DNA from: Mucilaginibacter straminoryzae
GTDB taxonomy: Bacteria > Bacteroidota > Bacteroidia > Sphingobacteriales > Sphingobacteriaceae
DNA: 64,000 nucleotides
Direction: 5' to 3'
NCBI RefSeq assembly: GCF_022953055.1
Contig: NZ_JALJEJ010000004.1
Coordinates: forward strand, 1 to 64,000
The notes under the pieces are model-generated. The model did no database searches. It saw nothing but the letters and a program-made list of their open reading frames with translations, and was not told where the DNA came from. Shown here one piece after another: positions 1-64,000 of this stretch (positions are counted from its first letter, which is position 1; each line of letters begins with the position of its first letter). Made by a program: the position numbers and the translations under genes.

Positions 1-81
1 GTAAAGATTATCTAAAGGAATACGCTCTGACAATTGAAAGTTGGTAAACAGTTTCTCCTGATAATGTTTCTTCCCTTGCAT
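1..81 (-). CDS. IS1182-family transposase, N-terminal fragment (runs off window)
   Basis: Reading leftward from an ATG at 81, 27 codons are open to the window edge. The peptide starts MQGKKHYQEKLFTNFQLSER, which I recognise as the typical N-terminus of IS1182-family transposases of Bacteroidota. The rest lies outside the window, so whether the copy is intact cannot be told. The start is placed at 81 because the family begins with this Met-Gln-Gly-Lys-Lys motif and the upstream 39 bases hold only the element's end. Confidence 0.72.
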   Translation of the reverse strand, partial: MQGKKHYQEKLFTNFQLSERIPLDNLY

Positions 82-120
82 GCTTTAAGATACTAATTGT
101 ACCTTAGTTGTGCAACAGCC
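1..120 (-). mobile_element. Left end of an IS1182-like insertion sequence
   Basis: The fragment consists of the transposase start plus a short non-coding end. The outermost bases, read on the minus strand from 120 to 106, are GGCTGTTGCACAACT. This fits the kind of terminal repeat I associate with this IS group, and it contains a small internal palindrome. The boundary at about 120 is inferred, because the other end is not in the window and no target duplication can be tested. The sequence from 121 on is a dispersed chromosomal repeat. Confidence 0.5.
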
Positions 121-160
121 ACTTGCAGCGAGTGGCAACTATTAAATAGCAGTCACTCGG
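121..160. repeat. Truncated copy of a dispersed palindromic repeat (copy 1)
   Basis: The stretch CTTGCAGCGAGTGGCAACTA followed by a GCAGTCACTC block resembles 32057-32095, where the same two blocks occur in the same order. The second copy has a near-perfect 10-bp stem with a TGC loop. Here the left arm of that stem is missing and is replaced by the IS end at 120. The repeat is non-coding and looks like a REP-like element. Confidence 0.5.
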
Positions 161-255
161 CAGTATCCAAGCGACTGCCATTGAGCTTCTAACAGCAATC
201 GCTAACTTTAATTTTTTCCTGACTAAAATAATTAGCAAATATTTATATTTGTTTT

Positions 256-1638
256 ATGTACGCCATTGTGGATATCGAAACGACGGGAGGGCATGCCAAC
301 GCAAATGGCATTACAGAAATAGGGATTTGCCTGCACGATGGCAAAGAAGTGGTAAAACGGTATCAAACGCTGGTTAACCCTGGTCGCGATATTCCCGTAT
401 ATATTCGCGCGCTCACCGGGATCAGCAACGAGATGGTTGCTACGGCACCCACATTCAAGCAAGTTGCACAAGAAATCTACGAGTTACTTCAGGATAAGAT
501 CTTTGTGGCGCATAACGTCAATTTCGATTATTCGTTCGTTAGGCACCACCTTTCATTAGCGGGCTTCAACTTAAACAGCAATAAGCTTTGCACTGTGCGC
601 CTGAGCCGGAAAATTCTGCCCGGCCTACCCTCTTACAGTTTAGGGAAGCTTTGCAACCATCTGGACATACCAAACTACGACCGGCACCGCGCAGGTGGCG
701 ATGCTGAAGCTACAGCGATGTTGTTTTCGCTGCTGATGCAGGAGGACAAAGAAGGCCACATAGAAAAAGCGTTAAAACAGCGCTCGCGTGAGCAGGTGCT
801 GCCGGCGAATCTGCCCAAAAGCAATATTGAGAGGCTACCGTATACACCCGGAGTTTATTATTTCCATGACGCGCATGATCGTGTTATCTATGTAGGCAAG
901 GCCGTCAATATCAAAAAACGGGTTTGCAGTCACTTTACAGGCAACAACACGGGCTACCAGCGGCAGGAATTTATGCGGAATATCCACCGGATCAGCTTCC
1001 AGGAATGCGGCACCGAACTGATGGCTTTTGTGTTAGAGAACATCGAGATCAAACGCCTTTGGCCGCAGTACAACCGCTCGCAGAAAGGACCAGAATTCGG
1101 TTACGGGCTGTATACTTTTGAAGACCAGCGCGGCTACATGCGGTTAGCTGTAGATAAACGCAGGAAACATAGCACACCTGTGTACAGCTGCGGATCTATG
1201 TTTGAAGGGCGAACGCTGTTAATGCGTTTGATAGACCAGTTTGGACTTTGCCCGAAACTTTGCTTCATACAAAAGAATAGTCACGTTTGTACCGGGCCGA
1301 ATGCGGCGCTTTGTGCATGCGAAGGGCATGAAGAGCCCAACGATTATAACGCCAAAGTAGCTAATGCGCTCCACGAATTGAAACATGCCCTGCCTACATT
1401 TGCCTTGCGCGACGAAGGCCGCCTGCCCGACGAGCATAGCTGCATTTTAATAGAAGAAGGCAAATTTTACGGAATGGGCTACATTTCGCACTACTTCGAG
1501 GTTAATAATATGGAACAGTTAAAAGCTCACTTGAAGCCGTATCCAGGTAATGATTACATCCGGAATATGGTGCTGGCCCATGCAGAAAAACATCCGCATA
1601 AAAAGGTGATGTTTGTGCCTGAATTAGCCACAGCCTAA
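256..1638 (+). CDS. DEDDh exonuclease / GIY-YIG (UvrC-like) fusion nuclease
   Basis: This 460-residue protein has two nuclease domains. Residues 1-165 are a DnaQ-like 3'-5' exonuclease with D6, E8, D91, H144 and D149 in the DEDDh pattern. Residues about 195-275 are a GIY-YIG endonuclease like the UvrC N-terminus, with GVYYF (199), YVGKA (212) and the catalytic-type glutamate E261 in LENIEIK. Beyond it C332, C345, C353 and C355, plus C336, are spaced C-x12-C-x7-C-x-C, close to the iron-sulfur cysteines of UvrC. No UvrB-binding or helix-hairpin-helix region is seen. A role in DNA repair or DNA-end processing is inferred. It stands alone, with an AT-rich upstream region. Confidence 0.88.
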   Translation: MYAIVDIETTGGHANANGITEIGICLHDGKEVVKRYQTLVNPGRDIPVYIRALTGISNEMVATAPTFKQVAQEIYELLQDKIFVAHNVNFDYSFVRHHLSLAGFNLNSNKLCTVRLSRKILPGLPSYSLGKLCNHLDIPNYDRHRAGGDAEATAMLFSLLMQEDKEGHIEKALKQRSREQVLPANLPKSNIERLPYTPGVYYFHDAHDRVIYVGKAVNIKKRVCSHFTGNNTGYQRQEFMRNIHRISFQECGTELMAFVLENIEIKRLWPQYNRSQKGPEFGYGLYTFEDQRGYMRLAVDKRRKHSTPVYSCGSMFEGRTLLMRLIDQFGLCPKLCFIQKNSHVCTGPNAALCACEGHEEPNDYNAKVANALHELKHALPTFALRDEGRLPDEHSCILIEEGKFYGMGYISHYFEVNNMEQLKAHLKPYPGNDYIRNMVLAHAEKHPHKKVMFVPELATA

Positions 1639-1668
1639 GCAAAGGGCTAGTTAAAAATTTAATAAGGC

Positions 1669-2985
1669 CTATTTCATCAACACCCAACCCGTGGTATCCC
1701 CTGCGGTTACCAAGTTATAATTATGGTATCGACCTAAAACCTCTACCCGGTCACCCTCTGCTAGTTGCTTTTTCCTGGAAGCAGATGATGCAGGAGCATC
1801 TAATAACGCCGTAGCTAATCTGATAGTCAGCCGATCAGTTTCTTTCGTACTTTCTACATCCCGCCCTGGTATAAAACCTGTTTCGCCTTCAGGCGTGGCA
1901 ACTCTAAACCAATTATCAGTCGCGGCTTCGGCGGTAAGTATGGTATTTGCAGGAAGATCGAGCTTTTTGTGCGAAACATTATCGGGTTCCGTAAACAAGC
2001 CGGAGCGGCGTTGTAGCCTTACCGTAGCGTTTAACAAATTGGTATTGCCGGTAATTGGTCTGGGCAATTTCATATCCCGGTCGACAAAATAAATGGGATC
2101 GATAGCGCCGCCGAAAGCGTAAATACCAAAATGCAAATGAGTTGGGCCACCTGCTGCATTCCCCGTATTTCCAACAAACCCCAACGTATCTCCTACTCTT
2201 ACTTGTTGTCCGTCTCGGGCCAATTGTTTAGAAAGATGGGCGTAATAAAGCGTATAGTCTTTATCCTGCGGGCGCATAAAAACCACCAGTCCACCCAGTT
2301 TGTTCTCTGTTACACTGGTTACTGTACCATTGGCCGCAGCAACGGCAGGCGTGCCTTTTGGTGCAAAAATATCAATTCCTTCATGCCGGCGGGCACCTGC
2401 ATCGCGCGCTGCCCCCCAAAAACTTTCGATATGTGGTTTTCCCGCGGCAGCAACCGGAAAACCTAATGATGGCCCGGTAGTAATGGTCAGCGTGTACTCA
2501 CCGCCGCGCAATAATTCAGGCTGGAGGCGGACTATATATTTCCCCGTTTCATCGATATCATAATCCAGCCGTAGCGAAGTAGTATCTATCGAAGCCAATA
2601 GCTTGGGCTGGTCACCTGTTCTTTCCTGCCATAGATCTGTAAATATGGTGAAACCTGCAGCGGGCTTTTTGCTTAGGGCAATATGTAATTTTTGCCCGCG
2701 CTTTGCTTCAAACCTAAGCGCTGTTGCATTTACTTTGCTACCTTCAAAGTATCCTAATTCTTTATATGGAAGTATAACGTTCAGGACATTAGTAAAAGCC
2801 GAAGACGCTTTTTGTATCCAGGCAGCCCCCATAGCCGTGCGGTCTAATCCGGCGTCTTTCAAACGTTGTGCATACTGATCGTGAGGCGACATCTTCTTAA
2901 ACAAGGCCATCGGCCCGGAAGTTCTGCTGCACCCACAAGCCAGAAAAATAAGCCCCGCATAAATCGCCCAAGTCAGCTTTCTCAT
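1669..2985 (-). CDS. M23-family peptidase lipoprotein with C-terminal SH3-like domains
   Basis: The start at 2985 is chosen because it gives MRKLTWAIYAGLIFLACGCS, a lipoprotein signal with a Leu-Ala-Cys lipobox; an upstream in-frame start at 3048 would bury it. The protein (about 438 residues) carries a LytM/M23 zinc peptidase core with RHEGIDIFA (zinc His and Asp) and HLHFG (HxH). Two SH3-like stretches follow at the C-terminus and probably bind peptidoglycan. It is expected to be a periplasmic or outer-membrane-anchored murein endopeptidase or an amidase activator. All metal ligands I can identify are present. Confidence 0.9.
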   Translation of the reverse strand: MRKLTWAIYAGLIFLACGCSRTSGPMALFKKMSPHDQYAQRLKDAGLDRTAMGAAWIQKASSAFTNVLNVILPYKELGYFEGSKVNATALRFEAKRGQKLHIALSKKPAAGFTIFTDLWQERTGDQPKLLASIDTTSLRLDYDIDETGKYIVRLQPELLRGGEYTLTITTGPSLGFPVAAAGKPHIESFWGAARDAGARRHEGIDIFAPKGTPAVAAANGTVTSVTENKLGGLVVFMRPQDKDYTLYYAHLSKQLARDGQQVRVGDTLGFVGNTGNAAGGPTHLHFGIYAFGGAIDPIYFVDRDMKLPRPITGNTNLLNATVRLQRRSGLFTEPDNVSHKKLDLPANTILTAEAATDNWFRVATPEGETGFIPGRDVESTKETDRLTIRLATALLDAPASSASRKKQLAEGDRVEVLGRYHNYNLVTAGDTTGWVLMK

Positions 2986-3095
2986 TCTATTAAAACTGTT
3001 GGCAGATTTAAAGGTTTTAATAGCTCGTTTTATACCCCTGCAACACAACTTCGGCTATGATTATTGGCCGCTATTACACACATTTGTGCTAAAAT

Positions 3096-3995
3096 ATGTC
3101 TGCATCTAAAACTCCTATTTATACCGCATTAGGCGCAAACCTTGCCATAGCGATCACTAAACTTGTCGCGGCAGCTTTTACGGGTAGCTCGGCCATGGTA
3201 TCAGAAGGTATCCACTCGCTAGTGGATACCAGTAATGAAGTTTTACTATTGCTGGGTATCAGCCGCAGCCAGAAACCGGCAGACGAAAAACGCCCCTTCG
3301 GTTATGGGCGCGAACTCTATTTCTGGGCGTTTGTGGTATCGTTGCTATTTTTTGCCATGGGCGGCGGCTTTTCTATTTATGAGGGGATCGAGCATTTACG
3401 CAACCCCGAAGAAGTTAAAAATCCGATCTGGAACTATGCCGTATTGGGTTTTGCATTTGTGTTTGATGGCATTTCTTTTATCACGGCCATGAAAGAATTT
3501 AAACGCCAGCGCGGGAAAACACCGTTCTGGCAGGCGGTTAGGCAAAGTAAAGACCCTTCTACGTTTGTGGTATTGTTTGAAGATGCGGCCGATGTGATCG
3601 GTATTGCTATTGCCTTCTTTGGTATTCTGTTAGGGCAAATTTTGCATAACCCTTATATAGACGGCATCGCCTCCATCATGATCGGCATTCTGCTTACGCT
3701 GGTTGCGATCCTGTTAGTCCGCGAAAGCCGCAGTTTGTTAATGGGCGAAACCCCTTCGGCAGAAGAATTACAACAGGTGATTGCAATTACCGAAGCACAT
3801 AACGCAGTTAACAAAGTCACCAGCCAAAAATCTACCTACCTGGCGCCTGAAGAAGTGATCATGATTTTGAAGGTAAACTTTAAGATCACGACGTCTATAA
3901 ATGAACTGGACGAAGCTATCGTCAGCATCAGGAATGATATCCAAACTAAATACCCGCATTACAAGCAGTTATTTATTGAGCCCTGCGCTGGGTAA
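3096..3995 (+). CDS. Cation diffusion facilitator (CDF) family transporter
   Basis: This 299-residue inner-membrane protein has about six transmembrane segments in residues 10-215 and a cytosolic C-terminal domain. The metal-site patterns of the family are visible: SEGIHSLVDTSNE in TM2 (HxxxD) and LFEDAADVIG in TM5 (ExxxD). Members export divalent cations such as Zn, Fe or Mn using proton antiport; the substrate cannot be told from sequence. It is a single gene, divergent from the M23 peptidase. Confidence 0.9.
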   Translation: MSASKTPIYTALGANLAIAITKLVAAAFTGSSAMVSEGIHSLVDTSNEVLLLLGISRSQKPADEKRPFGYGRELYFWAFVVSLLFFAMGGGFSIYEGIEHLRNPEEVKNPIWNYAVLGFAFVFDGISFITAMKEFKRQRGKTPFWQAVRQSKDPSTFVVLFEDAADVIGIAIAFFGILLGQILHNPYIDGIASIMIGILLTLVAILLVRESRSLLMGETPSAEELQQVIAITEAHNAVNKVTSQKSTYLAPEEVIMILKVNFKITTSINELDEAIVSIRNDIQTKYPHYKQLFIEPCAG

Positions 3996-4262
3996 GGATT
4001 AATGAGTAGATGTGCAAATATGCAGATGTGAATATCTATAAATTAATTTGAGTGATTGCCTCAATTATGAATTTCCCTCTGGAGAGCCCACATGTTATAG
4101 AGAGGTAATATTATTAAAATGAGAATTGCGATTCCTTCACCAGGGAAGGAGTAATAAATAGCTTAACCCCTCCCTAACCCTCCCGACGGGAGGGAATAAT
4201 AGTTTTTCTTGACGGCTGTGCGTCTTAAGACGGGACCATCTGCACATTCGCACATCTGCACA
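3996..4262. other. Intergenic region with small inverted repeats
   Basis: No gene is seen here. It holds a hairpin CCCTCCC-GAC-GGGAGGG at about 4178-4194, a perfect 12-base palindrome CGTCTTAAGACG at 4221-4232, and two mutually inverted AGATGTGCA/TGCACATCT motifs near 4010-4030 and 4236-4262. It separates two genes that converge on it (the CDF gene and pyrF), so the hairpins may serve termination, but no clean T-run follows any of them. Confidence 0.4.
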
Positions 4263-5096
4263 TCAAATAATCTCCGCCTTCTCCAGTTCCTGCGCCATTG
4301 CCTGTTGTAGTTTTTTAGCTTCTTCGCGGGCGGCTTCGGCAAAAGTTTCGTCATTAGCAGCGTAGATAATAGAACGTGATGAATTCACCAGCAAGCCGCA
4401 CTCTTTGGTGATACCATATTTACATACCTCTTCCAGGCTACCCCCTTGCGCGCCTACCCCGGGCACCAGCAAGAAGTTATCGGGCGCCAGTTTACGGATG
4501 TTCGCAAACTCTTCGCCTTTGGTTGCACCTACAACATACATCAGGCGGTCTGCACCGGCCCAGGTAGCTGATTTTTTAATTACAGCTTGGTATAAAAAGC
4601 CTTCGTCAGACTGCAGGTATTGAAAATCTTTACTGCCAACAGAAGAGGTCAAGGCCAGCAATATAATCCACTTCCCTTCATATTTAAGGTAAGGGATAAC
4701 GCTGTCATTACCCATATAAGGTGCAATGGTAATAGCATCGAAACCCATACCTGATTCTGCTTCGTTAAAAAAAGCATTGGCATATTGATCTGAAGTGTTA
4801 CCGATGTCGCCGCGTTTGGCATCAATAATAGACAAGCAATCTTTCGGCAGATATTGATAGGTATCAATCAGGCTTTGCAATCCTTTTACCCCACGGCTTT
4901 CGTAAAAAGCGGCATTAGGTTTATAGGCTACGCAAAGATCCTGGGTGGCATCAATAATCCGTTTATTAAACTCCAGCACAGGATCATCATAGCGGTGTAA
5001 AAATGCCGGGATTTTATGAATGTCAGTATCCAGACCGATGCAAAGGAAAGACTTTTTCTGCCTGATGTGCGTTATTAATTGCTGTCGCGAAAGCAT
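4263..5096 (-). CDS. pyrF: Orotidine 5'-phosphate decarboxylase (type 2)
   Basis: The enzyme decarboxylates OMP to UMP, the last step of pyrimidine synthesis. The 277-residue protein is of the longer type 2 subfamily. The catalytic Lys/Asp motif [10 protein letters not shown] is present near residue 90, and the N-terminus [20 protein letters not shown] leads into the phosphate barrel. The ATG at 5096 is preferred over one ten codons upstream because family members begin about there. It is monocistronic and divergent from rho across 271 bases. Confidence 0.93.
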
Positions 5097-5367
5097 GTTT
5101 TGTTCTGATTTTTTTATCGGGTTCAAAAAAACTAAAAATTAACGGAAGTGTTAATCGTATGTATATATTTTTCAAAAATTTTGAAATAAATAATTTTATA
5201 AGTAGAATTGCATCGTTTTCCTGACAAAAAGTTTTCTTGCATCTGAGAAACGATCATATCCCGGTTTACAGATTGATAAAATTAAAATGAACATAGCATT
5301 TGCTACGCACATTTTTGCAGGTTAAACTCCCAACAAAAATTTTCCTTTTTTGAATTAAATACTCCGC

Positions 5368-7059
5368 ATGTCTGATACAATTGAATTGAATGACAAACTC
5401 GTGTCCGAGTTGCGCCAGATGGCAAAAAGTATGGGTATTGAAGAAGCGGATGAATTGCGTAAACCGCAATTGATCAGCCGTATCAGCGAACAGCAGCAAT
5501 TAATTGAAGCTGCCCGTGCCCAACAAGATCTTCTTAACGAAAGCTACGCTCAAAAAAATACTGAAGCAGATGCATCTTCTGATGCAGAGGCTGATAAACC
5601 ACGTGCCAAACGTGCACGCACTGTAAAATCTAAAAAAGACGCCGAACCTCAACGCCCGCAGCCTAAACGCGAGTCTGTACCCTTAGATACCGATTTGTTT
5701 AGCGCAGGTGAGGAAGAAACCACGGCAGGTGAAGAAGAAACCGTAGAAACACCGGTTGAAGAAACCGTTGCTGAGGAAACTACACAAGCGCCTAATGCAC
5801 CGGCAGAACCTGTTGTAACCGAACGCCCGCGTTTTGAAAAACGCTTTCAGAATGGCAGCAACGGGAATAACGGTTCTTATAACGGAAACAATGGCAACCA
5901 GCAGCAGCAAAAACAGCAGCAGGAGCCACCTATCAACCTTGATTTTGATAACGTAATTGTGAACGAAGGTGTGTTGGAAATTATGCCAGATGGCTATGGT
6001 TTCCTTCGCTCATCCGATTACAACTACCTTACTTCGCCGGATGATATATATGTTTCTCAATCTCAGATCAAATTGTTTGGCCTGAAAACCGGTGATACCG
6101 TACGCGGTAGCATCCGCCCGCCAAAAGAAGGTGAAAAATATTTTCCGCTGGTGCGTGTAGAAGCGATTAATGGCCGTATCCCGGCAGAAGTGCGCGACCG
6201 TGTTCCATTTGATCACCTTACGCCGCTTTTCCCGCAGGAGCGTTTAAACCTGTTCACCGATCCGGGAAATTATTCAACCCGTATTATGGACCTTTTTGCC
6301 CCTATCGGTAAAGGTCAGCGTGGTTTAATTGTGGCCCAGCCAAAAACAGGTAAAACCATGTTACTGAAAGATGTGGCCAATTCTATCGCCAAAAACCATC
6401 CGGAAGTATACCTGATTATCCTGCTGATTGACGAACGTCCGGAGGAGGTAACTGATATGGCGCGCAGTGTACGTGCAGAAGTAATTTCGTCAACCTTTGA
6501 CGAACCGGCTGAACGTCATGTTAAGATTGCAAACATTGTGCTTGAGAAAGCAAAACGCATGGTGGAATGCGGACACGATGTGGTGATCCTGCTGGATTCG
6601 ATCACCCGCCTGGCCCGTGCTTATAATACTGTAGCCCCTGCATCTGGTAAAATATTATCAGGTGGTGTGGATGCTAATGCGTTGCACAAACCTAAACGTT
6701 TCTTTGGTGCGGCCCGTAATATCGAAGATGGTGGTTCATTAACCATTATCGCTACAGCATTGACAGAAACCGGATCTAAAATGGACGAAGTGATCTTTGA
6801 AGAGTTTAAAGGTACCGGCAACATGGAGCTTCAGTTAGATCGTAAACTTTCTAACAAACGTATTTTCCCTGCTATCGACCTTACGGCTTCAAGTACCCGC
6901 CGCGACGATCTGCTGCATGACCGCGAAACTTTACAGCGCGTTTGGATCCTGAGAAACCACCTTGCCGACATGAATTCGCAGGAAGCAATGGAATTCTTAC
7001 AGGCACAAATCAGAGGTACCAAAACCAACGAAGAGTTCCTGATCTCCATGAACTCCTGA
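5368..7059 (+). CDS. rho: Transcription termination factor Rho
   Basis: This is an RNA-dependent hexameric ATPase that ends transcription. The 563-residue protein is longer than the roughly 420-residue E. coli form because of a low-complexity insert at residues about 60-188, which is Glu/Ala/Lys-rich at first, then Asn/Gly/Gln-rich. The Rho N-terminal domain is at 1-50, the RNA-binding cold-shock fold at about 190-270 (GYGFLR at 209), Walker A QPKTGKT at 324-330, and Walker B with the [15 protein letters not shown] stretch. The Q- and R-loop regions look normal. It is a single gene followed by a long hairpin. Confidence 0.97.
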
Positions 7060-7069
7060 TATTCCAAAT

Positions 7070-7128
7070 CCTATTAAGGTTTTATGAAGTATTAAAAACA
7101 CCCGACTTCATAAAACCTTAATAATAGG
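7070..7128 (+). terminator. Long hairpin downstream of rho
   Basis: The arms are CCTATTAAGGTTTTATGAAGT (7070-7090) and its reverse complement at 7105-7128, with three extra bases near the base of the stem and a 14-base loop. The stem is AT-rich and no T-run follows, so it is not a textbook intrinsic terminator. It could instead protect the rho transcript's 3' end or be a remnant of a mobile repeat. Confidence 0.5.
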
Positions 7129-7150
7129 TTGCTATATTTACAACCGTAAA

Positions 7151-7861
7151 ATGAGGAGGAGAGTAAAAAAACACGTTCCTAATGCCATCACTTGTGCTAA
7201 CCTTTTCAGTGGCTGCGTAGGTATCGTATTTACCTTTCAGGAAAACCTGATCTTTGCTGCCTATTGCATTTTCCTGGCAGCTATTTTTGATTTTTTTGAT
7301 GGTTTAGCCTCAAGAGTACTGCAATCCTTTTCCGGGATTGGTAAAGACCTTGATTCACTGGCAGACATGGTCAGCTTTGGCGTATTACCGTCGGTGATCC
7401 TTTACGAATTGTTTTTGCAATCGCCGCAGATAGACCACGTAAGCCAATACTTAAACTTCATCGCTTTCCTGTTACCGGTATTTTCTGCGCTGCGCCTGGC
7501 AAAGTTTAACAATGATGCCCGGCAGACGGACAGCTTTATCGGCTTACCTACCCCTGCAAATGCCATACTGATTGCCTCTTTCCCACTGATCCTGAAAGAC
7601 AACCAGGCTTATTTTGCAGATTACATCCTCAACCCGTACTTCCTTTCTTGTTTCGTGCTGATTATGTGCGCATTGCTGGTTGCAGAAATGCCGCTGATGT
7701 CGTTGAAATTTAAAAACCGAGACTTTCAGAAAAATATCTATCGTTATTTACTGCTGCTGTTTTCGGCAATTCTCATTCTATTTTTTAAATTTGCGGCAGT
7801 TCCGGTGGTTATCGTAATGTACATCACCCTATCCGTAATACAATTTAAAATTGCCAAATGA
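7151..7861 (+). CDS. pssA: CDP-diacylglycerol--serine O-phosphatidyltransferase
   Basis: The enzyme makes phosphatidylserine from CDP-diacylglycerol and serine, the precursor of phosphatidylethanolamine. The 236-residue integral membrane protein carries the CDP-alcohol phosphatidyltransferase signature: FFDGLASR, then a GKDLDSLADMVSFG block giving the DG-x2-AR-x8-G-x3-D-x3-D pattern at residues about 55-78. Several hydrophobic segments span the rest. Its stop overlaps the purS start by four bases (ATGA), so the two are co-translated. Confidence 0.93.
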   Translation: MRRRVKKHVPNAITCANLFSGCVGIVFTFQENLIFAAYCIFLAAIFDFFDGLASRVLQSFSGIGKDLDSLADMVSFGVLPSVILYELFLQSPQIDHVSQYLNFIAFLLPVFSALRLAKFNNDARQTDSFIGLPTPANAILIASFPLILKDNQAYFADYILNPYFLSCFVLIMCALLVAEMPLMSLKFKNRDFQKNIYRYLLLLFSAILILFFKFAAVPVVIVMYITLSVIQFKIAK

Positions 7862-8112
7862 CAAAGTTCCAGGCCGAAATAGACGTAATGCCTAAAAAAG
7901 AAATTCTTGATCCGCAGGGAAAAGCAGTTTCAGGAAGTATGAAAAACTTAGGTCTGTCCGAAATTGAGAACGTACGTATCGGCAAACACATCACATTAGA
8001 AATCGAAGCAGAAAATGAGCAGGTTGCTCATGAGAAAGTAGATCAGGCCTGCAAAAGCTTATTGGCAAACCTGATCATGGAAAGCTATAACTTCGAGATC
8101 AAAGCCCTTTAA
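7858..8112 (+). CDS. purS: Phosphoribosylformylglycinamidine synthase subunit PurS
   Basis: This 84-residue protein has the PurS pattern: KFQAEIDVMPKKEILDPQGK near the N-terminus, GLSEIENVRIGKHI and a C-terminal ALLANLIMESYNFEI-like segment (here SLLANLIMESYNFEI). PurS bridges PurL and PurQ in the three-subunit FGAM synthase of purine synthesis. No purL or purQ lies nearby, so the subunit gene is detached from its partners. The start overlaps pssA by four bases. Confidence 0.9.
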   Translation: MTKFQAEIDVMPKKEILDPQGKAVSGSMKNLGLSEIENVRIGKHITLEIEAENEQVAHEKVDQACKSLLANLIMESYNFEIKAL

Positions 8113-8118
8113 ATTTCT

Positions 8119-8487
8119 TCAAAGCTGGGCTTCAGCCTCTGTTTTTATTTGTAGCAGCTTACGCAGGTTTGCGGTAATTACGCTTTTCACCTGGTTGAAC
8201 TTGCCTTCTATCAGTTGAATGTCTGGTGCACCGGTTTTAGCCAGATGCTCTATTTCCTGCATGGTGCCCTGGCTTCCGGACATACCGAAAAACCCTAGGT
8301 TAGGTTTTAATTTATGTGCAGCACTACCTGCTACAGACCAGTTTCGCTCTGCTATAGCTGTTTCTATCGTATGCATCAGTTCTGGCGTTTGCGACAAAAA
8401 CATATCGATAGATTCAACAATAAATTCGTTGCTTCCATCTGCTATTTCATAAAGAAAAGACAGGTCAAGGTCTTGATTATCAGTCAT
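8119..8487 (-). CDS. Histidine-containing phosphotransfer (Hpt) domain protein
   Basis: This 122-residue stand-alone Hpt domain contains AGSAAHKLKPNLGFFG at about residue 52, where the His before Lys-Leu-Lys-Pro is the phosphoacceptor. A four-helix bundle is expected. Such proteins relay phosphate between a hybrid histidine kinase and a response regulator. No kinase or regulator gene is near, so its partners are unknown. It is convergent with purS and six bases away. Confidence 0.85.
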   Translation of the reverse strand: MTDNQDLDLSFLYEIADGSNEFIVESIDMFLSQTPELMHTIETAIAERNWSVAGSAAHKLKPNLGFFGMSGSQGTMQEIEHLAKTGAPDIQLIEGKFNQVKSVITANLRKLLQIKTEAEAQL

Positions 8488-8514
8488 AAAAAGGATTAAC
8501 GTAATTATTCAAAT

Positions 8515-8994
8515 TTATAATTTTTTCACAGTTAAACTATCCGGAAGTTCATTTTTTAATTCTGTGATGGTTTTACCCAATACCGGGTGAACAAAATCTG
8601 GGGCAATTTCTGCAAGGGGTTCCAGCGTAAATCTACGTAAATGCAGGCGCGGATGAGGAACAATTAAATTATCCTGATCAATAATTTCCTTCTCAAAAAA
8701 AAGAATATCAATATCTATCGTTCTTGCGGCCCAAACCTCTTTCCGCTCCCGCCCCATCGTTAATTCTATTTCAAGCAGCGTTTTTAACAAATCCGGGGCA
8801 TTTTGCTTTGTTTGCACTTCCAGTACCTGGTTCAGGTAATCGGGATCATTCTCTTTTCCCCATGCGGCGGTTTCATAAACCGATGATTTTTTAATAATTT
8901 CACCAACGTTGTCCCTTATCGCACGGCGGGCCTTTTCCAGATAAGAAAACCTGTCGCCCAGATTGCTTCCAAGCAATAAAAAAACATCAAACAT
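8515..8994 (-). CDS. folK: 2-amino-4-hydroxy-6-hydroxymethyldihydropteridine diphosphokinase
   Basis: The enzyme pyrophosphorylates hydroxymethyldihydropterin in folate synthesis. The protein is 159 residues, the usual length. Recognisable motifs are LLGSNLGDR at the N-terminus, the RTIDIDILFF block, and HPRLHLRRFTLEPLAEIAPD. It lies just downstream of the divergent sppA start and could be co-transcribed with the Hpt gene 27 bases further on. Confidence 0.94.
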   Translation of the reverse strand: MFDVFLLLGSNLGDRFSYLEKARRAIRDNVGEIIKKSSVYETAAWGKENDPDYLNQVLEVQTKQNAPDLLKTLLEIELTMGRERKEVWAARTIDIDILFFEKEIIDQDNLIVPHPRLHLRRFTLEPLAEIAPDFVHPVLGKTITELKNELPDSLTVKKL

Positions 8995-9045
8995 GTTGTA
9001 ACAAATATTATAGACTACGCTCTTAATAATAAGCGTTTGTAATGC

Positions 9046-9053
9046 TAAGTTTG
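9046..9053 (+). promoter_or_regulatory. Candidate Bacteroidota -7 box for sppA
   Basis: TAAGTTTG matches the TAnnTTTG -7 element of Bacteroidota promoters and sits 27 bases before the sppA ATG. No good TTTG -33 element is seen at the usual distance, so the call rests on the -7 box and its position. Confidence 0.35.
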
Positions 9054-9080
9054 CATAGATAACAAGATTTAGATCATTTA

Positions 9081-10850
9081 ATGAAACAATTTTTCAAATT
9101 TGTATTAGCCACCGTTGTCGGTATTATTGTTGCCTCGCTGATACTTGTACTGATTGTGGTTGGTGTGGTAGTTTCTGCCAGCGGAGATAAAGATGTTAAT
9201 GTAGAAGATAATTCTGTCCTTACCATTTCCCTTGATCGCCCTATCCCCGAGCGCACCCCCAATAATCCATTAGCCAACCTCGGTATACCGGGCTTCGACA
9301 GCGACAAAACAACGGGCTTAAATGATCTGCTTGCGAACATTAAAAAAGCCAAAACCGATAAGCATATCAAAGGTATTTACCTTTCAGAAAGCTACATGCT
9401 TTCTGGCCAGGCCACTACAGAAGAGATTCGCCGTGCGCTGATTGATTTCAAGAAATCCGGCAAATTTATCATTGCTTACGCAGAAGTTTATACCCAGGGC
9501 TTTTACTACCTGGCTTCTGTTGCCGATAAAGTATACATGAACCCTAAAGGTATTTTTGATTTTGGCGGTTTCAGCTCCCAGATCACTTTCTTTAAAGGCG
9601 CATTAGATAAATTAGGTATTGAAGCGCAGGTAATTAAAGTGGGTACATATAAGAGTGCGGTAGAGCCATTTGTATTAAATAAAATGAGCGATGCCAACCG
9701 CGAGCAGGTGAACTCTTACCTTGGTTCTCTGTACGACTATTTCCTTACCGGTATCAGTGCTTACCGACATGTACCGGTTGATTCGCTTCGCAGCATCGCC
9801 AACAACCTTCAGGTGCAAAACCCAGAGGACGCGGTTAAGTATAAACTGATCGACGGCTTGAAATATAAAGACGAGATTCTGGATGAATTGAAAAGCCGTA
9901 CCGGAACTGCTAAAAAGAGTACCGTTAAAAGCGTGGATATTGCCGACTATACCCATACTAAATCTGACGGTGATGAAGACAAAGGCTCTTCAGATAAACG
10001 AATTGCGGTAGTTTACGCCTCTGGCGAAATTTCCAGCGGTGACGGCGACGACAATAAGATTGGTTCAACAACAATTTCTGCTGCGCTACGCAAAGTCCGC
10101 CTGGATGATAAAGTAAAAGCAGTTGTGTTCCGCGTAAATTCACCCGGAGGCAGCTCGCTGGCATCAGCAGTGATCTGGCGCGAGGTTCAATTGATCCACC
10201 AGGTAAAACCAATCATCATTTCCATGGGCGATTACGCCGCCTCCGGAGGGTATTACATCTCCTGCGCAGCTGATTCTATCATTGCTGAACCGAATACCGT
10301 TACCGGTTCTATCGGCATCTTCGCTATCCTGCCTAATATGCAGAAACTGTTCAACGATAAACTGGGCATTACATTCGATGGTGTAAAAACCGGTAAATAC
10401 GCAGATTTGGGTGATATCAGCCGCCCGCTTACACCCGAAGAGCGCTTAATTCTGCAAAACCAGGTTAACCGCGGTTACGATGAGTTCACCAAAGCCGTTG
10501 CTGACGGGCGACATAAAACACAGACTTATATCAACAGTATTGGCCAGGGCCGCGTATGGACAGGCGCACAAGCTGTAAAGTTAGGTTTGGTAGACCGTTT
10601 AGGCTCTATCAACGATGCCATCGCTTCTGCTGCCAAAAAGGCAAAAGTGAGCGATTATAAGGTTGTCGCCTACCCTGAGCAGAAAAACATGTTTAGCAAA
10701 GCAGCCAGCAGTTTAAGTACTGAAGTAAGGACACGCATGATGCAGTCAGAACTGGGTGAAAACTACCGCTACTACATGCAGATCAAATCTGTTCAGGAAA
10801 TGATGCGTACACCTCAGGCCCGTTTACCTTACGACGTGGTGGTAAAATAA
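9081..10850 (+). CDS. sppA: Signal peptide peptidase SppA, 67K type
   Basis: This 589-residue S49 serine protease cleaves leftover signal peptides in the inner membrane. An N-terminal transmembrane segment spans residues about 7-32. Two tandem S49 domains follow. The catalytic lysine is K191 in the first (GTYKSAVEPF) and the serine is S388 in the second (DYAASGGYYIS), the Ser/Lys arrangement of the long SppA form. The length equals that of E. coli SppA. It is divergent from folK and has its own hairpin region downstream. Confidence 0.94.
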   Translation: MKQFFKFVLATVVGIIVASLILVLIVVGVVVSASGDKDVNVEDNSVLTISLDRPIPERTPNNPLANLGIPGFDSDKTTGLNDLLANIKKAKTDKHIKGIYLSESYMLSGQATTEEIRRALIDFKKSGKFIIAYAEVYTQGFYYLASVADKVYMNPKGIFDFGGFSSQITFFKGALDKLGIEAQVIKVGTYKSAVEPFVLNKMSDANREQVNSYLGSLYDYFLTGISAYRHVPVDSLRSIANNLQVQNPEDAVKYKLIDGLKYKDEILDELKSRTGTAKKSTVKSVDIADYTHTKSDGDEDKGSSDKRIAVVYASGEISSGDGDDNKIGSTTISAALRKVRLDDKVKAVVFRVNSPGGSSLASAVIWREVQLIHQVKPIIISMGDYAASGGYYISCAADSIIAEPNTVTGSIGIFAILPNMQKLFNDKLGITFDGVKTGKYADLGDISRPLTPEERLILQNQVNRGYDEFTKAVADGRHKTQTYINSIGQGRVWTGAQAVKLGLVDRLGSINDAIASAAKKAKVSDYKVVAYPEQKNMFSKAASSLSTEVRTRMMQSELGENYRYYMQIKSVQEMMRTPQARLPYDVVVK

Positions 10851-10935
10851 CTGATTTCTGTAGCCCTTTCTATCGGAGAAAATATCCAGGCCCTCCCTTT
10901 GGGATGGTTGGGTGGGCCAAATAAATTATGATCGG

Positions 10936-10969
10936 AAAGCCGCTCAATTAGGGCGGCTTTTGTATTTTT
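10936..10969 (+). terminator. Intrinsic terminator after sppA
   Basis: The hairpin AAAGCCGC / GCGGCTTT has an 8-base loop and is followed by TGTATTTTT. It lies 86 bases past the sppA stop and just before the PolX-like start. Confidence 0.7.
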
Positions 10970-10981
10970 ACCGCTACCGCT

Positions 10982-12646
10982 ATGGAGAACAAACAGATAT
11001 CGCGCACGCTGAAGCTACTTTCGCAGTTAATGGAACTGCATGACGAGAATCCTTTTAAGGTAAAGTCTATCGCTAATGCTGCATTTCAGGTAAATAAACT
11101 ACCATTTCCTTTAGCAGGCAAAAGCCTGGAAGAAATGGAAAAGATACAGGGTATTGGTAAAAGTACTGCCGTTAAAATTGTAGAGCTTTTAACCAGCGGC
11201 CATATTACAGACCTTGACGACCTGCTTTCACAAACGCCTGAAGGGATTGTAGAAATGATGGGCATTAAGGGTATCGGCCCGAAAAAGATTGCCATTATCT
11301 GGAAAGAGCTTAACATAGAAAACGTAGGCGAACTCTATTATGCTTGTAACGAAAACCGGCTGATAGAAGCGAAAGGTTTCGGCCTGAAAACGCAGGAAGA
11401 GATCCGTAAAGCCATTGAATTCAGGATGGCCGGCGACGGTTGTTTCCTGTATATGCAGGTGGAACCGGAGGCAGAGATGTTGATGGACCAGATCAAAGGT
11501 TTCCTGCCGGAAGCATTAAAGAATTTTGCAGGCGGCTATCGCCGTTGCGACGAGATCATCACCGAACTGGAGATAGTGATCGGTACACGTGATCCCGAAA
11601 CGGCAATTGATGTCATCAAAGATTCTACCTTGCTTGCAGACATCAGCCTGGAAAATTGCACCCTAAAAGGTACCGCCGAAACAGGTTTAAAGGTGGCAAT
11701 CACCTGTGTGCCCAAAGCGCAGTATTACCTGGAATTGTTCACCCGTACCGGCGATGAGGATCATGTGAAGGCCGTTTTATCACGGATAGACCTTGACATT
11801 CATGATGCGGAATCTGAAGAAATTATCTATCAGAAAGCAGGCTTAAACTGGATTCACCCTGAACAACGGGTAGGAACAACAGCCTTCAACGCTCCTGCTA
11901 ACACCGCATTGATCGTATTGGGCGATCTAAAAGGATCTTTACACAACCATAGTACCTGGAGCGACGGCGTCAACACGATCGAAGAAATGGCTTTATATTG
12001 CCGCGACGAACTGAAACTGGAATACCTGGGCATATCAGACCATAGCCGTAGCGCGGTGTATGCCAAAGGCCTTACCGCAGAACGGGTGTTGGAGCAGCAC
12101 CAGGAAATTGACCGTCTGAATGCCCAACTTAAAGGTTTTCACATTTTTAAAGGAATCGAGTCGGACATTTTGAACGACGGTTCTTTAGATTATCCGGAAG
12201 ATATTTTAAAAACGTTCGATTTCATTGTCGCATCCATCCACTCCAATTTGAAGATGGACGAGCAGAAAGCTACAGCACGGTTAATTAAGGCAATTGAAAA
12301 CCCGTATACCACCATTCTGGGGCACCCTACAGGCCGTTTATTGCTTTCGAGAAAGGGTTACGATATCGATCATAAAAAAGTAATTGACGCCTGTGCGGCA
12401 AATAATGTCGTGATCGAGATCAACTCTAACCCCCATCGCCTCGATTTGGACTGGAGATGGCATGCCTACGCATTAGAAAAAGGTGTAAGGCTTTCCATTA
12501 ACCCCGATGCCCACCGTAACGAAGGCTTTCACGACATGAAATATGGGGTACTGGTGGCGCGCAAAGGTGGATTGACAAAAGAAGAATGTCTTAACGCATT
12601 AAGCTTAGCTGAAATTACGGAAGTTTTTAAAGCTAAACGGGGTTAA
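10982..12646 (+). CDS. PolX-like protein: HhH + degenerate Pol X domain + PHP domain
   Basis: The 554 residues follow the bacterial PolX order: helix-hairpin-helix motifs at about 50-110 (IQGIGKSTA, IKGIGPKKI), a polymerase-X palm at about 150-290, and a PHP phosphoesterase at 318-554. PHP metal ligands are present: H321, H323, D328, H354, E393, H420, H448, D509 and H511. The polymerase centre is not. The GSxRR motif reads GGYRR (184-188), the usual Asp-x-Asp reads E195-L-E197, and the third Asp position reads as Ala in LKVAI. It probably keeps 3'-5' exonuclease or phosphoesterase activity but not DNA synthesis. It may be co-transcribed with rfaE2. Confidence 0.88.
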   Translation: MENKQISRTLKLLSQLMELHDENPFKVKSIANAAFQVNKLPFPLAGKSLEEMEKIQGIGKSTAVKIVELLTSGHITDLDDLLSQTPEGIVEMMGIKGIGPKKIAIIWKELNIENVGELYYACNENRLIEAKGFGLKTQEEIRKAIEFRMAGDGCFLYMQVEPEAEMLMDQIKGFLPEALKNFAGGYRRCDEIITELEIVIGTRDPETAIDVIKDSTLLADISLENCTLKGTAETGLKVAITCVPKAQYYLELFTRTGDEDHVKAVLSRIDLDIHDAESEEIIYQKAGLNWIHPEQRVGTTAFNAPANTALIVLGDLKGSLHNHSTWSDGVNTIEEMALYCRDELKLEYLGISDHSRSAVYAKGLTAERVLEQHQEIDRLNAQLKGFHIFKGIESDILNDGSLDYPEDILKTFDFIVASIHSNLKMDEQKATARLIKAIENPYTTILGHPTGRLLLSRKGYDIDHKKVIDACAANNVVIEINSNPHRLDLDWRWHAYALEKGVRLSINPDAHRNEGFHDMKYGVLVARKGGLTKEECLNALSLAEITEVFKAKRG

Positions 12647-12664
12647 AGAACGTTAAGTGCTACA

Positions 12665-13171
12665 ATGATGAATAACGCAGAATCAATACTAAAAAATAAG
12701 ATCCGCCAATTGCCGCAGCTGTTAAACGACGTGCAGCAGTGGAAAGCAGAGGGCAAAAAAGTTGTCTTTACCAATGGTTGCTTCGACCTGATCCACATCG
12801 GCCACCTTACCTACCTGGCTAAAGCTGCCGAACTGGGCGATAAACTCATTATCGGCCTCAATGCAGATAGCTCGGTGAAGCAACTGAAAGGCGAGAACCG
12901 GCCGATCAACAATGAGGAAAGCCGCTCTGCGCTTTTAGCAGCCTTATTTTTTGTAGACGCGGTGATTATTTTCGAAGAAGAAACACCGGCAAACCTGATC
13001 AAAGCCGTATTGCCCGATGTTTTAGTAAAAGGCGGCGATTACACTTTCGACCGTATTGTGGGTGCGCCAGATGTTGTTGCCAACGGCGGCGAGGTAAAAA
13101 CCATTACCTTTGTCGACGGCTATTCGTCAACCGCTATTATCAATAAGATCAGGAGCCAGAACGCTTGCTGA
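12665..13171 (+). CDS. rfaE2: D-glycero-beta-D-manno-heptose 1-phosphate adenylyltransferase
   Basis: The protein (168 residues) is a stand-alone version of the C-terminal half of HldE. It forms ADP-heptose for lipopolysaccharide core synthesis. The nucleotidyltransferase motif TNGCFDLIHIGHLTYL (HxGH) is at about residue 37, and GGDYTFDRIVGA and YSSTAIINKI are typical of the family. The next gene is a heptosyltransferase-like GT9, eight bases on, which supports an ADP-heptose role. Confidence 0.92.
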   Translation: MMNNAESILKNKIRQLPQLLNDVQQWKAEGKKVVFTNGCFDLIHIGHLTYLAKAAELGDKLIIGLNADSSVKQLKGENRPINNEESRSALLAALFFVDAVIIFEEETPANLIKAVLPDVLVKGGDYTFDRIVGAPDVVANGGEVKTITFVDGYSSTAIINKIRSQNAC

Positions 13172-13179
13172 ATTAACGT

Positions 13180-14148
13180 ATGAAAATTTTAGTGATCCGG
13201 TTCAGTTCAATGGGTGATATTATTTATACCACACCCGTTGTCAGGTGTTTAAAAACACAACTGCCGAATGCTGAAATCCACTTCCTCACCAAGCCAGCCT
13301 TCAGGTACATTTATGAAGGAAACCCTTACGTAGATAAGCTGCTGTTGTTGAGAGAATCACTGGGAGTTACAATCAAAGAAATCAAGAGTGAGCGCTATGA
13401 TTATGTCATCGACCTACACAGCAACCTGCGCACAGCAATCATTAAATTCCGCACAGGTATTAAGTCGTCCACCTATAACAAACAGCGTATACGCAAGTGG
13501 CTGTCACTTAAATTTAACTTGAAGCTGATACCTCCTATACATTTAGTAGACAGGTATTTAAAAACAGTTGAATTTTTAAATGTGTATAACGATGGCGGCC
13601 CGATCAACTACTATATCAAAAAGAATTACCAGCTGACCGACCTGCTTCCGGCCAGCCACCAGTCGGGTTATATTGCTTTTATCATCGGCGCTAACCATTT
13701 CACCAAGCGCATGCCCAATGAAAAGGTAATCAGCATTTGCCGGGAAATTAAGCAGCCAATTGTTCTTTTGGGTGGCCAGGATGTAAAAGAAAATGCCCGA
13801 GTAATTGCAACTGCGCTGGGTAACCAGGTACATGACGCCTGCGGAACCATATCGCTGGACGAATCCGTTTTCTTAGTATCGCAAGCGCAACGTGTTATTG
13901 GTTTTGATACCGGCCTCACACATATCGCTGAAGCATTTGACATGCCTATTGCCTCTATATGGGGTAGCACCGTGCCAGAACTGGTAGGCGTACAGCCCTA
14001 TCATGTGAAAGACGCCCTGGTTGTCGGTGTTGATCTGCCCTGCAGACCCTGCTCCAGGTATGGTTTACCTCAATGCCCGTTAAAGCATTTTAAGTGCATG
14101 AATGATATTCCGGAAGATATACTTGTTAACTTTACAAAAGAAGCATAG
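13180..14148 (+). CDS. Glycosyltransferase family 9 (heptosyltransferase-like)
   Basis: This 322-residue GT-B enzyme begins MKILVIRFSSMGDIIYTTPV, the classic GT9 N-terminus. The nucleotide-sugar site region FDTGLTHIAEAFDMPIASIWG lies near residue 247, and a C-terminal cysteine-rich stretch LPCRPCSRYGLPQCP follows. It probably transfers heptose or a related sugar to the lipopolysaccharide inner core. It sits in a tight run with rfaE2 (8-base gap) and the outer-membrane protein gene (6-base gap). Confidence 0.9.
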   Translation: MKILVIRFSSMGDIIYTTPVVRCLKTQLPNAEIHFLTKPAFRYIYEGNPYVDKLLLLRESLGVTIKEIKSERYDYVIDLHSNLRTAIIKFRTGIKSSTYNKQRIRKWLSLKFNLKLIPPIHLVDRYLKTVEFLNVYNDGGPINYYIKKNYQLTDLLPASHQSGYIAFIIGANHFTKRMPNEKVISICREIKQPIVLLGGQDVKENARVIATALGNQVHDACGTISLDESVFLVSQAQRVIGFDTGLTHIAEAFDMPIASIWGSTVPELVGVQPYHVKDALVVGVDLPCRPCSRYGLPQCPLKHFKCMNDIPEDILVNFTKEA

Positions 14149-14154
14149 TTAAAG

Positions 14155-14778
14155 ATGAAACACATCCTTTACATATTTTTTCTGTTGTTGTCTATTCCCG
14201 GTTTCGCGCAAAAGTGGGGATATGGCTTAAAAGTTGGCGGCGGCATAGCAAATCAAAGCGTTACTAACAAGGAGATTATAGAGGTTAACTCTATAAGAAC
14301 TTTTAATGCAGGCGGCTTTGTTAAGTATTACCTCAAAGAAGACCTTTTATTGCAGGCCGGTATCAATTACAGCGAAAAAGGTGCGCAGGTGGTTGAAGAC
14401 GCCATCACCACCACATCCAGAATCAAATACGCAGATGTGCCTTTGAACCTGGTAAAACGGTTCAATTTTTCGGGATTGGGTAAAATATTTATCGGTGGAG
14501 GTGCTTTTTTTGCGCGTGCTTTATCTGGTAAATACAAATACGAAACACCCAACAGTGTTACCAGCGACGACCTGGAAATAGGTAATGATAAATATCTGCA
14601 GCGGTATGATTATGGCCTGAACATCACTTCCGGGCTTGAACTGGATAACCACCTGCTGTTCGACCTGCGATATGCGTTCGGAATGAAAAACCTGAGTACC
14701 CCAAATCTAAAAGACACCGGCACCAGCGCTATCAAAAGCAGGCTTTTGGTACTAAGCCTGGGCTACGTACTTCACTAA
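14155..14778 (+). CDS. Outer-membrane beta-barrel protein (porin-like, PorT type)
   Basis: A signal peptide (MKHILYIFFLLLSIPGFAQ) is followed by alternating beta strands rich in Gly and aromatic residues, for example WGYGLKVGGGIANQSV and AGINYSEKGAQVV, ending in LLVLSLGYVLH. The length of 207 residues fits an eight- to ten-stranded barrel. Proteins of this type are common in Bacteroidota and have no assigned function. Position after the heptose genes suggests an envelope role, but that is inference only. Confidence 0.8.
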   Translation: MKHILYIFFLLLSIPGFAQKWGYGLKVGGGIANQSVTNKEIIEVNSIRTFNAGGFVKYYLKEDLLLQAGINYSEKGAQVVEDAITTTSRIKYADVPLNLVKRFNFSGLGKIFIGGGAFFARALSGKYKYETPNSVTSDDLEIGNDKYLQRYDYGLNITSGLELDNHLLFDLRYAFGMKNLSTPNLKDTGTSAIKSRLLVLSLGYVLH

Positions 14779-14791
14779 TTTTATTCAATCA

Positions 14792-15268
14792 ATGAAGCAA
14801 TTGCTACTGATCAGACATGCCGAAGCGGCACACCCTACCGGCACAAGCGATTTTGATCGCCCGTTAACCGCCCGGGGACGACAATGCGCTCAGGAACTTG
14901 CAGAAAAACTGAAAGCAGCACGAATGTGTCCCGAACTGCTGATCATGAGCCCTGCTACCAGAACAGAAAGTACCGCGCAGATTGTCATTTCAGGAACGGG
15001 GATTGCAAAAGCTGAAAAGATCGAAGCGATCTACGAAGCAAGTACCAAGACGATATTAGGCTTGATCAACAGTTTGCCGGACCAGCACCAGTTTATAGCA
15101 CTTGTAGGCCATAATCCTGCCTTCACGGATATTGCCGTTTATCTGACGGGGAAATACGTTAGTTTAAGCCCTGCGGCGGCTATACTCATCTTATTTGAAG
15201 AAGACCGCTGGGAAGAAATCACGAAGGAAAGCGGCGTAAGAGCATGGTTTTATGAACCTGCCGATTAA
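14792..15268 (+). CDS. SixA-like histidine phosphatase
   Basis: This 158-residue protein of the histidine phosphatase superfamily has the catalytic RHAEA motif at residues 7-11, a TARGRQ motif, and GHNPAF near residue 112 with the second catalytic His. SixA enzymes remove phosphate from phosphohistidine proteins. A stand-alone Hpt protein is encoded at 8119-8487 but no link is shown. The stop overlaps that of convergent dprA by four bases. Confidence 0.87.
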   Translation: MKQLLLIRHAEAAHPTGTSDFDRPLTARGRQCAQELAEKLKAARMCPELLIMSPATRTESTAQIVISGTGIAKAEKIEAIYEASTKTILGLINSLPDQHQFIALVGHNPAFTDIAVYLTGKYVSLSPAAAILILFEEDRWEEITKESGVRAWFYEPAD

Positions 15269-16365
15269 TTCAACGCATAGGTTTTACCAGGCATAGAGCG
15301 AATAAAGCCCTGCATTTCCAGGTTAAGCAAATTCATGGTCAGCTGGCTTACCGGCATCCCCAGCTTCAACGTCAGCTCGTCTATTGCGATAGATGGGTGC
15401 TCATTTAAAACCGTAATAATCGAACGTTCCTCGCTGGAAAGATCCATCGCCAGCGCCAACTGGCTTTGCTTTGGTTGGGCTTCTTTATCGCCCTTCTCCC
15501 AGCCCATAATAAACGCCAGATCTTCTACGCAAGTGAGCAAACCGGCCTTATGATGCCTGATCAGGAAGTTACAGCCCTCAGATAGCTCATCGCCGACACG
15601 GCCCGGAAAAGCAAATACATCGCGGTTGTAAGAATTAGCAATCTCGGCAGTGATCAAAGTACCGCTTTTAATGCCTGCTTCTATTACCACGGTAACGTCT
15701 GCCAGGCCAGCTACAATACGGTTACGGGTAGGAAAGTTCTTTGGATCAGCAATCGTATGGTATGGGTATTCGGTAATCATACCGCCATTCTTCATCATTT
15801 TATCGGCCAGACTACGGTGCGCAGCCGGATACATGCTGCCCATCCCATGGCCTACCACACCTACGGTAGGCATTTCTAACTGCAGGGCCTGTTTGTGCGC
15901 TTCGCCATCTATGCCATAAGCCAGGCCGCTCACAATCAATACATCGTAAGCTTGCAGCTCTGCAACCAACTGGCGGCATAGCAACCGCCCATACTCGGTT
16001 GTTTTACGCGAGCCGACTATACTTACCACCCTTCCGTTGTTCAGGTCCATATCGCCCCTGGTATAAAGCAGCACAGGACTATCATTACAAGCCCTCAGTC
16101 GCTTTGGATACTTCGGGTCTGTATAAAATACCACATCAATACCATGCTGCTCTATAAGGGCTAATTCTTCTTCTGCCCGTTTAAGCGCGCTGTTAAAGTC
16201 GAGCATCTCTAAACGCTTCTCTCCAACGCCCGGCGCTTTCAGAAGTTTAGCAGGAGCTATGTTAAATACATTCTCTGCACTGCCTGCGTAAGCCAGCATA
16301 TTCTTTGCCAGGACGGGCCCCACACCCCTGATAAAAGTTAAGGCTAGTTGATGTAAAAGAGACAT
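15265..16365 (-). CDS. dprA: DNA-processing protein DprA
   Basis: DprA binds single-stranded DNA and loads RecA during transformation. The 366-residue protein has a short N-terminal helix-hairpin-helix-like region (FIRGVGPVLAKNML), a Rossmann core with SIVGSRKTTEYGR and LIVSGLAYGIDGEAH, the VIEAGIKSGTLITAE segment, and a C-terminal winged-helix domain at about 305-366. All parts seem intact. It is transcribed alone, towards the SixA-like gene. Confidence 0.94.
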   Translation of the reverse strand: MSLLHQLALTFIRGVGPVLAKNMLAYAGSAENVFNIAPAKLLKAPGVGEKRLEMLDFNSALKRAEEELALIEQHGIDVVFYTDPKYPKRLRACNDSPVLLYTRGDMDLNNGRVVSIVGSRKTTEYGRLLCRQLVAELQAYDVLIVSGLAYGIDGEAHKQALQLEMPTVGVVGHGMGSMYPAAHRSLADKMMKNGGMITEYPYHTIADPKNFPTRNRIVAGLADVTVVIEAGIKSGTLITAEIANSYNRDVFAFPGRVGDELSEGCNFLIRHHKAGLLTCVEDLAFIMGWEKGDKEAQPKQSQLALAMDLSSEERSIITVLNEHPSIAIDELTLKLGMPVSQLTMNLLNLEMQGFIRSMPGKTYALN

Positions 16366-16574
16366 AATAAGCCCACAAGGTACGTTTTTTAGCCATTCTG
16401 TCTATCACAAAGAGCACTAAAAACCCAAAATTGACCGCGCAATCCTACTTAACATAATGTAAGGTAATTTTTATCGCTCCCAATTTTCGGTTTTTAAAAA
16501 GAAGTTGTCCAAAATGGTCTTTGGAGGCTTAAAAATCGCTTAATAACTGATAATCAGACACTTTTGTAGATCTA
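16366..16574. other. AT-rich intergenic region between dprA and the blaI operators
   Basis: No gene is seen. The one notable word is TAACTGATAATCAG at 16544-16557, which recurs at 23033-23046. The dprA promoter should lie here on the minus strand, but I see no clear -7 box. Confidence 0.4.
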
Positions 16575-16685
16575 AACTACATAAATAGTTCACCAACTAT
16601 GAAAATAGTAGCTTTTTGGGATATTTAAACTATTTGAATAGTTTATCAACTATCTGAATAGTTATTCAAAACTACGACTATAGTT
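16575..16685 (+). promoter_or_regulatory. Five BlaI/MecI-type operator palindromes
   Basis: Five 16-base sites share the pattern AACTA-N6-TAGTT: 16575-16590, 16595-16610 (last base A), 16628-16643, 16648-16663 and 16670-16685. The core ACTA-N6-TAGT equals that of the known staphylococcal BlaI/MecI operator. Centre-to-centre spacings are 20, 33, 20 and 22 bases, so most sites lie on one face of the helix at about two turns. The last site ends 27 bases before the blaI-type ATG, which indicates autorepression. Confidence 0.85.
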
Positions 16686-16698
16686 GGGGTTTTGTGCC

Positions 16699-16706
16699 TA
16701 TTTTTG
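16699..16706 (+). promoter_or_regulatory. Candidate -7 box of the blaI-type gene
   Basis: TATTTTTG matches TAnnTTTG exactly. It lies only six bases before the ATG at 16713, which would make the transcript almost leaderless. The fifth operator sits just upstream, over the expected -33 region. Confidence 0.5.
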
Positions 16707-16712
16707 CCCGAA

Positions 16713-17075
16713 ATGAAAGAACTAACCAAAGCAGAAGAGCAGGTAATGCAGATTCTATGGCAGATTAAAGAGGGTGTGGTGAAGGATGTACTGGCTAAAA
16801 TGCCCGATCCGAAGCCGGCATACAATACCGTGTCTACCGTAGTTAGGGTAATGGAAACCAAGGGGTTTCTGGGCCATAAGGCCTTTGGAAACACGCATGT
16901 GTACCATCCGCTGATCACGGAGGCTGATTATAAGAAGTTTGTTTTCGACGGAATGATGAAAACCTGGTTTAATAATTCGGTGAAAGACCTGGTTACTTAC
17001 CTGGCCAAAGAAGGAAAATTGGACATTACAGACCTTGCTGAGCTGATTCTGCTCTCGCAGAAGGCGAAGAAGTAG
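16713..17075 (+). CDS. BlaI/MecI/CopY-family transcriptional repressor (orphan)
   Basis: This 120-residue protein has the winged-helix domain of the penicillinase-repressor family: LTKAEEQVMQILWQI, then AYNTVSTVVRVMETKGFL as recognition helix and wing, and a C-terminal dimerisation helix pair. The ATG at 16713 is taken because it matches the family start MKELT; an in-frame TTG seven codons earlier would fall on the -7 box. Such repressors are usually paired with a BlaR1 sensor protease, but no blaR1 follows: the next gene is rsmG on the other strand. It probably represses itself and distant genes through the operators at 16575-16685. Confidence 0.9.
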   Translation: MKELTKAEEQVMQILWQIKEGVVKDVLAKMPDPKPAYNTVSTVVRVMETKGFLGHKAFGNTHVYHPLITEADYKKFVFDGMMKTWFNNSVKDLVTYLAKEGKLDITDLAELILLSQKAKK

Positions 17076-17187
17076 CTAACCAATTAATAGAGAAGTAGGC
17101 ATGCCCCTACCCGGTAAGATAATTTAGAGTTAATATGGGGTGTTATTCAAGCTGATAGCGTGATTTCAGCCTTTATTGGTCTATAGA

Positions 17188-17817
17188 TTACTGAGCAGGC
17201 ACGTAAATCACCTGTTTGGTATCAAAAAATTCACGATCGAAGTAGTCTTTCAGGTAAAAGCGCTGCACCTTCAGGCCCGATTCTGCAATTTCGTGCACCA
17301 GGTCTCCCCCTTTCAGGTATAAGATGCCGTTCTTCAGCTTGTTTTTTGATTGCTTGCTGAACTTACCTTTCACCCAGGGATAAAAGTCTTTCAACTGGGT
17401 AACCGCCCGCGAAACCACAAAATCAAACTTAACATCTGCCTGCTCTGCGCGTAAATGCATTGCCTTCAGGTTTTTAAGGCCGATGGCCGCGGCTACTTCC
17501 TGCACCACTTTTATTTTTTTCCCGATAGAATCTACCAGCAAAAAGTCGGTTTCGGGAAACATAATTGCCAGCGGGATACCGGGGAAGCCCCCTCCTGTTC
17601 CTACGTCCAGCACTTTCTCGCCCGGCAAAAAAGAAATCACCTTGGCGATACCAAGCGAATGCAGTACATGCCGCTCGTACAACTGATCGATATCTTTGCG
17701 CGAGATCACGTTAATCTGGTTATTCCAAAGCTCGTACAGTTCCTGCAACTGCGAAAACTGCCGTTGCTGTTCGGGGGTAAGATCGGGGAAATAATGCAGG
17801 ATCAGATCAGAAGTCAT
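17188..17817 (-). CDS. rsmG: 16S rRNA (guanine(527)-N7)-methyltransferase RsmG
   Basis: The protein (209 residues) methylates G527 of 16S rRNA using SAM. The SAM-binding motif VLDVGTGGGFPGIPLAI is near residue 66, and FVVSRAVTQLKDFYPW contains the family's conserved SRA motif. Its start overlaps the end of the sigma factor gene by 11 bases, so the two are likely translated from one message. Confidence 0.94.
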   Translation of the reverse strand: MTSDLILHYFPDLTPEQQRQFSQLQELYELWNNQINVISRKDIDQLYERHVLHSLGIAKVISFLPGEKVLDVGTGGGFPGIPLAIMFPETDFLLVDSIGKKIKVVQEVAAAIGLKNLKAMHLRAEQADVKFDFVVSRAVTQLKDFYPWVKGKFSKQSKNKLKNGILYLKGGDLVHEIAESGLKVQRFYLKDYFDREFFDTKQVIYVPAQ

Positions 17818-18412
17818 TCGTTTTATTTCTATTTATCACGTTGCCCAACAAGTATTTAGCCCTAAATAGCTGAGCTTTTACTGTACCTAAAGGCAGGCTC
17901 AGCTCCTGGGCAATTTCTTCGTAAGAAAGCTCGTCGAAATAACGCAGGGTGATCAGGTTACGGTACCGCGGCGGCAAACTTTCCACCAATACTTTCAGTT
18001 CGGCGGTTTGCTGCTTTTTAATGGAAGTCTCTTCGGGGTTCAGCACATCGGCTTTTATCTGAAGCGGCCGGTCGTCGCCATCATCATCTACAATACCGTG
18101 CAGCGATGTGGTATTCAGCTTCTTCTTGCGGATAAAATCAATGCAATTATTAGTCGCCACCCGAAATAGCCACGTACTAAAGGCAAACTCCGGCTGGTAC
18201 TTATCCAGCTTTTCAAATGCTTTGGCAAAGGTTTCCACCGTTAAATCCATCGCATCTTCGCGGTTATTCACCATTTTGAGCGCCATAAAGTAAATAGAAT
18301 CTTTATAACGCTGCATCAGGCTGGCATACGCTTTCTGATCTCCTTCCCTGGCTTTCAGCACCAGTTGATAGTCATTCTTCGCGTTTTCGGTAAAATGGGC
18401 ATTTACTTCCAT
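17807..18412 (-). CDS. RNA polymerase sigma-70 family factor (ECF type)
   Basis: The 201-residue protein has sigma region 2 (LMQRYKDSIYFMALKMVNNREDAMDLTVETF, residues about 35-100) and region 4 (LPPRYRNLITLRYFDELSYEEIAQELSLPLGTVKAQLFRAK). The ATG at 18412 is chosen because it gives the standard distance to region 2; a longer reading would extend deep into the glycosyltransferase gene. It overlaps that gene by 10 bases and rsmG by 11. No anti-sigma factor gene is adjacent, so regulation is unclear. Confidence 0.9.
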   Translation of the reverse strand: MEVNAHFTENAKNDYQLVLKAREGDQKAYASLMQRYKDSIYFMALKMVNNREDAMDLTVETFAKAFEKLDKYQPEFAFSTWLFRVATNNCIDFIRKKKLNTTSLHGIVDDDGDDRPLQIKADVLNPEETSIKKQQTAELKVLVESLPPRYRNLITLRYFDELSYEEIAQELSLPLGTVKAQLFRAKYLLGNVINRNKTNDF

Positions 18413-19527
18413 CTTCTTGTAGTTGTTAAGCTTCCGATCAAACCAAAAAAATTGAGGTACAGGTAGTAGAGTGCGTCTAAAAAAGGCAAGGTCCACAATA
18501 AATCTTTACCTTTTAACTGCCTGAATTGTTTGCTGTAAATCAGCAATTGCAAACCCAGCCGGAGAACAAACACAACCAAAGCGATGATAAACGCCGGTTT
18601 AAAAAACAAACATGCCGTAAATGCACTATAAAACAACAGGCCACTGATGGCATCAAGGCCTAAAAGCCGTTTATGGCGGGCCTTATAAAATTTCCCCGCC
18701 CCCATGTGCCTTCTTTTCTGACGAAACCACTCGCCAAAGCTGGCTTTAGGTTCGCTCCAGGTAAAAGAATCCGTGCGGATCTCTACAGCTACGTTATTAC
18801 GGGTAGCATTTTCATTCACAAAAAGATCATCGTCTCCAGACATGATGTGCATGTGCGAAGCAAAGCCTTTGTTATTGAAAAACAAATCTTTACGATAAGC
18901 CAGGTTACGCCCAACCCCCATATACGCATTACCTTTAAGCGCGGCTGAAAAGTAATTGATGGCGGTTTTAATAGTTTCAAAGCGAATAAGCGCGTTCAGC
19001 AAACCTTTGGTTTTTACGTAAGGCGAATATCCTAAAACGATCTGATGCTCAGGATTAGAGAATGATGCAGCCATACAACTGATCCAGTTTTCTGATTCAG
19101 GCTCGCAATCTGCATCGGTAAACAACAAATACGGATGTTTTGCCGCTTTGATCCCCATCGTGATCGCAAATTTCTTTCCAGTTTTAAACTGCCGGCTCTC
19201 TGTAACGGTAACAATCTTCAGCTTTGAATATTGCGCCTGCAGCTCGTCTAACAAGTAATTGGAATCATCCACCGAGCAATCATTTACTACAATCACTTCA
19301 AAATCGGGATAATTTTGGGTCAATATCTTCGGTAAGAAACGTTCAAGATTGTCCCTTTCATTACGGGCGGCAATGATAACAGAAACAGGAACGCACTCTT
19401 TCTCAGGAGCTTCCTCTGCCTTATAGCTATTCAGTTTCAGATGATAAACCAGCAGATAGAACAGTTGCACGACGAAACCGAATGCCAAAACGGCCAATAA
19501 AACTTGCTGTAGTAGGGGTATACTCAA
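18403..19527 (-). CDS. Membrane-bound family 2 glycosyltransferase
   Basis: This 374-residue protein has an N-terminal transmembrane helix, then a GT-A domain with SVIIAARNERDNLERFL, VVNDCSVDDS and the LFTDADCEPE metal site. The acceptor-side motifs SGDDDLFVNE and WFRQKRRHMGAGKF (QxxRR-type) follow, and about three C-terminal helices end the protein. The arrangement is that of processive or lipid-linked transferases. The acceptor is unknown. It leads the minus-strand run with the sigma factor and rsmG. Confidence 0.88.
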   Translation of the reverse strand: MSIPLLQQVLLAVLAFGFVVQLFYLLVYHLKLNSYKAEEAPEKECVPVSVIIAARNERDNLERFLPKILTQNYPDFEVIVVNDCSVDDSNYLLDELQAQYSKLKIVTVTESRQFKTGKKFAITMGIKAAKHPYLLFTDADCEPESENWISCMAASFSNPEHQIVLGYSPYVKTKGLLNALIRFETIKTAINYFSAALKGNAYMGVGRNLAYRKDLFFNNKGFASHMHIMSGDDDLFVNENATRNNVAVEIRTDSFTWSEPKASFGEWFRQKRRHMGAGKFYKARHKRLLGLDAISGLLFYSAFTACLFFKPAFIIALVVFVLRLGLQLLIYSKQFRQLKGKDLLWTLPFLDALYYLYLNFFGLIGSLTTTRRWK

Positions 19528-19622
19528 ATCCTTGAAATTTGCAGTGACAAAGTTGTTAAAATTAGATGAATAATCTCCGAAGAAGTTAAAATATCAAGAC
19601 AATTTAAACTACCTGAAAATGT

Positions 19623-19630
19623 TATTTTTG
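19623..19630 (+). promoter_or_regulatory. Candidate -7 box for tgt
   Basis: TATTTTTG matches the TAnnTTTG consensus and lies ten bases before the tgt ATG. No clear -33 TTTG is present. Confidence 0.45.
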
Positions 19631-19640
19631 CATCCTTAAA

Positions 19641-20771
19641 ATGAAATTTAACTTACAAGCACAAGATCCGTTTTCAAAGGCACGAGCCGGAGAGTTGACA
19701 ACCGATCACGGAACAATAAAAACCCCGATTTTTATGCCCGTAGGTACTGCCGGCACGGTTAAGGCAGTTCACCAGCACGAGCTTAAGAACGATATCAAAG
19801 CCCAGATCATCCTGGGTAATACCTACCATCTGTACCTGCGCCCCGGACTGAACGTGCTGGAAAAAGCAGGCGGACTACATAAATTTAACGGCTGGGACCG
19901 CCCGATTTTAACAGATAGCGGTGGTTACCAGGTATATTCCCTTACAGAAGTACGCAAGATTAAGGAAGAAGGCGTCACCTTCCGCTCGCACATTGACGGT
20001 TCTAAGCATTTATTTACGCCAGAAGCGGCAATGGACATTCAGCGCACCATCGGTGGCGATATCATTATGGCTTTTGACGAATGTACGCCCTATCCTTGCG
20101 ACTACGGCTATGCACGGCGGTCTATCGAAATGACGCACCGTTGGCTGAAACGCTGCTGCGACCGCTTCGACAGCACTGAACCTAAGTATGGTTACAGCCA
20201 AACCCTCTTCCCTATTGTGCAAGGCTCTGTTTATAAGGATCTTCGCGTAAAATCCGCCGAAGTAATTGCCTCGTTTGAACGGGAAGGCAATGCCATCGGC
20301 GGCTTATCTGTCGGTGAACCTGCCGAGGAAATGTATGCCATGACAGAATTGGTGTGCGATATATTACCAAAGGAAAAACCGCGTTATTTAATGGGCGTTG
20401 GCACACCGGTTAATATCCTGGAAAACATCGCCTTAGGTGTGGATATGTTTGATTGCGTGATGCCTACCAGGAATGCACGTAACGGAATGTTGTTTACCAA
20501 AGAGGGCATCATTAATATCCGTAACGAAAAATGGAAGGATGATTTTTCACCCATTGAAGCAGACAGCGATTTATGGGCCGACCGTGAGCATAGCAAAGCT
20601 TATCTGCGCCACCTGATCACTTCTAAAGAAATATTAGGGGCGCAAATTGCCAGTTTACATAACCTGCATTTTTACCTTTGGCTGGTAACGCAAGCCCGTG
20701 AAAAAATAATTTCGGGCGAATTTTACGAATGGAAAAACGTGATGGTGAAGCGTTTAGCCCAAAGATTATAA
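19641..20771 (+). CDS. tgt: tRNA-guanine transglycosylase (queuosine), zinc-site cysteines absent
   Basis: The enzyme swaps guanine-34 for preQ1 in GUN-anticodon tRNAs. In this 376-residue protein the catalytic D92 (ILTDSGGYQV) and nucleophile D271 (MFDCVMPTRNARNG) are in place. The usual zinc motif CxCxxC reads S309, L311 and D314, while the fourth ligand H340 (SLHNL) and the surrounding SKAYLRHL segment are kept. The fold must therefore be held without that zinc. The stop lies one base before the next gene, a LptF/G permease, so the two form an operon with the EamA gene. Confidence 0.95.
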   Translation: MKFNLQAQDPFSKARAGELTTDHGTIKTPIFMPVGTAGTVKAVHQHELKNDIKAQIILGNTYHLYLRPGLNVLEKAGGLHKFNGWDRPILTDSGGYQVYSLTEVRKIKEEGVTFRSHIDGSKHLFTPEAAMDIQRTIGGDIIMAFDECTPYPCDYGYARRSIEMTHRWLKRCCDRFDSTEPKYGYSQTLFPIVQGSVYKDLRVKSAEVIASFEREGNAIGGLSVGEPAEEMYAMTELVCDILPKEKPRYLMGVGTPVNILENIALGVDMFDCVMPTRNARNGMLFTKEGIINIRNEKWKDDFSPIEADSDLWADREHSKAYLRHLITSKEILGAQIASLHNLHFYLWLVTQAREKIISGEFYEWKNVMVKRLAQRL

Positions 20772-20772
20772 C

Positions 20773-21870
20773 ATGAAAACACTGTTAGACAGATATATAA
20801 AGGTTATAGACTGGTATATTATCCGTAAGTACCTGGGTACTTTTGTATTTACGGTGGTACTGTTCATGGTGATTATTGTGGTGTTTGATATATCCGAACA
20901 CCTGGACGATTTCCTGAAGCACAACGCCCCGCTCAGCGCCATCGTTTTCTTGTATTACGGCGGCTATCTGCCCTTTTATCTTAATCTGCTGCTGCCGCTG
21001 ATTAACTTTCTTGCGGTAATTTTCTTTACCGCGAAGATGGCCAATCAGACCGAAATTGTGCCTATACTAAGCAGTAAGGCCAGTTTTAACCGTTTTTTGA
21101 GGCCATACTTTGTAGCATCGAGCGCAATTTTTATCGTGTTCTTTTTTGCGAACGTATACCTGATCCCATTTACCAACAAGCTGAATATCAAGTTCGAGAA
21201 TACGTATTTTAACGATTCTGACCCTACCAAAAGTGAGGTACACATGCAGCTGGATAAACAAACTTATGTTTACCTGCAATCGTACGACCCTACCCAGCAT
21301 ACCGGCTACAACTTTATTATGGAGAAGTTTGACGGTGATGTAATGAAGGAAAAACTGGTAGCTAACCGCATTGTGTTTGATTCGGTGAAGCACGTTTGGT
21401 CGCTTCAGGACTATGGCGTGAGGCGCATAAACGGCCTTCACGAGAAGTTTATCAATCAAACCAGAAAAGATACCGTGCTGGATATGCGGCCGGAGGACTT
21501 TGAAACGCACGATAAGGTATATACCGCGATGTCTATGTGGGAATTGAACAAGAACATCCGCCGCGAGCAAATGCGTGGCACCGGCGCACTCACCGACATG
21601 CTTTTTGAGAAATACAAGCGGTTTATATACCCCCTATCGTCTTATGTACTCATGATTATCGGGGTTTCCATCTCTTCACGTAAAGTGAGGGGAGGGATAG
21701 GGTTACCCCTCGGGATCGGGATTTTCTTGTGTTTTACCTACATCGTGGTAGATCGTTTTGCATTTGTTTTTGCCATTAAAGGCAATATGCCACCGCTGAT
21801 TGCGGTATGTATCCCTAATGTTTTATTCGGCGCCTTAGGCTACTATTTACTACTCAAAGCCCCTAAATAA
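20773..21870 (+). CDS. LptF/LptG-family lipopolysaccharide export permease
   Basis: This 365-residue inner-membrane protein has the YjgP/YjgQ layout: three N-terminal transmembrane helices (residues about 15-120), a periplasmic beta-jellyroll region (about 140-290), and three C-terminal helices with RRVRGGIGLPLGIG-like loop (here SSRKVRGGIGLPLG). It would work with LptB and its LptF or LptG partner to extract lipopolysaccharide; the partner is not in the window. It follows tgt by one base and shares an A with the next start (TAATG). Confidence 0.9.
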   Translation: MKTLLDRYIKVIDWYIIRKYLGTFVFTVVLFMVIIVVFDISEHLDDFLKHNAPLSAIVFLYYGGYLPFYLNLLLPLINFLAVIFFTAKMANQTEIVPILSSKASFNRFLRPYFVASSAIFIVFFFANVYLIPFTNKLNIKFENTYFNDSDPTKSEVHMQLDKQTYVYLQSYDPTQHTGYNFIMEKFDGDVMKEKLVANRIVFDSVKHVWSLQDYGVRRINGLHEKFINQTRKDTVLDMRPEDFETHDKVYTAMSMWELNKNIRREQMRGTGALTDMLFEKYKRFIYPLSSYVLMIIGVSISSRKVRGGIGLPLGIGIFLCFTYIVVDRFAFVFAIKGNMPPLIAVCIPNVLFGALGYYLLLKAPK

Positions 21871-22784
21871 TGGCGACAGCCACCAACGAAGGCAACAGCG
21901 GTGGCCTTAACAAAAACCTGCTGATCTTACATTTTACCGTATTCATTTGGGGCTTTACCGGCGTACTCGGAAAGCTGATCAGCATTACGGCGATAGACTT
22001 GGTCTGGTATCGTGTGCTGATTGCTTCAAGCACGTTGTTCCTTTATTTTAAATTCAACAGAACGGCTTTTAAAACAGATTTAAAAACAGTGATCGGGCTG
22101 TTTTTTACAGGCGCCTTAGTGGGCGGGCACTGGATTTTATTCTTCGCCAGCATTAAGGTTTCCACGCTTTCTGTAGCCCTGGTCTGCCTTTCTTCTGTCA
22201 CGCTTTTTACCGCGATCTTTGAACCGCTGATTAACCGTAAGAAGATTTCCAGGCTGGAAATTGCAGCAGGTATACTAATCATTGCCGGCATTATCCTGAT
22301 CTTCAAATTTGAAACCCGTTACACTAAGGGTATCATTATGGGGCTTATTTGCGCTGCCTGCGCTAGCTTATTTTCTATCATCAACTCGCGACAGGTAAAG
22401 AAACTGGAAGCCCCGGTGATTGCTTTTTACGAGCTTACCGGAGCGTTCGTCTGGATCTCGGCCTACCTTTTAATTACCGGCGGTTTCTCGAAATTTGCAT
22501 TGCCCTCAACTACAGACCTTGGCTATCTTTTCATCTTAGGCACTGTATGCACCTCGCTGGCCTACGTAGCGGGGGTATCCGTAATGCGCGAATTCTCTGC
22601 GTTCAAAGTAGCGCTTATCACCAACCTGGAGCCAGTATACGGCATCGTCATGTCTTTCCTTTTCTTCGGCGAGTTGCGCCTCATGACGCTGGGTTTCTGG
22701 ATAGGTGCGCTGATTATATTGTCTACTGTCTTCCTGTTTCCACTGGCTCAAAAACAGGTCACTAAATTTCGCGCTAAAGCTTAA
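21870..22784 (+). CDS. EamA/DMT-family transporter
   Basis: This 304-residue protein has ten predicted transmembrane helices in two EamA repeats (residues about 15-145 and 158-295). FIWGFTGVLGKLIS opens the first repeat and the second ends with LEPVYGIVMSFLFFGELR, the typical signature. Substrates of this superfamily are metabolites or amino acids; none can be assigned. The ATG shares a base with the stop of the permease gene, which suggests coupled translation. Confidence 0.88.
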   Translation: MATATNEGNSGGLNKNLLILHFTVFIWGFTGVLGKLISITAIDLVWYRVLIASSTLFLYFKFNRTAFKTDLKTVIGLFFTGALVGGHWILFFASIKVSTLSVALVCLSSVTLFTAIFEPLINRKKISRLEIAAGILIIAGIILIFKFETRYTKGIIMGLICAACASLFSIINSRQVKKLEAPVIAFYELTGAFVWISAYLLITGGFSKFALPSTTDLGYLFILGTVCTSLAYVAGVSVMREFSAFKVALITNLEPVYGIVMSFLFFGELRLMTLGFWIGALIILSTVFLFPLAQKQVTKFRAKA

Positions 22785-23498
22785 GCTCTTTCCAATTCTG
22801 ATCATCACCTGGCATTTAACTTCCTGTTAAGTGCGTATTCCACCTTGCTTAATTAAAACCGTTATCGCAGCAGATTAACTTCCTCTACGGCACACAGGGC
22901 ATTTTTTGCAAAAATCACTAAGTGTATCATCAGACAAAAATTACCTTCTTTAAAAGCCTGTCAAAACGCTCCTGTAAATGCATCTTAAACGTTTTTTGCC
23001 ACTTTAACTATCAAAATAATTGAATAAATATTTAACTGATAATCAGTGAATAAATTCTAATTATTAAAGTCATACTGAAAGTAAACAAACGATTAGCAAA
23101 AGCAAAATACTATAATTTTTAGCAATCCCATTATAAGTACTATTTTTGGGTAAACTAAATTTTGTTTTTCAGATGGTTACAACATTTAATTAAACAAAAT
23201 TTTCACTTCTGTATTTACAGGCGCGTTAGACCGGTAAGTGTACCGTAATGAATTTAAGGAAGCTTAATTATCAGGGTGATTTTGCTTTTTGTGTTACGGA
23301 CCGCTGGAGATGTCCTGCACAAAAGGGATTGTGTAATTTTAATTACAAAGAAAATATTGCTATTACCATGCCAAAGTCGGTACACCTTGACTACTCCCCT
23401 TTTTTGCCCTATCAAAACTTTACATTGTTGTGCCCTTGCCGATTTGATCGCCTGATAAAAAAGATTGATATTGGCGCAGCAAGAAGCCAACCATCAAC
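22785..23498. other. 714-base gene-free region upstream of the LapA-like gene
   Basis: The region is AT-rich with no convincing gene. It contains a perfect palindrome ACTGATAATCAGT at 23034-23046, a TATTTTTG box at 23141-23148, and an 11-bp perfect inverted repeat AAATTTTGTTT / AAACAAAATTT (23157-23167 and 23192-23202) with a 24-base loop. A promoter here could drive an untranslated RNA or a long leader for the gene at 23499. An open frame of 84 codons at 23248-23502 has no recognisable features and is not called. Confidence 0.4.
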
Positions 23499-23798
23499 AT
23501 GAGAGTTTCAACCCTGTTCGCCATTGTGGTAACCATACTGATCACCGTAGTGATTATGCAAAATACAGACGAAGTAAAAGTGACCCTTCTGTTCACCGAT
23601 GTGAAGATGCCAAAGCTGGTGATCCTTACAGCCGTTGCAGTTGGTTCTTTCCTGGTCGGCGTTATCGCAGGCAGACCGGGTAAGGTTAAACGAGTGGAGA
23701 TGTACGAACATGACAACCTGGAAAACGATGAAGACGGCAGCCGACAAAAACGCAGGCCGGGTACACTAAGCGACGAAGACCGCGACTATATTAGTTAA
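23499..23798 (+). CDS. LapA-domain (DUF1049) small membrane protein
   Basis: This 99-residue protein has two transmembrane helices (residues about 5-20 and 40-57). The segment IMQNTDEVKVTLLFTDVKMPKLVILTAVAVGSFLVG matches the LapA layout. A charged cytosolic tail rich in Asp, Arg and Lys follows. E. coli LapA works with LapB in controlling lipopolysaccharide synthesis; whether that holds here is unknown. It lies 24 bases before the dehydrogenase gene. Confidence 0.78.
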   Translation: MRVSTLFAIVVTILITVVIMQNTDEVKVTLLFTDVKMPKLVILTAVAVGSFLVGVIAGRPGKVKRVEMYEHDNLENDEDGSRQKRRPGTLSDEDRDYIS

Positions 23799-23822
23799 CT
23801 ATATATTCTTAACACTATCCAC

Positions 23823-24710
23823 ATGAAAACAAAAATCGGATTTATAGGCCTGGGTAACCTGGGCACCCCCATTGCACGAAATTTTATAGAAGCAGGTTAC
23901 CACCTGCAGGTATATAACCGTACCGTTGAAAAAACAAAAGAGCTGGACCAGGACAACATCACCGTTTGCCATTCCCCCGCAGAAGCTGCAAATGGTGTTC
24001 AGTTTATCGTGACCGTTTTATCGAATGATACAGTGGTTACCCAAACCACCACCGGGGAAGAGGGCATTTTGAAAACCCTGCCTAAAGGTGCAATTCATAT
24101 CTCGATGAGCACCATCGCACCGGACACGGCAAAGCATTTGTCGCAATTGCATGAGCAAGCCGGTAGCCGCTACCTCACCTCTCCTGTCTTCGGCCGGCCG
24201 GATGCTGCCGCCGCTAAGAAACTTTGGGTTTGCCTTTCAGGCGCTCAGGAAATTCAGGAAGCAGCAAGGCCACTGCTGGAAAGCACCAGCCAGGGCATTT
24301 TTAACTTTGGCGAAGAAGCCGGCCAGGCTAATGTGGTTAAGCTGGCAGGTAATTTCATGATCCAGGCCTCGATGGAGATGATGGCGGAAGCTTATACCCT
24401 GACAGAAAAATTTGGGATAGAAAGAACTGCCGTTGCAGACTTCTTTGGATCTACCATATTCAATGCACCCATCTTTAAAAATTATGGCAAACTGATTGCC
24501 GAGCATAAATATGAGCCTGTTGGCTTCACTTCGCAATTGGGTTATAAAGATGCCAGCCTAGTGGCGAAGCTATCCCAGGAAAGCCAGACCCCCATGCCGC
24601 TTGTCGCATTGATCCAAAACCGTTTACTCACCGCTTTGGCAAAAGGCCGGAGCGAACGCGACTGGGCCGAAGCCTTTGGCAAAGGCGTCAGTAACGACGC
24701 AGGCCTTTAA
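23823..24710 (+). CDS. NAD(P)-dependent beta-hydroxyacid dehydrogenase (HIBADH family)
   Basis: This 295-residue protein has an N-terminal Rossmann fold with GFIGLGNLGTPIARNF, the VTVLSNDTVV segment, and the C-terminal helical domain with VVKLAGNFMIQASMEMMAEA, where the Lys is the catalytic residue of the family. It is close to 3-hydroxyisobutyrate, tartronate semialdehyde or glyoxylate/succinic-semialdehyde reductases. The substrate cannot be fixed from sequence. Its end overlaps convergent ispE by four bases. Confidence 0.87.
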   Translation: MKTKIGFIGLGNLGTPIARNFIEAGYHLQVYNRTVEKTKELDQDNITVCHSPAEAANGVQFIVTVLSNDTVVTQTTTGEEGILKTLPKGAIHISMSTIAPDTAKHLSQLHEQAGSRYLTSPVFGRPDAAAAKKLWVCLSGAQEIQEAARPLLESTSQGIFNFGEEAGQANVVKLAGNFMIQASMEMMAEAYTLTEKFGIERTAVADFFGSTIFNAPIFKNYGKLIAEHKYEPVGFTSQLGYKDASLVAKLSQESQTPMPLVALIQNRLLTALAKGRSERDWAEAFGKGVSNDAGL

Positions 24711-25510
24711 AGATCGTAAAACACCTGATGCTCCGCCTCGAGATGCTTTAATTGGGGCGGGGCTTCAAATATCCCGAAAACAGAAGCACCGCTGCCGCTC
24801 ATGCTGGCATAAAGTGCCCCCGCTTCGTAAAGCGCTTGCTTCACCGCTCCTATCTGGGGATATTTCGCAAATACAGAAGGTTCAAAATCATTCTTGATCT
24901 TGCCCTTCCAATCGCTTACCGGTAGTTGTACCAATTCTTTTAATGACTGACCGGACGGTTCAGGCTTTACCCCGCTATAGGCGTCCGCTGTAGAGACGTG
25001 CACATTGGGCATTACCAGGGCAATGTGATACCGGCTTAGATCCAACGACACTTCTTCGAACTGATCTCCCTTATCAAAAGCATACACGGGTTTGTTTTCG
25101 ATAAAGAAAGCGCAGTCTGCCCCGAGCCGACGTGCATAGTCCTGCATTGCCTGTACAGTTAAGTTCAACCCGAACTGCTGGTTCAGTAACTTAATAAAGA
25201 AAGCAGCGTCGGCAGAACCACCACCCAACCCCGCACCTATCGGGATGTGCTTGTGCAGGTAAATTTCCAGCGGCGGAAGCGGGTGATCCTTAGAAACGAG
25301 CTCATAAGCTTTGATACAAAGGTTTTTCTCCGGCTCGCCGGGTATATTTATCCCGGAGGATGAAAAACTCAACAGAGGGGCTATAATAGCTTCTAACGCA
25401 TCATTAATTTTTACCGGGTAAAAAACCGTTTCGATATTGTGATAACCATCCGGCCTTTTAGCCGTAATGTTTAAACCGATATTGATTTTTGCGTTTGGAA
25501 AAACGATCAT
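24707..25510 (-). CDS. ispE: 4-diphosphocytidyl-2-C-methyl-D-erythritol kinase
   Basis: The enzyme phosphorylates CDP-ME in the MEP isoprenoid pathway. The 267-residue GHMP kinase starts MIVFPNAKINIGLNI with the catalytic Lys, and carries the ATP loop PIGAGLGGGSADAAF with the catalytic Asp. The C-terminal MSGSGASVFGIF motif is also present. The ATG at 25510 is preferred to a GTG five codons upstream, because family members begin with this motif. Confidence 0.94.
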   Translation of the reverse strand: MIVFPNAKINIGLNITAKRPDGYHNIETVFYPVKINDALEAIIAPLLSFSSSGINIPGEPEKNLCIKAYELVSKDHPLPPLEIYLHKHIPIGAGLGGGSADAAFFIKLLNQQFGLNLTVQAMQDYARRLGADCAFFIENKPVYAFDKGDQFEEVSLDLSRYHIALVMPNVHVSTADAYSGVKPEPSGQSLKELVQLPVSDWKGKIKNDFEPSVFAKYPQIGAVKQALYEAGALYASMSGSGASVFGIFEAPPQLKHLEAEHQVFYDL

Positions 25511-25531
25511 ATAATTATCCACCACGTGTTG

Positions 25532-25539
25532 TAGTTTTG
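25532..25539 (+). promoter_or_regulatory. Candidate -7 box ahead of a mini-ORF and thyA
   Basis: TAGTTTTG matches TAnnTTTG. It lies 13 bases before the ATG of the 24-codon frame at 25553 and 132 bases before thyA. Direction fits thyA. Confidence 0.35.
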
Positions 25540-25552
25540 CACAACAGTTAGG

Positions 25553-25627
25553 ATGTCAAAATTAGATTTTTTTTCTTTGCGGTTGAGCTATAGTTACAGG
25601 TTACTGAGTTACTATGTTATTAAATGA
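25553..25627 (+). CDS. Possible 24-codon leader or eroded gene start
   Basis: The frame encodes MSKLDFFSLRLSYSYRLLSY plus four residues and a stop. It sits 13 bases behind a TAnnTTTG box and begins in the way typical of genes in this genome. It could be a leader peptide of thyA, the remnant of a gene cut short by low-complexity GTTACT-type repeats, or chance. I do not recognise the peptide. Confidence 0.2.
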   Translation: MSKLDFFSLRLSYSYRLLSYYVIK

Positions 25628-25671
25628 GCCGGAACCACAATAACTCAAAAACAAATAACTAAATAACCAAA

Positions 25672-26466
25672 ATGAAGCAATACCACGATTTGATGCAGCA
25701 TGTACTGGATAACGGCACGCAAAAGCATGACCGTACCGGTACTGGGACGATAAGTGTATTTGGTTACCAGATGCGGTTTAACCTGCAGGAAGGTTTTCCG
25801 CTGGTGACTACGAAGAAGCTGCACCTGAAATCGATCATCCATGAACTGATCTGGTTTTTACAAGGCGATACCAATATCAAGTACCTTAAAGATAACGGCG
25901 TCCGCATTTGGGACGAGTGGGCGGATGAGGAAGGCAACCTTGGACCGGTTTATGGTTACCAGTGGCGTTCATGGCCAACGCCTGACGGCGGCCATATCGA
26001 CCAGATCACGAACCTGATCAACATGATCAAAAAAAATCCGGATTCACGGCGACTGATTGTTTCTGCCTGGAACGTGGCCAATGTGGATCAGATGGCGCTG
26101 CCGCCTTGCCATACCCTGTTTCAGTTTTATGTAGCAGAAGGCAAACTGTCCTGCCAACTTTACCAGCGCAGCGCGGATATCTTCCTGGGTGTTCCGTTCA
26201 ACATTGCTTCGTACGCCCTGCTTACAATGATGGTAGCCCAGGTATGCGACCTGCAACCCGGCGACTTTATCCATACCTTCGGCGACGCCCACATTTATAA
26301 CAATCACTTGGAGCAGGTTCGCTTACAGCTATCGCGCGAACCACGGCCATTGCCAACAATGAAGATCAATCCAGAAGTGAAAAATATCTTCGACTTTAAA
26401 TTCGAGGACTTCACTTTAGAAAACTATGATCCGTGGCCGCATATTAAAGGCGTTGTGGCGGTGTGA
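25672..26466 (+). CDS. thyA: Thymidylate synthase
   Basis: The enzyme makes dTMP from dUMP and methylenetetrahydrofolate. The 264-residue length is that of the E. coli enzyme. The catalytic Cys is in [12 protein letters not shown] at residue about 146, followed by [19 protein letters not shown] and the C-terminal HIKGVVAV-like end (here [10 protein letters not shown]). It pairs with folA 208 bases downstream, which regenerates the folate cofactor. The gap between them holds two repeats. Confidence 0.97.
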
Positions 26467-26469
26467 TTT

Positions 26470-26528
26470 AGTCATTAGTCATTAGTCATTAGTCATTAGT
26501 CATTAGTCATTAGTCATTAGTCATTAGT
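26470..26528. repeat. Tandem heptamer repeat AGTCATT, eight copies
   Basis: The unit AGTCATT is repeated eight times without change from 26470, followed by AGT. It begins four bases after the thyA stop. Such 7-base arrays expand and shrink by slippage, so the copy number may vary between strains. Related degenerate words (TCATTGACTAATGAC) occur near 32200 and 38740. Confidence 0.95.
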
Positions 26529-26573
26529 GGCGAACAATTATCGACTGTACATATTGTGATATCTAACTACGAA

Positions 26574-26649
26574 TTGTCATGCTGAGCTTGTCGAAGCATC
26601 TGTAAATAATGCTATACGAGAAGATTCTTCACTGCGTTCAGAATGACAA
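26574..26649. repeat. Dispersed imperfect inverted-repeat element
   Basis: The ends TTGTCATGCTGAGC and GTTCAGAATGACAA are imperfect inverted copies of each other, so the 76-base unit can fold on itself. The right half (GATTCTTCAC.GCGTTCAGAATGACAA) recurs at 32112-32140. I recognise this as a common kind of small dispersed repeat in Bacteroidota genomes. It is non-coding and stands just before folA. Confidence 0.7.
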
Positions 26650-26674
26650 CTTACTTTACACCTATAGTCACCTC

Positions 26675-27163
26675 ATGAACCAATACATCACCATCGTTGT
26701 CGCTATTGCAGAAAATAATGCCATAGGCAAGAATAACCAGTTGCTGTGGCACTTGCCTAAAGACCTTAAGCATTTTAAAGATATTACCAGCGGCGGCACT
26801 GTAATTATGGGCCGCAAGACTTTTGATTCGGTCGGTAAACCGCTACCAAAACGGCGTAACATCATTATCACCCGGCAGGATATAACTATAGAAGGTTGCG
26901 AAGTGGTAAAATCGCTGGATGATGCGCTGGCCTTGTGTGCAGCTGAGCCTGAAGTTTTTATTGTAGGCGGTGCAGAAATCTACAAGCTGTCGCTACCGAA
27001 GGTCAATCGCATTTATCTTACCGTTGTACACCATAGCTTTGATGCCGACACCTTCTTCCCTGAACTGAACCCCGAAGAGTGGAAAACCATCGAAAGGGAA
27101 GATTTCGGAACGGATGAAAAACACCTCTACCCCTACTCTTTTATAACCCTTGAGCGCGCTTAA
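26675..27163 (+). CDS. folA: Dihydrofolate reductase
   Basis: The enzyme reduces dihydrofolate with NADPH. The protein is 162 residues, the usual size. It starts MNQYITIVVAIAENNAIGKN; the substrate-binding WHLPKDLKHFK carries the conserved acidic residue, and TVIMGRKTFDSVGKPLPKRRN and VFIVGGAEIY are typical. The ATG at 26675 is used because the longer in-frame reading from 26609 runs through the dispersed repeat. Confidence 0.95.
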   Translation: MNQYITIVVAIAENNAIGKNNQLLWHLPKDLKHFKDITSGGTVIMGRKTFDSVGKPLPKRRNIIITRQDITIEGCEVVKSLDDALALCAAEPEVFIVGGAEIYKLSLPKVNRIYLTVVHHSFDADTFFPELNPEEWKTIEREDFGTDEKHLYPYSFITLERA

Positions 27164-27216
27164 CAACAGCCAGTTAAATTTGTTTGAATTAAAATTTATG
27201 GGTTGCAAAATTTTGT

Positions 27217-27224
27217 TAGATTTG
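27217..27224 (+). promoter_or_regulatory. Candidate -7 box for secDF
   Basis: TAGATTTG matches TAnnTTTG and lies 52 bases before the secDF ATG. No TTTG is found at the expected -33 distance. Confidence 0.35.
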
Positions 27225-27276
27225 CCGACTTGTTTAAAAAGCTTATAAACTATTTAATTATATACTAAACACAACA

Positions 27277-30240
27277 ATGCAAGGTAAAGGGGTTATTAAA
27301 TTTTTCGCCATCCTGCTGGCTATTGTATGCTTGTATCAGCTTTCGTTTACGTGGGTTGCCCGTAAAGTAGAGGCTGATGCGCGGGACTATGCGAAAGGTA
27401 ACGCAGAAAAAGAGAGAGCATATCTTGATTCTATTTCAAACCAGCCGGTGTATCCGGTGTTCAAACACACCTATCAATACTGTAAAGAACGCGAACTTGC
27501 TTTAGGTCTCGACCTTAAAGGCGGTATGAACGTTACCATGCAGATCTCTTTAGGTGAGCTGATCAAAACGCTTTCTGACAATAACACTGATCCGGCCTTT
27601 AACCAGGCATTATCAAGAGCAGAAATTGATTCTCACACCAATCCGGAGAATTACATTACGCTTTTCATGAACGAGTACAAGAAAATTGCTCCGGACGGAA
27701 AGCTGGCCCCGATATTTGCAACTAAAGAAAACCAGGAACACATTAAATTTAACTCCAGCAACAGCGAGGTTGAAGCTTTCCTGAAAGATCAGGCTAACGC
27801 TGCGGTTACCCAATCATACAACATCCTTTCTACCCGTATTGATAAATTTGGTGTAACTTCTCCAAACATTCAGTTACAGCCTGGTACTAACCGCATTTTG
27901 ATCGAGCTGCCTGGCGTAACAGAAAAAGAACGTGTACGCAAGCTGTTACAAGGTTCTGCGAAGCTGGAATTCTATGAGACTGCAGAAAACACTGAAGTTG
28001 CAGGCCTGTTAAATAACATTAACGGCATTATTGCTGCTAAAAACAAAACCACTAAAGATACCACCAAAGCAACTGCTGCTACAGCAGATACCGCAAAAGC
28101 GGGTGGTTCATTGTTAAGCAAGGTTAAAAAGAGTTCGGCAAAAGATACCAGCGCTTTAGCAAATAAAGCACAATTTGCCTCTCAGAATCCTTTATTCTCC
28201 CTGCTTGCTCCGGCAGTATATCGTGCAGGTAACGACCAAATACAATATCTTCCCGGCCCGGTTGTTGGTTATGCAGAAACTAAGGACACTGCAAAAGTGA
28301 ATAACCTGTTCCGCACGCCAGAGGTTAAGGCAATTATTCCGCAAAATATTAAGTTCATGTGGGGTGCAAAGCCGCGTGAAATGAATAAGATCAGCAGTTT
28401 CGAACTTTATGCCATCAAACTTTCTGGTGCAAACAACGGCCCCGTATTAACCGGCGACGTAATTACTGATGCGAACAGCGACGTTAGCCAGCAACAAGGC
28501 GGTTACGAGGTTACCATGGACATGAGCTCTGAAGGTGCCGAAAAATGGCGCGAAATCACCGCTGCTGCTGCCGGTAACCCTAAAGACGAAAACGATAACC
28601 GTTGTATCGCTATCGTACTTGACGAGAACGTGGTATCTGCACCACGCGTAAGCAACGAAATTTCTGGTGGTCGTTCTTCTATCACTGGTAACTTTAAACA
28701 AGAAGAAACAAAAGACTTAGCTAATATCCTGAAAGCCGGCCGTCTGCCCGCTCCTGCGCGCATTGTTGCAGAAGACGTGGTTGGTCCGTCTCTTGGTCAG
28801 GAAGCTATTAATAACGGTCTGGCATCATGCGTAATCGGCCTGATCGTGGTATTGGTATTCATGGTTGCATATTACAACCGTGCAGGTACCGTAGCTGTTG
28901 TTGCCGTATTCATCAACGTATTCTTCCTGATGGGTGTACTTACCAACCTCGGCGCGGTGTTAACGCTTCCGGGTGTGGCAGGTATCGTATTGATCCTGGG
29001 TACGTGTGTGGATGCAAACGTGTTGATCTACGAACGTGTGCGTGAAGAAATGGCGCTTGGAAAATCAATCCGCATTTCTATTGCAGACGGTTACAAACAT
29101 GCTTTGTCTTCTATCCTTGACGCTAACATCAGTACCTTCATTACAGGTTTAATCCTGTTTGTGTTTGGTACCGGCCCTGTACAAGGTTTCGCAACTACGC
29201 TGATGATCGGTATCATCACTTCATTGTTCTGTTCATTACTAATCTCTCGCCTTATTTTCGAGTGGATGCTTGAAAAAGGCTGGGACATCAAGTTCTCTAA
29301 CCCATGGAGCGCCCATACGTTTAAAAACGCAAACTTTGCCTTCGTTCGCAACCGTTTCCGTTTCTACGCCTTCTCTGGTATTTTCATCCTTGCAGGTATC
29401 ATCTCTATGTTTACCCGTGGTTTCAGCTACGGTGTAGATTTCCGTGGTGGCCGTAACTATGTGATCGAGTTCAGCAAAGACGTAAATATTGAAGACGTTC
29501 GTAAAAACCTGGACGAGACCTTCGGCGATGGAAAAGCGATTGTTAAGACCTTTGTAAACGACAATCAGAAGGTAAGCATCACTACAGATTACCTGATCAC
29601 CGATAACTCTACCAATGCTGACAACAAGGTGGAAAGCACCCTGCGTCAGTCCATGAGCAAGATCAATCCGAAATTCCAGATCGTAAGCCAGCAAAAAGTA
29701 GGTCCTACCATTGCCAACAGCTTAAAAACTTCGGCTATCTGGACCGTATTATTTGCCATCGCGGTGATCTCGATCTATATCCTGATCCGTTTCCGCAAAT
29801 GGCAGTTCAGCTTGGGTGCAGCAATTGCAACTGCGCACGATGCTTTGCTGGTACTATCGTTCTTCTCTTTGTTCCACGGTCTGTTGCCATTCTCGCTGGA
29901 TATTGATCAGAACTTTATCGCAGCGATACTGACCGTAATTGGTTACTCTATTAACGATACCGTGGTTGTATTTGACCGTATCCGCGAGTTCTTGAGCCAC
30001 CGCTCGGGTACTGATGATACCAAACAAGTAATCAACAAAGCGATTAACAGCACCTTAAGCCGTACCATTATCACAGCCCTTACCGTGGTGTTTGTACTGG
30101 TAGTATTGTTTATCTTTGGCGGCGACGTGATCCGTGGGTTCTCGTTCGCGTTATTGATCGGCGTATGCTTCGGTACCTACTCATCCATCTGTGTAGCTAC
30201 ACCGGTTATCGTTGACTTTGATAAAAAGGAGCTAAAATAA
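27277..30240 (+). CDS. secDF: Protein translocase subunit SecDF (fused)
   Basis: This 987-residue fusion uses the proton gradient to pull proteins through SecYEG. The SecD part (residues about 1-660) has the N-terminal helix, LALGLDLKGGMNVTM, and the late six-helix block with VVGPSLGQEAINNG. The SecF part (about 690-987) has GVDFRGGRNYVIEF and KVGPTIANSL, then its own helices. A Thr/Lys/Ala-rich insert at about 250-295 interrupts the periplasmic part. Fusion is normal in this phylum. YajC, a partner, is encoded at 44766-45098. Confidence 0.96.
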   Translation: MQGKGVIKFFAILLAIVCLYQLSFTWVARKVEADARDYAKGNAEKERAYLDSISNQPVYPVFKHTYQYCKERELALGLDLKGGMNVTMQISLGELIKTLSDNNTDPAFNQALSRAEIDSHTNPENYITLFMNEYKKIAPDGKLAPIFATKENQEHIKFNSSNSEVEAFLKDQANAAVTQSYNILSTRIDKFGVTSPNIQLQPGTNRILIELPGVTEKERVRKLLQGSAKLEFYETAENTEVAGLLNNINGIIAAKNKTTKDTTKATAATADTAKAGGSLLSKVKKSSAKDTSALANKAQFASQNPLFSLLAPAVYRAGNDQIQYLPGPVVGYAETKDTAKVNNLFRTPEVKAIIPQNIKFMWGAKPREMNKISSFELYAIKLSGANNGPVLTGDVITDANSDVSQQQGGYEVTMDMSSEGAEKWREITAAAAGNPKDENDNRCIAIVLDENVVSAPRVSNEISGGRSSITGNFKQEETKDLANILKAGRLPAPARIVAEDVVGPSLGQEAINNGLASCVIGLIVVLVFMVAYYNRAGTVAVVAVFINVFFLMGVLTNLGAVLTLPGVAGIVLILGTCVDANVLIYERVREEMALGKSIRISIADGYKHALSSILDANISTFITGLILFVFGTGPVQGFATTLMIGIITSLFCSLLISRLIFEWMLEKGWDIKFSNPWSAHTFKNANFAFVRNRFRFYAFSGIFILAGIISMFTRGFSYGVDFRGGRNYVIEFSKDVNIEDVRKNLDETFGDGKAIVKTFVNDNQKVSITTDYLITDNSTNADNKVESTLRQSMSKINPKFQIVSQQKVGPTIANSLKTSAIWTVLFAIAVISIYILIRFRKWQFSLGAAIATAHDALLVLSFFSLFHGLLPFSLDIDQNFIAAILTVIGYSINDTVVVFDRIREFLSHRSGTDDTKQVINKAINSTLSRTIITALTVVFVLVVLFIFGGDVIRGFSFALLIGVCFGTYSSICVATPVIVDFDKKELK

Positions 30241-30263
30241 TTACACGATAATTAGAATTTACT

Positions 30264-30296
30264 AAAGGCTCCAAAGAACATTTGGAGCCTTTTTTG
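30264..30296 (+). terminator. Intrinsic terminator after secDF
   Basis: The stem AAAGGCTCCAAA / TTTGGAGCCTTT has a 5-base loop GAACA and is followed by TTTTTG. It starts 23 bases past the stop codon. Confidence 0.92.
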
Positions 30297-30341
30297 TTAT
30301 TATACTATTGCATCAATCTATACTAAAATTTGTCTGTTTGT

Positions 30342-31679
30342 ATGACTACAACAACTAAAACAGGATTTCCGCGGGTAGTGATTGTCGGTGGCGGCTTTGG
30401 TGGCATAGAGGTTGCCAAGCACCTGGCCGACCAGCCCGTTGAAGTTTTAATGCTGGATAAGCATAACTACCATATGTTTCAACCCCTGCTCTACCAGGTG
30501 GCTACAGGCAGCCTGGAGGCAGAATCAATAGCATTTTCATTGCGGAAGAACTTCTCAGGCCAGAAAAACTTTACCTTCCGGCTGGCAGAAGTAACTGCCG
30601 TAAACCCTGACCGTAATACCATTGATACCACCATTGGCGAAATAGCTTACGATTACCTGGTAATTGCTACCGGGTCTATCACCAACTTCTTTGGCAACAA
30701 GGAAATTGAGCATTATGCCATGCCGATGAAGACCATCCCCGAGGCATTGAACCTGCGCTACCTGATCCTTCAGAACCTGGAAGAAGCCGTTCTAAAGCAA
30801 ACCAGGGAAGAGCGCGAGCCTTTCCTGAACTTTGTATTGGTCGGTGCTGGGCCTACCGGTGTAGAGCTTGCAGGTTCACTGGCAGAGTACCGGAATTATA
30901 TCCTGACCAAAGACTATCCCGAGCTAACCAAGGGGGATATGAAGGTTTACCTGGTAGATTTTCTGCCGAAGGTATTAGGCCCGATGTCTGACGAGGCTTC
31001 TGCAAAGGCGAAAGACTTTTTGGTGAACATGGGTGTGGAAGTGATGCTGGGCGTTAAAGTAGAAAGCTATGACGGCGCGCAAATTAAGTTTGAAGATGGA
31101 CGCGTTATCCCGACCAAGAACGTGATCTGGTCTGCCGGGGTAATGGGTGTGGTACCACAAGGTATCGCAAAAGAAAACATCGAGCGCGGTAACCGCATCC
31201 GTGTTAACGAACAGTGCGTGGTAGCCGGTACCACCAACATATTTGCCATTGGCGACGTGGCTGCCATGATTACAGAGGCCACACCAAAAGGACACCCAGG
31301 TGTAGCGCAAGTTGCCATACAAATGGGCGAATTTGTAGCGAAAACCATCAGGGGTATTCTTAAAGGCGAGCAGCTTACCGCCTTTAAATACAATGATAAA
31401 GGTTCGTTGGCGACGATAGGCCGTAACAAGGCCGTGGCCGACTTAGGTAAGATTAAATTCCAGGGATTTTTTGCCTGGCTGATCTGGATGTTCGTCCACC
31501 TGATTTCGCTATTAGGCTTCCGCAACAAGGTGATTGTATTTATTAACTGGCTGGGCAGCTACGTGAATTATAACGGCGGTACAAGGCTGATTATGCGGAA
31601 GTTTATCCGTGAAGGCCTGACAGATGACCAGGCGGTAGTAAAGCCTAAAACCGATGCCGTAACGCCGCAAGCCGGATAA
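30342..31679 (+). CDS. Type II NADH dehydrogenase-like FAD oxidoreductase
   Basis: This 445-residue flavoprotein has the FAD-binding GGGFGGIEVAKHL at residue about 17, the NADH-binding LVGAGPTGVELAGSLAEYR at about 170, and FAIGDVAA near the second FAD contact. A C-terminal amphipathic/hydrophobic stretch (FFAWLIWMFVHLISLLGF) would anchor it to the inner membrane, as in NDH-2 enzymes that pass electrons to menaquinone. ATG at 30342 is used; a TTG four codons earlier is also in frame. Confidence 0.9.
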   Translation: MTTTTKTGFPRVVIVGGGFGGIEVAKHLADQPVEVLMLDKHNYHMFQPLLYQVATGSLEAESIAFSLRKNFSGQKNFTFRLAEVTAVNPDRNTIDTTIGEIAYDYLVIATGSITNFFGNKEIEHYAMPMKTIPEALNLRYLILQNLEEAVLKQTREEREPFLNFVLVGAGPTGVELAGSLAEYRNYILTKDYPELTKGDMKVYLVDFLPKVLGPMSDEASAKAKDFLVNMGVEVMLGVKVESYDGAQIKFEDGRVIPTKNVIWSAGVMGVVPQGIAKENIERGNRIRVNEQCVVAGTTNIFAIGDVAAMITEATPKGHPGVAQVAIQMGEFVAKTIRGILKGEQLTAFKYNDKGSLATIGRNKAVADLGKIKFQGFFAWLIWMFVHLISLLGFRNKVIVFINWLGSYVNYNGGTRLIMRKFIREGLTDDQAVVKPKTDAVTPQAG

Positions 31680-31705
31680 TTAGTTATTGAGTTATTAAGT
31701 GATTG

Positions 31706-31733
31706 AGGCCTGGCATTTGCCGGGCCTTTTTTG
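31706..31733 (+). terminator. Intrinsic terminator after the NDH-2-like gene
   Basis: The stem GGCCTGGC / GCCGGGCC with an ATTT loop and one mismatch is followed by TTTTTTG. It lies 27 bases past the stop. Confidence 0.85.
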
Positions 31734-31804
31734 TGCTTCAACTGACACTATATTGGCAGAAATCTTGACTTAAAAGTCAGTAAACCGGTGGCAGCCCGGT
31801 AAAT

Positions 31805-31876
31805 GTGGCGAATGCGGCAGACGTGGCGAATGCGGCAGACGTGGCGAATGCGGCGAATGCGGCAGACGTGGCGAAC
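31805..31876. repeat. Imperfect tandem array of 9-base units
   Basis: Eight 9-base units alternate between GTGGCGAAT and GCGGCAGAC types, starting at 31805, so the array can also be read as 18-base units. It is GC-rich compared with its surroundings. Open frames through it on the minus strand show Arg/His/Val-rich repeats but lack gene-like context and are not called. Confidence 0.85.
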
Positions 31877-32050
31877 TGGTTTTTGCCAGCCAGCCTGGCC
31901 TTTTAACCTACTATGAGATTGCCACACTGCTATCGCAGTTCGCAATGACATGAATAATTAATGAATGCCCACTCGGCAAGAGCGCCGCCGCTGCTTTAAG
32001 TTTAAATACTAAAGCTATCTTTCCCGTGATTGCTAAAAACAAGGAAAGTA

Positions 32051-32095
32051 GTCGCTCGCTTGCAGCGAGTGACAATTATTAACGGCGGTCACTCT
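32051..32095. repeat. Dispersed palindromic repeat (copy 2)
   Basis: The palindrome GTCGCTCGCT-TGC-AGCGAGTGAC (32051-32073) pairs over ten bases with one G:T. AATTATTAACGGCGGTCACTC follows in place of the corresponding block of copy 1. A truncated copy is at 121-160. The structure resembles REP sequences. Confidence 0.6.
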
Positions 32096-32111
32096 GTGCA
32101 GTTCCTTAAAG

Positions 32112-32140
32112 GCAGATTCTTCACTTCGTTCAGAATGACA
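32112..32140. repeat. Half copy of the dispersed element at 26574
   Basis: GCAGATTCTTCACTTCGTTC followed by AGAATGACAA matches the right arm of the 26574-26649 element with one or two changes. The left arm is absent, so it is a fragment. Confidence 0.65.
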
Positions 32141-32231
32141 AGACGGATGTTAACTATGTGAAGCTTATTTTATTAACATAGCCACTTATTAATAGCCATT
32201 GACTAATGACTCAATGACCAATGATCATTGA

Positions 32232-32663
32232 CTATCTTTTCAGCACCATTTTATAATGCCTGATACCGGCTTCTTCAAACTCTGGTCCTGATTTTTCGAA
32301 GTTAAACTTTTCATACAAGCTGACTGCCTGTAGCTGTGAATTCAGGTACACCGGTTTATCGTCATCAGGTATATCAGCCAATACGGCTTTAACCATAGCT
32401 TGTGCCACGCCCTGCCCTCTATATTTATCCAAAACAGCAAAGCGTTCCAGTTTGTAGCCATTCTCCGTCTGGCGCCATCTTGCAGCCCCGGCAGGTATAT
32501 CATCAACCGTGGCGAGAAAATGCGTTGAAACGCCGTTAAATTCCATTTCTAACGAAACAGGTACCCCCTGCCCTTCTACAAATACCTCGTACCTTACGGC
32601 AAACGCTTTTTCAAGGTCGGCCGGGCTACTTACTTTGCTTACTTTTATTTCGTTTAGACTCAT
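32232..32663 (-). CDS. GNAT-family N-acetyltransferase
   Basis: This 143-residue protein has the acetyl-CoA binding pattern of GNAT enzymes: LERFAVLDKYRGQGVAQAMV, where RGQGVA is the pyrophosphate loop, and a C-terminal LYEKFNFEKSGPEFEEAGIRHYKMVL typical of the ElaA/YjcF-like branch. The acceptor substrate is unknown. Its start lies 38 bases inside the upstream iron-permease-family gene. Confidence 0.88.
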   Translation of the reverse strand: MSLNEIKVSKVSSPADLEKAFAVRYEVFVEGQGVPVSLEMEFNGVSTHFLATVDDIPAGAARWRQTENGYKLERFAVLDKYRGQGVAQAMVKAVLADIPDDDKPVYLNSQLQAVSLYEKFNFEKSGPEFEEAGIRHYKMVLKR

Positions 32664-33129
32664 TAATACGTTCTGTTGTCGTTTTATTTCTTTGCGCTTT
32701 AGCGGAATGGTTCAGATCGGCAGCGTCTATCGTATGGGTACAACCCAGGTTATCTTCGCTTTCGGCCAATTCAGACAGCCTGATATAGAAATTACGGATC
32801 TGTTCCAGTTCCACCTCGCTCAAATCCTCAATACTTACCATGCGGTTGCTGGCACCTTCGTGCGCGGCAATCAGTTCATTTAACTTCAAGTGCAACGCAC
32901 GCGAATCTTTGTTCTGCGATTTCTGGATCAGGAACACCATCAGAAAAGTAACGATGGTGGTCCCGGTATTGATCACCAACTGCCAGGTATCTGAATAGTG
33001 GAACAATGGCCCCGTCACGCCCCAGATGATAATTACAGAGGTAGCTATAATAAAGGCCGCCGAACTACCCGTTGCAGCGGTAGCCCAGTTGGCAAACCTT
33101 TCAACGAAATTTTCTTTCTTTTTAGACAT
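32626..33129 (-). CDS. Low-affinity iron permease family protein (small bacterial form)
   Basis: This 167-residue protein opens with FVERFANWATAATGSSAAFIIATSVIIIWGVTGP and TIVTFLMVFLIQKSQNKDSRALHLKLNELI, the core of the Fet4-like iron permease family (PF04120). It has only two transmembrane helices (residues about 20-45 and 55-70), so transport by itself is doubtful. The C-terminal 50 residues are hydrophilic and Lys/Asn/Ser-rich, and their codons overlap the GNAT start by 38 bases. The overlap suggests coupled translation or a tail extended by loss of an earlier stop. Confidence 0.82.
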   Translation of the reverse strand: MSKKKENFVERFANWATAATGSSAAFIIATSVIIIWGVTGPLFHYSDTWQLVINTGTTIVTFLMVFLIQKSQNKDSRALHLKLNELIAAHEGASNRMVSIEDLSEVELEQIRNFYIRLSELAESEDNLGCTHTIDAADLNHSAKAQRNKTTTERINESKRNKSKQSK

Positions 33130-33166
33130 AGGTATTCTTTTAGAAATTAAAGCTACAAATTAGCAA

Positions 33167-33207
33167 TAAAAAAAGCGTCTGTACTTCAACAGTACAAACG
33201 CTTTTTA
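33167..33207 (-). terminator. Bidirectional terminator between fbaA and the iron-permease-family gene
   Basis: The hairpin AAAAAGCG..TGTACT-TCAAC-AGTACA..CGCTTTTT is flanked by A-runs on the left and T-runs on the right. On the minus strand it lies just past the fbaA stop at 33226, so it most likely ends fbaA transcription. Confidence 0.88.
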
Positions 33208-33225
33208 ATAGAAATATATAAAATA

Positions 33226-34305
33226 TTATAGTTTGCTGTTTACATCTAAACAGTTCAGATCGGCAAAAGCCTGGGTTAAACGCTTAACGAAGGTTTCTTC
33301 GCCTTTGCGTAACCATACCCGCGGATCATAATATTTCTTGTTCGGAGAATCTTCGCCTTCAGGGTTACCAATCTGGCTTTGCAGATATCCTTCTTTAGAT
33401 TGATAGTAATCTTTAATACCTTCCCAGAATGCCCATTGCATATCGGTATCGATATTCATTTTGATAGCACCATAAGAGATCGCCTCGCGGATTTCTTCCT
33501 GGCTTGAACCAGAACCACCGTGGAACACAAAGTTGATTGGCTTTTCGGCGTCAAGGTTATGTTTCTTTTTCAGGAACTCTTGTGAATTGTGCAGAATTAC
33601 CGGTTGCAGTTTTACGTTACCCGGTTTGTAAACACCATGAACGTTACCAAATGCAGCAGCAATGGTAAAACGGTGACTTACTTTAGAAAGTTCTTCATAA
33701 GCGTAAGCAACCTCTTCTGGCTGGGTATATAAACGTGCGCTATCTACATCGCTGTTGTCTACGCCGTCTTCCTCGCCACCGGTTACACCCAGTTCAATTT
33801 CAACGGTCATGTTCATTTTAGCCATGCGCGCCAGGTATTTGGCAGAAATTTCGATATTCTCTTCAATCGGCTCTTCAGAAAGATCCAGCATGTGCGAAGA
33901 GAACAGCGGTTTGCCGGTTTCAGCAAAATGTTTTTCGCCGTACTCTAATAAACCATCTATCCATGGCAGTAATTTTTTTGCAGCGTGGTCTGTATGCAGA
34001 ATTACTGCTACGCCATAGTGCTCTGCTAATAGATGAACGTGCTTGGCAGCAGATACACCGCCCAGGATACAAGCCTGTAGCTTAGAATTATCTAACGACT
34101 TGCCCGCGTAAAACTGCGCACCGCCATTAGAAAGCTGGATAATAACAGGTGAATTTACTGCTTTGGCGGTCTCCATTACCGCGTTAATTGAATTGGTACC
34201 GATAACATTGACAGCTGGAAGCGCGAACTGGTGCTTTTTAGCTGCTTCGAAAAGCTCCTGCACCTGATCGCCGTGCAGTACTCCTTTATAGTTCTTAATA
34301 TCCAT
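33226..34305 (-). CDS. fbaA: Class II fructose-bisphosphate aldolase
   Basis: The glycolytic zinc aldolase has 359 residues, the length of the FbaA (class IIA) type. Zinc and catalytic residues are visible: ILHTDHAAKK (catalytic Asp and zinc His), ELGVTGGEEDGVDN (Glu), FGNVHGVYKPGNVKL (zinc His) and FHGGSGSSQEEI (zinc His). It stands alone with its own terminator and is divergent from accD. Confidence 0.96.
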   Translation of the reverse strand: MDIKNYKGVLHGDQVQELFEAAKKHQFALPAVNVIGTNSINAVMETAKAVNSPVIIQLSNGGAQFYAGKSLDNSKLQACILGGVSAAKHVHLLAEHYGVAVILHTDHAAKKLLPWIDGLLEYGEKHFAETGKPLFSSHMLDLSEEPIEENIEISAKYLARMAKMNMTVEIELGVTGGEEDGVDNSDVDSARLYTQPEEVAYAYEELSKVSHRFTIAAAFGNVHGVYKPGNVKLQPVILHNSQEFLKKKHNLDAEKPINFVFHGGSGSSQEEIREAISYGAIKMNIDTDMQWAFWEGIKDYYQSKEGYLQSQIGNPEGEDSPNKKYYDPRVWLRKGEETFVKRLTQAFADLNCLDVNSKL

Positions 34306-34490
34306 TTGAAGCCTATTTTGGTTTCGAAGTTATAAAAATTATTTATTTATGCGTTTGCAGATAGCATACTAACAATAAAAACGCCTGAGTTTTAAAAATA
34401 CGTGCATTGGTAAAACATTGTATTGCATTAATTTTTTGTTTCTTTGCACTTACTTTTTCCATAACCCAACAAAAAAAGAAAGTTAGATAA

Positions 34491-35336
34491 ATGGCGTGGT
34501 TTAAACGTGAATCAAAAGGAATTATAACTTCTACCGAGGAAAAAAAAGAAGCTCCGGATGGCATCTGGAACAAATGCCCCAACTGTAAAAAGCCATTACA
34601 TTACTCAGAGCAGGTTGAAAACCAGTATGTGTGCCATTACTGCAACTATCACCTCAGAATAGGCTCAAAAGAGTATTTCTCTATACTGTTTGATAATAAC
34701 GAGTTTACCGAACTATATCCTCACCTGCGCTCTGGCGACCCACTTCATTTTGTGGATACCAAGAAATATACCGACAGGTTGACGGATACCATTGCAAAAA
34801 CGGGACTTGAAGATGCCATACGCTCCGGCGTTGGTAAAATGGGCGGCCAGGACGTAGTGATAGCTTGTATGGATTTTAACTTCATAGGCGGTTCTATGGG
34901 CTCTGTAGTGGGCGAAAAGATTGCCCGTTCTATCGATTATTCTATCCAACATAAGGTGCCGTTTCTGATGATCTCCAAATCTGGTGGTGCACGGATGATG
35001 GAAGCGGCTTTCTCGCTGATGCAAATGGCGAAAACCTCTGCTAAACTTGCATTGCTGGCACAAGCACGTGTGCCGTATATTTCACTGCTTACTGACCCTA
35101 CTACCGGCGGTGTAACCGCTTCTTATGCGATGCTGGGCGACATTAATATTGCCGAACCAGGTTCACTGATCGGCTTCGCCGGCCCGCGTGTAATCAAGGA
35201 AACCATCAAAAAAGATTTGCCAAAAGGTTTCCAAACTGCGGAGTTTTTGCAGGAACATGGCTTTCTCGACTTTATTGTTGACCGTCGCGAAATGAAAGAA
35301 AAACTGGCTTCATTCCTGAAGATGATGGCAAATTAA
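34491..35336 (+). CDS. accD: Acetyl-CoA carboxylase carboxyltransferase subunit beta
   Basis: The 281-residue protein forms the carboxyltransferase with AccA for malonyl-CoA synthesis. The N-terminal zinc ribbon has C29, C32, C48 and C51 intact. The carboxyltransferase core carries [30 protein letters not shown] and [17 protein letters not shown]. No accA is adjacent. A strong terminator lies 65 bases downstream. Confidence 0.96.
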
Positions 35337-35400
35337 TTTGAGCGATTAGTTCGTAAAGATTAAGCGCGAAACAGAAAAGCAAGATTATTAAGCAATACGA

Positions 35401-35430
35401 AAAGAGCTGAAATTTTCAGCTCTTTTTTGT
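35401..35430 (+). terminator. Intrinsic terminator after accD
   Basis: The hairpin AAAAGAGCTGAAA / TTTTCAGCTCTTTT pairs almost end to end and is followed by a T-run. Confidence 0.9.
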
Positions 35431-35504
35431 TTAAAACTTACTTGTCATCAATTTGTCAAATAGTAACATTTCTGTTATATTGGGCTCATTATAAGCCTGA
35501 ATAA

Positions 35505-36785
35505 TTGACATTCAAGATAGTTTTTCGCAAGTATATTTTTGGTGTACTTGTTTTTTTAGTACCCCTAACGAATGCCAAAGCCCAGTTGGCCGAACCGGAT
35601 TCTATCCGGGGACAGGTAGACGTGCGCGATGTGGTGAGGAAAATGAGGAACAAGCCCCCTGCCCCGCCCGATACGACACAAAGACAATCCTTCTTTTCTG
35701 TGTTGCCTTCCGCAGGTTACAACCCAAGTGTTGGTTTCCAGTTAGGCGTATCCTCGGTTGGCGGGTGCTACTTTGGAGACCCAGCCACAACCACTTATTC
35801 TACCTTTCACTGGAACGCTTACGCTTCTACTAATAAACTGGCTTCGTGCGAATTCAGTCACAATACATTTACGCCCAACAATGTCTTAAATCTTCAGGGA
35901 AAGGTAGAAATCGGACGCACCGTGGCTTTCGATTATGGCGTCGGAACGGGGAAAAAGCACCAGGGCGATGGGGAGTTTTCTTTAAACGGTGTACCGCTGG
36001 CGAATAATTCGGACGTTTTCCCGATCAACTTTACCTACATCAAGTTTGATGAACATATTTATCGCAAACTGTTTACCCATGTCTATGCCGGTGCAGGTGT
36101 AGTGGCAGATTGGTATACGGGTATCGATAACATCCACAATGAATCCCATAATTTCCGGTCGCACAACTTCCGCTACAGTATGATCAAAGGTTACAACCCA
36201 CGCGGTTACATGGCAAGCGGCATGTTGTTTAACCTGCAATTTAACTCGCGCGATCAGCCAAACCGCCCTTATAAAGGGGTTTACGCTGATTTTGTACTTC
36301 GGGTAAACCAGCAATGGCTTGGTAGTACCAAAAACGCCGTGCAGTTGAAGGCAGAGGCCCGGAAATATGTTTCGCTTTCCAAGGAAAACCCGCAGCATGT
36401 ATTGGCTTTCTGGCTTTGGGGTAATTATTTGCTGGGCGGCTCTATCCCCTACCTGGAACTGCCCGGAACGGGCTCAGATGTGGCTAATCGCATCGGACGT
36501 GGTTATACCATCGGGCGTTTTAAGGGATTTTCATTTGCCTATGCGGAAACGGAATACCGTTTCCCTATCACTTCCAATAAGCTGATCAGCGGCGTATTAT
36601 TTGCTAACGCACAAACCGCCAACAACCGCCGCAATATCAAGCTGTATGAGTATTGGGAACCCGGAGGCGGCGCTGGCCTAAGGTTCCTGTTTAACAAATA
36701 TTCGCGCTCGGCGGTATGTCTGGACTATGGCGTGGGACATTATGGCTCTAAGGGCATCTTTCTGGGCTTAAACGAGGTGTTTTAA
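35505..36785 (+). CDS. BamA/TamA-family outer-membrane barrel protein (TTG start)
   Basis: The 426-residue protein begins with a signal peptide (TFKIVFRKYIFGVLVFLVPL, cut after AKAQ). The only in-frame start ahead of it is TTG at 35505, because a stop codon directly precedes it and the next ATG lies after the signal. The remainder is a beta barrel of the D15/surface-antigen type: LQFNSRDQPNRPYKGVYADF and AYAETEYRFPIT resemble the last strands of BamA-like barrels. No POTRA domain is apparent, so it is a short barrel-only member. Its function is unknown. Confidence 0.82.
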   Translation: MTFKIVFRKYIFGVLVFLVPLTNAKAQLAEPDSIRGQVDVRDVVRKMRNKPPAPPDTTQRQSFFSVLPSAGYNPSVGFQLGVSSVGGCYFGDPATTTYSTFHWNAYASTNKLASCEFSHNTFTPNNVLNLQGKVEIGRTVAFDYGVGTGKKHQGDGEFSLNGVPLANNSDVFPINFTYIKFDEHIYRKLFTHVYAGAGVVADWYTGIDNIHNESHNFRSHNFRYSMIKGYNPRGYMASGMLFNLQFNSRDQPNRPYKGVYADFVLRVNQQWLGSTKNAVQLKAEARKYVSLSKENPQHVLAFWLWGNYLLGGSIPYLELPGTGSDVANRIGRGYTIGRFKGFSFAYAETEYRFPITSNKLISGVLFANAQTANNRRNIKLYEYWEPGGGAGLRFLFNKYSRSAVCLDYGVGHYGSKGIFLGLNEVF

Positions 36786-36800
36786 TATGGTCAGCCCAAC

Positions 36801-36833
36801 AAAAAAGGCTTGCAGTAAACTGCAAACCTTTTT
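36801..36833 (+). terminator. Bidirectional terminator after the BamA-like gene
   Basis: The hairpin AAAAGG-TTGCAG-TAAA-CTGCAA-CCTTTTT has one mismatch and is flanked by A- and T-runs. It lies between two converging genes and may serve both. Confidence 0.88.
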
Positions 36834-36863
36834 CCTCTAAATATATGTTCCCTTTTTTAAAGC

Positions 36864-37442
36864 TTATTCACCACCCAAACCTGGGTCACTGCCTATGATA
36901 CGGCTGCTGGAGCGGCCGAACGGACGGCTGTGAAAGTCTGCCTTGGTATTACCCTCGCCAGGAAATTCGTGCGGTGTTGGTGGCGTTACGTCGATTTGTT
37001 CGCTCCAGTCGCTGCTGCTTTGAGAATCGCCCGGGCGGGTTTCTGTTTCTTTTGGATAGCGCAGATCTTCGTTATCCGACTCTTCCCTTTCAGGCGTTTC
37101 GTCCGGAGAAAGATCTGGGTCTAATTCCTCATCATCATCAATCGGATCGGTATCTGCTTCAGCCGTGAAAGTTTGATTGGTGCCGGCAACAATGTCGTCA
37201 TCATCCTCTTCTTCTTCGTCGTCAATCAGATCATCATCTTCAAAATCTTCATCATCTAAATCTGTATCATCACCTAATGTATCATCGTCCAGATCATCTT
37301 CATCCAGGTCGTCATCATCCTCCAGCAGATCGTCGTCATCCGGGTCTGGGGTGGCAACGCTCCAAAAGCGACTATAGTTAAGCTCATCAGTGGTATACAG
37401 ATCTTCCCTCTCTTTGAGAGGAGCGTCATTAAAAGCTGCCAT
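36864..37442 (-). CDS. Extremely acidic low-complexity protein
   Basis: This 192-residue protein of unknown function has residues 33-83 that are almost entirely Asp and Glu with spaced Leu. A Thr/Pro/Glu-rich middle and a short basic C-terminus (ADFHSRPFGRSSSRIIGSDP) follow. It has no signal peptide or membrane segment. The opening MAAFNDAPLKEREDLYTT looks ordered. It could mimic nucleic acid, buffer cations or bind a basic partner, but nothing shows which. It is flanked by a terminator and lies alone. Confidence 0.78.
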   Translation of the reverse strand: MAAFNDAPLKEREDLYTTDELNYSRFWSVATPDPDDDDLLEDDDDLDEDDLDDDTLGDDTDLDDEDFEDDDLIDDEEEEDDDDIVAGTNQTFTAEADTDPIDDDEELDPDLSPDETPEREESDNEDLRYPKETETRPGDSQSSSDWSEQIDVTPPTPHEFPGEGNTKADFHSRPFGRSSSRIIGSDPGLGGE

Positions 37443-37578
37443 AATAGTTGTTTTTTGTTTGGTACTATTATAACCTGCGGAAAGTGGGGATTGTTTTAAG
37501 AATAAAAATAAACCGTTACTTAAATCTAACTATAAGTAAAGGGCTAAATAAACCGTTTTTATTTGAAAAAAGAGCCGG

Positions 37579-38715
37579 TTAAGCGTTTACCAGGCAAATC
37601 TCTTTGATTTTACCTACCACGTAGTCTATTTCTTCTTTGGTATTATATTTCGAAAAAGAAAAGCGGACAGCCGGACGATTTGGATTGGCGCCGATGGCAT
37701 TCAGCACGTGCGAACCGATATTGGTACCCGAGCTGCAGGCGCTGCCACCCGATGCGGAAATACCGGCGATATCCAGGTTAAAGAGCAGCATATCTGCCAT
37801 CTCCATTTCTGGGAAAGATACGTTCAGTACTGTATAAAGGCTCTTTTCAGGATCAGTATCACCATTAAAATGAATGCCCGGGATTTGCGCTTTAAGGCTA
37901 TCCGCCATATAGCTTTTTAATCCCTGGATGTATTGATGATGCTCGTCCATATGCTCGTACGCCAGTTCAAGCGCCTTGGCCAGGCCAACAATGCCGTATA
38001 CGTTTTCTGTACCGCCGCGCATGTTACGTTCCTGCGCACCGCCGTAAATCATCGGGTCAATCTTTACGCGATGATTGATATGCAAAAAGCCCACACCTTT
38101 TGGGCCGTGCAGCTTATGAGCCGCACATACCATGAAATGAATTTTAAGCTTACTGAGGTCATGCGGGAAGTGGCCGACAGTTTGTACCGTATCGCAATGA
38201 TAAATGGCGTTATACTGCTCGCAAAGCTCGCCTATACGTTCAATATCGTTCAGCGTACCTATCTCGTTATTGGCATGCATAATGGAAACGAAACTGCGTT
38301 CGTTATTTGCCAGTAATTCTTCGAGGTGCTGATAATCTATATGGCCTTGTGCGTCAACATTTACAAAGCTCAGTTTAATTTGCCCGGCTTTTTCAAGCGC
38401 TTCCAGCGTATGAACCACAGCGTGGTGTTCTATAAGGCTGGTAATGGCGTGTTTCAGACCATAGCCTGTGATACCGCAGCGGATAGCCATATTATCGGCC
38501 TCTGTTCCGCCAGAGGTAAAGAATATCTCTGCCGGAGAAGTATGCAGTAGCTGGGCTACCGTACGGCGTGCTTTTTCGATAACGGTACGCGCCTCGCGGC
38601 CGTGTGCGTGGATAGATGAAGGATTGCCAAACTGGCTTTCCATTACTTTGTACATCTCTTTCAGCACTTCCGGATCGAGCGGCGTAGTCGCAGCATTATC
38701 TAAATAAACACGCAT
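37579..38715 (-). CDS. Cysteine desulfurase (NifS/IscS family)
   Basis: The 378-residue PLP enzyme starts MRVYLDNAATTPLDPEVLKE; the ATG at 38715 is chosen over one nine codons upstream for that reason. The PLP lysine is in CAAHKLHGPKGVGF and the catalytic cysteine is in SGGSACSSGTNIGSHVL, a loop of the IscS/NifS length. It supplies sulfur for iron-sulfur clusters or tRNA thiolation. No iscU or other cluster gene is adjacent. Confidence 0.93.
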   Translation of the reverse strand: MRVYLDNAATTPLDPEVLKEMYKVMESQFGNPSSIHAHGREARTVIEKARRTVAQLLHTSPAEIFFTSGGTEADNMAIRCGITGYGLKHAITSLIEHHAVVHTLEALEKAGQIKLSFVNVDAQGHIDYQHLEELLANNERSFVSIMHANNEIGTLNDIERIGELCEQYNAIYHCDTVQTVGHFPHDLSKLKIHFMVCAAHKLHGPKGVGFLHINHRVKIDPMIYGGAQERNMRGGTENVYGIVGLAKALELAYEHMDEHHQYIQGLKSYMADSLKAQIPGIHFNGDTDPEKSLYTVLNVSFPEMEMADMLLFNLDIAGISASGGSACSSGTNIGSHVLNAIGANPNRPAVRFSFSKYNTKEEIDYVVGKIKEICLVNA

Positions 38716-38785
38716 AGTTTTTAGTCGTTGGGCAATAGTCATTTGTCATTGATTCCGTCTTGCGGACTTACTGACTTTCGGACTA

Positions 38786-40174
38786 TTAGCTTATTTGCAA
38801 AATCTCTTTAATATCGGCAATTATCTTATTTGCCAGGTTATTCGCTACGGTTTCTGAATTACCTTCAGAATAGATACGAATAATAGGCTCTGTATTTGAA
38901 CGGCGCAAATGCACCCATTCCTTGTCAAATTCTATCTTCAGACCATCGATTGTGCTATGCGGCTGGCGTTTGTATTTCTCTTCCACCTTTTGCAGCAGCA
39001 CATCAATATCCATCTCAGGCGTTAACGTAATCTTATTTTTAGAAATAAAATAACCAGGATAAGTAGCACGTAGCCTGGAAACGCTCTTTCCAAACTTAGC
39101 CAGATGTGTCAGGAACAGGGCAATACCTACTAAAGCATCGCGGCCGTAGTGTAATTCAGGGTAGATTACCCCGCCATTACCTTCGCCACCGATGATGGCG
39201 TTGGTCTCCTTCATCTTATTCACCACGTTTACCTCGCCAACCGCCGCGGCTTCATAAGTACAACCTGCGGCTTCGGTTACGTCGCGCAGGGCACGGGTTG
39301 ACGAAAGGTTAGATACCGTGTTGCCTTTGGCATGTTTCAGTACATAATCTGCCACGGCAACCAATGTATATTCCTCGCCAAACATGCTGCCGTCTTCTGC
39401 TACAAAGCACAAGCGATCCACATCAGGGTCTACTGCTATACCTAACTGCGCTTTCTTGGCTACTACCTCTCTCGATAATTCGGTCAGGTTTTCCGGCAAC
39501 GGCTCTGGGTTATGCGGAAATTTACCATCAGGCTCGCAATATAACGGATGAACGGTTTTTACACCTAAAGCATCAAGCAGGGCGGGAACAAAAATTCCGC
39601 CGGTTGAATTTACGCAATCTATCACCACGCTGAAATTAGCTTTCTGTATGGCTTTAACATCCACCAGCGGCAAGGCCAAAATGGCGTCGATATGTTTTTG
39701 CATCCAGGTATCGTCAACGGTTACCTTGCCCAGGTCATTCACATCGGCATAGTTAAAATCGCTGTCTTCTGCTATTTGCAGCACTTCTTTACCGTCTGCA
39801 TCGCTGATAAATTCGCCATCTGCGTTCAATAGCTTCAGCGCGTTCCATTGCTTGGGGTTATGGCTGGCGGTAATGATGATACCACCTGCAGCTTTTTCGC
39901 CAGGAACGGCTACTTCCACAGTTGGTGTGGTTGAAAGGCCCAGATCAATCACATCTATACCCAAGCCTTGCAAGGAACCGATCACCAGGTTATTCACCAT
40001 ACTGCCAGAGATACGGGCATCTCTGCCTACCACTATTTTCTTCAGCCCGGCTTTCTTTACCGCCCAGGTACCAAATGCCGACGTAAACTTCACAATATCC
40101 AGGGGCGTTAATCCTTCGCCCGCTCTGCCGCCTATTGTTCCGCGTATCCCTGAAATAGATTTTATAAGTGTCAA
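38786..40174 (-). CDS. glmM: Phosphoglucosamine mutase (TTG start)
   Basis: The enzyme converts glucosamine-6-P to glucosamine-1-P for UDP-GlcNAc synthesis. The 462-residue protein has the catalytic serine loop IIITASHNPKQWNALK, the metal loop DPDVDRLCF, the sugar loop GGEGNGGVI and the phosphate loop RRSNTEPIIRIY. The usual Bacteroidota start MTLIKSISGIRGTIGG reads here as TTG at 40174; no ATG lies in frame before residue 60. AGGA stands upstream at a Shine-Dalgarno distance, and a -7 box at 40197-40204 fits this start. Confidence 0.94.
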   Translation of the reverse strand: MTLIKSISGIRGTIGGRAGEGLTPLDIVKFTSAFGTWAVKKAGLKKIVVGRDARISGSMVNNLVIGSLQGLGIDVIDLGLSTTPTVEVAVPGEKAAGGIIITASHNPKQWNALKLLNADGEFISDADGKEVLQIAEDSDFNYADVNDLGKVTVDDTWMQKHIDAILALPLVDVKAIQKANFSVVIDCVNSTGGIFVPALLDALGVKTVHPLYCEPDGKFPHNPEPLPENLTELSREVVAKKAQLGIAVDPDVDRLCFVAEDGSMFGEEYTLVAVADYVLKHAKGNTVSNLSSTRALRDVTEAAGCTYEAAAVGEVNVVNKMKETNAIIGGEGNGGVIYPELHYGRDALVGIALFLTHLAKFGKSVSRLRATYPGYFISKNKITLTPEMDIDVLLQKVEEKYKRQPHSTIDGLKIEFDKEWVHLRRSNTEPIIRIYSEGNSETVANNLANKIIADIKEILQIS

Positions 40175-40196
40175 AATCCTGAATTTATATAGACGG

Positions 40197-40204
40197 CAAA
40201 AATA
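40197..40204 (-). promoter_or_regulatory. Candidate -7 box for glmM
   Basis: On the minus strand this reads TATTTTTG, an exact TAnnTTTG match, 22 bases before the TTG start at 40174. It overlaps the longer in-frame reading from 40225, which argues against that longer start. Confidence 0.5.
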
Positions 40205-40288
40205 ACAAAATAGAATGACCGCCAATACAGTTTTATAACTGTTTTAACCGCCGCTTATAATGGCTATATTAGCACGCTTATCTTGTGT

Positions 40289-40861
40289 ATGCTGCAACAT
40301 CTGTTAGAGCTTGACCGCCATGGGTTTTACCTGATCAACCACGAAATGAGCAATGCCTTTTTCGACTGGCTGATGCCCATACTTCGTAATGCGCGCTTTT
40401 GGATCCCCCTTTATATTTTCATTATTATTTTCACCACCTGGAAATATAAGAAACAGGGTGTGGTGGTGATACTGCTGCTAGCCATTACCGTTGGTGTGGC
40501 CGATTTTACCAGCGCCACGCTGATTAAAAAGACCGTCCGACGGATACGCCCCTGTAATGATGTTGCGTTGAAAGACTCTGTTACAGACCGGGTTGGATGC
40601 GGAACAGGCTACAGTTTTCCATCCACGCATGCAACAGATCATTTCTCAATCGCACTGTTTCTGTCACTGGTATTTCATAAAAGGTGGCGGCGGGTATGGT
40701 TCTGGACAATTTTATGGGCAGCTTCTATTAGCTTTGCACAAGTATATGTAGGTGTACACTACCCGGTTGATGTAATTTGCGGTGCCGTCTACGGTTCATT
40801 GATCGGTTTTATTTTCGCTACCATAAACAAAAAATTTAATACGGCATTCTATACCACATGA
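40289..40861 (+). CDS. PAP2-family phosphatase
   Basis: This 190-residue membrane phosphatase has several transmembrane helices. Motif 1 is KKTVRRIRP (K-x6-RP), motif 2 is SFPSTHATD (PSxH) and motif 3 is AQVYVGVHYPVD. The last lacks the usual Arg of SR-x5-H (it is Gln), although the catalytic His and Asp are kept. Lipid phosphates or undecaprenyl pyrophosphate are likely substrates. The ATG at 40289 follows a TTG in frame; the ZIP gene overlaps its end by four bases. Confidence 0.87.
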   Translation: MLQHLLELDRHGFYLINHEMSNAFFDWLMPILRNARFWIPLYIFIIIFTTWKYKKQGVVVILLLAITVGVADFTSATLIKKTVRRIRPCNDVALKDSVTDRVGCGTGYSFPSTHATDHFSIALFLSLVFHKRWRRVWFWTILWAASISFAQVYVGVHYPVDVICGAVYGSLIGFIFATINKKFNTAFYTT

Positions 40862-41568
40862 TCTGGCAATCTATCCTGCTTTTTTCTGCCGCCTTTATCG
40901 GCGGAGTGTCTGTATTTCTTTTTAAGGGTGATCACCATAAAAAGCTCAGACTCATCCTGTCATTCAGCGGGGCGTATTTGTTTGCCATCACCGTATTGCA
41001 CCTGATACCAGACGCCTACCATAACAACGACAATATGGTAGGAGTATTTATACTCGCAGGATTTCTTTTCCAGATTGTGCTGGAACAGTTCTCAGACGGT
41101 ATTGAACACGGCCACATGCATACTCATGCACACAAGGCCTTCCCTATCGGAATTATGGCCAGCCTTTGTTTACACGCTTTTCTGGAAGGCATGCCGCTGG
41201 CACAAGGTTATCAGTCGCAGTTGGTATTTGGAATTGCGCTGCACCACATCCCTGCTGCGTTTGCTTTGGGCACCGTATTGCTGCACAATAACCAAAGCAG
41301 AAACGCCACCTTATTTTTCATCGTGCTATTTGCACTAATGGCTCCGTTAGGGTACTTTTTCAGCGATAGTTTAAGCCGCGGCGGAGTGGGTAACCTGCAG
41401 CACTATTTTAACCGGATTATGGGTGTGGTGATTGGTATATTTCTGCACATCAGTACCACCATTTTATTCGAGGCCGGGCCCGATCATAAATTCAACAGAA
41501 GAAAACTGATTGCCGTACTGGCAGGTACAGGGATAGCCTTGGGCGGATTTTTGGTAGAAGTTGTTTAA
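40858..41568 (+). CDS. ZIP-family metal transporter
   Basis: This 236-residue protein has about eight transmembrane helices. A His-rich loop HGHMHTHAHKAF precedes the metal-site helices LCLHAFLEGMPLAQGY and GIALHHIPAAFALGTVLL, the paired H/E signature of ZIP proteins. It probably imports zinc or other divalent cations. The ATGA overlap with the phosphatase gene indicates one operon. It ends four bases inside the convergent MarR gene. Confidence 0.9.
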   Translation: MIWQSILLFSAAFIGGVSVFLFKGDHHKKLRLILSFSGAYLFAITVLHLIPDAYHNNDNMVGVFILAGFLFQIVLEQFSDGIEHGHMHTHAHKAFPIGIMASLCLHAFLEGMPLAQGYQSQLVFGIALHHIPAAFALGTVLLHNNQSRNATLFFIVLFALMAPLGYFFSDSLSRGGVGNLQHYFNRIMGVVIGIFLHISTTILFEAGPDHKFNRRKLIAVLAGTGIALGGFLVEVV

Positions 41569-42011
41569 CCGCGAAATTTATCGAGCAGTGCGCTTAGCTG
41601 GCCTGCTTCCTCTTCGGTTAAATTATTTTTGAAAAGGTCACTTGGTTTGGCTTCACGGTCCATCACCTCCAGCACTTCCAATCCTTTGTTACTGATCCTG
41701 ATATCAACTGCGCGACGGTCTTTACTGTTGGTACACCGCGAAACCAATTCTTTCTGAACCAGGCGGTCTACAATGCGCGAAGCATCAGACATTTTATCTA
41801 CCATGCGCTCTTTTAGTAAATTGATGGTAGCCGGGTTGGGATATTGCCCCCGAAGGATACGAAGGATGTTAAACTGTTGCGTCGTGAGGTTATACTTTTC
41901 GAAAAGCTCCCTTTGGATATTACCAAGCCAGCCCGCCGTATAGTGCAGGTTTACTACAGCACGATGAATGTTATCTTCAAACTTACTTTGTATCTCCTCG
42001 TCTATCGTCAT
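41565..42011 (-). CDS. MarR-family transcriptional regulator
   Basis: This 148-residue winged-helix regulator has YNLTTQQFNILRILRGQYPNPATINLLKERMVDKMSDASRIVDRLVQKELVSRC as its DNA-binding core and the wing SKDRRAVDIRISNKGLEVL. The ATG at 42011 (MTIDEEIQSKF) is used. Its target cannot be told; the ZIP operon converges on it and the small DUF5522 gene lies behind it. Confidence 0.9.
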   Translation of the reverse strand: MTIDEEIQSKFEDNIHRAVVNLHYTAGWLGNIQRELFEKYNLTTQQFNILRILRGQYPNPATINLLKERMVDKMSDASRIVDRLVQKELVSRCTNSKDRRAVDIRISNKGLEVLEVMDREAKPSDLFKNNLTEEEAGQLSALLDKFRG

Positions 42012-42042
42012 GGTTGTAAAATGCAAAGTAATACAAATATGT

Positions 42043-42204
42043 TTATTTATTTTTTATTTCCCGAGGCGGCCTGGGTTTGCCATAGTTCCACGGGCAATGC
42101 AAACATTTGTTTTTGCAGCAGTACCCGCGCTTCAGGTGGTACTCTTTAGTGAACACAAATAACCCCTGCTCGTTGATATAGTAATCCACGTTTTCCTGTA
42201 ACAT
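42043..42204 (-). CDS. DUF5522-type Cys-rich small protein (53 residues)
   Basis: This short gene encodes MLQENVDYYINEQGLFVFTK, then EYHLKRGYCCKNKCLHCPWN and a basic tail ending in KNK. Four cysteines C29, C30, C34 and C37 form CC-x3-C-x2-C, which could bind a metal or iron-sulfur cluster. I recognise the V-D-Y-Y/FTKEYHLKRGYCC pattern as that of the DUF5522 family. Its ATG shares the A of the TGA stop of the upstream MBL exonuclease (TGATG), so the two are translationally coupled. Function is unknown. Confidence 0.85.
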   Translation of the reverse strand: MLQENVDYYINEQGLFVFTKEYHLKRGYCCKNKCLHCPWNYGKPRPPREIKNK

Positions 42205-43142
42205 CAGTTCAAGATCTTTACAAAGATATTACCTTCAAAGTAAGCCTTCAAACGCTCGCCATTACCATGAAGCGTCCAGATCTGCTGCGGCTTCACCAAT
42301 TTTACGGCCGCTAAAATATCGCTCCAATCGGCATGATCTGAAATAAACAAGGTATCGTTCTGGTTCACCTGCAGGTTTTTCCAACCAGAGGCAAACAGCC
42401 TTTTTACACCCGTAGCGCGGATGTAACTATCAAACGTAAACGGCGGGACGATGTAAACGTATTCGTCCTGCTGTTTCATCAGTTTACGATTATAGATCTG
42501 GTAGTTCCCCAGATGGAAACCGTCCTTCTCGTAAACAGCGCACAATGGCATTACTTTGTGGTGCACCAGTATTTTCTTCTGAGGCGCGTGGTCGTTTATC
42601 AGCCGGATCAACCGTTGGCTTTTACCCAAACCGTATGCGCCCAACAGGATATTAACTTTAATTTCGTTAAGTTTTTGAATTTCAGCAACAGGATCCGGGT
42701 GGGTGATTGCCGGATCAGCAAAGGTACTTTCCGTGATGAACACATCGGCCTCCGCAAACTCGATCGGCTCACAACTACCATCCGCCTGTAGTTTAAAATC
42801 ACCTGTATAAAGGTACTTTACACCATCGTACGTCATCAACACCATAGCCGAACCCAACATATGTCCTGCGGGCAAAAAGCTTATTTCCACGCCGTTTATA
42901 GTAAAAGCTTGCTTATAAGCAATCATATTAAACGTTTTTGCGGCATTGCGCTGGTAGCGTAATTGCATAAAAGCGGCGGTAGCTGCCGTACAATAAACTT
43001 CGTTGTTACCGCTTACGGCATGGTCGCCATGGGCATGGGATATGACAGCCCTATCAACCGGTTGCTGCGGATCAAGATAAAAACGGCCGTAAGGGCAATA
43101 AATCCCTTTATCTGTAATGTAAATAAAATCTTCGTGTATCAT
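42204..43142 (-). CDS. MBL-fold DNA exonuclease (mRNA 3'-end processing factor-like)
   Basis: This 312-residue metallo-beta-lactamase-fold nuclease of the beta-CASP type has the HAHGDH motif at residues 36-41, the LPAGHMLGSAMV and LYTGDF motifs, and SDHADWSDI near the C-terminus. Relatives are the 'ligase-associated DNA exonuclease' or K07577-type proteins that usually sit beside an ATP-dependent DNA ligase; no ligase is present here. It overlaps coaE by four bases upstream and the DUF5522 start by one base downstream. Confidence 0.87.
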   Translation of the reverse strand: MIHEDFIYITDKGIYCPYGRFYLDPQQPVDRAVISHAHGDHAVSGNNEVYCTAATAAFMQLRYQRNAAKTFNMIAYKQAFTINGVEISFLPAGHMLGSAMVLMTYDGVKYLYTGDFKLQADGSCEPIEFAEADVFITESTFADPAITHPDPVAEIQKLNEIKVNILLGAYGLGKSQRLIRLINDHAPQKKILVHHKVMPLCAVYEKDGFHLGNYQIYNRKLMKQQDEYVYIVPPFTFDSYIRATGVKRLFASGWKNLQVNQNDTLFISDHADWSDILAAVKLVKPQQIWTLHGNGERLKAYFEGNIFVKILN

Positions 43143-43738
43143 TTGCCTGCGGCAAGTTTTAAAAACTGCTGATGAAGTTCCAGCACCTGGGGAATAACCA
43201 GGCGGCTATCATCGTTCCAAATGCGGTAATCTGCCAGTCTGATCTTTTCTTCTTCGTTCATCTGCCGGGCATCGCGGGCGAGGGCTTCTTCCCTGGTAAT
43301 ATGATCGCGCCCAACTACCCTTTGCAACCGCATTTCAAGAGGGGCTGTTACCACGATGGTATAGTCGCACATTTTATAAGAATCGCTCTCGAACATCAAC
43401 GCCGCCTCTTTTAAGGTGTAAGGCACATCTGCATACGCTACGGCCCAATTATCAAAAGCGCGAAAAACCGCAGGATGTACAAGTGCATTCAATTTAGCCA
43501 GTTCGTCCGGGTTGTTAAAAACCTTTGAAGCAATGTATTTACGGTTTAAAACCCCGTCTTCCAGGTATGATTCTTTGCCGAAAAGCTTCACAAGGCCTTC
43601 CATCAGTTCGGCATCCTTCACCATCACCTCTTTGGCTGCGGTATCTGCATAAAACACCGGCACGCCAAGTAGTGCAAACACCTTACTGACGGTTGTTTTT
43701 CCGCTTCCGATATTCCCGGTGATACCAATTTTAATCAT
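43139..43738 (-). CDS. coaE: Dephospho-CoA kinase
   Basis: The enzyme does the last step of coenzyme A synthesis. The 199-residue protein has the P-loop GITGNIGSGKTTVSKVF at residues 5-20, YADTAAKEVM, and ALMFESDSYKMCDYTIVV typical of the CoA domain. Its ATG immediately follows the ybbR stop and its end overlaps the exonuclease gene by four bases. Confidence 0.95.
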   Translation of the reverse strand: MIKIGITGNIGSGKTTVSKVFALLGVPVFYADTAAKEVMVKDAELMEGLVKLFGKESYLEDGVLNRKYIASKVFNNPDELAKLNALVHPAVFRAFDNWAVAYADVPYTLKEAALMFESDSYKMCDYTIVVTAPLEMRLQRVVGRDHITREEALARDARQMNEEEKIRLADYRIWNDDSRLVIPQVLELHQQFLKLAAGK

Positions 43739-44686
43739 TTACTTTTTTACTATAAAATCAATATTGCGGGGCTCTATCTTTACTATTTTGCAGTATGCAG
43801 GTACCCTGGTAAATTGTACCGGTAGTACGTTGTAGTCGCGCTTACTCCAAAGCGTCAGATCGGCAACAGCGTCAAAATAATTCTCGTCGGTTTCTGCGTA
43901 ACGGCTTAAAGAAGTGGTGAAGGTTACCTTTACCTTTTGCGGGAAGATTTTCACATCGTAATAACTGGTATTGCCCACCAGCTTTACCGGCACCTCTATG
44001 GTTTTCTCTGTAAACTCGTCTACGGGTACCTGTACACGTACTGTACGAGGGTAAATGGTAATATTTGCTTCTTTGGAAGGCACTAAGTTAACGCGGGTAG
44101 CTACAGATTCGTTTACCTCCTGTAGTTTCAGTGAATCTGTTTTCCAGTATTCAATCTTACTGATGAGGTTGCTGGGGCCGCTTAAAGTAACATAAGCCGG
44201 ACTGACAACGATGTTGCCCGACTGCATAAACTGCGGCTGATAATCAATCCGCGATAGTAGCTTTACCAGCACCCTGCGTGTACTGCGGTTGGTAAAATCG
44301 AAGTAAAGTGTATCCGGATCAAAAGACATAATCCGTTGATCTGTTTCCTTGCGGCGGTTGATCTGATCCAATTGCGAGTTCAGCGCAATATAATTCTGGC
44401 TTTCGAGTGTATGCAGGTCGATATTTACCCGTTCATCTACCGGCTTAAAACCGGCATATAACATCCGCCAGCCGCTGCCCTGTACTGTTGCATCTACCGT
44501 ATCTGATTGTAACGGCCTGAAGGCACGGCGCTGCGGTACGTTATTGTAAACCAGTATGCGCTTTACCTTGTAATTATAATTGCTTGAAAGGGCAGTAAGT
44601 ATCCATGCACCCGCAGCCAGCACCAAACAGGTGATGAAAGCGGTTAAACGTCTGCGTTCTGCTTCGGATAACTTAATAATGGCCAT
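43739..44686 (-). CDS. YbbR-like (CdaR-type) membrane-anchored protein
   Basis: This 315-residue protein has one N-terminal transmembrane helix (residues about 12-32) and a periplasmic region built of YbbR-like repeats, recognised by segments such as VVSPAYVTLSGPSNLISKIEYW and NITIYPRTVRVQVPVDEFTEKTIEVPVKL. In Firmicutes CdaR regulates c-di-AMP synthase CdaA; no such gene is adjacent here. It leads the coaE operon. Confidence 0.83.
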   Translation of the reverse strand: MAIIKLSEAERRRLTAFITCLVLAAGAWILTALSSNYNYKVKRILVYNNVPQRRAFRPLQSDTVDATVQGSGWRMLYAGFKPVDERVNIDLHTLESQNYIALNSQLDQINRRKETDQRIMSFDPDTLYFDFTNRSTRRVLVKLLSRIDYQPQFMQSGNIVVSPAYVTLSGPSNLISKIEYWKTDSLKLQEVNESVATRVNLVPSKEANITIYPRTVRVQVPVDEFTEKTIEVPVKLVGNTSYYDVKIFPQKVKVTFTTSLSRYAETDENYFDAVADLTLWSKRDYNVLPVQFTRVPAYCKIVKIEPRNIDFIVKK

Positions 44687-44706
44687 TTCAGCTACCTTTT
44701 AAATTA

Positions 44707-44745
44707 AAATGCCGTTCAAATGAGTGATCAAACTGAACGGCATTT
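44707..44745 (-). terminator. Terminator between yajC and ybbR
   Basis: The stem AAATGCCGTTCA / TGAACGGCATTT is perfect over 12 bases with a 15-base loop. On the minus strand it is followed by TTAATTTAAAA, so it would end the nusB-yajC transcript before ybbR. Confidence 0.75.
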
Positions 44746-44765
44746 ACTAAGTTAAAGTTTTTAAT

Positions 44766-45098
44766 TTATGCCTTGGTTTCAGCAGGCGGCGTATTCAGCG
44801 CTTTTGAAGCATCAAGGGAAATAGAAGCTTTATCGAAACGGATTTTTGCACCGCTTTCTACTTCGATTAAAAAAGTAGTTTCGTTCATATCAGCGATACG
44901 ACCGTGTATGCCGGCGGTAGTAATTACTTTATCGCCTTTTTTAAGCTCTTCTACGTATTTCTTCTGATCTTTTTGCTTTTTAACCTGCGGACGGATCATG
45001 AAGAAATAGAAAACCACGATGATCAGTACCATTGGAAGTAATGATCCCAGGTTACCAAACCCGCCTGCCGCCGCTTGTAATAAAATAGTTGCTATCAT
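44766..45098 (-). CDS. yajC: Preprotein translocase subunit YajC
   Basis: This 110-residue inner-membrane protein has one helix (LLPMVLIIVVFYFFMIRPQ) followed by KKQKDQKKYVEELKKGDKVITTAGIHGRIADM, the diagnostic YajC segment. It associates with SecDF, which is encoded about 15 kb away at 27277-30240. It is the last gene of the nusB-DUF1573-yajC run, 12 bases after DUF1573. Confidence 0.95.
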   Translation of the reverse strand: MIATILLQAAAGGFGNLGSLLPMVLIIVVFYFFMIRPQVKKQKDQKKYVEELKKGDKVITTAGIHGRIADMNETTFLIEVESGAKIRFDKASISLDASKALNTPPAETKA

Positions 45099-45110
45099 TT
45101 GTTAAATTAA

Positions 45111-45548
45111 TTATTTAGTGTTTGGTGTCAGCACCTCGCCTACCAGGTGTACGCGTGTATCTGCCGGGTTGGTATTAGCCGTAACGGTAATCTGCTTATC
45201 CTGCATGCCCATTTTACCTGCGCTGTTAAACTCTACATGCACCACGCCTGTTTCGCCCGGGGCCACCGGTTTTTTAGGGAAGGTTGGCGTAGTACAACCA
45301 CACGTTGCAGTAGCATTGGCAATAATCAGCGGAGATTTACCTGTATTGGTAAACTTAAAATCGTACTTGGTGATTTCACCCTGCTTGATCTTACCGAAAT
45401 CATGCGCTTCGGTTTCAAACTTAATGGTTGTTACTACCGGGGCTGCAACAGTGTTACCGGTGGTTGTTGCCGTGTTGTTTGAATTAGCCTGGTTACAAGC
45501 CTGCAGCACTGCAGCTGCAATCATACCTGTCAGAATAAGTTTTTTCAT
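45111..45548 (-). CDS. DUF1573 lipoprotein
   Basis: This 145-residue protein has a lipoprotein signal ending in LQAC at Cys18. The rest is an Ig-like DUF1573 domain with FGKIKQGEITKYDFKFTNTGKSPLIIANATATCGCTTP and a GAKMQDKQITV-type strand (here GKMGMQDKQITVTAN). The CGC motif may bind metal or form a disulfide. The role is unknown. It lies 3 bases past nusB. Confidence 0.85.
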   Translation of the reverse strand: MKKLILTGMIAAAVLQACNQANSNNTATTTGNTVAAPVVTTIKFETEAHDFGKIKQGEITKYDFKFTNTGKSPLIIANATATCGCTTPTFPKKPVAPGETGVVHVEFNSAGKMGMQDKQITVTANTNPADTRVHLVGEVLTPNTK

Positions 45549-45551
45549 CGG

Positions 45552-46502
45552 TTATTCTTCTATTAAGCCCCGACCTGTTTTACGGATCTTGTTGGCTGCT
45601 TTTAATTCAAATAAAATCTTATCCAGAATACCATTAATGAAGGCATTACTCTTAGGTGTGCTAAACTCCTTCGCTATTTCCAGGTATTCGTTAATGGTAA
45701 CCTTAACCGGTACCGATGCAAAGTTAACAAATTCGGTAATTGCCATCTTCATTAAAAGCGTATCCATCATGGCGATACGCTCCGGTTCCCAGTTCTGTGT
45801 TTTATTATTGATCAGTTCCTGGTACTCCGCATCGTGGCGAATGGTTTCTGTATACAGGTTAACAATAAACTCGCGGTCTTCAACCCAATTGCCGGTAACC
45901 TCGGCAAGTTGATTCTCTTTCGGGTTTTCTGACGAGAAGTTCTTGAATGTTTTTGCGATCAATGCCTGCAATACATCTTTATCTACCGGCCAGAAGATGA
46001 ATTTGTCTTCGAACACCTGTTCTGCAAGTGACGATTTCAGGATCACTTTTTTGAAAATGTACTTGATGATATCTTTATCCGTACCGATGGTATCGTCTTT
46101 AAACTCCAGGTAGTCTTTATATTCTGCGGAATTTTTCAGGATAGAGAATAGTGATTTTGCCAATTCCGGGTCGAAATCCCAAGAAACCTTGTATTTCTTA
46201 ACCGCGGCAACGTAATCAGGGTTTTGACGCAGCGACTGCAGGAACCTGTTATCGGTGATCTTCAGGTTAGGCGCCATGTCCTCGGCCGTTTTGATGTACT
46301 TATTGGCACGCTCTTCTGCATCTGTATGTGCATAGTCTGCCACCTCATTAATCAGCGAGAGCATCCAGATATACATTTCGTATACCTTATCAATACTCTG
46401 CAACAAGTTTTTCTCGTGCTGCTTTAATTCTTTTTTTTCTGTCTGATAATAGGCATATAATGCCTGTAATACTTTTACCCTGAGGTGCCTTCTGTTAAGC
46501 AT
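45552..46502 (-). CDS. nusB: Transcription antitermination factor NusB, long form
   Basis: NusB helps rRNA transcription antitermination with NusE. The C-terminal third of the 316-residue protein matches classical NusB (ERIAMMDTLLMKMAITEF and VPVKVTINEYLEIAKEFSTPKSNAFINGILDKI). The N-terminal two thirds form a long extension beginning MLNRRHLRVKVLQALYAYYQ. NusB elsewhere is about 140 residues; the long form is usual in Bacteroidota. It is followed by DUF1573 and yajC. Confidence 0.93.
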   Translation of the reverse strand: MLNRRHLRVKVLQALYAYYQTEKKELKQHEKNLLQSIDKVYEMYIWMLSLINEVADYAHTDAEERANKYIKTAEDMAPNLKITDNRFLQSLRQNPDYVAAVKKYKVSWDFDPELAKSLFSILKNSAEYKDYLEFKDDTIGTDKDIIKYIFKKVILKSSLAEQVFEDKFIFWPVDKDVLQALIAKTFKNFSSENPKENQLAEVTGNWVEDREFIVNLYTETIRHDAEYQELINNKTQNWEPERIAMMDTLLMKMAITEFVNFASVPVKVTINEYLEIAKEFSTPKSNAFINGILDKILFELKAANKIRKTGRGLIEE

Positions 46503-46552
46503 GTAATAAGAACGATTGAGGGGCCATCGCCCCGGTTTAAGATAAACTTATA

Positions 46553-47641
46553 TTAATATGATGATTTTATTTTTCTAATATCTGCAATGCGCTTTTCAGC
46601 AATTTTATTTGCAGCTTCTATGGTACTTATATTTTCGGCCTTCGATAGTTTTAAAACGTTTCTGGTGGCATTATAAATGTTCTCGGTAAGCTGAAGGGTG
46701 CGTTTTTTACTGAAACCCATCAGTTCTGAGTAACAATTGATCAGGCCACCGGCGTTAATTACGTAATCAGGCGCATACAAAATTCCTTTGTCCAACAACA
46801 TCCTACCATGAATGTTTTCGTCCTCCAGCTGATTATTAGCCGACCCGGCGATGATGGCACATTTTAATTTACCGATGGTACGGCTGTTTACGGTAGCACC
46901 TAATGCACACGGCGCATAGATCTCTGCGTTGATATCAAAAATGGTGTTGTTCGCCACCGGTTGTGCACCATATTTCTTAGACACCTGTACAACGCGCTCT
47001 TCGTTAATATCACTTACGTACACCTTTGCACTTTCTTCGCGCAGCAGCTTTACCAGGTTTTCGCCCACATGGCCAATGCCTTGCACAATAACAGACCTGC
47101 CAACCAAAGTATCTGCCCCGAACAACTCTTTAACAGAAGCTTTTATCCCCATTAAAACGCCGCGTGCGGCTATCGGTGTCGGGTCGCCGCTACCGCCCAT
47201 TGTCTCAGGTACGCCGGTTACATGCTCGGTCTCCATCCGGATATATTCCATATCGCGGGTGTTGGTACCCATATCTTCGGCGGTGATAAACTCGCCGTTC
47301 AGGTTTTTAATAAACCTGCCCAGCTTGCGCATCATGGCTTCGGTTTTGTCGCGCCGCGGGTCGCCCATAATTACCGCACTGCCACCACCAATGTTTAAAC
47401 CGGATACAGAGGCTTTGTAAGTCATGCTTTTAGAAAGGCGCAGCACATCGCGCAAAGCATCCGTCTCGCTTTTATACGTCCACATACGGGTGCCGCCCAG
47501 GGCAGGGCCGAGCGTGGTATCATGAACAGCAATAATGGCTTTTAAGCCGGTGTCCGGATCGTTGCAGAAAACAACCTTCTGATGGCCGAGCGCCTGTAGC
47601 AAATCGAATATAGAAGAAGGTGTATTGTCCGTTAACGGCAT
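46553..47641 (-). CDS. Leucine dehydrogenase-like Glu/Leu/Phe/Val dehydrogenase with altered active site
   Basis: The 362-residue protein aligns without gaps in the active-site region to leucine dehydrogenases. ATG at 47641 gives MPLTDNTPSS; an earlier reading crosses the promoter box. The substrate lysine K76 (SMTYK) and catalytic Asp D123 (TAEDMGT) are kept. The central GGGK lysine, the catalytic base position, is S88 (GLNIGGGSAVI). The nucleotide-binding VIVQGIGHVGENLV and YAPCALGATVN are intact. It may be inactive, slow, or have a different reaction. Confidence 0.88.
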   Translation of the reverse strand: MPLTDNTPSSIFDLLQALGHQKVVFCNDPDTGLKAIIAVHDTTLGPALGGTRMWTYKSETDALRDVLRLSKSMTYKASVSGLNIGGGSAVIMGDPRRDKTEAMMRKLGRFIKNLNGEFITAEDMGTNTRDMEYIRMETEHVTGVPETMGGSGDPTPIAARGVLMGIKASVKELFGADTLVGRSVIVQGIGHVGENLVKLLREESAKVYVSDINEERVVQVSKKYGAQPVANNTIFDINAEIYAPCALGATVNSRTIGKLKCAIIAGSANNQLEDENIHGRMLLDKGILYAPDYVINAGGLINCYSELMGFSKKRTLQLTENIYNATRNVLKLSKAENISTIEAANKIAEKRIADIRKIKSSY

Positions 47642-47669
47642 GAAACAAGGTTTTTGAATATCACCACGA

Positions 47670-47677
47670 CAAAAGTA
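47670..47677 (-). promoter_or_regulatory. Candidate -7 box for the leucine dehydrogenase-like gene
   Basis: On the minus strand TACTTTTG matches TAnnTTTG, 28 bases before the ATG at 47641. Confidence 0.45.
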
Positions 47678-47817
47678 GATGTTTTTATGATATTTTATAT
47701 CGGTTCGCTGCAAATCTTATCCTATTAAAGCCCAAAACCGCTTGTTTTTATGACAATTCGATTGAAATTAGCGACGAAACAGGCGTTGAAATTAAAATCC
47801 GGAATTGGATAAAGTTG

Positions 47818-47825
47818 TACTTTTG
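47818..47825 (+). promoter_or_regulatory. Candidate -7 box for the ABC exporter gene
   Basis: TACTTTTG matches TAnnTTTG exactly and lies 11 bases before the ATG at 47837. It faces away from the box at 47670, so the two genes are divergently driven from about 140 bases. Confidence 0.45.
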
Positions 47826-47836
47826 CTGCCGACGCG

Positions 47837-49624
47837 ATGAAAGACCTGGCTTACCTGAATAAGTTTTTATATAAATACCGCTGGCGATTTATACCAGGTA
47901 TCATCTTTGTAATTATTTCAAACGTATTCGGTGTGTTACCTGCGCAGGTAGTGCGGGTAGCGTTTGACCTGGTTACGGAAAACATCGCCATTTACAGGCT
48001 TTACAGCGGTTTCCACCGCCAGGAACTGATCTACGATATTTTTGGTTCCAGCCTGCTGCTTTTCGGGTTAATGGTACTTATGCTGTCGCTGATCCGCGGT
48101 TTGTTCCTGTTCCTGATGCGGCAAACACTGATCCTGATGTCGCGCCATATCGAATACGACCTTAAAAATACCATTTACAACCACTACCAGAACCTTTCGC
48201 TGGCCTTTTACCGCCGTCATAGCACTGGCGACCTGATGAACCGCGCGACGGAAGACGTGAGCCGTGTACGGATGTACCTGGGCCCGGGCATTATGTATTC
48301 GGTGAATACGATTGTGCTGTTTGTGCTGGTGATCTACGCCATGACGACCGTTAACCTGCGTTTGGCATTATTCTCTGTACTTCCCCTACCTGTACTGGCC
48401 TTTAGTATTTACTACGTCAACAGCATTATCAACTTCCGGAGCGAGAAGATACAACAGCGGCTTTCTGCCCTATCCAGCTTTATCCAGGAAACCTTCTCGG
48501 GTATCCGGGTGATTAAATCATACGTGCGTGAAAACTTTGTACGCGATAGTTTTGCGGTAGAAAGCGAGAATTACAAGACGCACTCCATGGCCCTGGTTCG
48601 CGTGCAGGCCCTCTTCTACCCCATGATGCTTTTGCTGATCGGCATCAGCAACGTGATCATTATCTACGTAGGTGGTGTGGAAGTAATGAAGGGTACGGTT
48701 ACACCGGGCAACATCGCCGAGTTTATCGTTTACCTTAATCAGCTGATGTTCCCGGTAATGGCGCTTGGATGGGTGACTTCGCTGATCCAGCGGGCGGCCG
48801 CTTCCCAAAAACGGATTAATGAGTTTCTGAAAGAAACGCCTGAGATTGTGTCGGGGAATGTGATGCACCAGGTAAAGGGTGAAATCAGGTTTAACAACGT
48901 CTCTTTCACCTACCCGGATACCGGCATTCAAGCGTTAAAAAATGTGTCATTCACTGCACGCCCGGGAGAAATGGTGGCCATCATTGGTCGTACCGGTTCG
49001 GGAAAATCTACCATTGCCAACCTCATCATGCGGATGTATGATGTTACCGACGGCGACATTGCGATTGATGGTGTTACCCTGCCTACCCTTGAACTGAACA
49101 CCTACCGCTCACAAGTAGGCTTTGTTCCACAGGAAGTTTTCCTATTCTCTGATACCATTGCGCGCAACATTGCTTTTAGTGCTGATAAGATGGATCTGCC
49201 TGCCGTTGAGCAGGCAGCCAAAGATGCATCGGTATACCAAAACATTGTAGAATTTGACAAAGGTTTCGATACCATGATCGGCGAACGCGGCATTACCCTG
49301 TCTGGCGGACAAAAGCAGCGGGTTTCTATCGCCCGGGCGATATTTAAACAACCGCAGATCCTGATCCTGGACGATTGCCTTTCAGCAGTGGATACCAAAA
49401 CCGAGGAAGAGATCCTGAACAATATGGGGTCGATTATGAATAACAAGACCAGCATCATCATCGCCCACCGGATATCGACTATTAAGAACGCCGACCAGAT
49501 CTTAGTTTTAGACCACGGGACCATTGCAGAACGCGGTACGCATGAATCACTGATGGAACAAAAAGGCATTTACTTCGACCTTTATGAAAAGCAACTGCTT
49601 GAAGAGCAGGAAAACGAATCGTAA
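47837..49624 (+). CDS. ABC transporter, fused permease/ATPase (MsbA type)
   Basis: This 595-residue half-transporter has a six-helix transmembrane domain (residues about 15-320) and an ATPase domain (about 350-590). Walker A is GRTGSGKSTIAN, the signature is LSGGQKQR, Walker B is ILILDDCLSAVD (the catalytic Glu position is Asp followed by Cys), and the H-loop is IIIAHRIST. It would work as a dimer exporting lipids or drugs. The D-D-C after Walker B departs from the usual D-E and may slow ATP hydrolysis. Confidence 0.9.
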   Translation: MKDLAYLNKFLYKYRWRFIPGIIFVIISNVFGVLPAQVVRVAFDLVTENIAIYRLYSGFHRQELIYDIFGSSLLLFGLMVLMLSLIRGLFLFLMRQTLILMSRHIEYDLKNTIYNHYQNLSLAFYRRHSTGDLMNRATEDVSRVRMYLGPGIMYSVNTIVLFVLVIYAMTTVNLRLALFSVLPLPVLAFSIYYVNSIINFRSEKIQQRLSALSSFIQETFSGIRVIKSYVRENFVRDSFAVESENYKTHSMALVRVQALFYPMMLLLIGISNVIIIYVGGVEVMKGTVTPGNIAEFIVYLNQLMFPVMALGWVTSLIQRAAASQKRINEFLKETPEIVSGNVMHQVKGEIRFNNVSFTYPDTGIQALKNVSFTARPGEMVAIIGRTGSGKSTIANLIMRMYDVTDGDIAIDGVTLPTLELNTYRSQVGFVPQEVFLFSDTIARNIAFSADKMDLPAVEQAAKDASVYQNIVEFDKGFDTMIGERGITLSGGQKQRVSIARAIFKQPQILILDDCLSAVDTKTEEEILNNMGSIMNNKTSIIIAHRISTIKNADQILVLDHGTIAERGTHESLMEQKGIYFDLYEKQLLEEQENES

Positions 49625-49842
49625 TACGCAAAAACTAACTATCAGGCACTTCCCCTTTCCTGAGAATATTAATTATTATTTAAATAATATAACAAGCGAC
49701 CGGTTTTTCCGTACAAGCTCTCGCACCATACAATTATTTATTGCTATAGTTTTAAAAAACCAGAACAATATTTTAATTATTCCTTGCTATTTGAAAATTT
49801 ATTTATATTTATGCAATCAAACTAAGACAACACTTTTAAACA

Positions 49843-50172
49843 ATGGGAGATTTTGAAAACAGAGAGCGGGAGGAAGTATTCTCAAAGAAGGTAAGAGCCG
49901 GGAAAAGGACCTATTTTTTTGATGTTAAAGCAACACGATCTAACGACTACTACATTACAATCACAGAAAGTAAAAAACGTTTAGAAGACGGTGTTTTTGT
50001 AAAACATAAGATCTTTTTATATAAAGAAGATTTCGAAAAATTTGCAGAAGGGCTGAAAGGTACTGTAGATTACATCAAAGATCACCAGGAAGTAGTTGAA
50101 AAACGATACGAATATTCTGATACGCCAGAAGTAGCCCAAGCTACAGAAGACGATTTTTCATTCGAGATATAA
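49843..50172 (+). CDS. PUR-alpha-like DNA/RNA-binding protein (DUF3276)
   Basis: This 109-residue protein with EEVFSKKVRAGKRTYFFDVKATRSNDYYITITESKK and HKIFLYKEDFEKFAEGLKGTVDYI matches the DUF3276 family, which adopts the PUR repeat fold and binds single-stranded nucleic acid. The acidic tail EVAQATEDDFSFEI is typical. It stands alone with a strong terminator. Confidence 0.93.
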   Translation: MGDFENREREEVFSKKVRAGKRTYFFDVKATRSNDYYITITESKKRLEDGVFVKHKIFLYKEDFEKFAEGLKGTVDYIKDHQEVVEKRYEYSDTPEVAQATEDDFSFEI

Positions 50173-50204
50173 AAAAAAACCTGCTTAAAGCAGGTTTTTT
50201 TTTA
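50171..50204 (+). terminator. Bidirectional terminator after DUF3276
   Basis: The hairpin AACCTGCTT-AA-AGCAGGTT is flanked by nine A on the left and nine T on the right. The DUF5362 gene converges on it from the other side. Confidence 0.95.
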
Positions 50205-50225
50205 TTATCACATTGCTATCACCAA

Positions 50226-50702
50226 TTAGTGGCTTCTCAGCCCGATCATTATTGAAAAGACGAAGGATAGCACCATTAAAGCAATCATGATCACTGTTAA
50301 AACTCCCCAAAACTTAAAGAACGATTTAAGTTTGGCTACGGCCGTTGTGATATTTGGTGTATGCTTAAACAATATCCCTTGTTTGGCTTGGTTGGCAAAC
50401 TGATATAGATACATTGATGGAAAAAAGTATAGCAGGGCAAAACAGCCGTACCCTATGCCAATAAATGCGCCCACACCGGCCGGCATTGGTGTTGGTGACA
50501 TTCTTCCCAAAATAGAAAAAACAGATCCGGCAAAGATCGCCATGATTAAAATAAAAGCGCTGCCGATAAATCCCATTATTCCGAGAAATCTGGCCCAGCC
50601 TGCGCCTTCATTTAAATAATACTGGGCTTCTGGTGTAAGTAGTAATTCTGGTTCTGGTGTTGGTTGAAGTTCTGGTACTTCAGGCTGAAGTGTTTCGTCC
50701 AT
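50226..50702 (-). CDS. DUF5362-type membrane protein
   Basis: This 158-residue protein has a Pro/Glu-rich N-terminus (residues 1-25), then LTPEAQYYLNEGAGWARFLGIMGFIGSAFILIMAIF and three more hydrophobic segments. The AQxYLNE-x-A-x-WA-x-FLGI start is characteristic of the DUF5362 family. Function is unknown. No operon partner is seen. Confidence 0.75.
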   Translation of the reverse strand: MDETLQPEVPELQPTPEPELLLTPEAQYYLNEGAGWARFLGIMGFIGSAFILIMAIFAGSVFSILGRMSPTPMPAGVGAFIGIGYGCFALLYFFPSMYLYQFANQAKQGILFKHTPNITTAVAKLKSFFKFWGVLTVIMIALMVLSFVFSIMIGLRSH

Positions 50703-50758
50703 GTTTTAGTGTGATTTAGTTTGCTTAAAAATAGGCAACTGCTTTCACTAAACAAACA

Positions 50759-52120
50759 TCAAACCTTCATAATCATTACTGCGATAGTAAAATAAATGAT
50801 CAGGCCGGTTACGTCTACCAGTGTCGCTACAAATGGTGCTGAAGAGGTTGCCGGGTCAAGCCCGAGCCTTTTAAGCAACAACGGCAGCATAGAACCTGCT
50901 AATGAGCCCCACAGCACAATACCAATTAACGAAGTGCCTACTGTAAGGCCTACTTGTAACCAGTGCGGGCCGTAAATATTACTAAATAGCGTCCAGACGA
51001 AGATCCGGAAGAAACCTATCGCTCCTAATATAGACCCCAGCATAAAGCCTGACAGTATCTCCCTGCGCATTACGCGCCACCATTCTGCAACGGTTACTTC
51101 ACCCAGCGCCATGGCCTGAATAATTAAGGTAGACGCCTGCGAACCGCTATTCCCCCCACTTGACATTACCAACGGCAGAAACAGGGCCAGTACCACGGCT
51201 TTTTTAATTGGCTCTTCGAAATAACCCATGGCAGTCGCGGTAAGCATTTCGCTCAGGAACAGGATGATCAGCCAGCTCACACGTTTCTTCACCAGCTTCA
51301 GCAGCGGAATATCCAGGTAGGGTTCGTCCAGCGCCTCGGTACCACCAATCTTCTGGATATCTTCGGTATACTCTTCGTTGGCAATCCAAAGGATATCATC
51401 TACGGTTACAATCCCTAACAGTATCCCTTCCTGATCTACCACGGGCAGCGCCACACGGTTATTCATCCTGAAGATGTTGATGGCTTCCTGTTGAGGGGCA
51501 TTCGCATCCAAGGCAATCAAGCGGTTATCCATCAAATCGCTCACCTTCGTCTCTGGCGCAACCAACAGGATCTCCCTGATCCGGATATCATCCAGCAATG
51601 TACCCTTATCATCAATTACGTACAGTACGTCGATGGTTTCGGAGTTCTTTCCATAGCGACGAATGTGGTTTAGCACCCGCTCTACATTCCAGGTCTTCTT
51701 AACCGCGATATAATCGGGCGTCATCAAACGGCCTACGCTGTCTTCCTCGTACCCTAAGAGGATGAGGGCCTCTTTACGGTCATCCGGCGGGAGGTGAACA
51801 ATCAGGCTTTTAACTGCATCGCCGTGTAATTCGCTGAACAGCGCAGTACGGTCATCCGGCGGCAATTCGTTGATCAGGTCGGCAATTTTCTTTCCGGAAA
51901 GCTTTTTGATAATACGCTCCTGGGTAGGGAAATCCAGGATACGGAAAACGTTAACGGCACGATTTAAAGACAGGGTTTCGATAAATAGCGGCCCATGCTC
52001 GGGCAGTTCATCTATCAGGTGTTCCACATCAGATATGTTCAGGTCGTTCAAATAATCCTGCAACAGTTGATGATCTCCCTGCTCCAGCAATGTTTCTATT
52101 TGCTCAACCATTTCTTCCAT
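50759..52120 (-). CDS. mgtE: Magnesium transporter MgtE
   Basis: The 453-residue protein has the MgtE order: an N-terminal helical domain (residues about 1-125) with LPPDDRTALFSEL, tandem CBS domains (about 130-255), a plug helix, and five transmembrane helices with MSSGGNSGSQASTLIIQAMALGEV, the pore region. Mg2+ binding in the N-terminal and CBS domains gates the channel in characterised homologues. It is divergent from ychF over 241 bases. Confidence 0.95.
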   Translation of the reverse strand: MEEMVEQIETLLEQGDHQLLQDYLNDLNISDVEHLIDELPEHGPLFIETLSLNRAVNVFRILDFPTQERIIKKLSGKKIADLINELPPDDRTALFSELHGDAVKSLIVHLPPDDRKEALILLGYEEDSVGRLMTPDYIAVKKTWNVERVLNHIRRYGKNSETIDVLYVIDDKGTLLDDIRIREILLVAPETKVSDLMDNRLIALDANAPQQEAINIFRMNNRVALPVVDQEGILLGIVTVDDILWIANEEYTEDIQKIGGTEALDEPYLDIPLLKLVKKRVSWLIILFLSEMLTATAMGYFEEPIKKAVVLALFLPLVMSSGGNSGSQASTLIIQAMALGEVTVAEWWRVMRREILSGFMLGSILGAIGFFRIFVWTLFSNIYGPHWLQVGLTVGTSLIGIVLWGSLAGSMLPLLLKRLGLDPATSSAPFVATLVDVTGLIIYFTIAVMIMKV

Positions 52121-52220
52121 ATCGATGCTCCTTTTTTACATTGGTGTATGTGTTTACTGCCTTTTGTTAACGCTGGCAAAAGTCGTTTATTTTTTCAAAA
52201 TATCACGATGTTTTTTATGT

Positions 52221-52228
52221 TATCTTTG
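52221..52228 (+). promoter_or_regulatory. Candidate -7 box for ychF
   Basis: TATCTTTG matches TAnnTTTG. It lies 133 bases before the ychF ATG, so a leader of about 125 bases would result. No good -33 element is seen. Confidence 0.4.
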
Positions 52229-52361
52229 CGGGATTTTTGAGGGCACTTACCAAGCGCCGGCGTATTAATTTCCTGCAAAAACTTAACGTTAATAACAGGT
52301 TAAATTATCCTTTCGTTTGGCAAGTTGTAAGTTACTCAATACACCAAACAACTAGTAGAAA

Positions 52362-53459
52362 ATGGGTTTACAATGCGGTATAGTTGGTTTACCGAACGTG
52401 GGAAAATCAACGCTTTTTAACTGTTTATCAAATGCAAAGGCACAGGCGGCCAATTTTCCGTTCTGTACCATAGAGCCAAACGTAGGCGTGATTACCGTGC
52501 CGGATGAGCGTTTGACCAAACTGGCTGAACTGGTTAATCCGCAGCGCATAGTGCCTAACACCATAGAGATTGTTGACATTGCCGGCCTTGTGAAAGGTGC
52601 CAGCAAAGGCGAAGGCCTGGGCAACCAGTTTTTAGGAAACATCCGCGCTACGAATGCCATCATCCACGTTTTGCGTTGCTTTGATGACGACAACGTGATC
52701 CACGTAGATGGCTCTGTCGACCCTATCCGTGATAAAGAAATCATCGATACCGAACTTCAGCTAAAAGACCTTGAATCGGTAGAAAAGAAACTTCAAAAAG
52801 TAGAAAAGGCTGCCAAAACCGGTGATAAAGACGCTAAAAAAGCTTTTGATGTGTTAACCGTTTATCGCGAACACCTGATGTCTGGAAAATCTGCACGTAC
52901 GGCTCCGGTTATCGAAGAAGATAAAGAACACATTGAAGATCTTTGGCTGCTGACCGCAAAACCGGTAATGTACGTTTGTAACGTAGAAGAGAAATCTGTC
53001 AATACCGGCAATGCCTATGTAGAACGGGTGAAAGAAGCCGTAAGGGAAGAAAATGCACAGGTGCTGATTATCTCTGCGCAGATTGAATCTGAAATTGCAC
53101 AACTGGAAAGCTACGAAGAGCGCCAGATGTTTCTGGAAGATCTGGGCCTGGAAGAGTCTGGTGTAAATAAATTAATTAAGGCCGCTTATCATCTCTTAAA
53201 CTTAAGCACCTACTTTACCGCTGGTGTACAGGAAGTACGCGCGTGGACCATCACCAAGGGCTTTACTGCGCCGCAGGCTGCAGGTGTAATTCATAGTGAT
53301 TTCGAAAAAGGCTTTATCCGTGCCGAGGTGATCAAGTATGACGACTTTGTAAAGTACGGTTCTGAAAATGCCTGTAAAGACGCCGGTAAATTAAGCGTGG
53401 AAGGTAAAACCTATATTGTACAGGATGGCGACATTATGCACTTCAGGTTTAACGTATAA
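52362..53459 (+). CDS. ychF: Redox-regulated ribosome-associated ATPase YchF
   Basis: The 365-residue Obg-family protein prefers ATP over GTP. G1 is GIVGLPNVGKSTLFN, G3 is DIAGLVKGASKGEGLGN, and G4 reads CNVEE (NxxE in place of NKxD), the change linked to ATP preference. The C-terminal TGS-like domain has TYFTAGVQEVRAWTI and GFIRAEVI. It acts on the ribosome in translation. It is followed by a terminator 22 bases after the stop. Confidence 0.96.
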   Translation: MGLQCGIVGLPNVGKSTLFNCLSNAKAQAANFPFCTIEPNVGVITVPDERLTKLAELVNPQRIVPNTIEIVDIAGLVKGASKGEGLGNQFLGNIRATNAIIHVLRCFDDDNVIHVDGSVDPIRDKEIIDTELQLKDLESVEKKLQKVEKAAKTGDKDAKKAFDVLTVYREHLMSGKSARTAPVIEEDKEHIEDLWLLTAKPVMYVCNVEEKSVNTGNAYVERVKEAVREENAQVLIISAQIESEIAQLESYEERQMFLEDLGLEESGVNKLIKAAYHLLNLSTYFTAGVQEVRAWTITKGFTAPQAAGVIHSDFEKGFIRAEVIKYDDFVKYGSENACKDAGKLSVEGKTYIVQDGDIMHFRFNV

Positions 53460-53479
53460 TATTTTTCTGAAATAGATAT

Positions 53480-53515
53480 TAAAGGCAGGGATAGCTATCC
53501 TTGCCTTTTTTGTTT
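53480..53515 (+). terminator. Intrinsic terminator after ychF
   Basis: AAAGGCA-GGATAG / CTATCC-TGCCTTT pairs over 13 positions with one mismatch and is followed by TTTTGTTT. Confidence 0.88.
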
Positions 53516-53792
53516 CCCACCTTTTCAGTTGAATGATGAGGAAAATGTTATTCTTATTAAATTGCTCTCGTGTTTGCGTTTTACCCCTATGCAAAATAAC
53601 CCATGCTAACATGATACAACTTTTAGTATAAATGCTACAACAAGAAGCTATTACTGAACGATAAATTTGGCAGTTATAAATCTGAATTAACAAACGTATT
53701 TCTTAGAATCTGGCCGTATCCGCATTTGAGCTAACCACAAATGTGCGGTATTTGGCAAGTTGCCGCGCAACGGATTCTATCCAGGGAGAATA
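53516..53792. other. Upstream region of the sugar-symporter operon
   Basis: This region has no gene. It contains a TAAATTTG box (53662-53669) that matches TAnnTTTG, and an imperfect palindrome CCGCATTTG / CAAATGTGCGG at 53720-53748 with a 9-base centre. The palindrome lies between that box and the start at 53793, so it is a candidate operator for the carbohydrate genes. Confidence 0.4.
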
Positions 53793-55382
53793 ATGAAACA
53801 CGAAACTTTACATCTGGCAGATTATATTATCATCGCACTGGCGCTTACGGTTTCGCTAAGTATTGGTCTGCGGTTTTCAAGGGGGCAAAACTCTACCAAA
53901 AAATTCTTCGTCGCCCGCGGCTCTGTCCCTGCCTGGGCAATCGGCATGTCGCTCATGGCCACGCTCATCAGCAGTGTTACGTTTCTGGCCTACCCCGGCG
54001 AAGGCTTCTCCTCTAACTGGATCTTACTGGTACAAGGCATGATGGTGCCTATCGTGCTGTTAGTGATGGTATGGTTCATTGTGCCGCTTTACCGCCGGGT
54101 AATCGGCCTGAGTACCTATGAGTACTTCGAAAAGCGCTTCGGAACCTTCGCCCGTATGTACAGCTCGGTATCATTCGTACTCACGCATTTCTCTAAAATG
54201 GGAACGGTATTTTTCCTGCTGGCGCTGGCACTTTCTAACATGACGAATACCAACACTTTCCTGATCACCTGGGTGATCGGCGTGGTTATCGTGGTGATCA
54301 CGCTAATGGGTGGCGTAGAAGCCGTGATATGGGCAGATGTTGTGCAGGGCTTCCTGCTAATCGTTGGCGGCATCGCCTCATTCGTTATTCTGATATTTTC
54401 TATCAAAGGTGGCTTCCCCGAGCTATGGCACATTGCTACCGTTAATCATAAAAACAACTTTGGCCCTTATACCTGGGATTTCAAAAAGCTGACCTTCATC
54501 GTCATGGCGATTAACGGCGTATTTTATGCTATTCAGAAATACGGAACTGACCAAACCATGGTACAGCGATATCTGACAGCCAGAACAGACAAAGCTGCTA
54601 TCCGCGCATCACTGATGGGTGTGGCGCTGACCGTACCGTTATGGGCCTTGTTTATGTTCATCGGTACAGCGCTGTTTGCCTTCTACCAGCAGAATCCATT
54701 GCCGGCGGGCATTAAGGCCGATGCGGTGTTCCCCTATTTCATCATGACGAAATTGCCAACGGGCGTAGTCGGGTTAATTCTTGCTGCTTTGATCTCTGCC
54801 GCTATTTCCAGCCTTGGCGCCGATCTGAACTGTCTTTCTGCTATTGGCGTAGAAGACTATTATAAAAAGCTTCGCCCAAACCGCAGCGATGCCGAATACT
54901 TAAAGGCCGGTAAATGGATTGTAGTCGCCGCCGGGATAGGTTCTATTCTGATCGCCACGCTTTACATCATGTCGGGCGAGGAAGGCGTTTTGGGGATTGT
55001 ATTCACGTTGTACGCGATCTTCTCCGGCGGTATTGCAGGTATCTTCCTGTTAGGCCTGTTTAGCAGCCGGGCCAACCGCCAGGGCCTGAACATTGGTATC
55101 ATCGCCTGTATTATTTTCACCTCATATGCCTTTCTTACCTCTGCCAAAATTGGTTTAGGTGAAGACAAACATATCCTGCTCGACTTAGGAAAATACAACT
55201 TCAGCCAGCATAAATATATGCTGGGCGTTTACAGCCATTTTGTGGTGATCATCGTCGGCTATGTTGCCAGCCTGTTCTTCCCGAAACCGGATATCGACAG
55301 CAAACTGCTTTACAAAGGCTGGCGCGAATCGCGTAAGCAGGAATTAGCCGCCCAGCAGGAAAGCCTTAAACAAGCCGTATGA
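53793..55382 (+). CDS. Sodium:solute symporter (SSS family)
   Basis: This 529-residue membrane protein has about 13-14 transmembrane helices. FFVARGSVPAWAIGMSLMATLISSVTFLAYPGEGF is the family's sodium and substrate site region, and AALISAAISSLGADLNCLSA is the second sodium motif. The ATG at 53793 is preferred because a strong Shine-Dalgarno-like AGGGAGAA precedes it, unusual for this genome. It probably imports a sugar or sugar acid released by the neighbouring glycoside hydrolases. It is translationally coupled to the DUF5703 gene (ATGA). Confidence 0.9.
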   Translation: MKHETLHLADYIIIALALTVSLSIGLRFSRGQNSTKKFFVARGSVPAWAIGMSLMATLISSVTFLAYPGEGFSSNWILLVQGMMVPIVLLVMVWFIVPLYRRVIGLSTYEYFEKRFGTFARMYSSVSFVLTHFSKMGTVFFLLALALSNMTNTNTFLITWVIGVVIVVITLMGGVEAVIWADVVQGFLLIVGGIASFVILIFSIKGGFPELWHIATVNHKNNFGPYTWDFKKLTFIVMAINGVFYAIQKYGTDQTMVQRYLTARTDKAAIRASLMGVALTVPLWALFMFIGTALFAFYQQNPLPAGIKADAVFPYFIMTKLPTGVVGLILAALISAAISSLGADLNCLSAIGVEDYYKKLRPNRSDAEYLKAGKWIVVAAGIGSILIATLYIMSGEEGVLGIVFTLYAIFSGGIAGIFLLGLFSSRANRQGLNIGIIACIIFTSYAFLTSAKIGLGEDKHILLDLGKYNFSQHKYMLGVYSHFVVIIVGYVASLFFPKPDIDSKLLYKGWRESRKQELAAQQESLKQAV

Positions 55383-57694
55383 AATTAAGGCTGCTGATTT
55401 TTTTGCTGCTGTCTGCCATTCGCCCACTATTGGCGCAACCCGCTGCAGAAATCAGTAAATATGACGTGAGCTGGAACACGCCGAGTAAGAATGCAGGCGA
55501 ATCTATGCCTTGTGGCGGTGGCGATGTGGGCCTTAATGTTTGGGTAGAAAACGGCGACCTGCTCTTTTACATTGCCCGCAGCGGCACTTTCGATGAAAAC
55601 AATACGATGCTCAAACTGGGGCGAGTACGTATCAAACTCAGCCCAAGCCCTTTAAACGGGCAGCAATTCGAACAAAAGCTAAGTCTGCGAGGTGGTTCCG
55701 TAATTGTAAAAGCCGCTAACGGCAATCTTTCATCTGCCATTAAGATCTGGGTAGATGTACACCGCCCGGTTATTTCCGTCGAAATAAAATCCAGCAAGCC
55801 TGTTACTGCTACTGCCGCCTATGAAAGCTGGCGGTATAAAGACCGGCCGGTGAAGGGGCGCGAGAATAACCAGGATTCGTACAAGTGGGAGGCGAATGTA
55901 AACGTAAAGACGCTGAAAGATAGCATTCGCTTTGCCGAAAGCGGCGTAGAATTCTATCACCATAACCTGGACACCTCTGTTTTCGACGCGACTGTGCGGC
56001 AGCAAGGACTGTCAGGCATTAAGCAGCAGCTTTATAACCCGCTTTACCGGCTAACCTTTGGCGGAAGAATGACCGGCGAGCGCATGAAGCCCGGTAATAC
56101 TTACACCGGCACTTACCGGAATACCGACTTTAAAGGGTGGACACTGCAAAACATCCGCCCTACGAAGACAACCAACCTGAAGATCTACCTGAATACTGCT
56201 GATAGCTGCACGGTTGAGCAATGGCGAACGGGTTTAAACAAAGTAATTGCAGAAGCAGCACATAACAAGGCATCGGCGTGGAAAGCCACGGCAAACTGGT
56301 GGAAAGCCTACTGGTATAGAAGCTTCATCAACATCAACCCTACAAATGCAGACACTTCTAATGTAGCCTGGCAGGCAGGGCGTAATTATCAATTGTTCCG
56401 TTACATGCTGGGCTGCAATGCTTATGGGCACTACCCTACCAAATTTAACGGAGGATTATTCACTGTCGACCCTGCTTATACAGATACCGCGTACCGTTTT
56501 ACACCCGATTTTAGAAACTGGGGCGGCGGTACCATGACAGCACAAAACCAACGGTTGGTTTACTGGCCCATGCTAAAGAATGGCGACTTTGACCTGATGC
56601 TGCCGCAGTTTGCGTTTTACCTGCGTTTGTTAAAGAACGCCGAGTTAAGAAGCAAATTTTACTGGGGGCACAACGGGGCCTGTTTTGTGGAGCAACTCGA
56701 GAACTTTGGCCTACCAAACCGTGCCGAGTATGGCCTGAAACGTCCGCCTAACTTCGATAAGGGCCTGGAATACAACGCCTGGTTGGAATATGAATGGGAT
56801 ACCGTTATTGAATTTTGCCTGATGATGCTGGAAACGGAACGTTATAACGGCAGTAACATCCAAACCTATATCCCCTTCATTGAAAGCTGCCTCACCTTTT
56901 TTGACGAACACTACCAGTACCTGGCCAAACAGCGTGGTAATAAGGCTTTAGATGGCTCGGGGCATTTGGTACTCTTTCCCGGTTCTGGTGGCGAGACCTA
57001 TAAGATGGCTTATAATTCTACCTCTACCATTGCCGCACTGCGTACGGTATTAACACGCCTGTTGGCATTGCCTGACGGATATTTAAACAACGAGCAGAAA
57101 CAACAATGGCAGCAGATGTTGCAGCGCATACCGCCTTTAAATTATACCGAGATAAACGGGCACAAAACTATTGCCCCTGCCCTCACCTGGCAACGCATTA
57201 ACAATACTGAAACTACGCAGCTATACCCGGTATTTCCCTGGGAAATTTACGGCGTAGGCAAACCCGATTTAGAGACGGCTTTGAATACCTGGAAGTATGA
57301 TACCCTGGCAATTAAGTTCAGGAGCGGTAAGGGCTGGAAACAGGATAATATTTTTGCAGCAAGATTGGGACTGACAAACGAAGCGGCAGAGCTGACACTC
57401 TTTAAGCTCAAAAATTCGGGAAGAAGATTCCCTGCATTCTGGGGCCCTGGCTACGATTGGGTGCCCGACCATAACTGGGGCGGCAGCGGCATGATCGGGT
57501 TACAGGAAATGCTGCTTCAAACCAACGACCGGAAAATCTACCTGTTCCCGGCATGGCCAAAAGACTGGAACGTACATTTTAAGCTGCACGCACCTTACAA
57601 CACTACTGTAGAGGCAACCCTGACCAACGGCAAGGTTACCTCTTTAAAAGTATTCCCCAAAGAACGCGAGAAGGATGTGATCAGCGCCTATTAA
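55379..57694 (+). CDS. DUF5703 glycoside-hydrolase-like protein
   Basis: This 771-residue secreted protein has a signal peptide (MKLRLLIFLLLSAIRPLLAQ). The N-terminal domain YDVSWNTPSKNAGESMPCGGGDVGLNVWVENGDLLFYIARS is the DUF5703 pattern. The C-terminal half is likely an alpha-alpha barrel like GH95-type enzymes, with GSGGETYKMAYNSTSTIAALRTVL and FPAFWGPGYDWVPDHNWGGSGMIGLQEMLL. Substrate is unknown. It overlaps the symporter gene by four bases and the convergent GH127 gene by four bases. Confidence 0.85.
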   Translation: MKLRLLIFLLLSAIRPLLAQPAAEISKYDVSWNTPSKNAGESMPCGGGDVGLNVWVENGDLLFYIARSGTFDENNTMLKLGRVRIKLSPSPLNGQQFEQKLSLRGGSVIVKAANGNLSSAIKIWVDVHRPVISVEIKSSKPVTATAAYESWRYKDRPVKGRENNQDSYKWEANVNVKTLKDSIRFAESGVEFYHHNLDTSVFDATVRQQGLSGIKQQLYNPLYRLTFGGRMTGERMKPGNTYTGTYRNTDFKGWTLQNIRPTKTTNLKIYLNTADSCTVEQWRTGLNKVIAEAAHNKASAWKATANWWKAYWYRSFININPTNADTSNVAWQAGRNYQLFRYMLGCNAYGHYPTKFNGGLFTVDPAYTDTAYRFTPDFRNWGGGTMTAQNQRLVYWPMLKNGDFDLMLPQFAFYLRLLKNAELRSKFYWGHNGACFVEQLENFGLPNRAEYGLKRPPNFDKGLEYNAWLEYEWDTVIEFCLMMLETERYNGSNIQTYIPFIESCLTFFDEHYQYLAKQRGNKALDGSGHLVLFPGSGGETYKMAYNSTSTIAALRTVLTRLLALPDGYLNNEQKQQWQQMLQRIPPLNYTEINGHKTIAPALTWQRINNTETTQLYPVFPWEIYGVGKPDLETALNTWKYDTLAIKFRSGKGWKQDNIFAARLGLTNEAAELTLFKLKNSGRRFPAFWGPGYDWVPDHNWGGSGMIGLQEMLLQTNDRKIYLFPAWPKDWNVHFKLHAPYNTTVEATLTNGKVTSLKVFPKEREKDVISAY

Positions 57695-59715
57695 CGATCA
57701 ACCGGTATCCAGGTTTCCATGGCGGTATGGCCGCGGTTACCCCATGCGTAATAAGGGATCAGGCTGATGCTGATCTTCTCTGCCGGTTTTGCACCTACTT
57801 CCTGGTAAAGCTGGTTATTCCAGTTCTTCGCCGGTCTTAAATCAGCCTCGCCGGTTAAAGCGACTATCTCGGTATTGGCTACCTGTATTGTTTTGGGGCG
57901 AAGGTTTACACCAGTCGGAATAGCCACATTGCTGATCACCGCTTGCGAAGGCAGATCTACCCCTTCCAGGCAATAGACTACCGGTCCGCGTTTTACAGCC
58001 ACCTGGTTGCGCGTTTCTTCCACCAAGGGGTTACTTTCCATTAATGTTGCAGGCATATCCATCACCAACTCAACACGGTCGCCTTTTTTCCATTTGCGCT
58101 TCACTTGGGCATAAGTACCGCCTGTTAAGCTGCTATTTTGCGCTTCGCCGTTTACTTTTAAGTCAGCTTGTTTGCACCAACCCGGAATGCGTAAAAACAA
58201 AGCAAATTCTTTACCTGAAGTTTCATCCATGGTCAGCGTAACTTTGCCATTCCAGGGGTAATCTGTCACCTGGCTTAATTTAATCTTGCCGCCGTCCTTC
58301 AATGTAGTTTGCAGGTTATTCGCACCATATAGATTTACCCATAAACCCTCATCTGATGTACTGTACATATAGTCGCTGATCTCGGCAATGGTTCGCACCA
58401 CATTCGGCGGGCAGCAGTTAGAAAGCTTAATGTAACCTACCCTATCCTTAGACCAGCGTTGTTTAAAAGGCAAATCATCAGAATAACTCAGCGGGTTGGT
58501 ATATAAGAAGTTTTTACCGTTTAAGCTAATGCCAGAGAGCACGCTATTGTATAACGCCAGCTCCATCACATCGGCATACTGCGCTTTGCCGGTTGCCTGT
58601 AGCATGCGCCAGTTCCAGAGCACATTACCAATATTGGCGCAGGTTTCATTATGGGCAGTAAAATTTGGCAACTGGTAATCGCGCCCATAGGCCTGGTGTA
58701 TCTTCTGCACATCTGTTGGGTTGTAAGAAGTTCCATCCGGAGAAACGCCGTCATACAGGGCACCGCAGCCACCGGTAATATACATTTTGCGGTATACCAC
58801 ATCATTCCACATGCGGTCGAGTGTGTTTAAGATCGATGTGTCGCCCGTTTCGGTGTAGACATCAGCCGCACCAGCAAACAGGTAATTCGCCCTTACCGCA
58901 TGCCCCATGGCTGACTGCTGCTTGCGCAAAGGAATACGGTCCTGGTTATCGTCCGTCCCTTCCGGCGCAGTGCCACGGATGTCAATCAGGTTCTTAGCCA
59001 GTTGCAGGTATTTAGGGTTATGCGTGGTACGGTACATTTCTACCACGCCCATATAATGCGATGGGCAAATGGCATTTCTTGCCAGTTCCGGCGTGGCTGT
59101 TTTGTAGAAGTTATAGAGAAAGTCTGTTGCCTTGACAGCCACGTTCAGCAAGGTGGTTTTGCCGGTAACGCGGTAATGCACGCAAGCAGTGGTCATTAAA
59201 TGACCAAGGTTATAGGCCTCGAAATTCAGCTTATCGCCGAAGGTTTGCGCATTGCCTTTTTTTCGTTCGGCAATAATTGTTGGTGTGTGGATGTAGCCGT
59301 CGGCCCGTTGCGCTTTTGCAATTACGGCAATAGCCTGATCCATCATTTTATCCAGCGCAGGGTCGTGCGTAGTGGCATACATCATGGCCATGCCTTCCAG
59401 CAACTTGTAGAAGTCGCCATCATGAAACGGTGGCCCAGAATGCGATCCGGTATCCAGCCCGGCAGCTATCTTAAAGTTTTCATAGGCGTGGCTGATCTTC
59501 GGATCAGTATAAATCCGCCAGAGATTTGGTATCATGGAATCTTTACACACCCTGAACCTGTCTGCCCAAAAACCGGTCGTCCATTTTACATCGCCCATAT
59601 CCACGCTGCTTAATTTAGCATACGGACTGGCCGATGTGTTTACCAGGGCTTTCTTTTGCCCGTACGAGGCAGCGCAAACAATCGCCAGAAACAATACAAC
59701 AAATAGCTTTCTCAT
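57691..59715 (-). CDS. GH127 beta-L-arabinofuranosidase family protein
   Basis: This 674-residue secreted protein (signal MRKLFVVLFLAIVCAASYG) belongs to the former DUF1680 family. The zinc/catalytic cysteine site is visible: HNETCANIGNVLWNW (Glu and Cys) and KLSNCCPPNVVRTIAEI (adjacent Cys pair). Enzymes of this family remove beta-L-arabinofuranose from plant glycans. It is the last gene of the minus-strand operon, four bases after the GH106 gene. Confidence 0.92.
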   Translation of the reverse strand: MRKLFVVLFLAIVCAASYGQKKALVNTSASPYAKLSSVDMGDVKWTTGFWADRFRVCKDSMIPNLWRIYTDPKISHAYENFKIAAGLDTGSHSGPPFHDGDFYKLLEGMAMMYATTHDPALDKMMDQAIAVIAKAQRADGYIHTPTIIAERKKGNAQTFGDKLNFEAYNLGHLMTTACVHYRVTGKTTLLNVAVKATDFLYNFYKTATPELARNAICPSHYMGVVEMYRTTHNPKYLQLAKNLIDIRGTAPEGTDDNQDRIPLRKQQSAMGHAVRANYLFAGAADVYTETGDTSILNTLDRMWNDVVYRKMYITGGCGALYDGVSPDGTSYNPTDVQKIHQAYGRDYQLPNFTAHNETCANIGNVLWNWRMLQATGKAQYADVMELALYNSVLSGISLNGKNFLYTNPLSYSDDLPFKQRWSKDRVGYIKLSNCCPPNVVRTIAEISDYMYSTSDEGLWVNLYGANNLQTTLKDGGKIKLSQVTDYPWNGKVTLTMDETSGKEFALFLRIPGWCKQADLKVNGEAQNSSLTGGTYAQVKRKWKKGDRVELVMDMPATLMESNPLVEETRNQVAVKRGPVVYCLEGVDLPSQAVISNVAIPTGVNLRPKTIQVANTEIVALTGEADLRPAKNWNNQLYQEVGAKPAEKISISLIPYYAWGNRGHTAMETWIPVDR

Positions 59716-59719
59716 CTTC

Positions 59720-62700
59720 TTAATTATCCGTTTTTAATAGCCTTACCGGGCCTAAAAGCCCGGCAGGCAGCAAAGCTTTATTTTCTAACCGATAGGGCGC
59801 ATTCGTCCAGGTGAGGCGCTTCTCCTCGGGTTGGTTATGGTCGCCCATGATGCGGTTGGCCCAGGTATTGGTTACCTGAATTTCCAGTTGATTCATGCCG
59901 GGTTTTAAAGCTTTAGTGATGTCAACGCGGTAAGGAGGTGTCCACGCGTTACCACAATCCACACCATTGACGATTACAGTAGCTAGGTTAGTCACCTTAC
60001 CTAAATCGATATATGTTTTGCCAGAACCGCTGTTCTTAAAGTTGAACTGTTGCCGGTAAACCGCCGTACCGGAGTAATACTTCACGCTGTCATTCATACT
60101 CTTCGACCAGTCGCTCAACCCATTAAATACTACGGGAGATTTTGGTCCGCGCATTTTTGCATCAAACTGAACTTGCCATTTTTGTTCCAGGGTTTGAATC
60201 GGGGTAAAGTGATTCCAGTTATCCCCCTTGTTTGAGGCCTTACCCAAAGCGGGCTTCCTAAGCACGACGAATAACGCCTGAGACGGATCGAACTTTAAAG
60301 TGAGACTGGTTTGTTTTGATGAAGTGCGATACTGTTTAGCCTGTTGGATGGTGCCCGTAAGCGGATCGAAAATTTCGGGAACACGGTTACCCACACGCAG
60401 GCTAATGCTAACAGTTCGTCCCGCGTCCTGCTGATTCGATATAAAATACAAGTCGAAACCTTCGCCCTGGCGGTGCGCCCACGCTAGATCATTCACCGGA
60501 TGACCTGCGGAATCCGTCGCTGAAAAATCTCTCGCTAAACCCACACTTTCAAAAGTTTCTTGCTGATATGCCCCTTTTAATACGTTCTGATAAGCAGCTA
60601 ATTCCTTACCTGCCTGTGCAACAGTTGCGTCGTCGGACATTCCGGGAGCTTTTTCCAATGCTGTCGCCAAAACTATTTTTAAGCCCTGTTTAGCCAATGC
60701 AGTTAATTTTTTTGCTACCTCCGGCGAAATGTTGCCAGCCTGCGGATTCATCGGTATATCGCCTGGGACAATCAAAATGTTATAGGCCGCGCCGCCGGGT
60801 AAAATCATTTTACCGTCTTTCACCTGCGCCAGCCTGAGCAAGGCATCCTTATTGAAAGAATCATACTGGTAACCTCTTAGTGGATCAATCCATTTTTCGG
60901 GATCGGCCATATTGGCGCTGCTGGTCACACCATCAGGAATGGTTCTCAGCGGTAAACCCTTATTCGCCAGGCGAACCTGCTCTGTAGCTACCCGCTCCTG
61001 ACCAAAAATACCCGGCAGCGTATTCACCAAACGGTAAGGCAAAATAGAACGTCTGGGTGTTTCTTCACCAGTGAATACCGCCAGATCTGTTACCGGATGC
61101 CCCAGTTGCAGCAAGGCCTGGCACCTGGTAAGATACTCCACCCAGGCCTTCGCGGGCTTGTACCAGGTTTGGTCGCGCTGAAAATACAAGCCTATGCCAT
61201 CCAGTGTCATTCCCGGTTTTCGATCAAGCCATGGGTTTAGTACGTTGACGTGGAAGGTCAGCCTGTTCATGCCAGCGGCCAGGTTACGGTCGGCCAAAGC
61301 TTTTAGCATGGCCGGATGTTCATCCCACACGGTTCGCAACTCGGTAAAGCCCTCTGCCTGGATGATATTCTTCCCATAAATGTGCCCGCCCGAAATCGCA
61401 TCCAACATATCGTTAGGTTTATCGTGTGTCGGGCTGCGTAACCAGAATTCGCCCATCGGAACGTCTACCATGCTATAATGCAACAAGCCATCGCTCGTCA
61501 TGGTAGGCGCAACGCTTTCCGCATTAAACTGGCAACCGTTCTGGTGGGCCAGTTTTGCCAGCGTACCATAAAATTTATCACGAACCAGTTCTGCGATGGT
61601 TTCCCGAACGTCGCTTAATACTTTTTCAGAAACCGTTGCACTTTCTACCGGCAAGCCAACCATCACGGGTAGATAAGCCATTAAATCGTAACCGCGCCGC
61701 GCTTTAAACTCGGCTGCAAAATTGTCCGACCAGTTTTGGCTGCCGCATTCCCAGCTATCAATGTAAAAGTTTTTAATCACCTTTCGCGCCAACTCTGGTC
61801 CGCATTGGCGCAAGGCTTCACCAAACCACTTGTTAAACTGCAATTCTGCCGCGGCAGGATTAAACTTATCGCATTCCAGGCCTATGCCACCCCCACCCGT
61901 GGCATTGGTATGCCCGGTAGAAGTATGACCTATCCGTACAACTACCCAGTCGCCGGCAGGAACATTCCAATTCAAGCGACCGGCTTTATCCAGTTTGTCC
62001 GTCAGGTCTATAATCTTATCTTTGGGTATACACAATTCGTCGGGCAGTTGCAGTGCGGTAGAACGCTCACTCACTCGCCACACTTCGCCCGTTTTTCCTT
62101 CATACTGATGAATCCTGGGCTCTGAAGACAATTCTATCGCGTTGATCTTGAGGCTTTGCTTCCACTTGGCAAAATCAAGATCTTCGGCACCGGGTTCAGA
62201 ACCTTCTTTATCATAAACCAACCGGTAAAAACGGGCTGTGGTGGTGGGAATAACATTGGTGACCGGTGCATCTCCATCCTGCCAGCCATGTCGTGGCGCT
62301 TTCAGTTGCGTTAGTGTCCGAAAGGCTTTACCATCATCACTCACTTCAATTGTCAACCTTTCTGCCTGGTAATTTGGTGCAGCACTGCGAATCTGTAAAG
62401 AGCGGCAGGTAAAGGGCTCTTTAAATCCCAGCTGAATCCAACAGGGATCGCTACTGCTGAAGGTTTTCTTATTACCTTTTTCAACCAGAAACTGCGGATC
62501 AATATCCTTTACGCTGGTTGTCACTTTGGGTACCTGCTTATAAGAAGTTACGCCCGAACCGGGCAAAGCCGGGTAAGCCAGTATTTTAATGTCGTGGTAG
62601 TAATCTTTGTAATGTGCAGGCGTAATTAAGGTATCAGTAAACGTTGTGCCGCCCTTCACCCGGGTTTGGCTCGAAACCACCTTCTGCATAGAAAGCTGAG

Positions 62701-63103
62701 GCGTTATCCAGGGACCACCAGCCAGCGCAAAGCCATCAGAATCATGGATACCCAATTCCAGCCCCAACCTGCCGGCTTCCTGCACGGCGAACTTGACCAT
62801 ACCCCACCACTCCGGCGTTAACTGAACAACCAGCGGATTAATATAAGGCGGATTAGCAGGCGGTTTAATACAGACCAGGTAAGCCGCGCCTATGCCTTCC
62901 TGCTTCATGGCTTCCAGGTCTGCCGTAATTCCTTCGCGGGTCACCGCACCCTGCATCCAGTACCATAACACTCTCGGTTTTGCAGCGGCGGAGGGGTGAA
63001 GAAAAGCCCGGGTGACAACATCAGCGGGAGCAGTACCTTTTTTCTGCCCCATCCCGTTCAGGCAGGCAACTAAGATCAGCGCAAGTAAAGCCAACTTTTT
63101 CAT
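59720..63103 (-). CDS. GH106-type alpha-L-rhamnosidase family protein
   Basis: This 1127-residue secreted protein has a signal MKKLALLALILVACLNGMG. Its N-terminal barrel opens with FLHPSAAAKPRVLWYWMQGAVTREGITADLEAMKQEGIGAAYL, typical of GH106. It contains the internal segment GGGGIGLECDKFNPAAAELQFNKWF. A C-terminal beta-sandwich (TYIDLGKVTNLATVIVNGVDCGNAWTPPYRVDIT) ends the protein. Known members hydrolyse alpha-L-rhamnose of pectin. It lies 3 bases after the GH2 gene and 4 before GH127. Confidence 0.87.
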   Translation of the reverse strand: MKKLALLALILVACLNGMGQKKGTAPADVVTRAFLHPSAAAKPRVLWYWMQGAVTREGITADLEAMKQEGIGAAYLVCIKPPANPPYINPLVVQLTPEWWGMVKFAVQEAGRLGLELGIHDSDGFALAGGPWITPQLSMQKVVSSQTRVKGGTTFTDTLITPAHYKDYYHDIKILAYPALPGSGVTSYKQVPKVTTSVKDIDPQFLVEKGNKKTFSSSDPCWIQLGFKEPFTCRSLQIRSAAPNYQAERLTIEVSDDGKAFRTLTQLKAPRHGWQDGDAPVTNVIPTTTARFYRLVYDKEGSEPGAEDLDFAKWKQSLKINAIELSSEPRIHQYEGKTGEVWRVSERSTALQLPDELCIPKDKIIDLTDKLDKAGRLNWNVPAGDWVVVRIGHTSTGHTNATGGGGIGLECDKFNPAAAELQFNKWFGEALRQCGPELARKVIKNFYIDSWECGSQNWSDNFAAEFKARRGYDLMAYLPVMVGLPVESATVSEKVLSDVRETIAELVRDKFYGTLAKLAHQNGCQFNAESVAPTMTSDGLLHYSMVDVPMGEFWLRSPTHDKPNDMLDAISGGHIYGKNIIQAEGFTELRTVWDEHPAMLKALADRNLAAGMNRLTFHVNVLNPWLDRKPGMTLDGIGLYFQRDQTWYKPAKAWVEYLTRCQALLQLGHPVTDLAVFTGEETPRRSILPYRLVNTLPGIFGQERVATEQVRLANKGLPLRTIPDGVTSSANMADPEKWIDPLRGYQYDSFNKDALLRLAQVKDGKMILPGGAAYNILIVPGDIPMNPQAGNISPEVAKKLTALAKQGLKIVLATALEKAPGMSDDATVAQAGKELAAYQNVLKGAYQQETFESVGLARDFSATDSAGHPVNDLAWAHRQGEGFDLYFISNQQDAGRTVSISLRVGNRVPEIFDPLTGTIQQAKQYRTSSKQTSLTLKFDPSQALFVVLRKPALGKASNKGDNWNHFTPIQTLEQKWQVQFDAKMRGPKSPVVFNGLSDWSKSMNDSVKYYSGTAVYRQQFNFKNSGSGKTYIDLGKVTNLATVIVNGVDCGNAWTPPYRVDITKALKPGMNQLEIQVTNTWANRIMGDHNQPEEKRLTWTNAPYRLENKALLPAGLLGPVRLLKTDN

Positions 63104-63106
63104 ACC

Positions 63107-64000
63107 TTAAAATTTAAATCCCGACACTCCTTTTGTCGCTTGCGCCCCCGTTCCATTAAAAGGCAACAGGTAAAAACTGTAGTGGTAATTACCTGAAGGT
63201 ATTTGATATTGAGGTAATGGCGCTGCCACTTCAGACCAGCTATCGTTACCGCCGACACCGGTTTGCTTCAGATCGATATTCAGCGTGATAAAGCCTGCAT
63301 CATGCAGCTTGTTGGTATGCCTTGCCGTAGCAATATTTTGTTCGGTATAAGGCCAGGCACTCATGCTTAATAAACTGTCCGCAATAATCAGCAAGCCTTG
63401 CTTTTTAGATTCGTCGCCCAGAAACATCCAGCGTACATCCGTACGGTTACCGGTTTCCTGCGGAACCACATACGGTTCCATAAATGAATTGATCGGCATA
63501 TGGTAGATGCCAGCGATGGCACCTGAATTCCGGTCGATGTAATTTTCGAAAGGCCCACGGCCATACCAACTGATCTGCTGATACGTGGCGTCTATCCCCC
63601 CCTGCATCCCTATTTTAGGAATATTAGGTAGTTTTGGATCAGCGGTAAGCTGATAGTCAACCTTGATAGCCCCGTTACCGTTAATCACATAAGTAACCGT
63701 AACCTTAGCACTATCGCCGATCAGGGTGTAGGTGCTATTTATTGTAATTTTGCCATCAGTTTGCCTGTTCGTGCCAGTACTAACCAGCTTTGGCGTTGAT
63801 TTAAACCACGGCTTTAGCTTTTTATCCATCTTCCAGCCGCGACGGTCGTTATCTGTCATAGGCCGGGTAAAATGCGGCAGCAAAGGCTGGCACATCTTCT
63901 CTTTACCCTTCCATATGTACGAGGATAATGCCCCGTCTTCTTTGTTGAATAATATCTTAAAACCGCTGCCGGTAACCGCGTAGGCATTATTGTTTTCCGT
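63107..64000 (-). CDS. GH2 beta-galactosidase-like protein, C-terminal fragment
   Basis: The frame is open to the window edge, so only the last 297 residues or so are seen. They form the C-terminal beta-galactosidase small-chain domain: GSGFKILFNKEDGALSSYIWKGKEKM, then PLLPHFTRPMTDNDRRG, ISWYGRGPFENYIDRNSGA and PYVVPQETGNRTDVRWM. The catalytic domain lies outside. It is the upstream gene of the GH106-GH127 operon. Confidence 0.88.
   Translation of the reverse strand, partial: TENNNAYAVTGSGFKILFNKEDGALSSYIWKGKEKMCQPLLPHFTRPMTDNDRRGWKMDKKLKPWFKSTPKLVSTGTNRQTDGKITINSTYTLIGDSAKVTVTYVINGNGAIKVDYQLTADPKLPNIPKIGMQGGIDATYQQISWYGRGPFENYIDRNSGAIAGIYHMPINSFMEPYVVPQETGNRTDVRWMFLGDESKKQGLLIIADSLLSMSAWPYTEQNIATARHTNKLHDAGFITLNIDLKQTGVGGNDSWSEVAAPLPQYQIPSGNYHYSFYLLPFNGTGAQATKGVSGFKF

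Follow-up and report, generated by a model that had tools for sequence, protein, structure and literature searches.

What does a BlaI-type repressor do when no sensor-protease gene accompanies it, and where does the array of five operators in front of it come from? The locus that raises this question lies in the window, the whole 64-kb stretch of Mucilaginibacter DNA analyzed here. Our reading, to which we give a probability of about 0.75, is that a sensorless BlaI/MecI locus has retained both its repressor and a fixed five-dimer array, and that the repressor is most likely an autorepressor. The features are listed below; P1 denotes the promoter of sensor-bearing relatives and P2 the putative promoter next to the start codon.

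15265–16365, minus strand: dprA (PF02481), divergent and head-to-head with blaI, kept in synteny
16576–16589, no strand: operator site 1, ACTACATAAATAGT, exact match; position kept in 18 genomes
16596–16609, no strand: operator site 2, ACTATGAAAATAGT, exact match; within the P1 -33/-7 spacer in sensor-bearing relatives
16610–16628, plus strand: 19-bp inter-site stretch, holding the P1 -7 box (TAnnTTTG-like) in sensor-bearing relatives
16629–16642, no strand: operator site 3, ACTATTTGAATAGT, exact match
16649–16662, no strand: operator site 4, ACTATCTGAATAGT, exact match
16671–16684, no strand: operator site 5, ACTACGACTATAGT, exact match; overlies the expected P2 -33 region
16699–16706, plus strand: P2 -7 box, TATTTTTG, of a putative near-leaderless promoter; box end 6 nt before the ATG
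16713–17075, plus strand: blaI, 120-aa BlaI/MecI-family repressor (PF03965; alignment to 1SD4, S. aureus BlaI, and 1OKR, MecI)
17076–17187, no strand: slot of the M56 sensor-protease gene in relatives; no recognisable remnant in the window
17188–17817, minus strand: rsmG (gidB; PF02527), convergent, closing the syntenic block

The repressor and its five-site array

The encoded protein matches PF03965 at 91.1 bits against a cut-off of 22.6 (residues 4–112 of 120), which bears out its proposed identity as a BlaI-type repressor, and aligns to the S. aureus MecI and BlaI chains over residues 3–112. It is predicted to carry the winged-helix and C-terminal dimerisation domains. The BlaI/MecI family itself is already known. 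With the BlaI–BlaR1 and MecI–MecR1 systems of Staphylococcus aureus and Bacillus licheniformis, the locus shares the repressor family (alignment to 1SD4, 1OKR and 1P6R) and dyad operators before the repressor's own gene, and autorepression would be expected. In B. licheniformis, dimeric BlaI occupies three operators and represses the operon that encodes it (PMC3305447), whereas the window has five dyads at the blaI promoter. It further differs from these systems in its ACTA-N6-TAGT dyad and near-leaderless promoter, in lacking a BlaR1/MecR1 gene in the operon, and in having no linked beta-lactamase or PBP gene. An Rfam scan of 15000–18500 gave no match.

Exact ACTA-N6-TAGT palindromes occur in the 64 kb at 16576, 16596, 16629, 16649 and 16671 and nowhere else, compared with 0.54 ± 0.76 per 64 kb in dinucleotide shuffles, where five were reached in 0 of 100; the array is thus as unusually long as the sequence-only reading had claimed. 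It is the cluster of perfect sites that stands out, because with one mismatch permitted the window count is at chance level. The array spans 109 bp (16576–16684) with start-to-start steps of 20, 33, 20 and 22, and site 5 ends 28 bases before the blaI ATG. The spacing of 20–22 given earlier fits the 20- and 22-bp steps but passes over the 33 bp from site 2 to site 3. By arithmetic, the cumulative offsets (0, 20, 53, 73 and 95) are multiples of 10.5 within ±1 bp, therefore placing all five operators on one helix face; the phasing proposed before is real, and its wording, "most" of the sites, was too low. BlaI dimers might bind cooperatively across such an array. The palindromes are tentatively assigned to the window BlaI by position and covariation only, a link also drawn from BlaI-family knowledge (the B. 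licheniformis operators and repression of the own operon).

The 109-bp pattern with its 20-33-20-22 spacing is present in exactly one copy in each of 18 of 150 Mucilaginibacter genomes, and the reversed control pattern gave 0 matches in the same 150. It always lies upstream of an orthologous blaI, within the block dprA← →blaI … ←rsmG, and the spacing is identical in the 17 loci read directly. The corresponding gene in most other Mucilaginibacter members has a three-site array (20-28). Operator columns are much more conserved than the inter-site stretches, the P1 promoter stretch excepted, and the array shows no indels.

Loss of the sensor, promoter change and selection

Of the 18 genomes with the array, 10 have an M56 (BlaR1-like) gene behind blaI, as do the three-site members checked; it is missing from the other eight (the window genome, G241, G165, G150, G122, G229, G168 and G200). 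In the window, the convergent rsmG ends 113 bases downstream of blaI with no M56 gene between them. The absence of a linked sensor had been noted correctly from the letters; what that note missed is its origin by loss and the presence of the array together with the sensor. The idea that five sites compensate for a lost sensor was rejected on this ground, since sensor-bearing relatives carry the same array, which is thus not an adaptation to orphanhood.

Decay of the sensor gene is still visible in several gaps. A decayed M56 reading scores 123 behind blaI in G168 (shuffles 38.5 ± 6.0, maximum 58), and a remnant of the C-terminal TonB-like domain scores 117 and 135 in G241 and G150 (shuffles 32–33, maximum 47); no M56 remnant was recognisable behind blaI in G200 or the window. 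A short open frame, similar to the C-terminal TonB-like part of the missing M56, was observed behind an orphan blaI at L036:4076-4447 and in the L124 gap, in L036 with a TATATTTG box upstream. A tree built from five neighbouring proteins of the locus places the orphans at three positions: a six-member clade with the window (support 0.99), G168 (0.88), and G200 as sister of the sensor-bearing G152 (1.0). At least two independent M56 losses are firm as judged from these sequences, and a third, resting on the placement of G168, is probable. The orphan state is accordingly one of loss from a blaI–M56 operon that still occupies the same syntenic place in relatives. Outside the genus, a homologous blaI with three operators and no M56 within ~1.5 kb downstream (L070, in G031 of another genus of the family) is possibly a further independent orphan.

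Each M56 gene detected across the eight orphans adjoins its own BlaI, leaving only the array-linked BlaI unpaired, and no unpaired M56 or dedicated sensor was found elsewhere in these genomes (G241 is only 86% complete, and a gene may be missed there). The option of a sensor located elsewhere is weakened by this arrangement, seen in the window genome and in the seven other orphans.

Sensor loss is accompanied by a change of promoter. P1 is of the Bacteroidota type, TTTG-N19-TAnnTTTG, in all ten sensor-bearing five-site loci, with a -7 box mostly one base off; site 2 fills its -33/-7 spacer and the -7 box falls within the 33-bp step, a layout that explains the greater width of this step. Since a site inside the spacer also occurs in three-site loci and in distant Bacteroidota, the P1 layout is probably ancestral, as far as sequence comparison can tell. 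P1 has been lost in the window's six-member clade and in G200, that is, in seven of eight orphans; in the window, its -7 box is degenerate (TAGCTTTT at 16609–16616). In the same seven, a consensus -7 box, TATTTTTG, stands right before the ATG, at 6 nt in 6/6 members of the window clade and at 15 nt in G200. It fits the Bacteroidota -7 consensus TAnnTTTG (PMC9723704), and its recurrence at the same 6-nt distance across the six-member clade sustains the near-leaderless box first proposed at 16699–16706. No TTTG -33 element was found at the usual distance from P2 in the window. G168, with its M56 pseudogene still visible, retains P1. The second half of site 3 reads TAGT in 8/8 orphans and CAGT in 10/10 sensor-bearing loci. 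With two or three losses only, the promoter and site-3 changes stand as correlations with sensor loss. Relative to the Bacteroidota blaI–M56 operons with a two-site promoter at the orthologous locus, the window thus shares the repressor, the synteny, the array (in 10 sensor-bearing genomes) and the placement of site 2 in the -33/-7 spacer known from more distant Bacteroidota, and differs in having no M56, an eroded P1, a -7 box beside the ATG and a perfect site 3.

A decaying remnant still awaiting loss would also look like a repressor without its partner. The sensor is gone, and blaI changes somewhat more rapidly in orphans than where the sensor is present (dN/dS 0.014–0.071 for orphan–orphan pairs at unsaturated dS 0.4–1.1, versus 0–0.014). 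BlaI of G229 (L130, blaI at 5910) is 149 aa long, with an internal duplication of part of the C-terminal dimerisation region, which could be taken as a further sign of decay. Against this, dN/dS among orphans at these dS values is far below 1, the open reading frame is intact in 8/8 orphans, and the array carries no indel, with all eight defining bases present in 39/40 operators in the eight orphan genomes, compared with 37/50 in the ten sensor-bearing ones. blaI without its sensor is therefore under purifying selection, and these data make a functionless leftover very improbable.

Operator recognition, targets and inducers

Recognition helix and operator covary at dyad position 5. Where the helix is TVST-V(V/I)RV, dyad positions 5/10 are pyrimidine/purine in 346/350 half-sites; where it is TVST-(I/F)(I/V)RI, they are A/T in 42/50, counted over orthologues and close homologues whose loci are related and hence not independent events. 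This predicts that the window BlaI reads ACTAY...RTAGT sites and that it would be insulated from the paralogous BlaI–M56 system of the ACTAA...TTAGT type; the C21 paralogue of the window genome combines an I-type helix with an operator of the ACTAA type.

A paired-site genome search, proposed earlier as a way to a wider regulon, led back to the starting point: tandem ACTAY-type sites occur at the own blaI promoter only, in 18/18 genomes searched. Degenerate tandem pairs (≤3 mismatches) elsewhere in the eight orphan genomes were at control level. Single ACTAY-N4-RTAGT sites were rejected as a regulon; 10 lie outside the array in the window genome, 9 of them within coding sequence, and there is no excess because the reversed control is commoner (57). 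A single site before a 372-aa gene (G150, G165) was also rejected, as it arises from the conserved Asp-Tyr-stop codons with which the upstream gene ends. In L176 and L202 (G122, G150), an ACTAY...RTAGT dyad lies 29 bp upstream of the start of a MocR-like regulator gene and is probably that gene's own operator; this dyad, at a conserved distance in G122 and G150, was not seen in the window genome. Tandem ACTAA-type sites, by contrast with the array type, stand upstream of genes for GLPGLI-family proteins, TonB_C proteins and FtsX-like permeases. In the window genome, a secreted 203-aa TonB_C protein (L022:2274-2963, C1:145.8 kb) lies behind two ACTAA-type operators 33 bp apart and is a likely target of a paralogous BlaI. 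A GLPGLI-family protein (L023:1447-2255, C19:231.2 kb) has two such operators 17 bp apart, 38 bp upstream, and paired operators like these precede GLPGLI genes in many relatives.

The paralogous pairs raise a further explanation, namely that a paralogous M56 cuts the orphan BlaI in trans or that paralogous BlaI proteins bind the array. The window genome holds two BlaI–M56 pairs, the orphan BlaI retains, without gaps, both the dimerisation domain and the part matching the S. aureus cut site, and staphylococcal MecI and BlaI are interchangeable on their operators (PMC3305447). The BlaR1 and MecR1 receptors, however, are not interchangeable (PMC3305447), and the I-type helix and ACTAA-type operator of the C21 paralogue disfavour cross-binding to DNA. 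Moreover, the BlaI cut site is an Asn-Phe pair (PMC9834060), yet the position aligned with staphylococcal Asn101-Phe102 is Thr-Tyr in the window, Ser-Tyr in sensor-bearing five-site relatives and Ser-Phe in most other aligned M56-paired BlaI proteins. We regard such cross-talk as rather unlikely.

Both inducers suggested for checking, beta-lactam and copper, find little support. The M56 protein of one relative (L081), the sole relative M56 scanned, shows an M56 and a TonB_C domain and lacks a penicillin-binding one. CopY/TcrY copper repressors resemble the window BlaI in winged-helix fold and length and give a weak NCBIfam match; CopY-type copper sensing was rejected, as the TIGR02698 score is 43.4 bits against a cut-off of 121.95 and the 120-aa protein has zero cysteines, hence no metal site like the cysteine-rich C-terminal one of CopY. 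PetR of the cyanobacterial PetR–PetP copper switch, likewise a BlaI-family factor, works with an M56-type protease outside beta-lactam resistance (PMC7896320); PetR has that protease at hand and acts in trans on petE and petJ, whereas the orphan BlaI lacks both a protease and any recognisable target in trans. A small molecule could instead free BlaI from the array without proteolysis, and cell-wall dipeptides have been reported for BlaI and MecI (PMC3305447). This seems unlikely: half-displacement in the cited dipeptide work took ~2 mM, a 2023 structure paper has BlaR1 cleaving directly with no intermediate (PMC9834060), and the window BlaI has no recognisable ligand site.

The divergent neighbour offers another candidate target. 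If the array also or mainly governed dprA, this second target would explain the repressor's survival after sensor loss, and the head-to-head pair of dprA and blaI is indeed found throughout the genus, and also in several further genera of this family, whether or not M56 is there; the dprA start lies only ~84–107 bp from site 1 in many five-site loci (from coordinates). Yet the genes on the far side (rsmG, sigma factor, GT2, tgt) are just as well conserved, and general synteny thus accounts for the pairing. The minus strand shows no conserved -7 box overlapping the array, and the distance to dprA in the window is 211 bp. Control of dprA is accordingly doubtful.

Proposed mode of action and meaning

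In the autorepressor reading, BlaI dimers would occupy the whole of the phased five-site array and shut off the near-leaderless P2 of their own gene, with site 5 lying over its -33 region, and BlaI would thereby keep its own level low and steady. Because no protease is left to cut BlaI, this level would be set by autorepression together with growth dilution, or by some ligand or protease. Repression at P2, the point where its transcript would start and the lack of an inducer are inferred. A repressor with itself as sole recognisable target would bring no obvious benefit, and this picture probably lacks a partner or a target in trans; degenerate single operators may exist elsewhere in the genome. 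More speculatively, and improbably in our estimate, repeated sensor loss may have produced a stable regulator that limits itself and has taken on a new role in the cell, with the five-dimer array retained each time, the promoter shifted so as to be leaderless beneath the final operator, and site 3 made perfect, the array acting as a cooperative homeostat or as a DNA-organising cluster for blaI and the divergent dprA.

In open papers, we found nothing specific on BlaI in Bacteroidota or on orphan BlaI. As far as our searches show, the sensorless, selected, five-operator form, with its repeated origin and promoter change, is new and undescribed within the open literature searched. BlaI is usually viewed as the passive partner of a sensor-protease; in these genomes it repeatedly outlives the protease, under selection and with its array intact, and the repeated sensor loss suggests that the orphan repressor serves a purpose of its own. 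Natural sister genomes of which one has the sensor (G152) and the other lacks it (G200) allow BlaI to be studied alone. The helix–operator correlation provides a testable specificity rule for many Bacteroidota BlaI paralogues and points to GLPGLI proteins, TonB-domain proteins and FtsX-like permeases as their trans targets.
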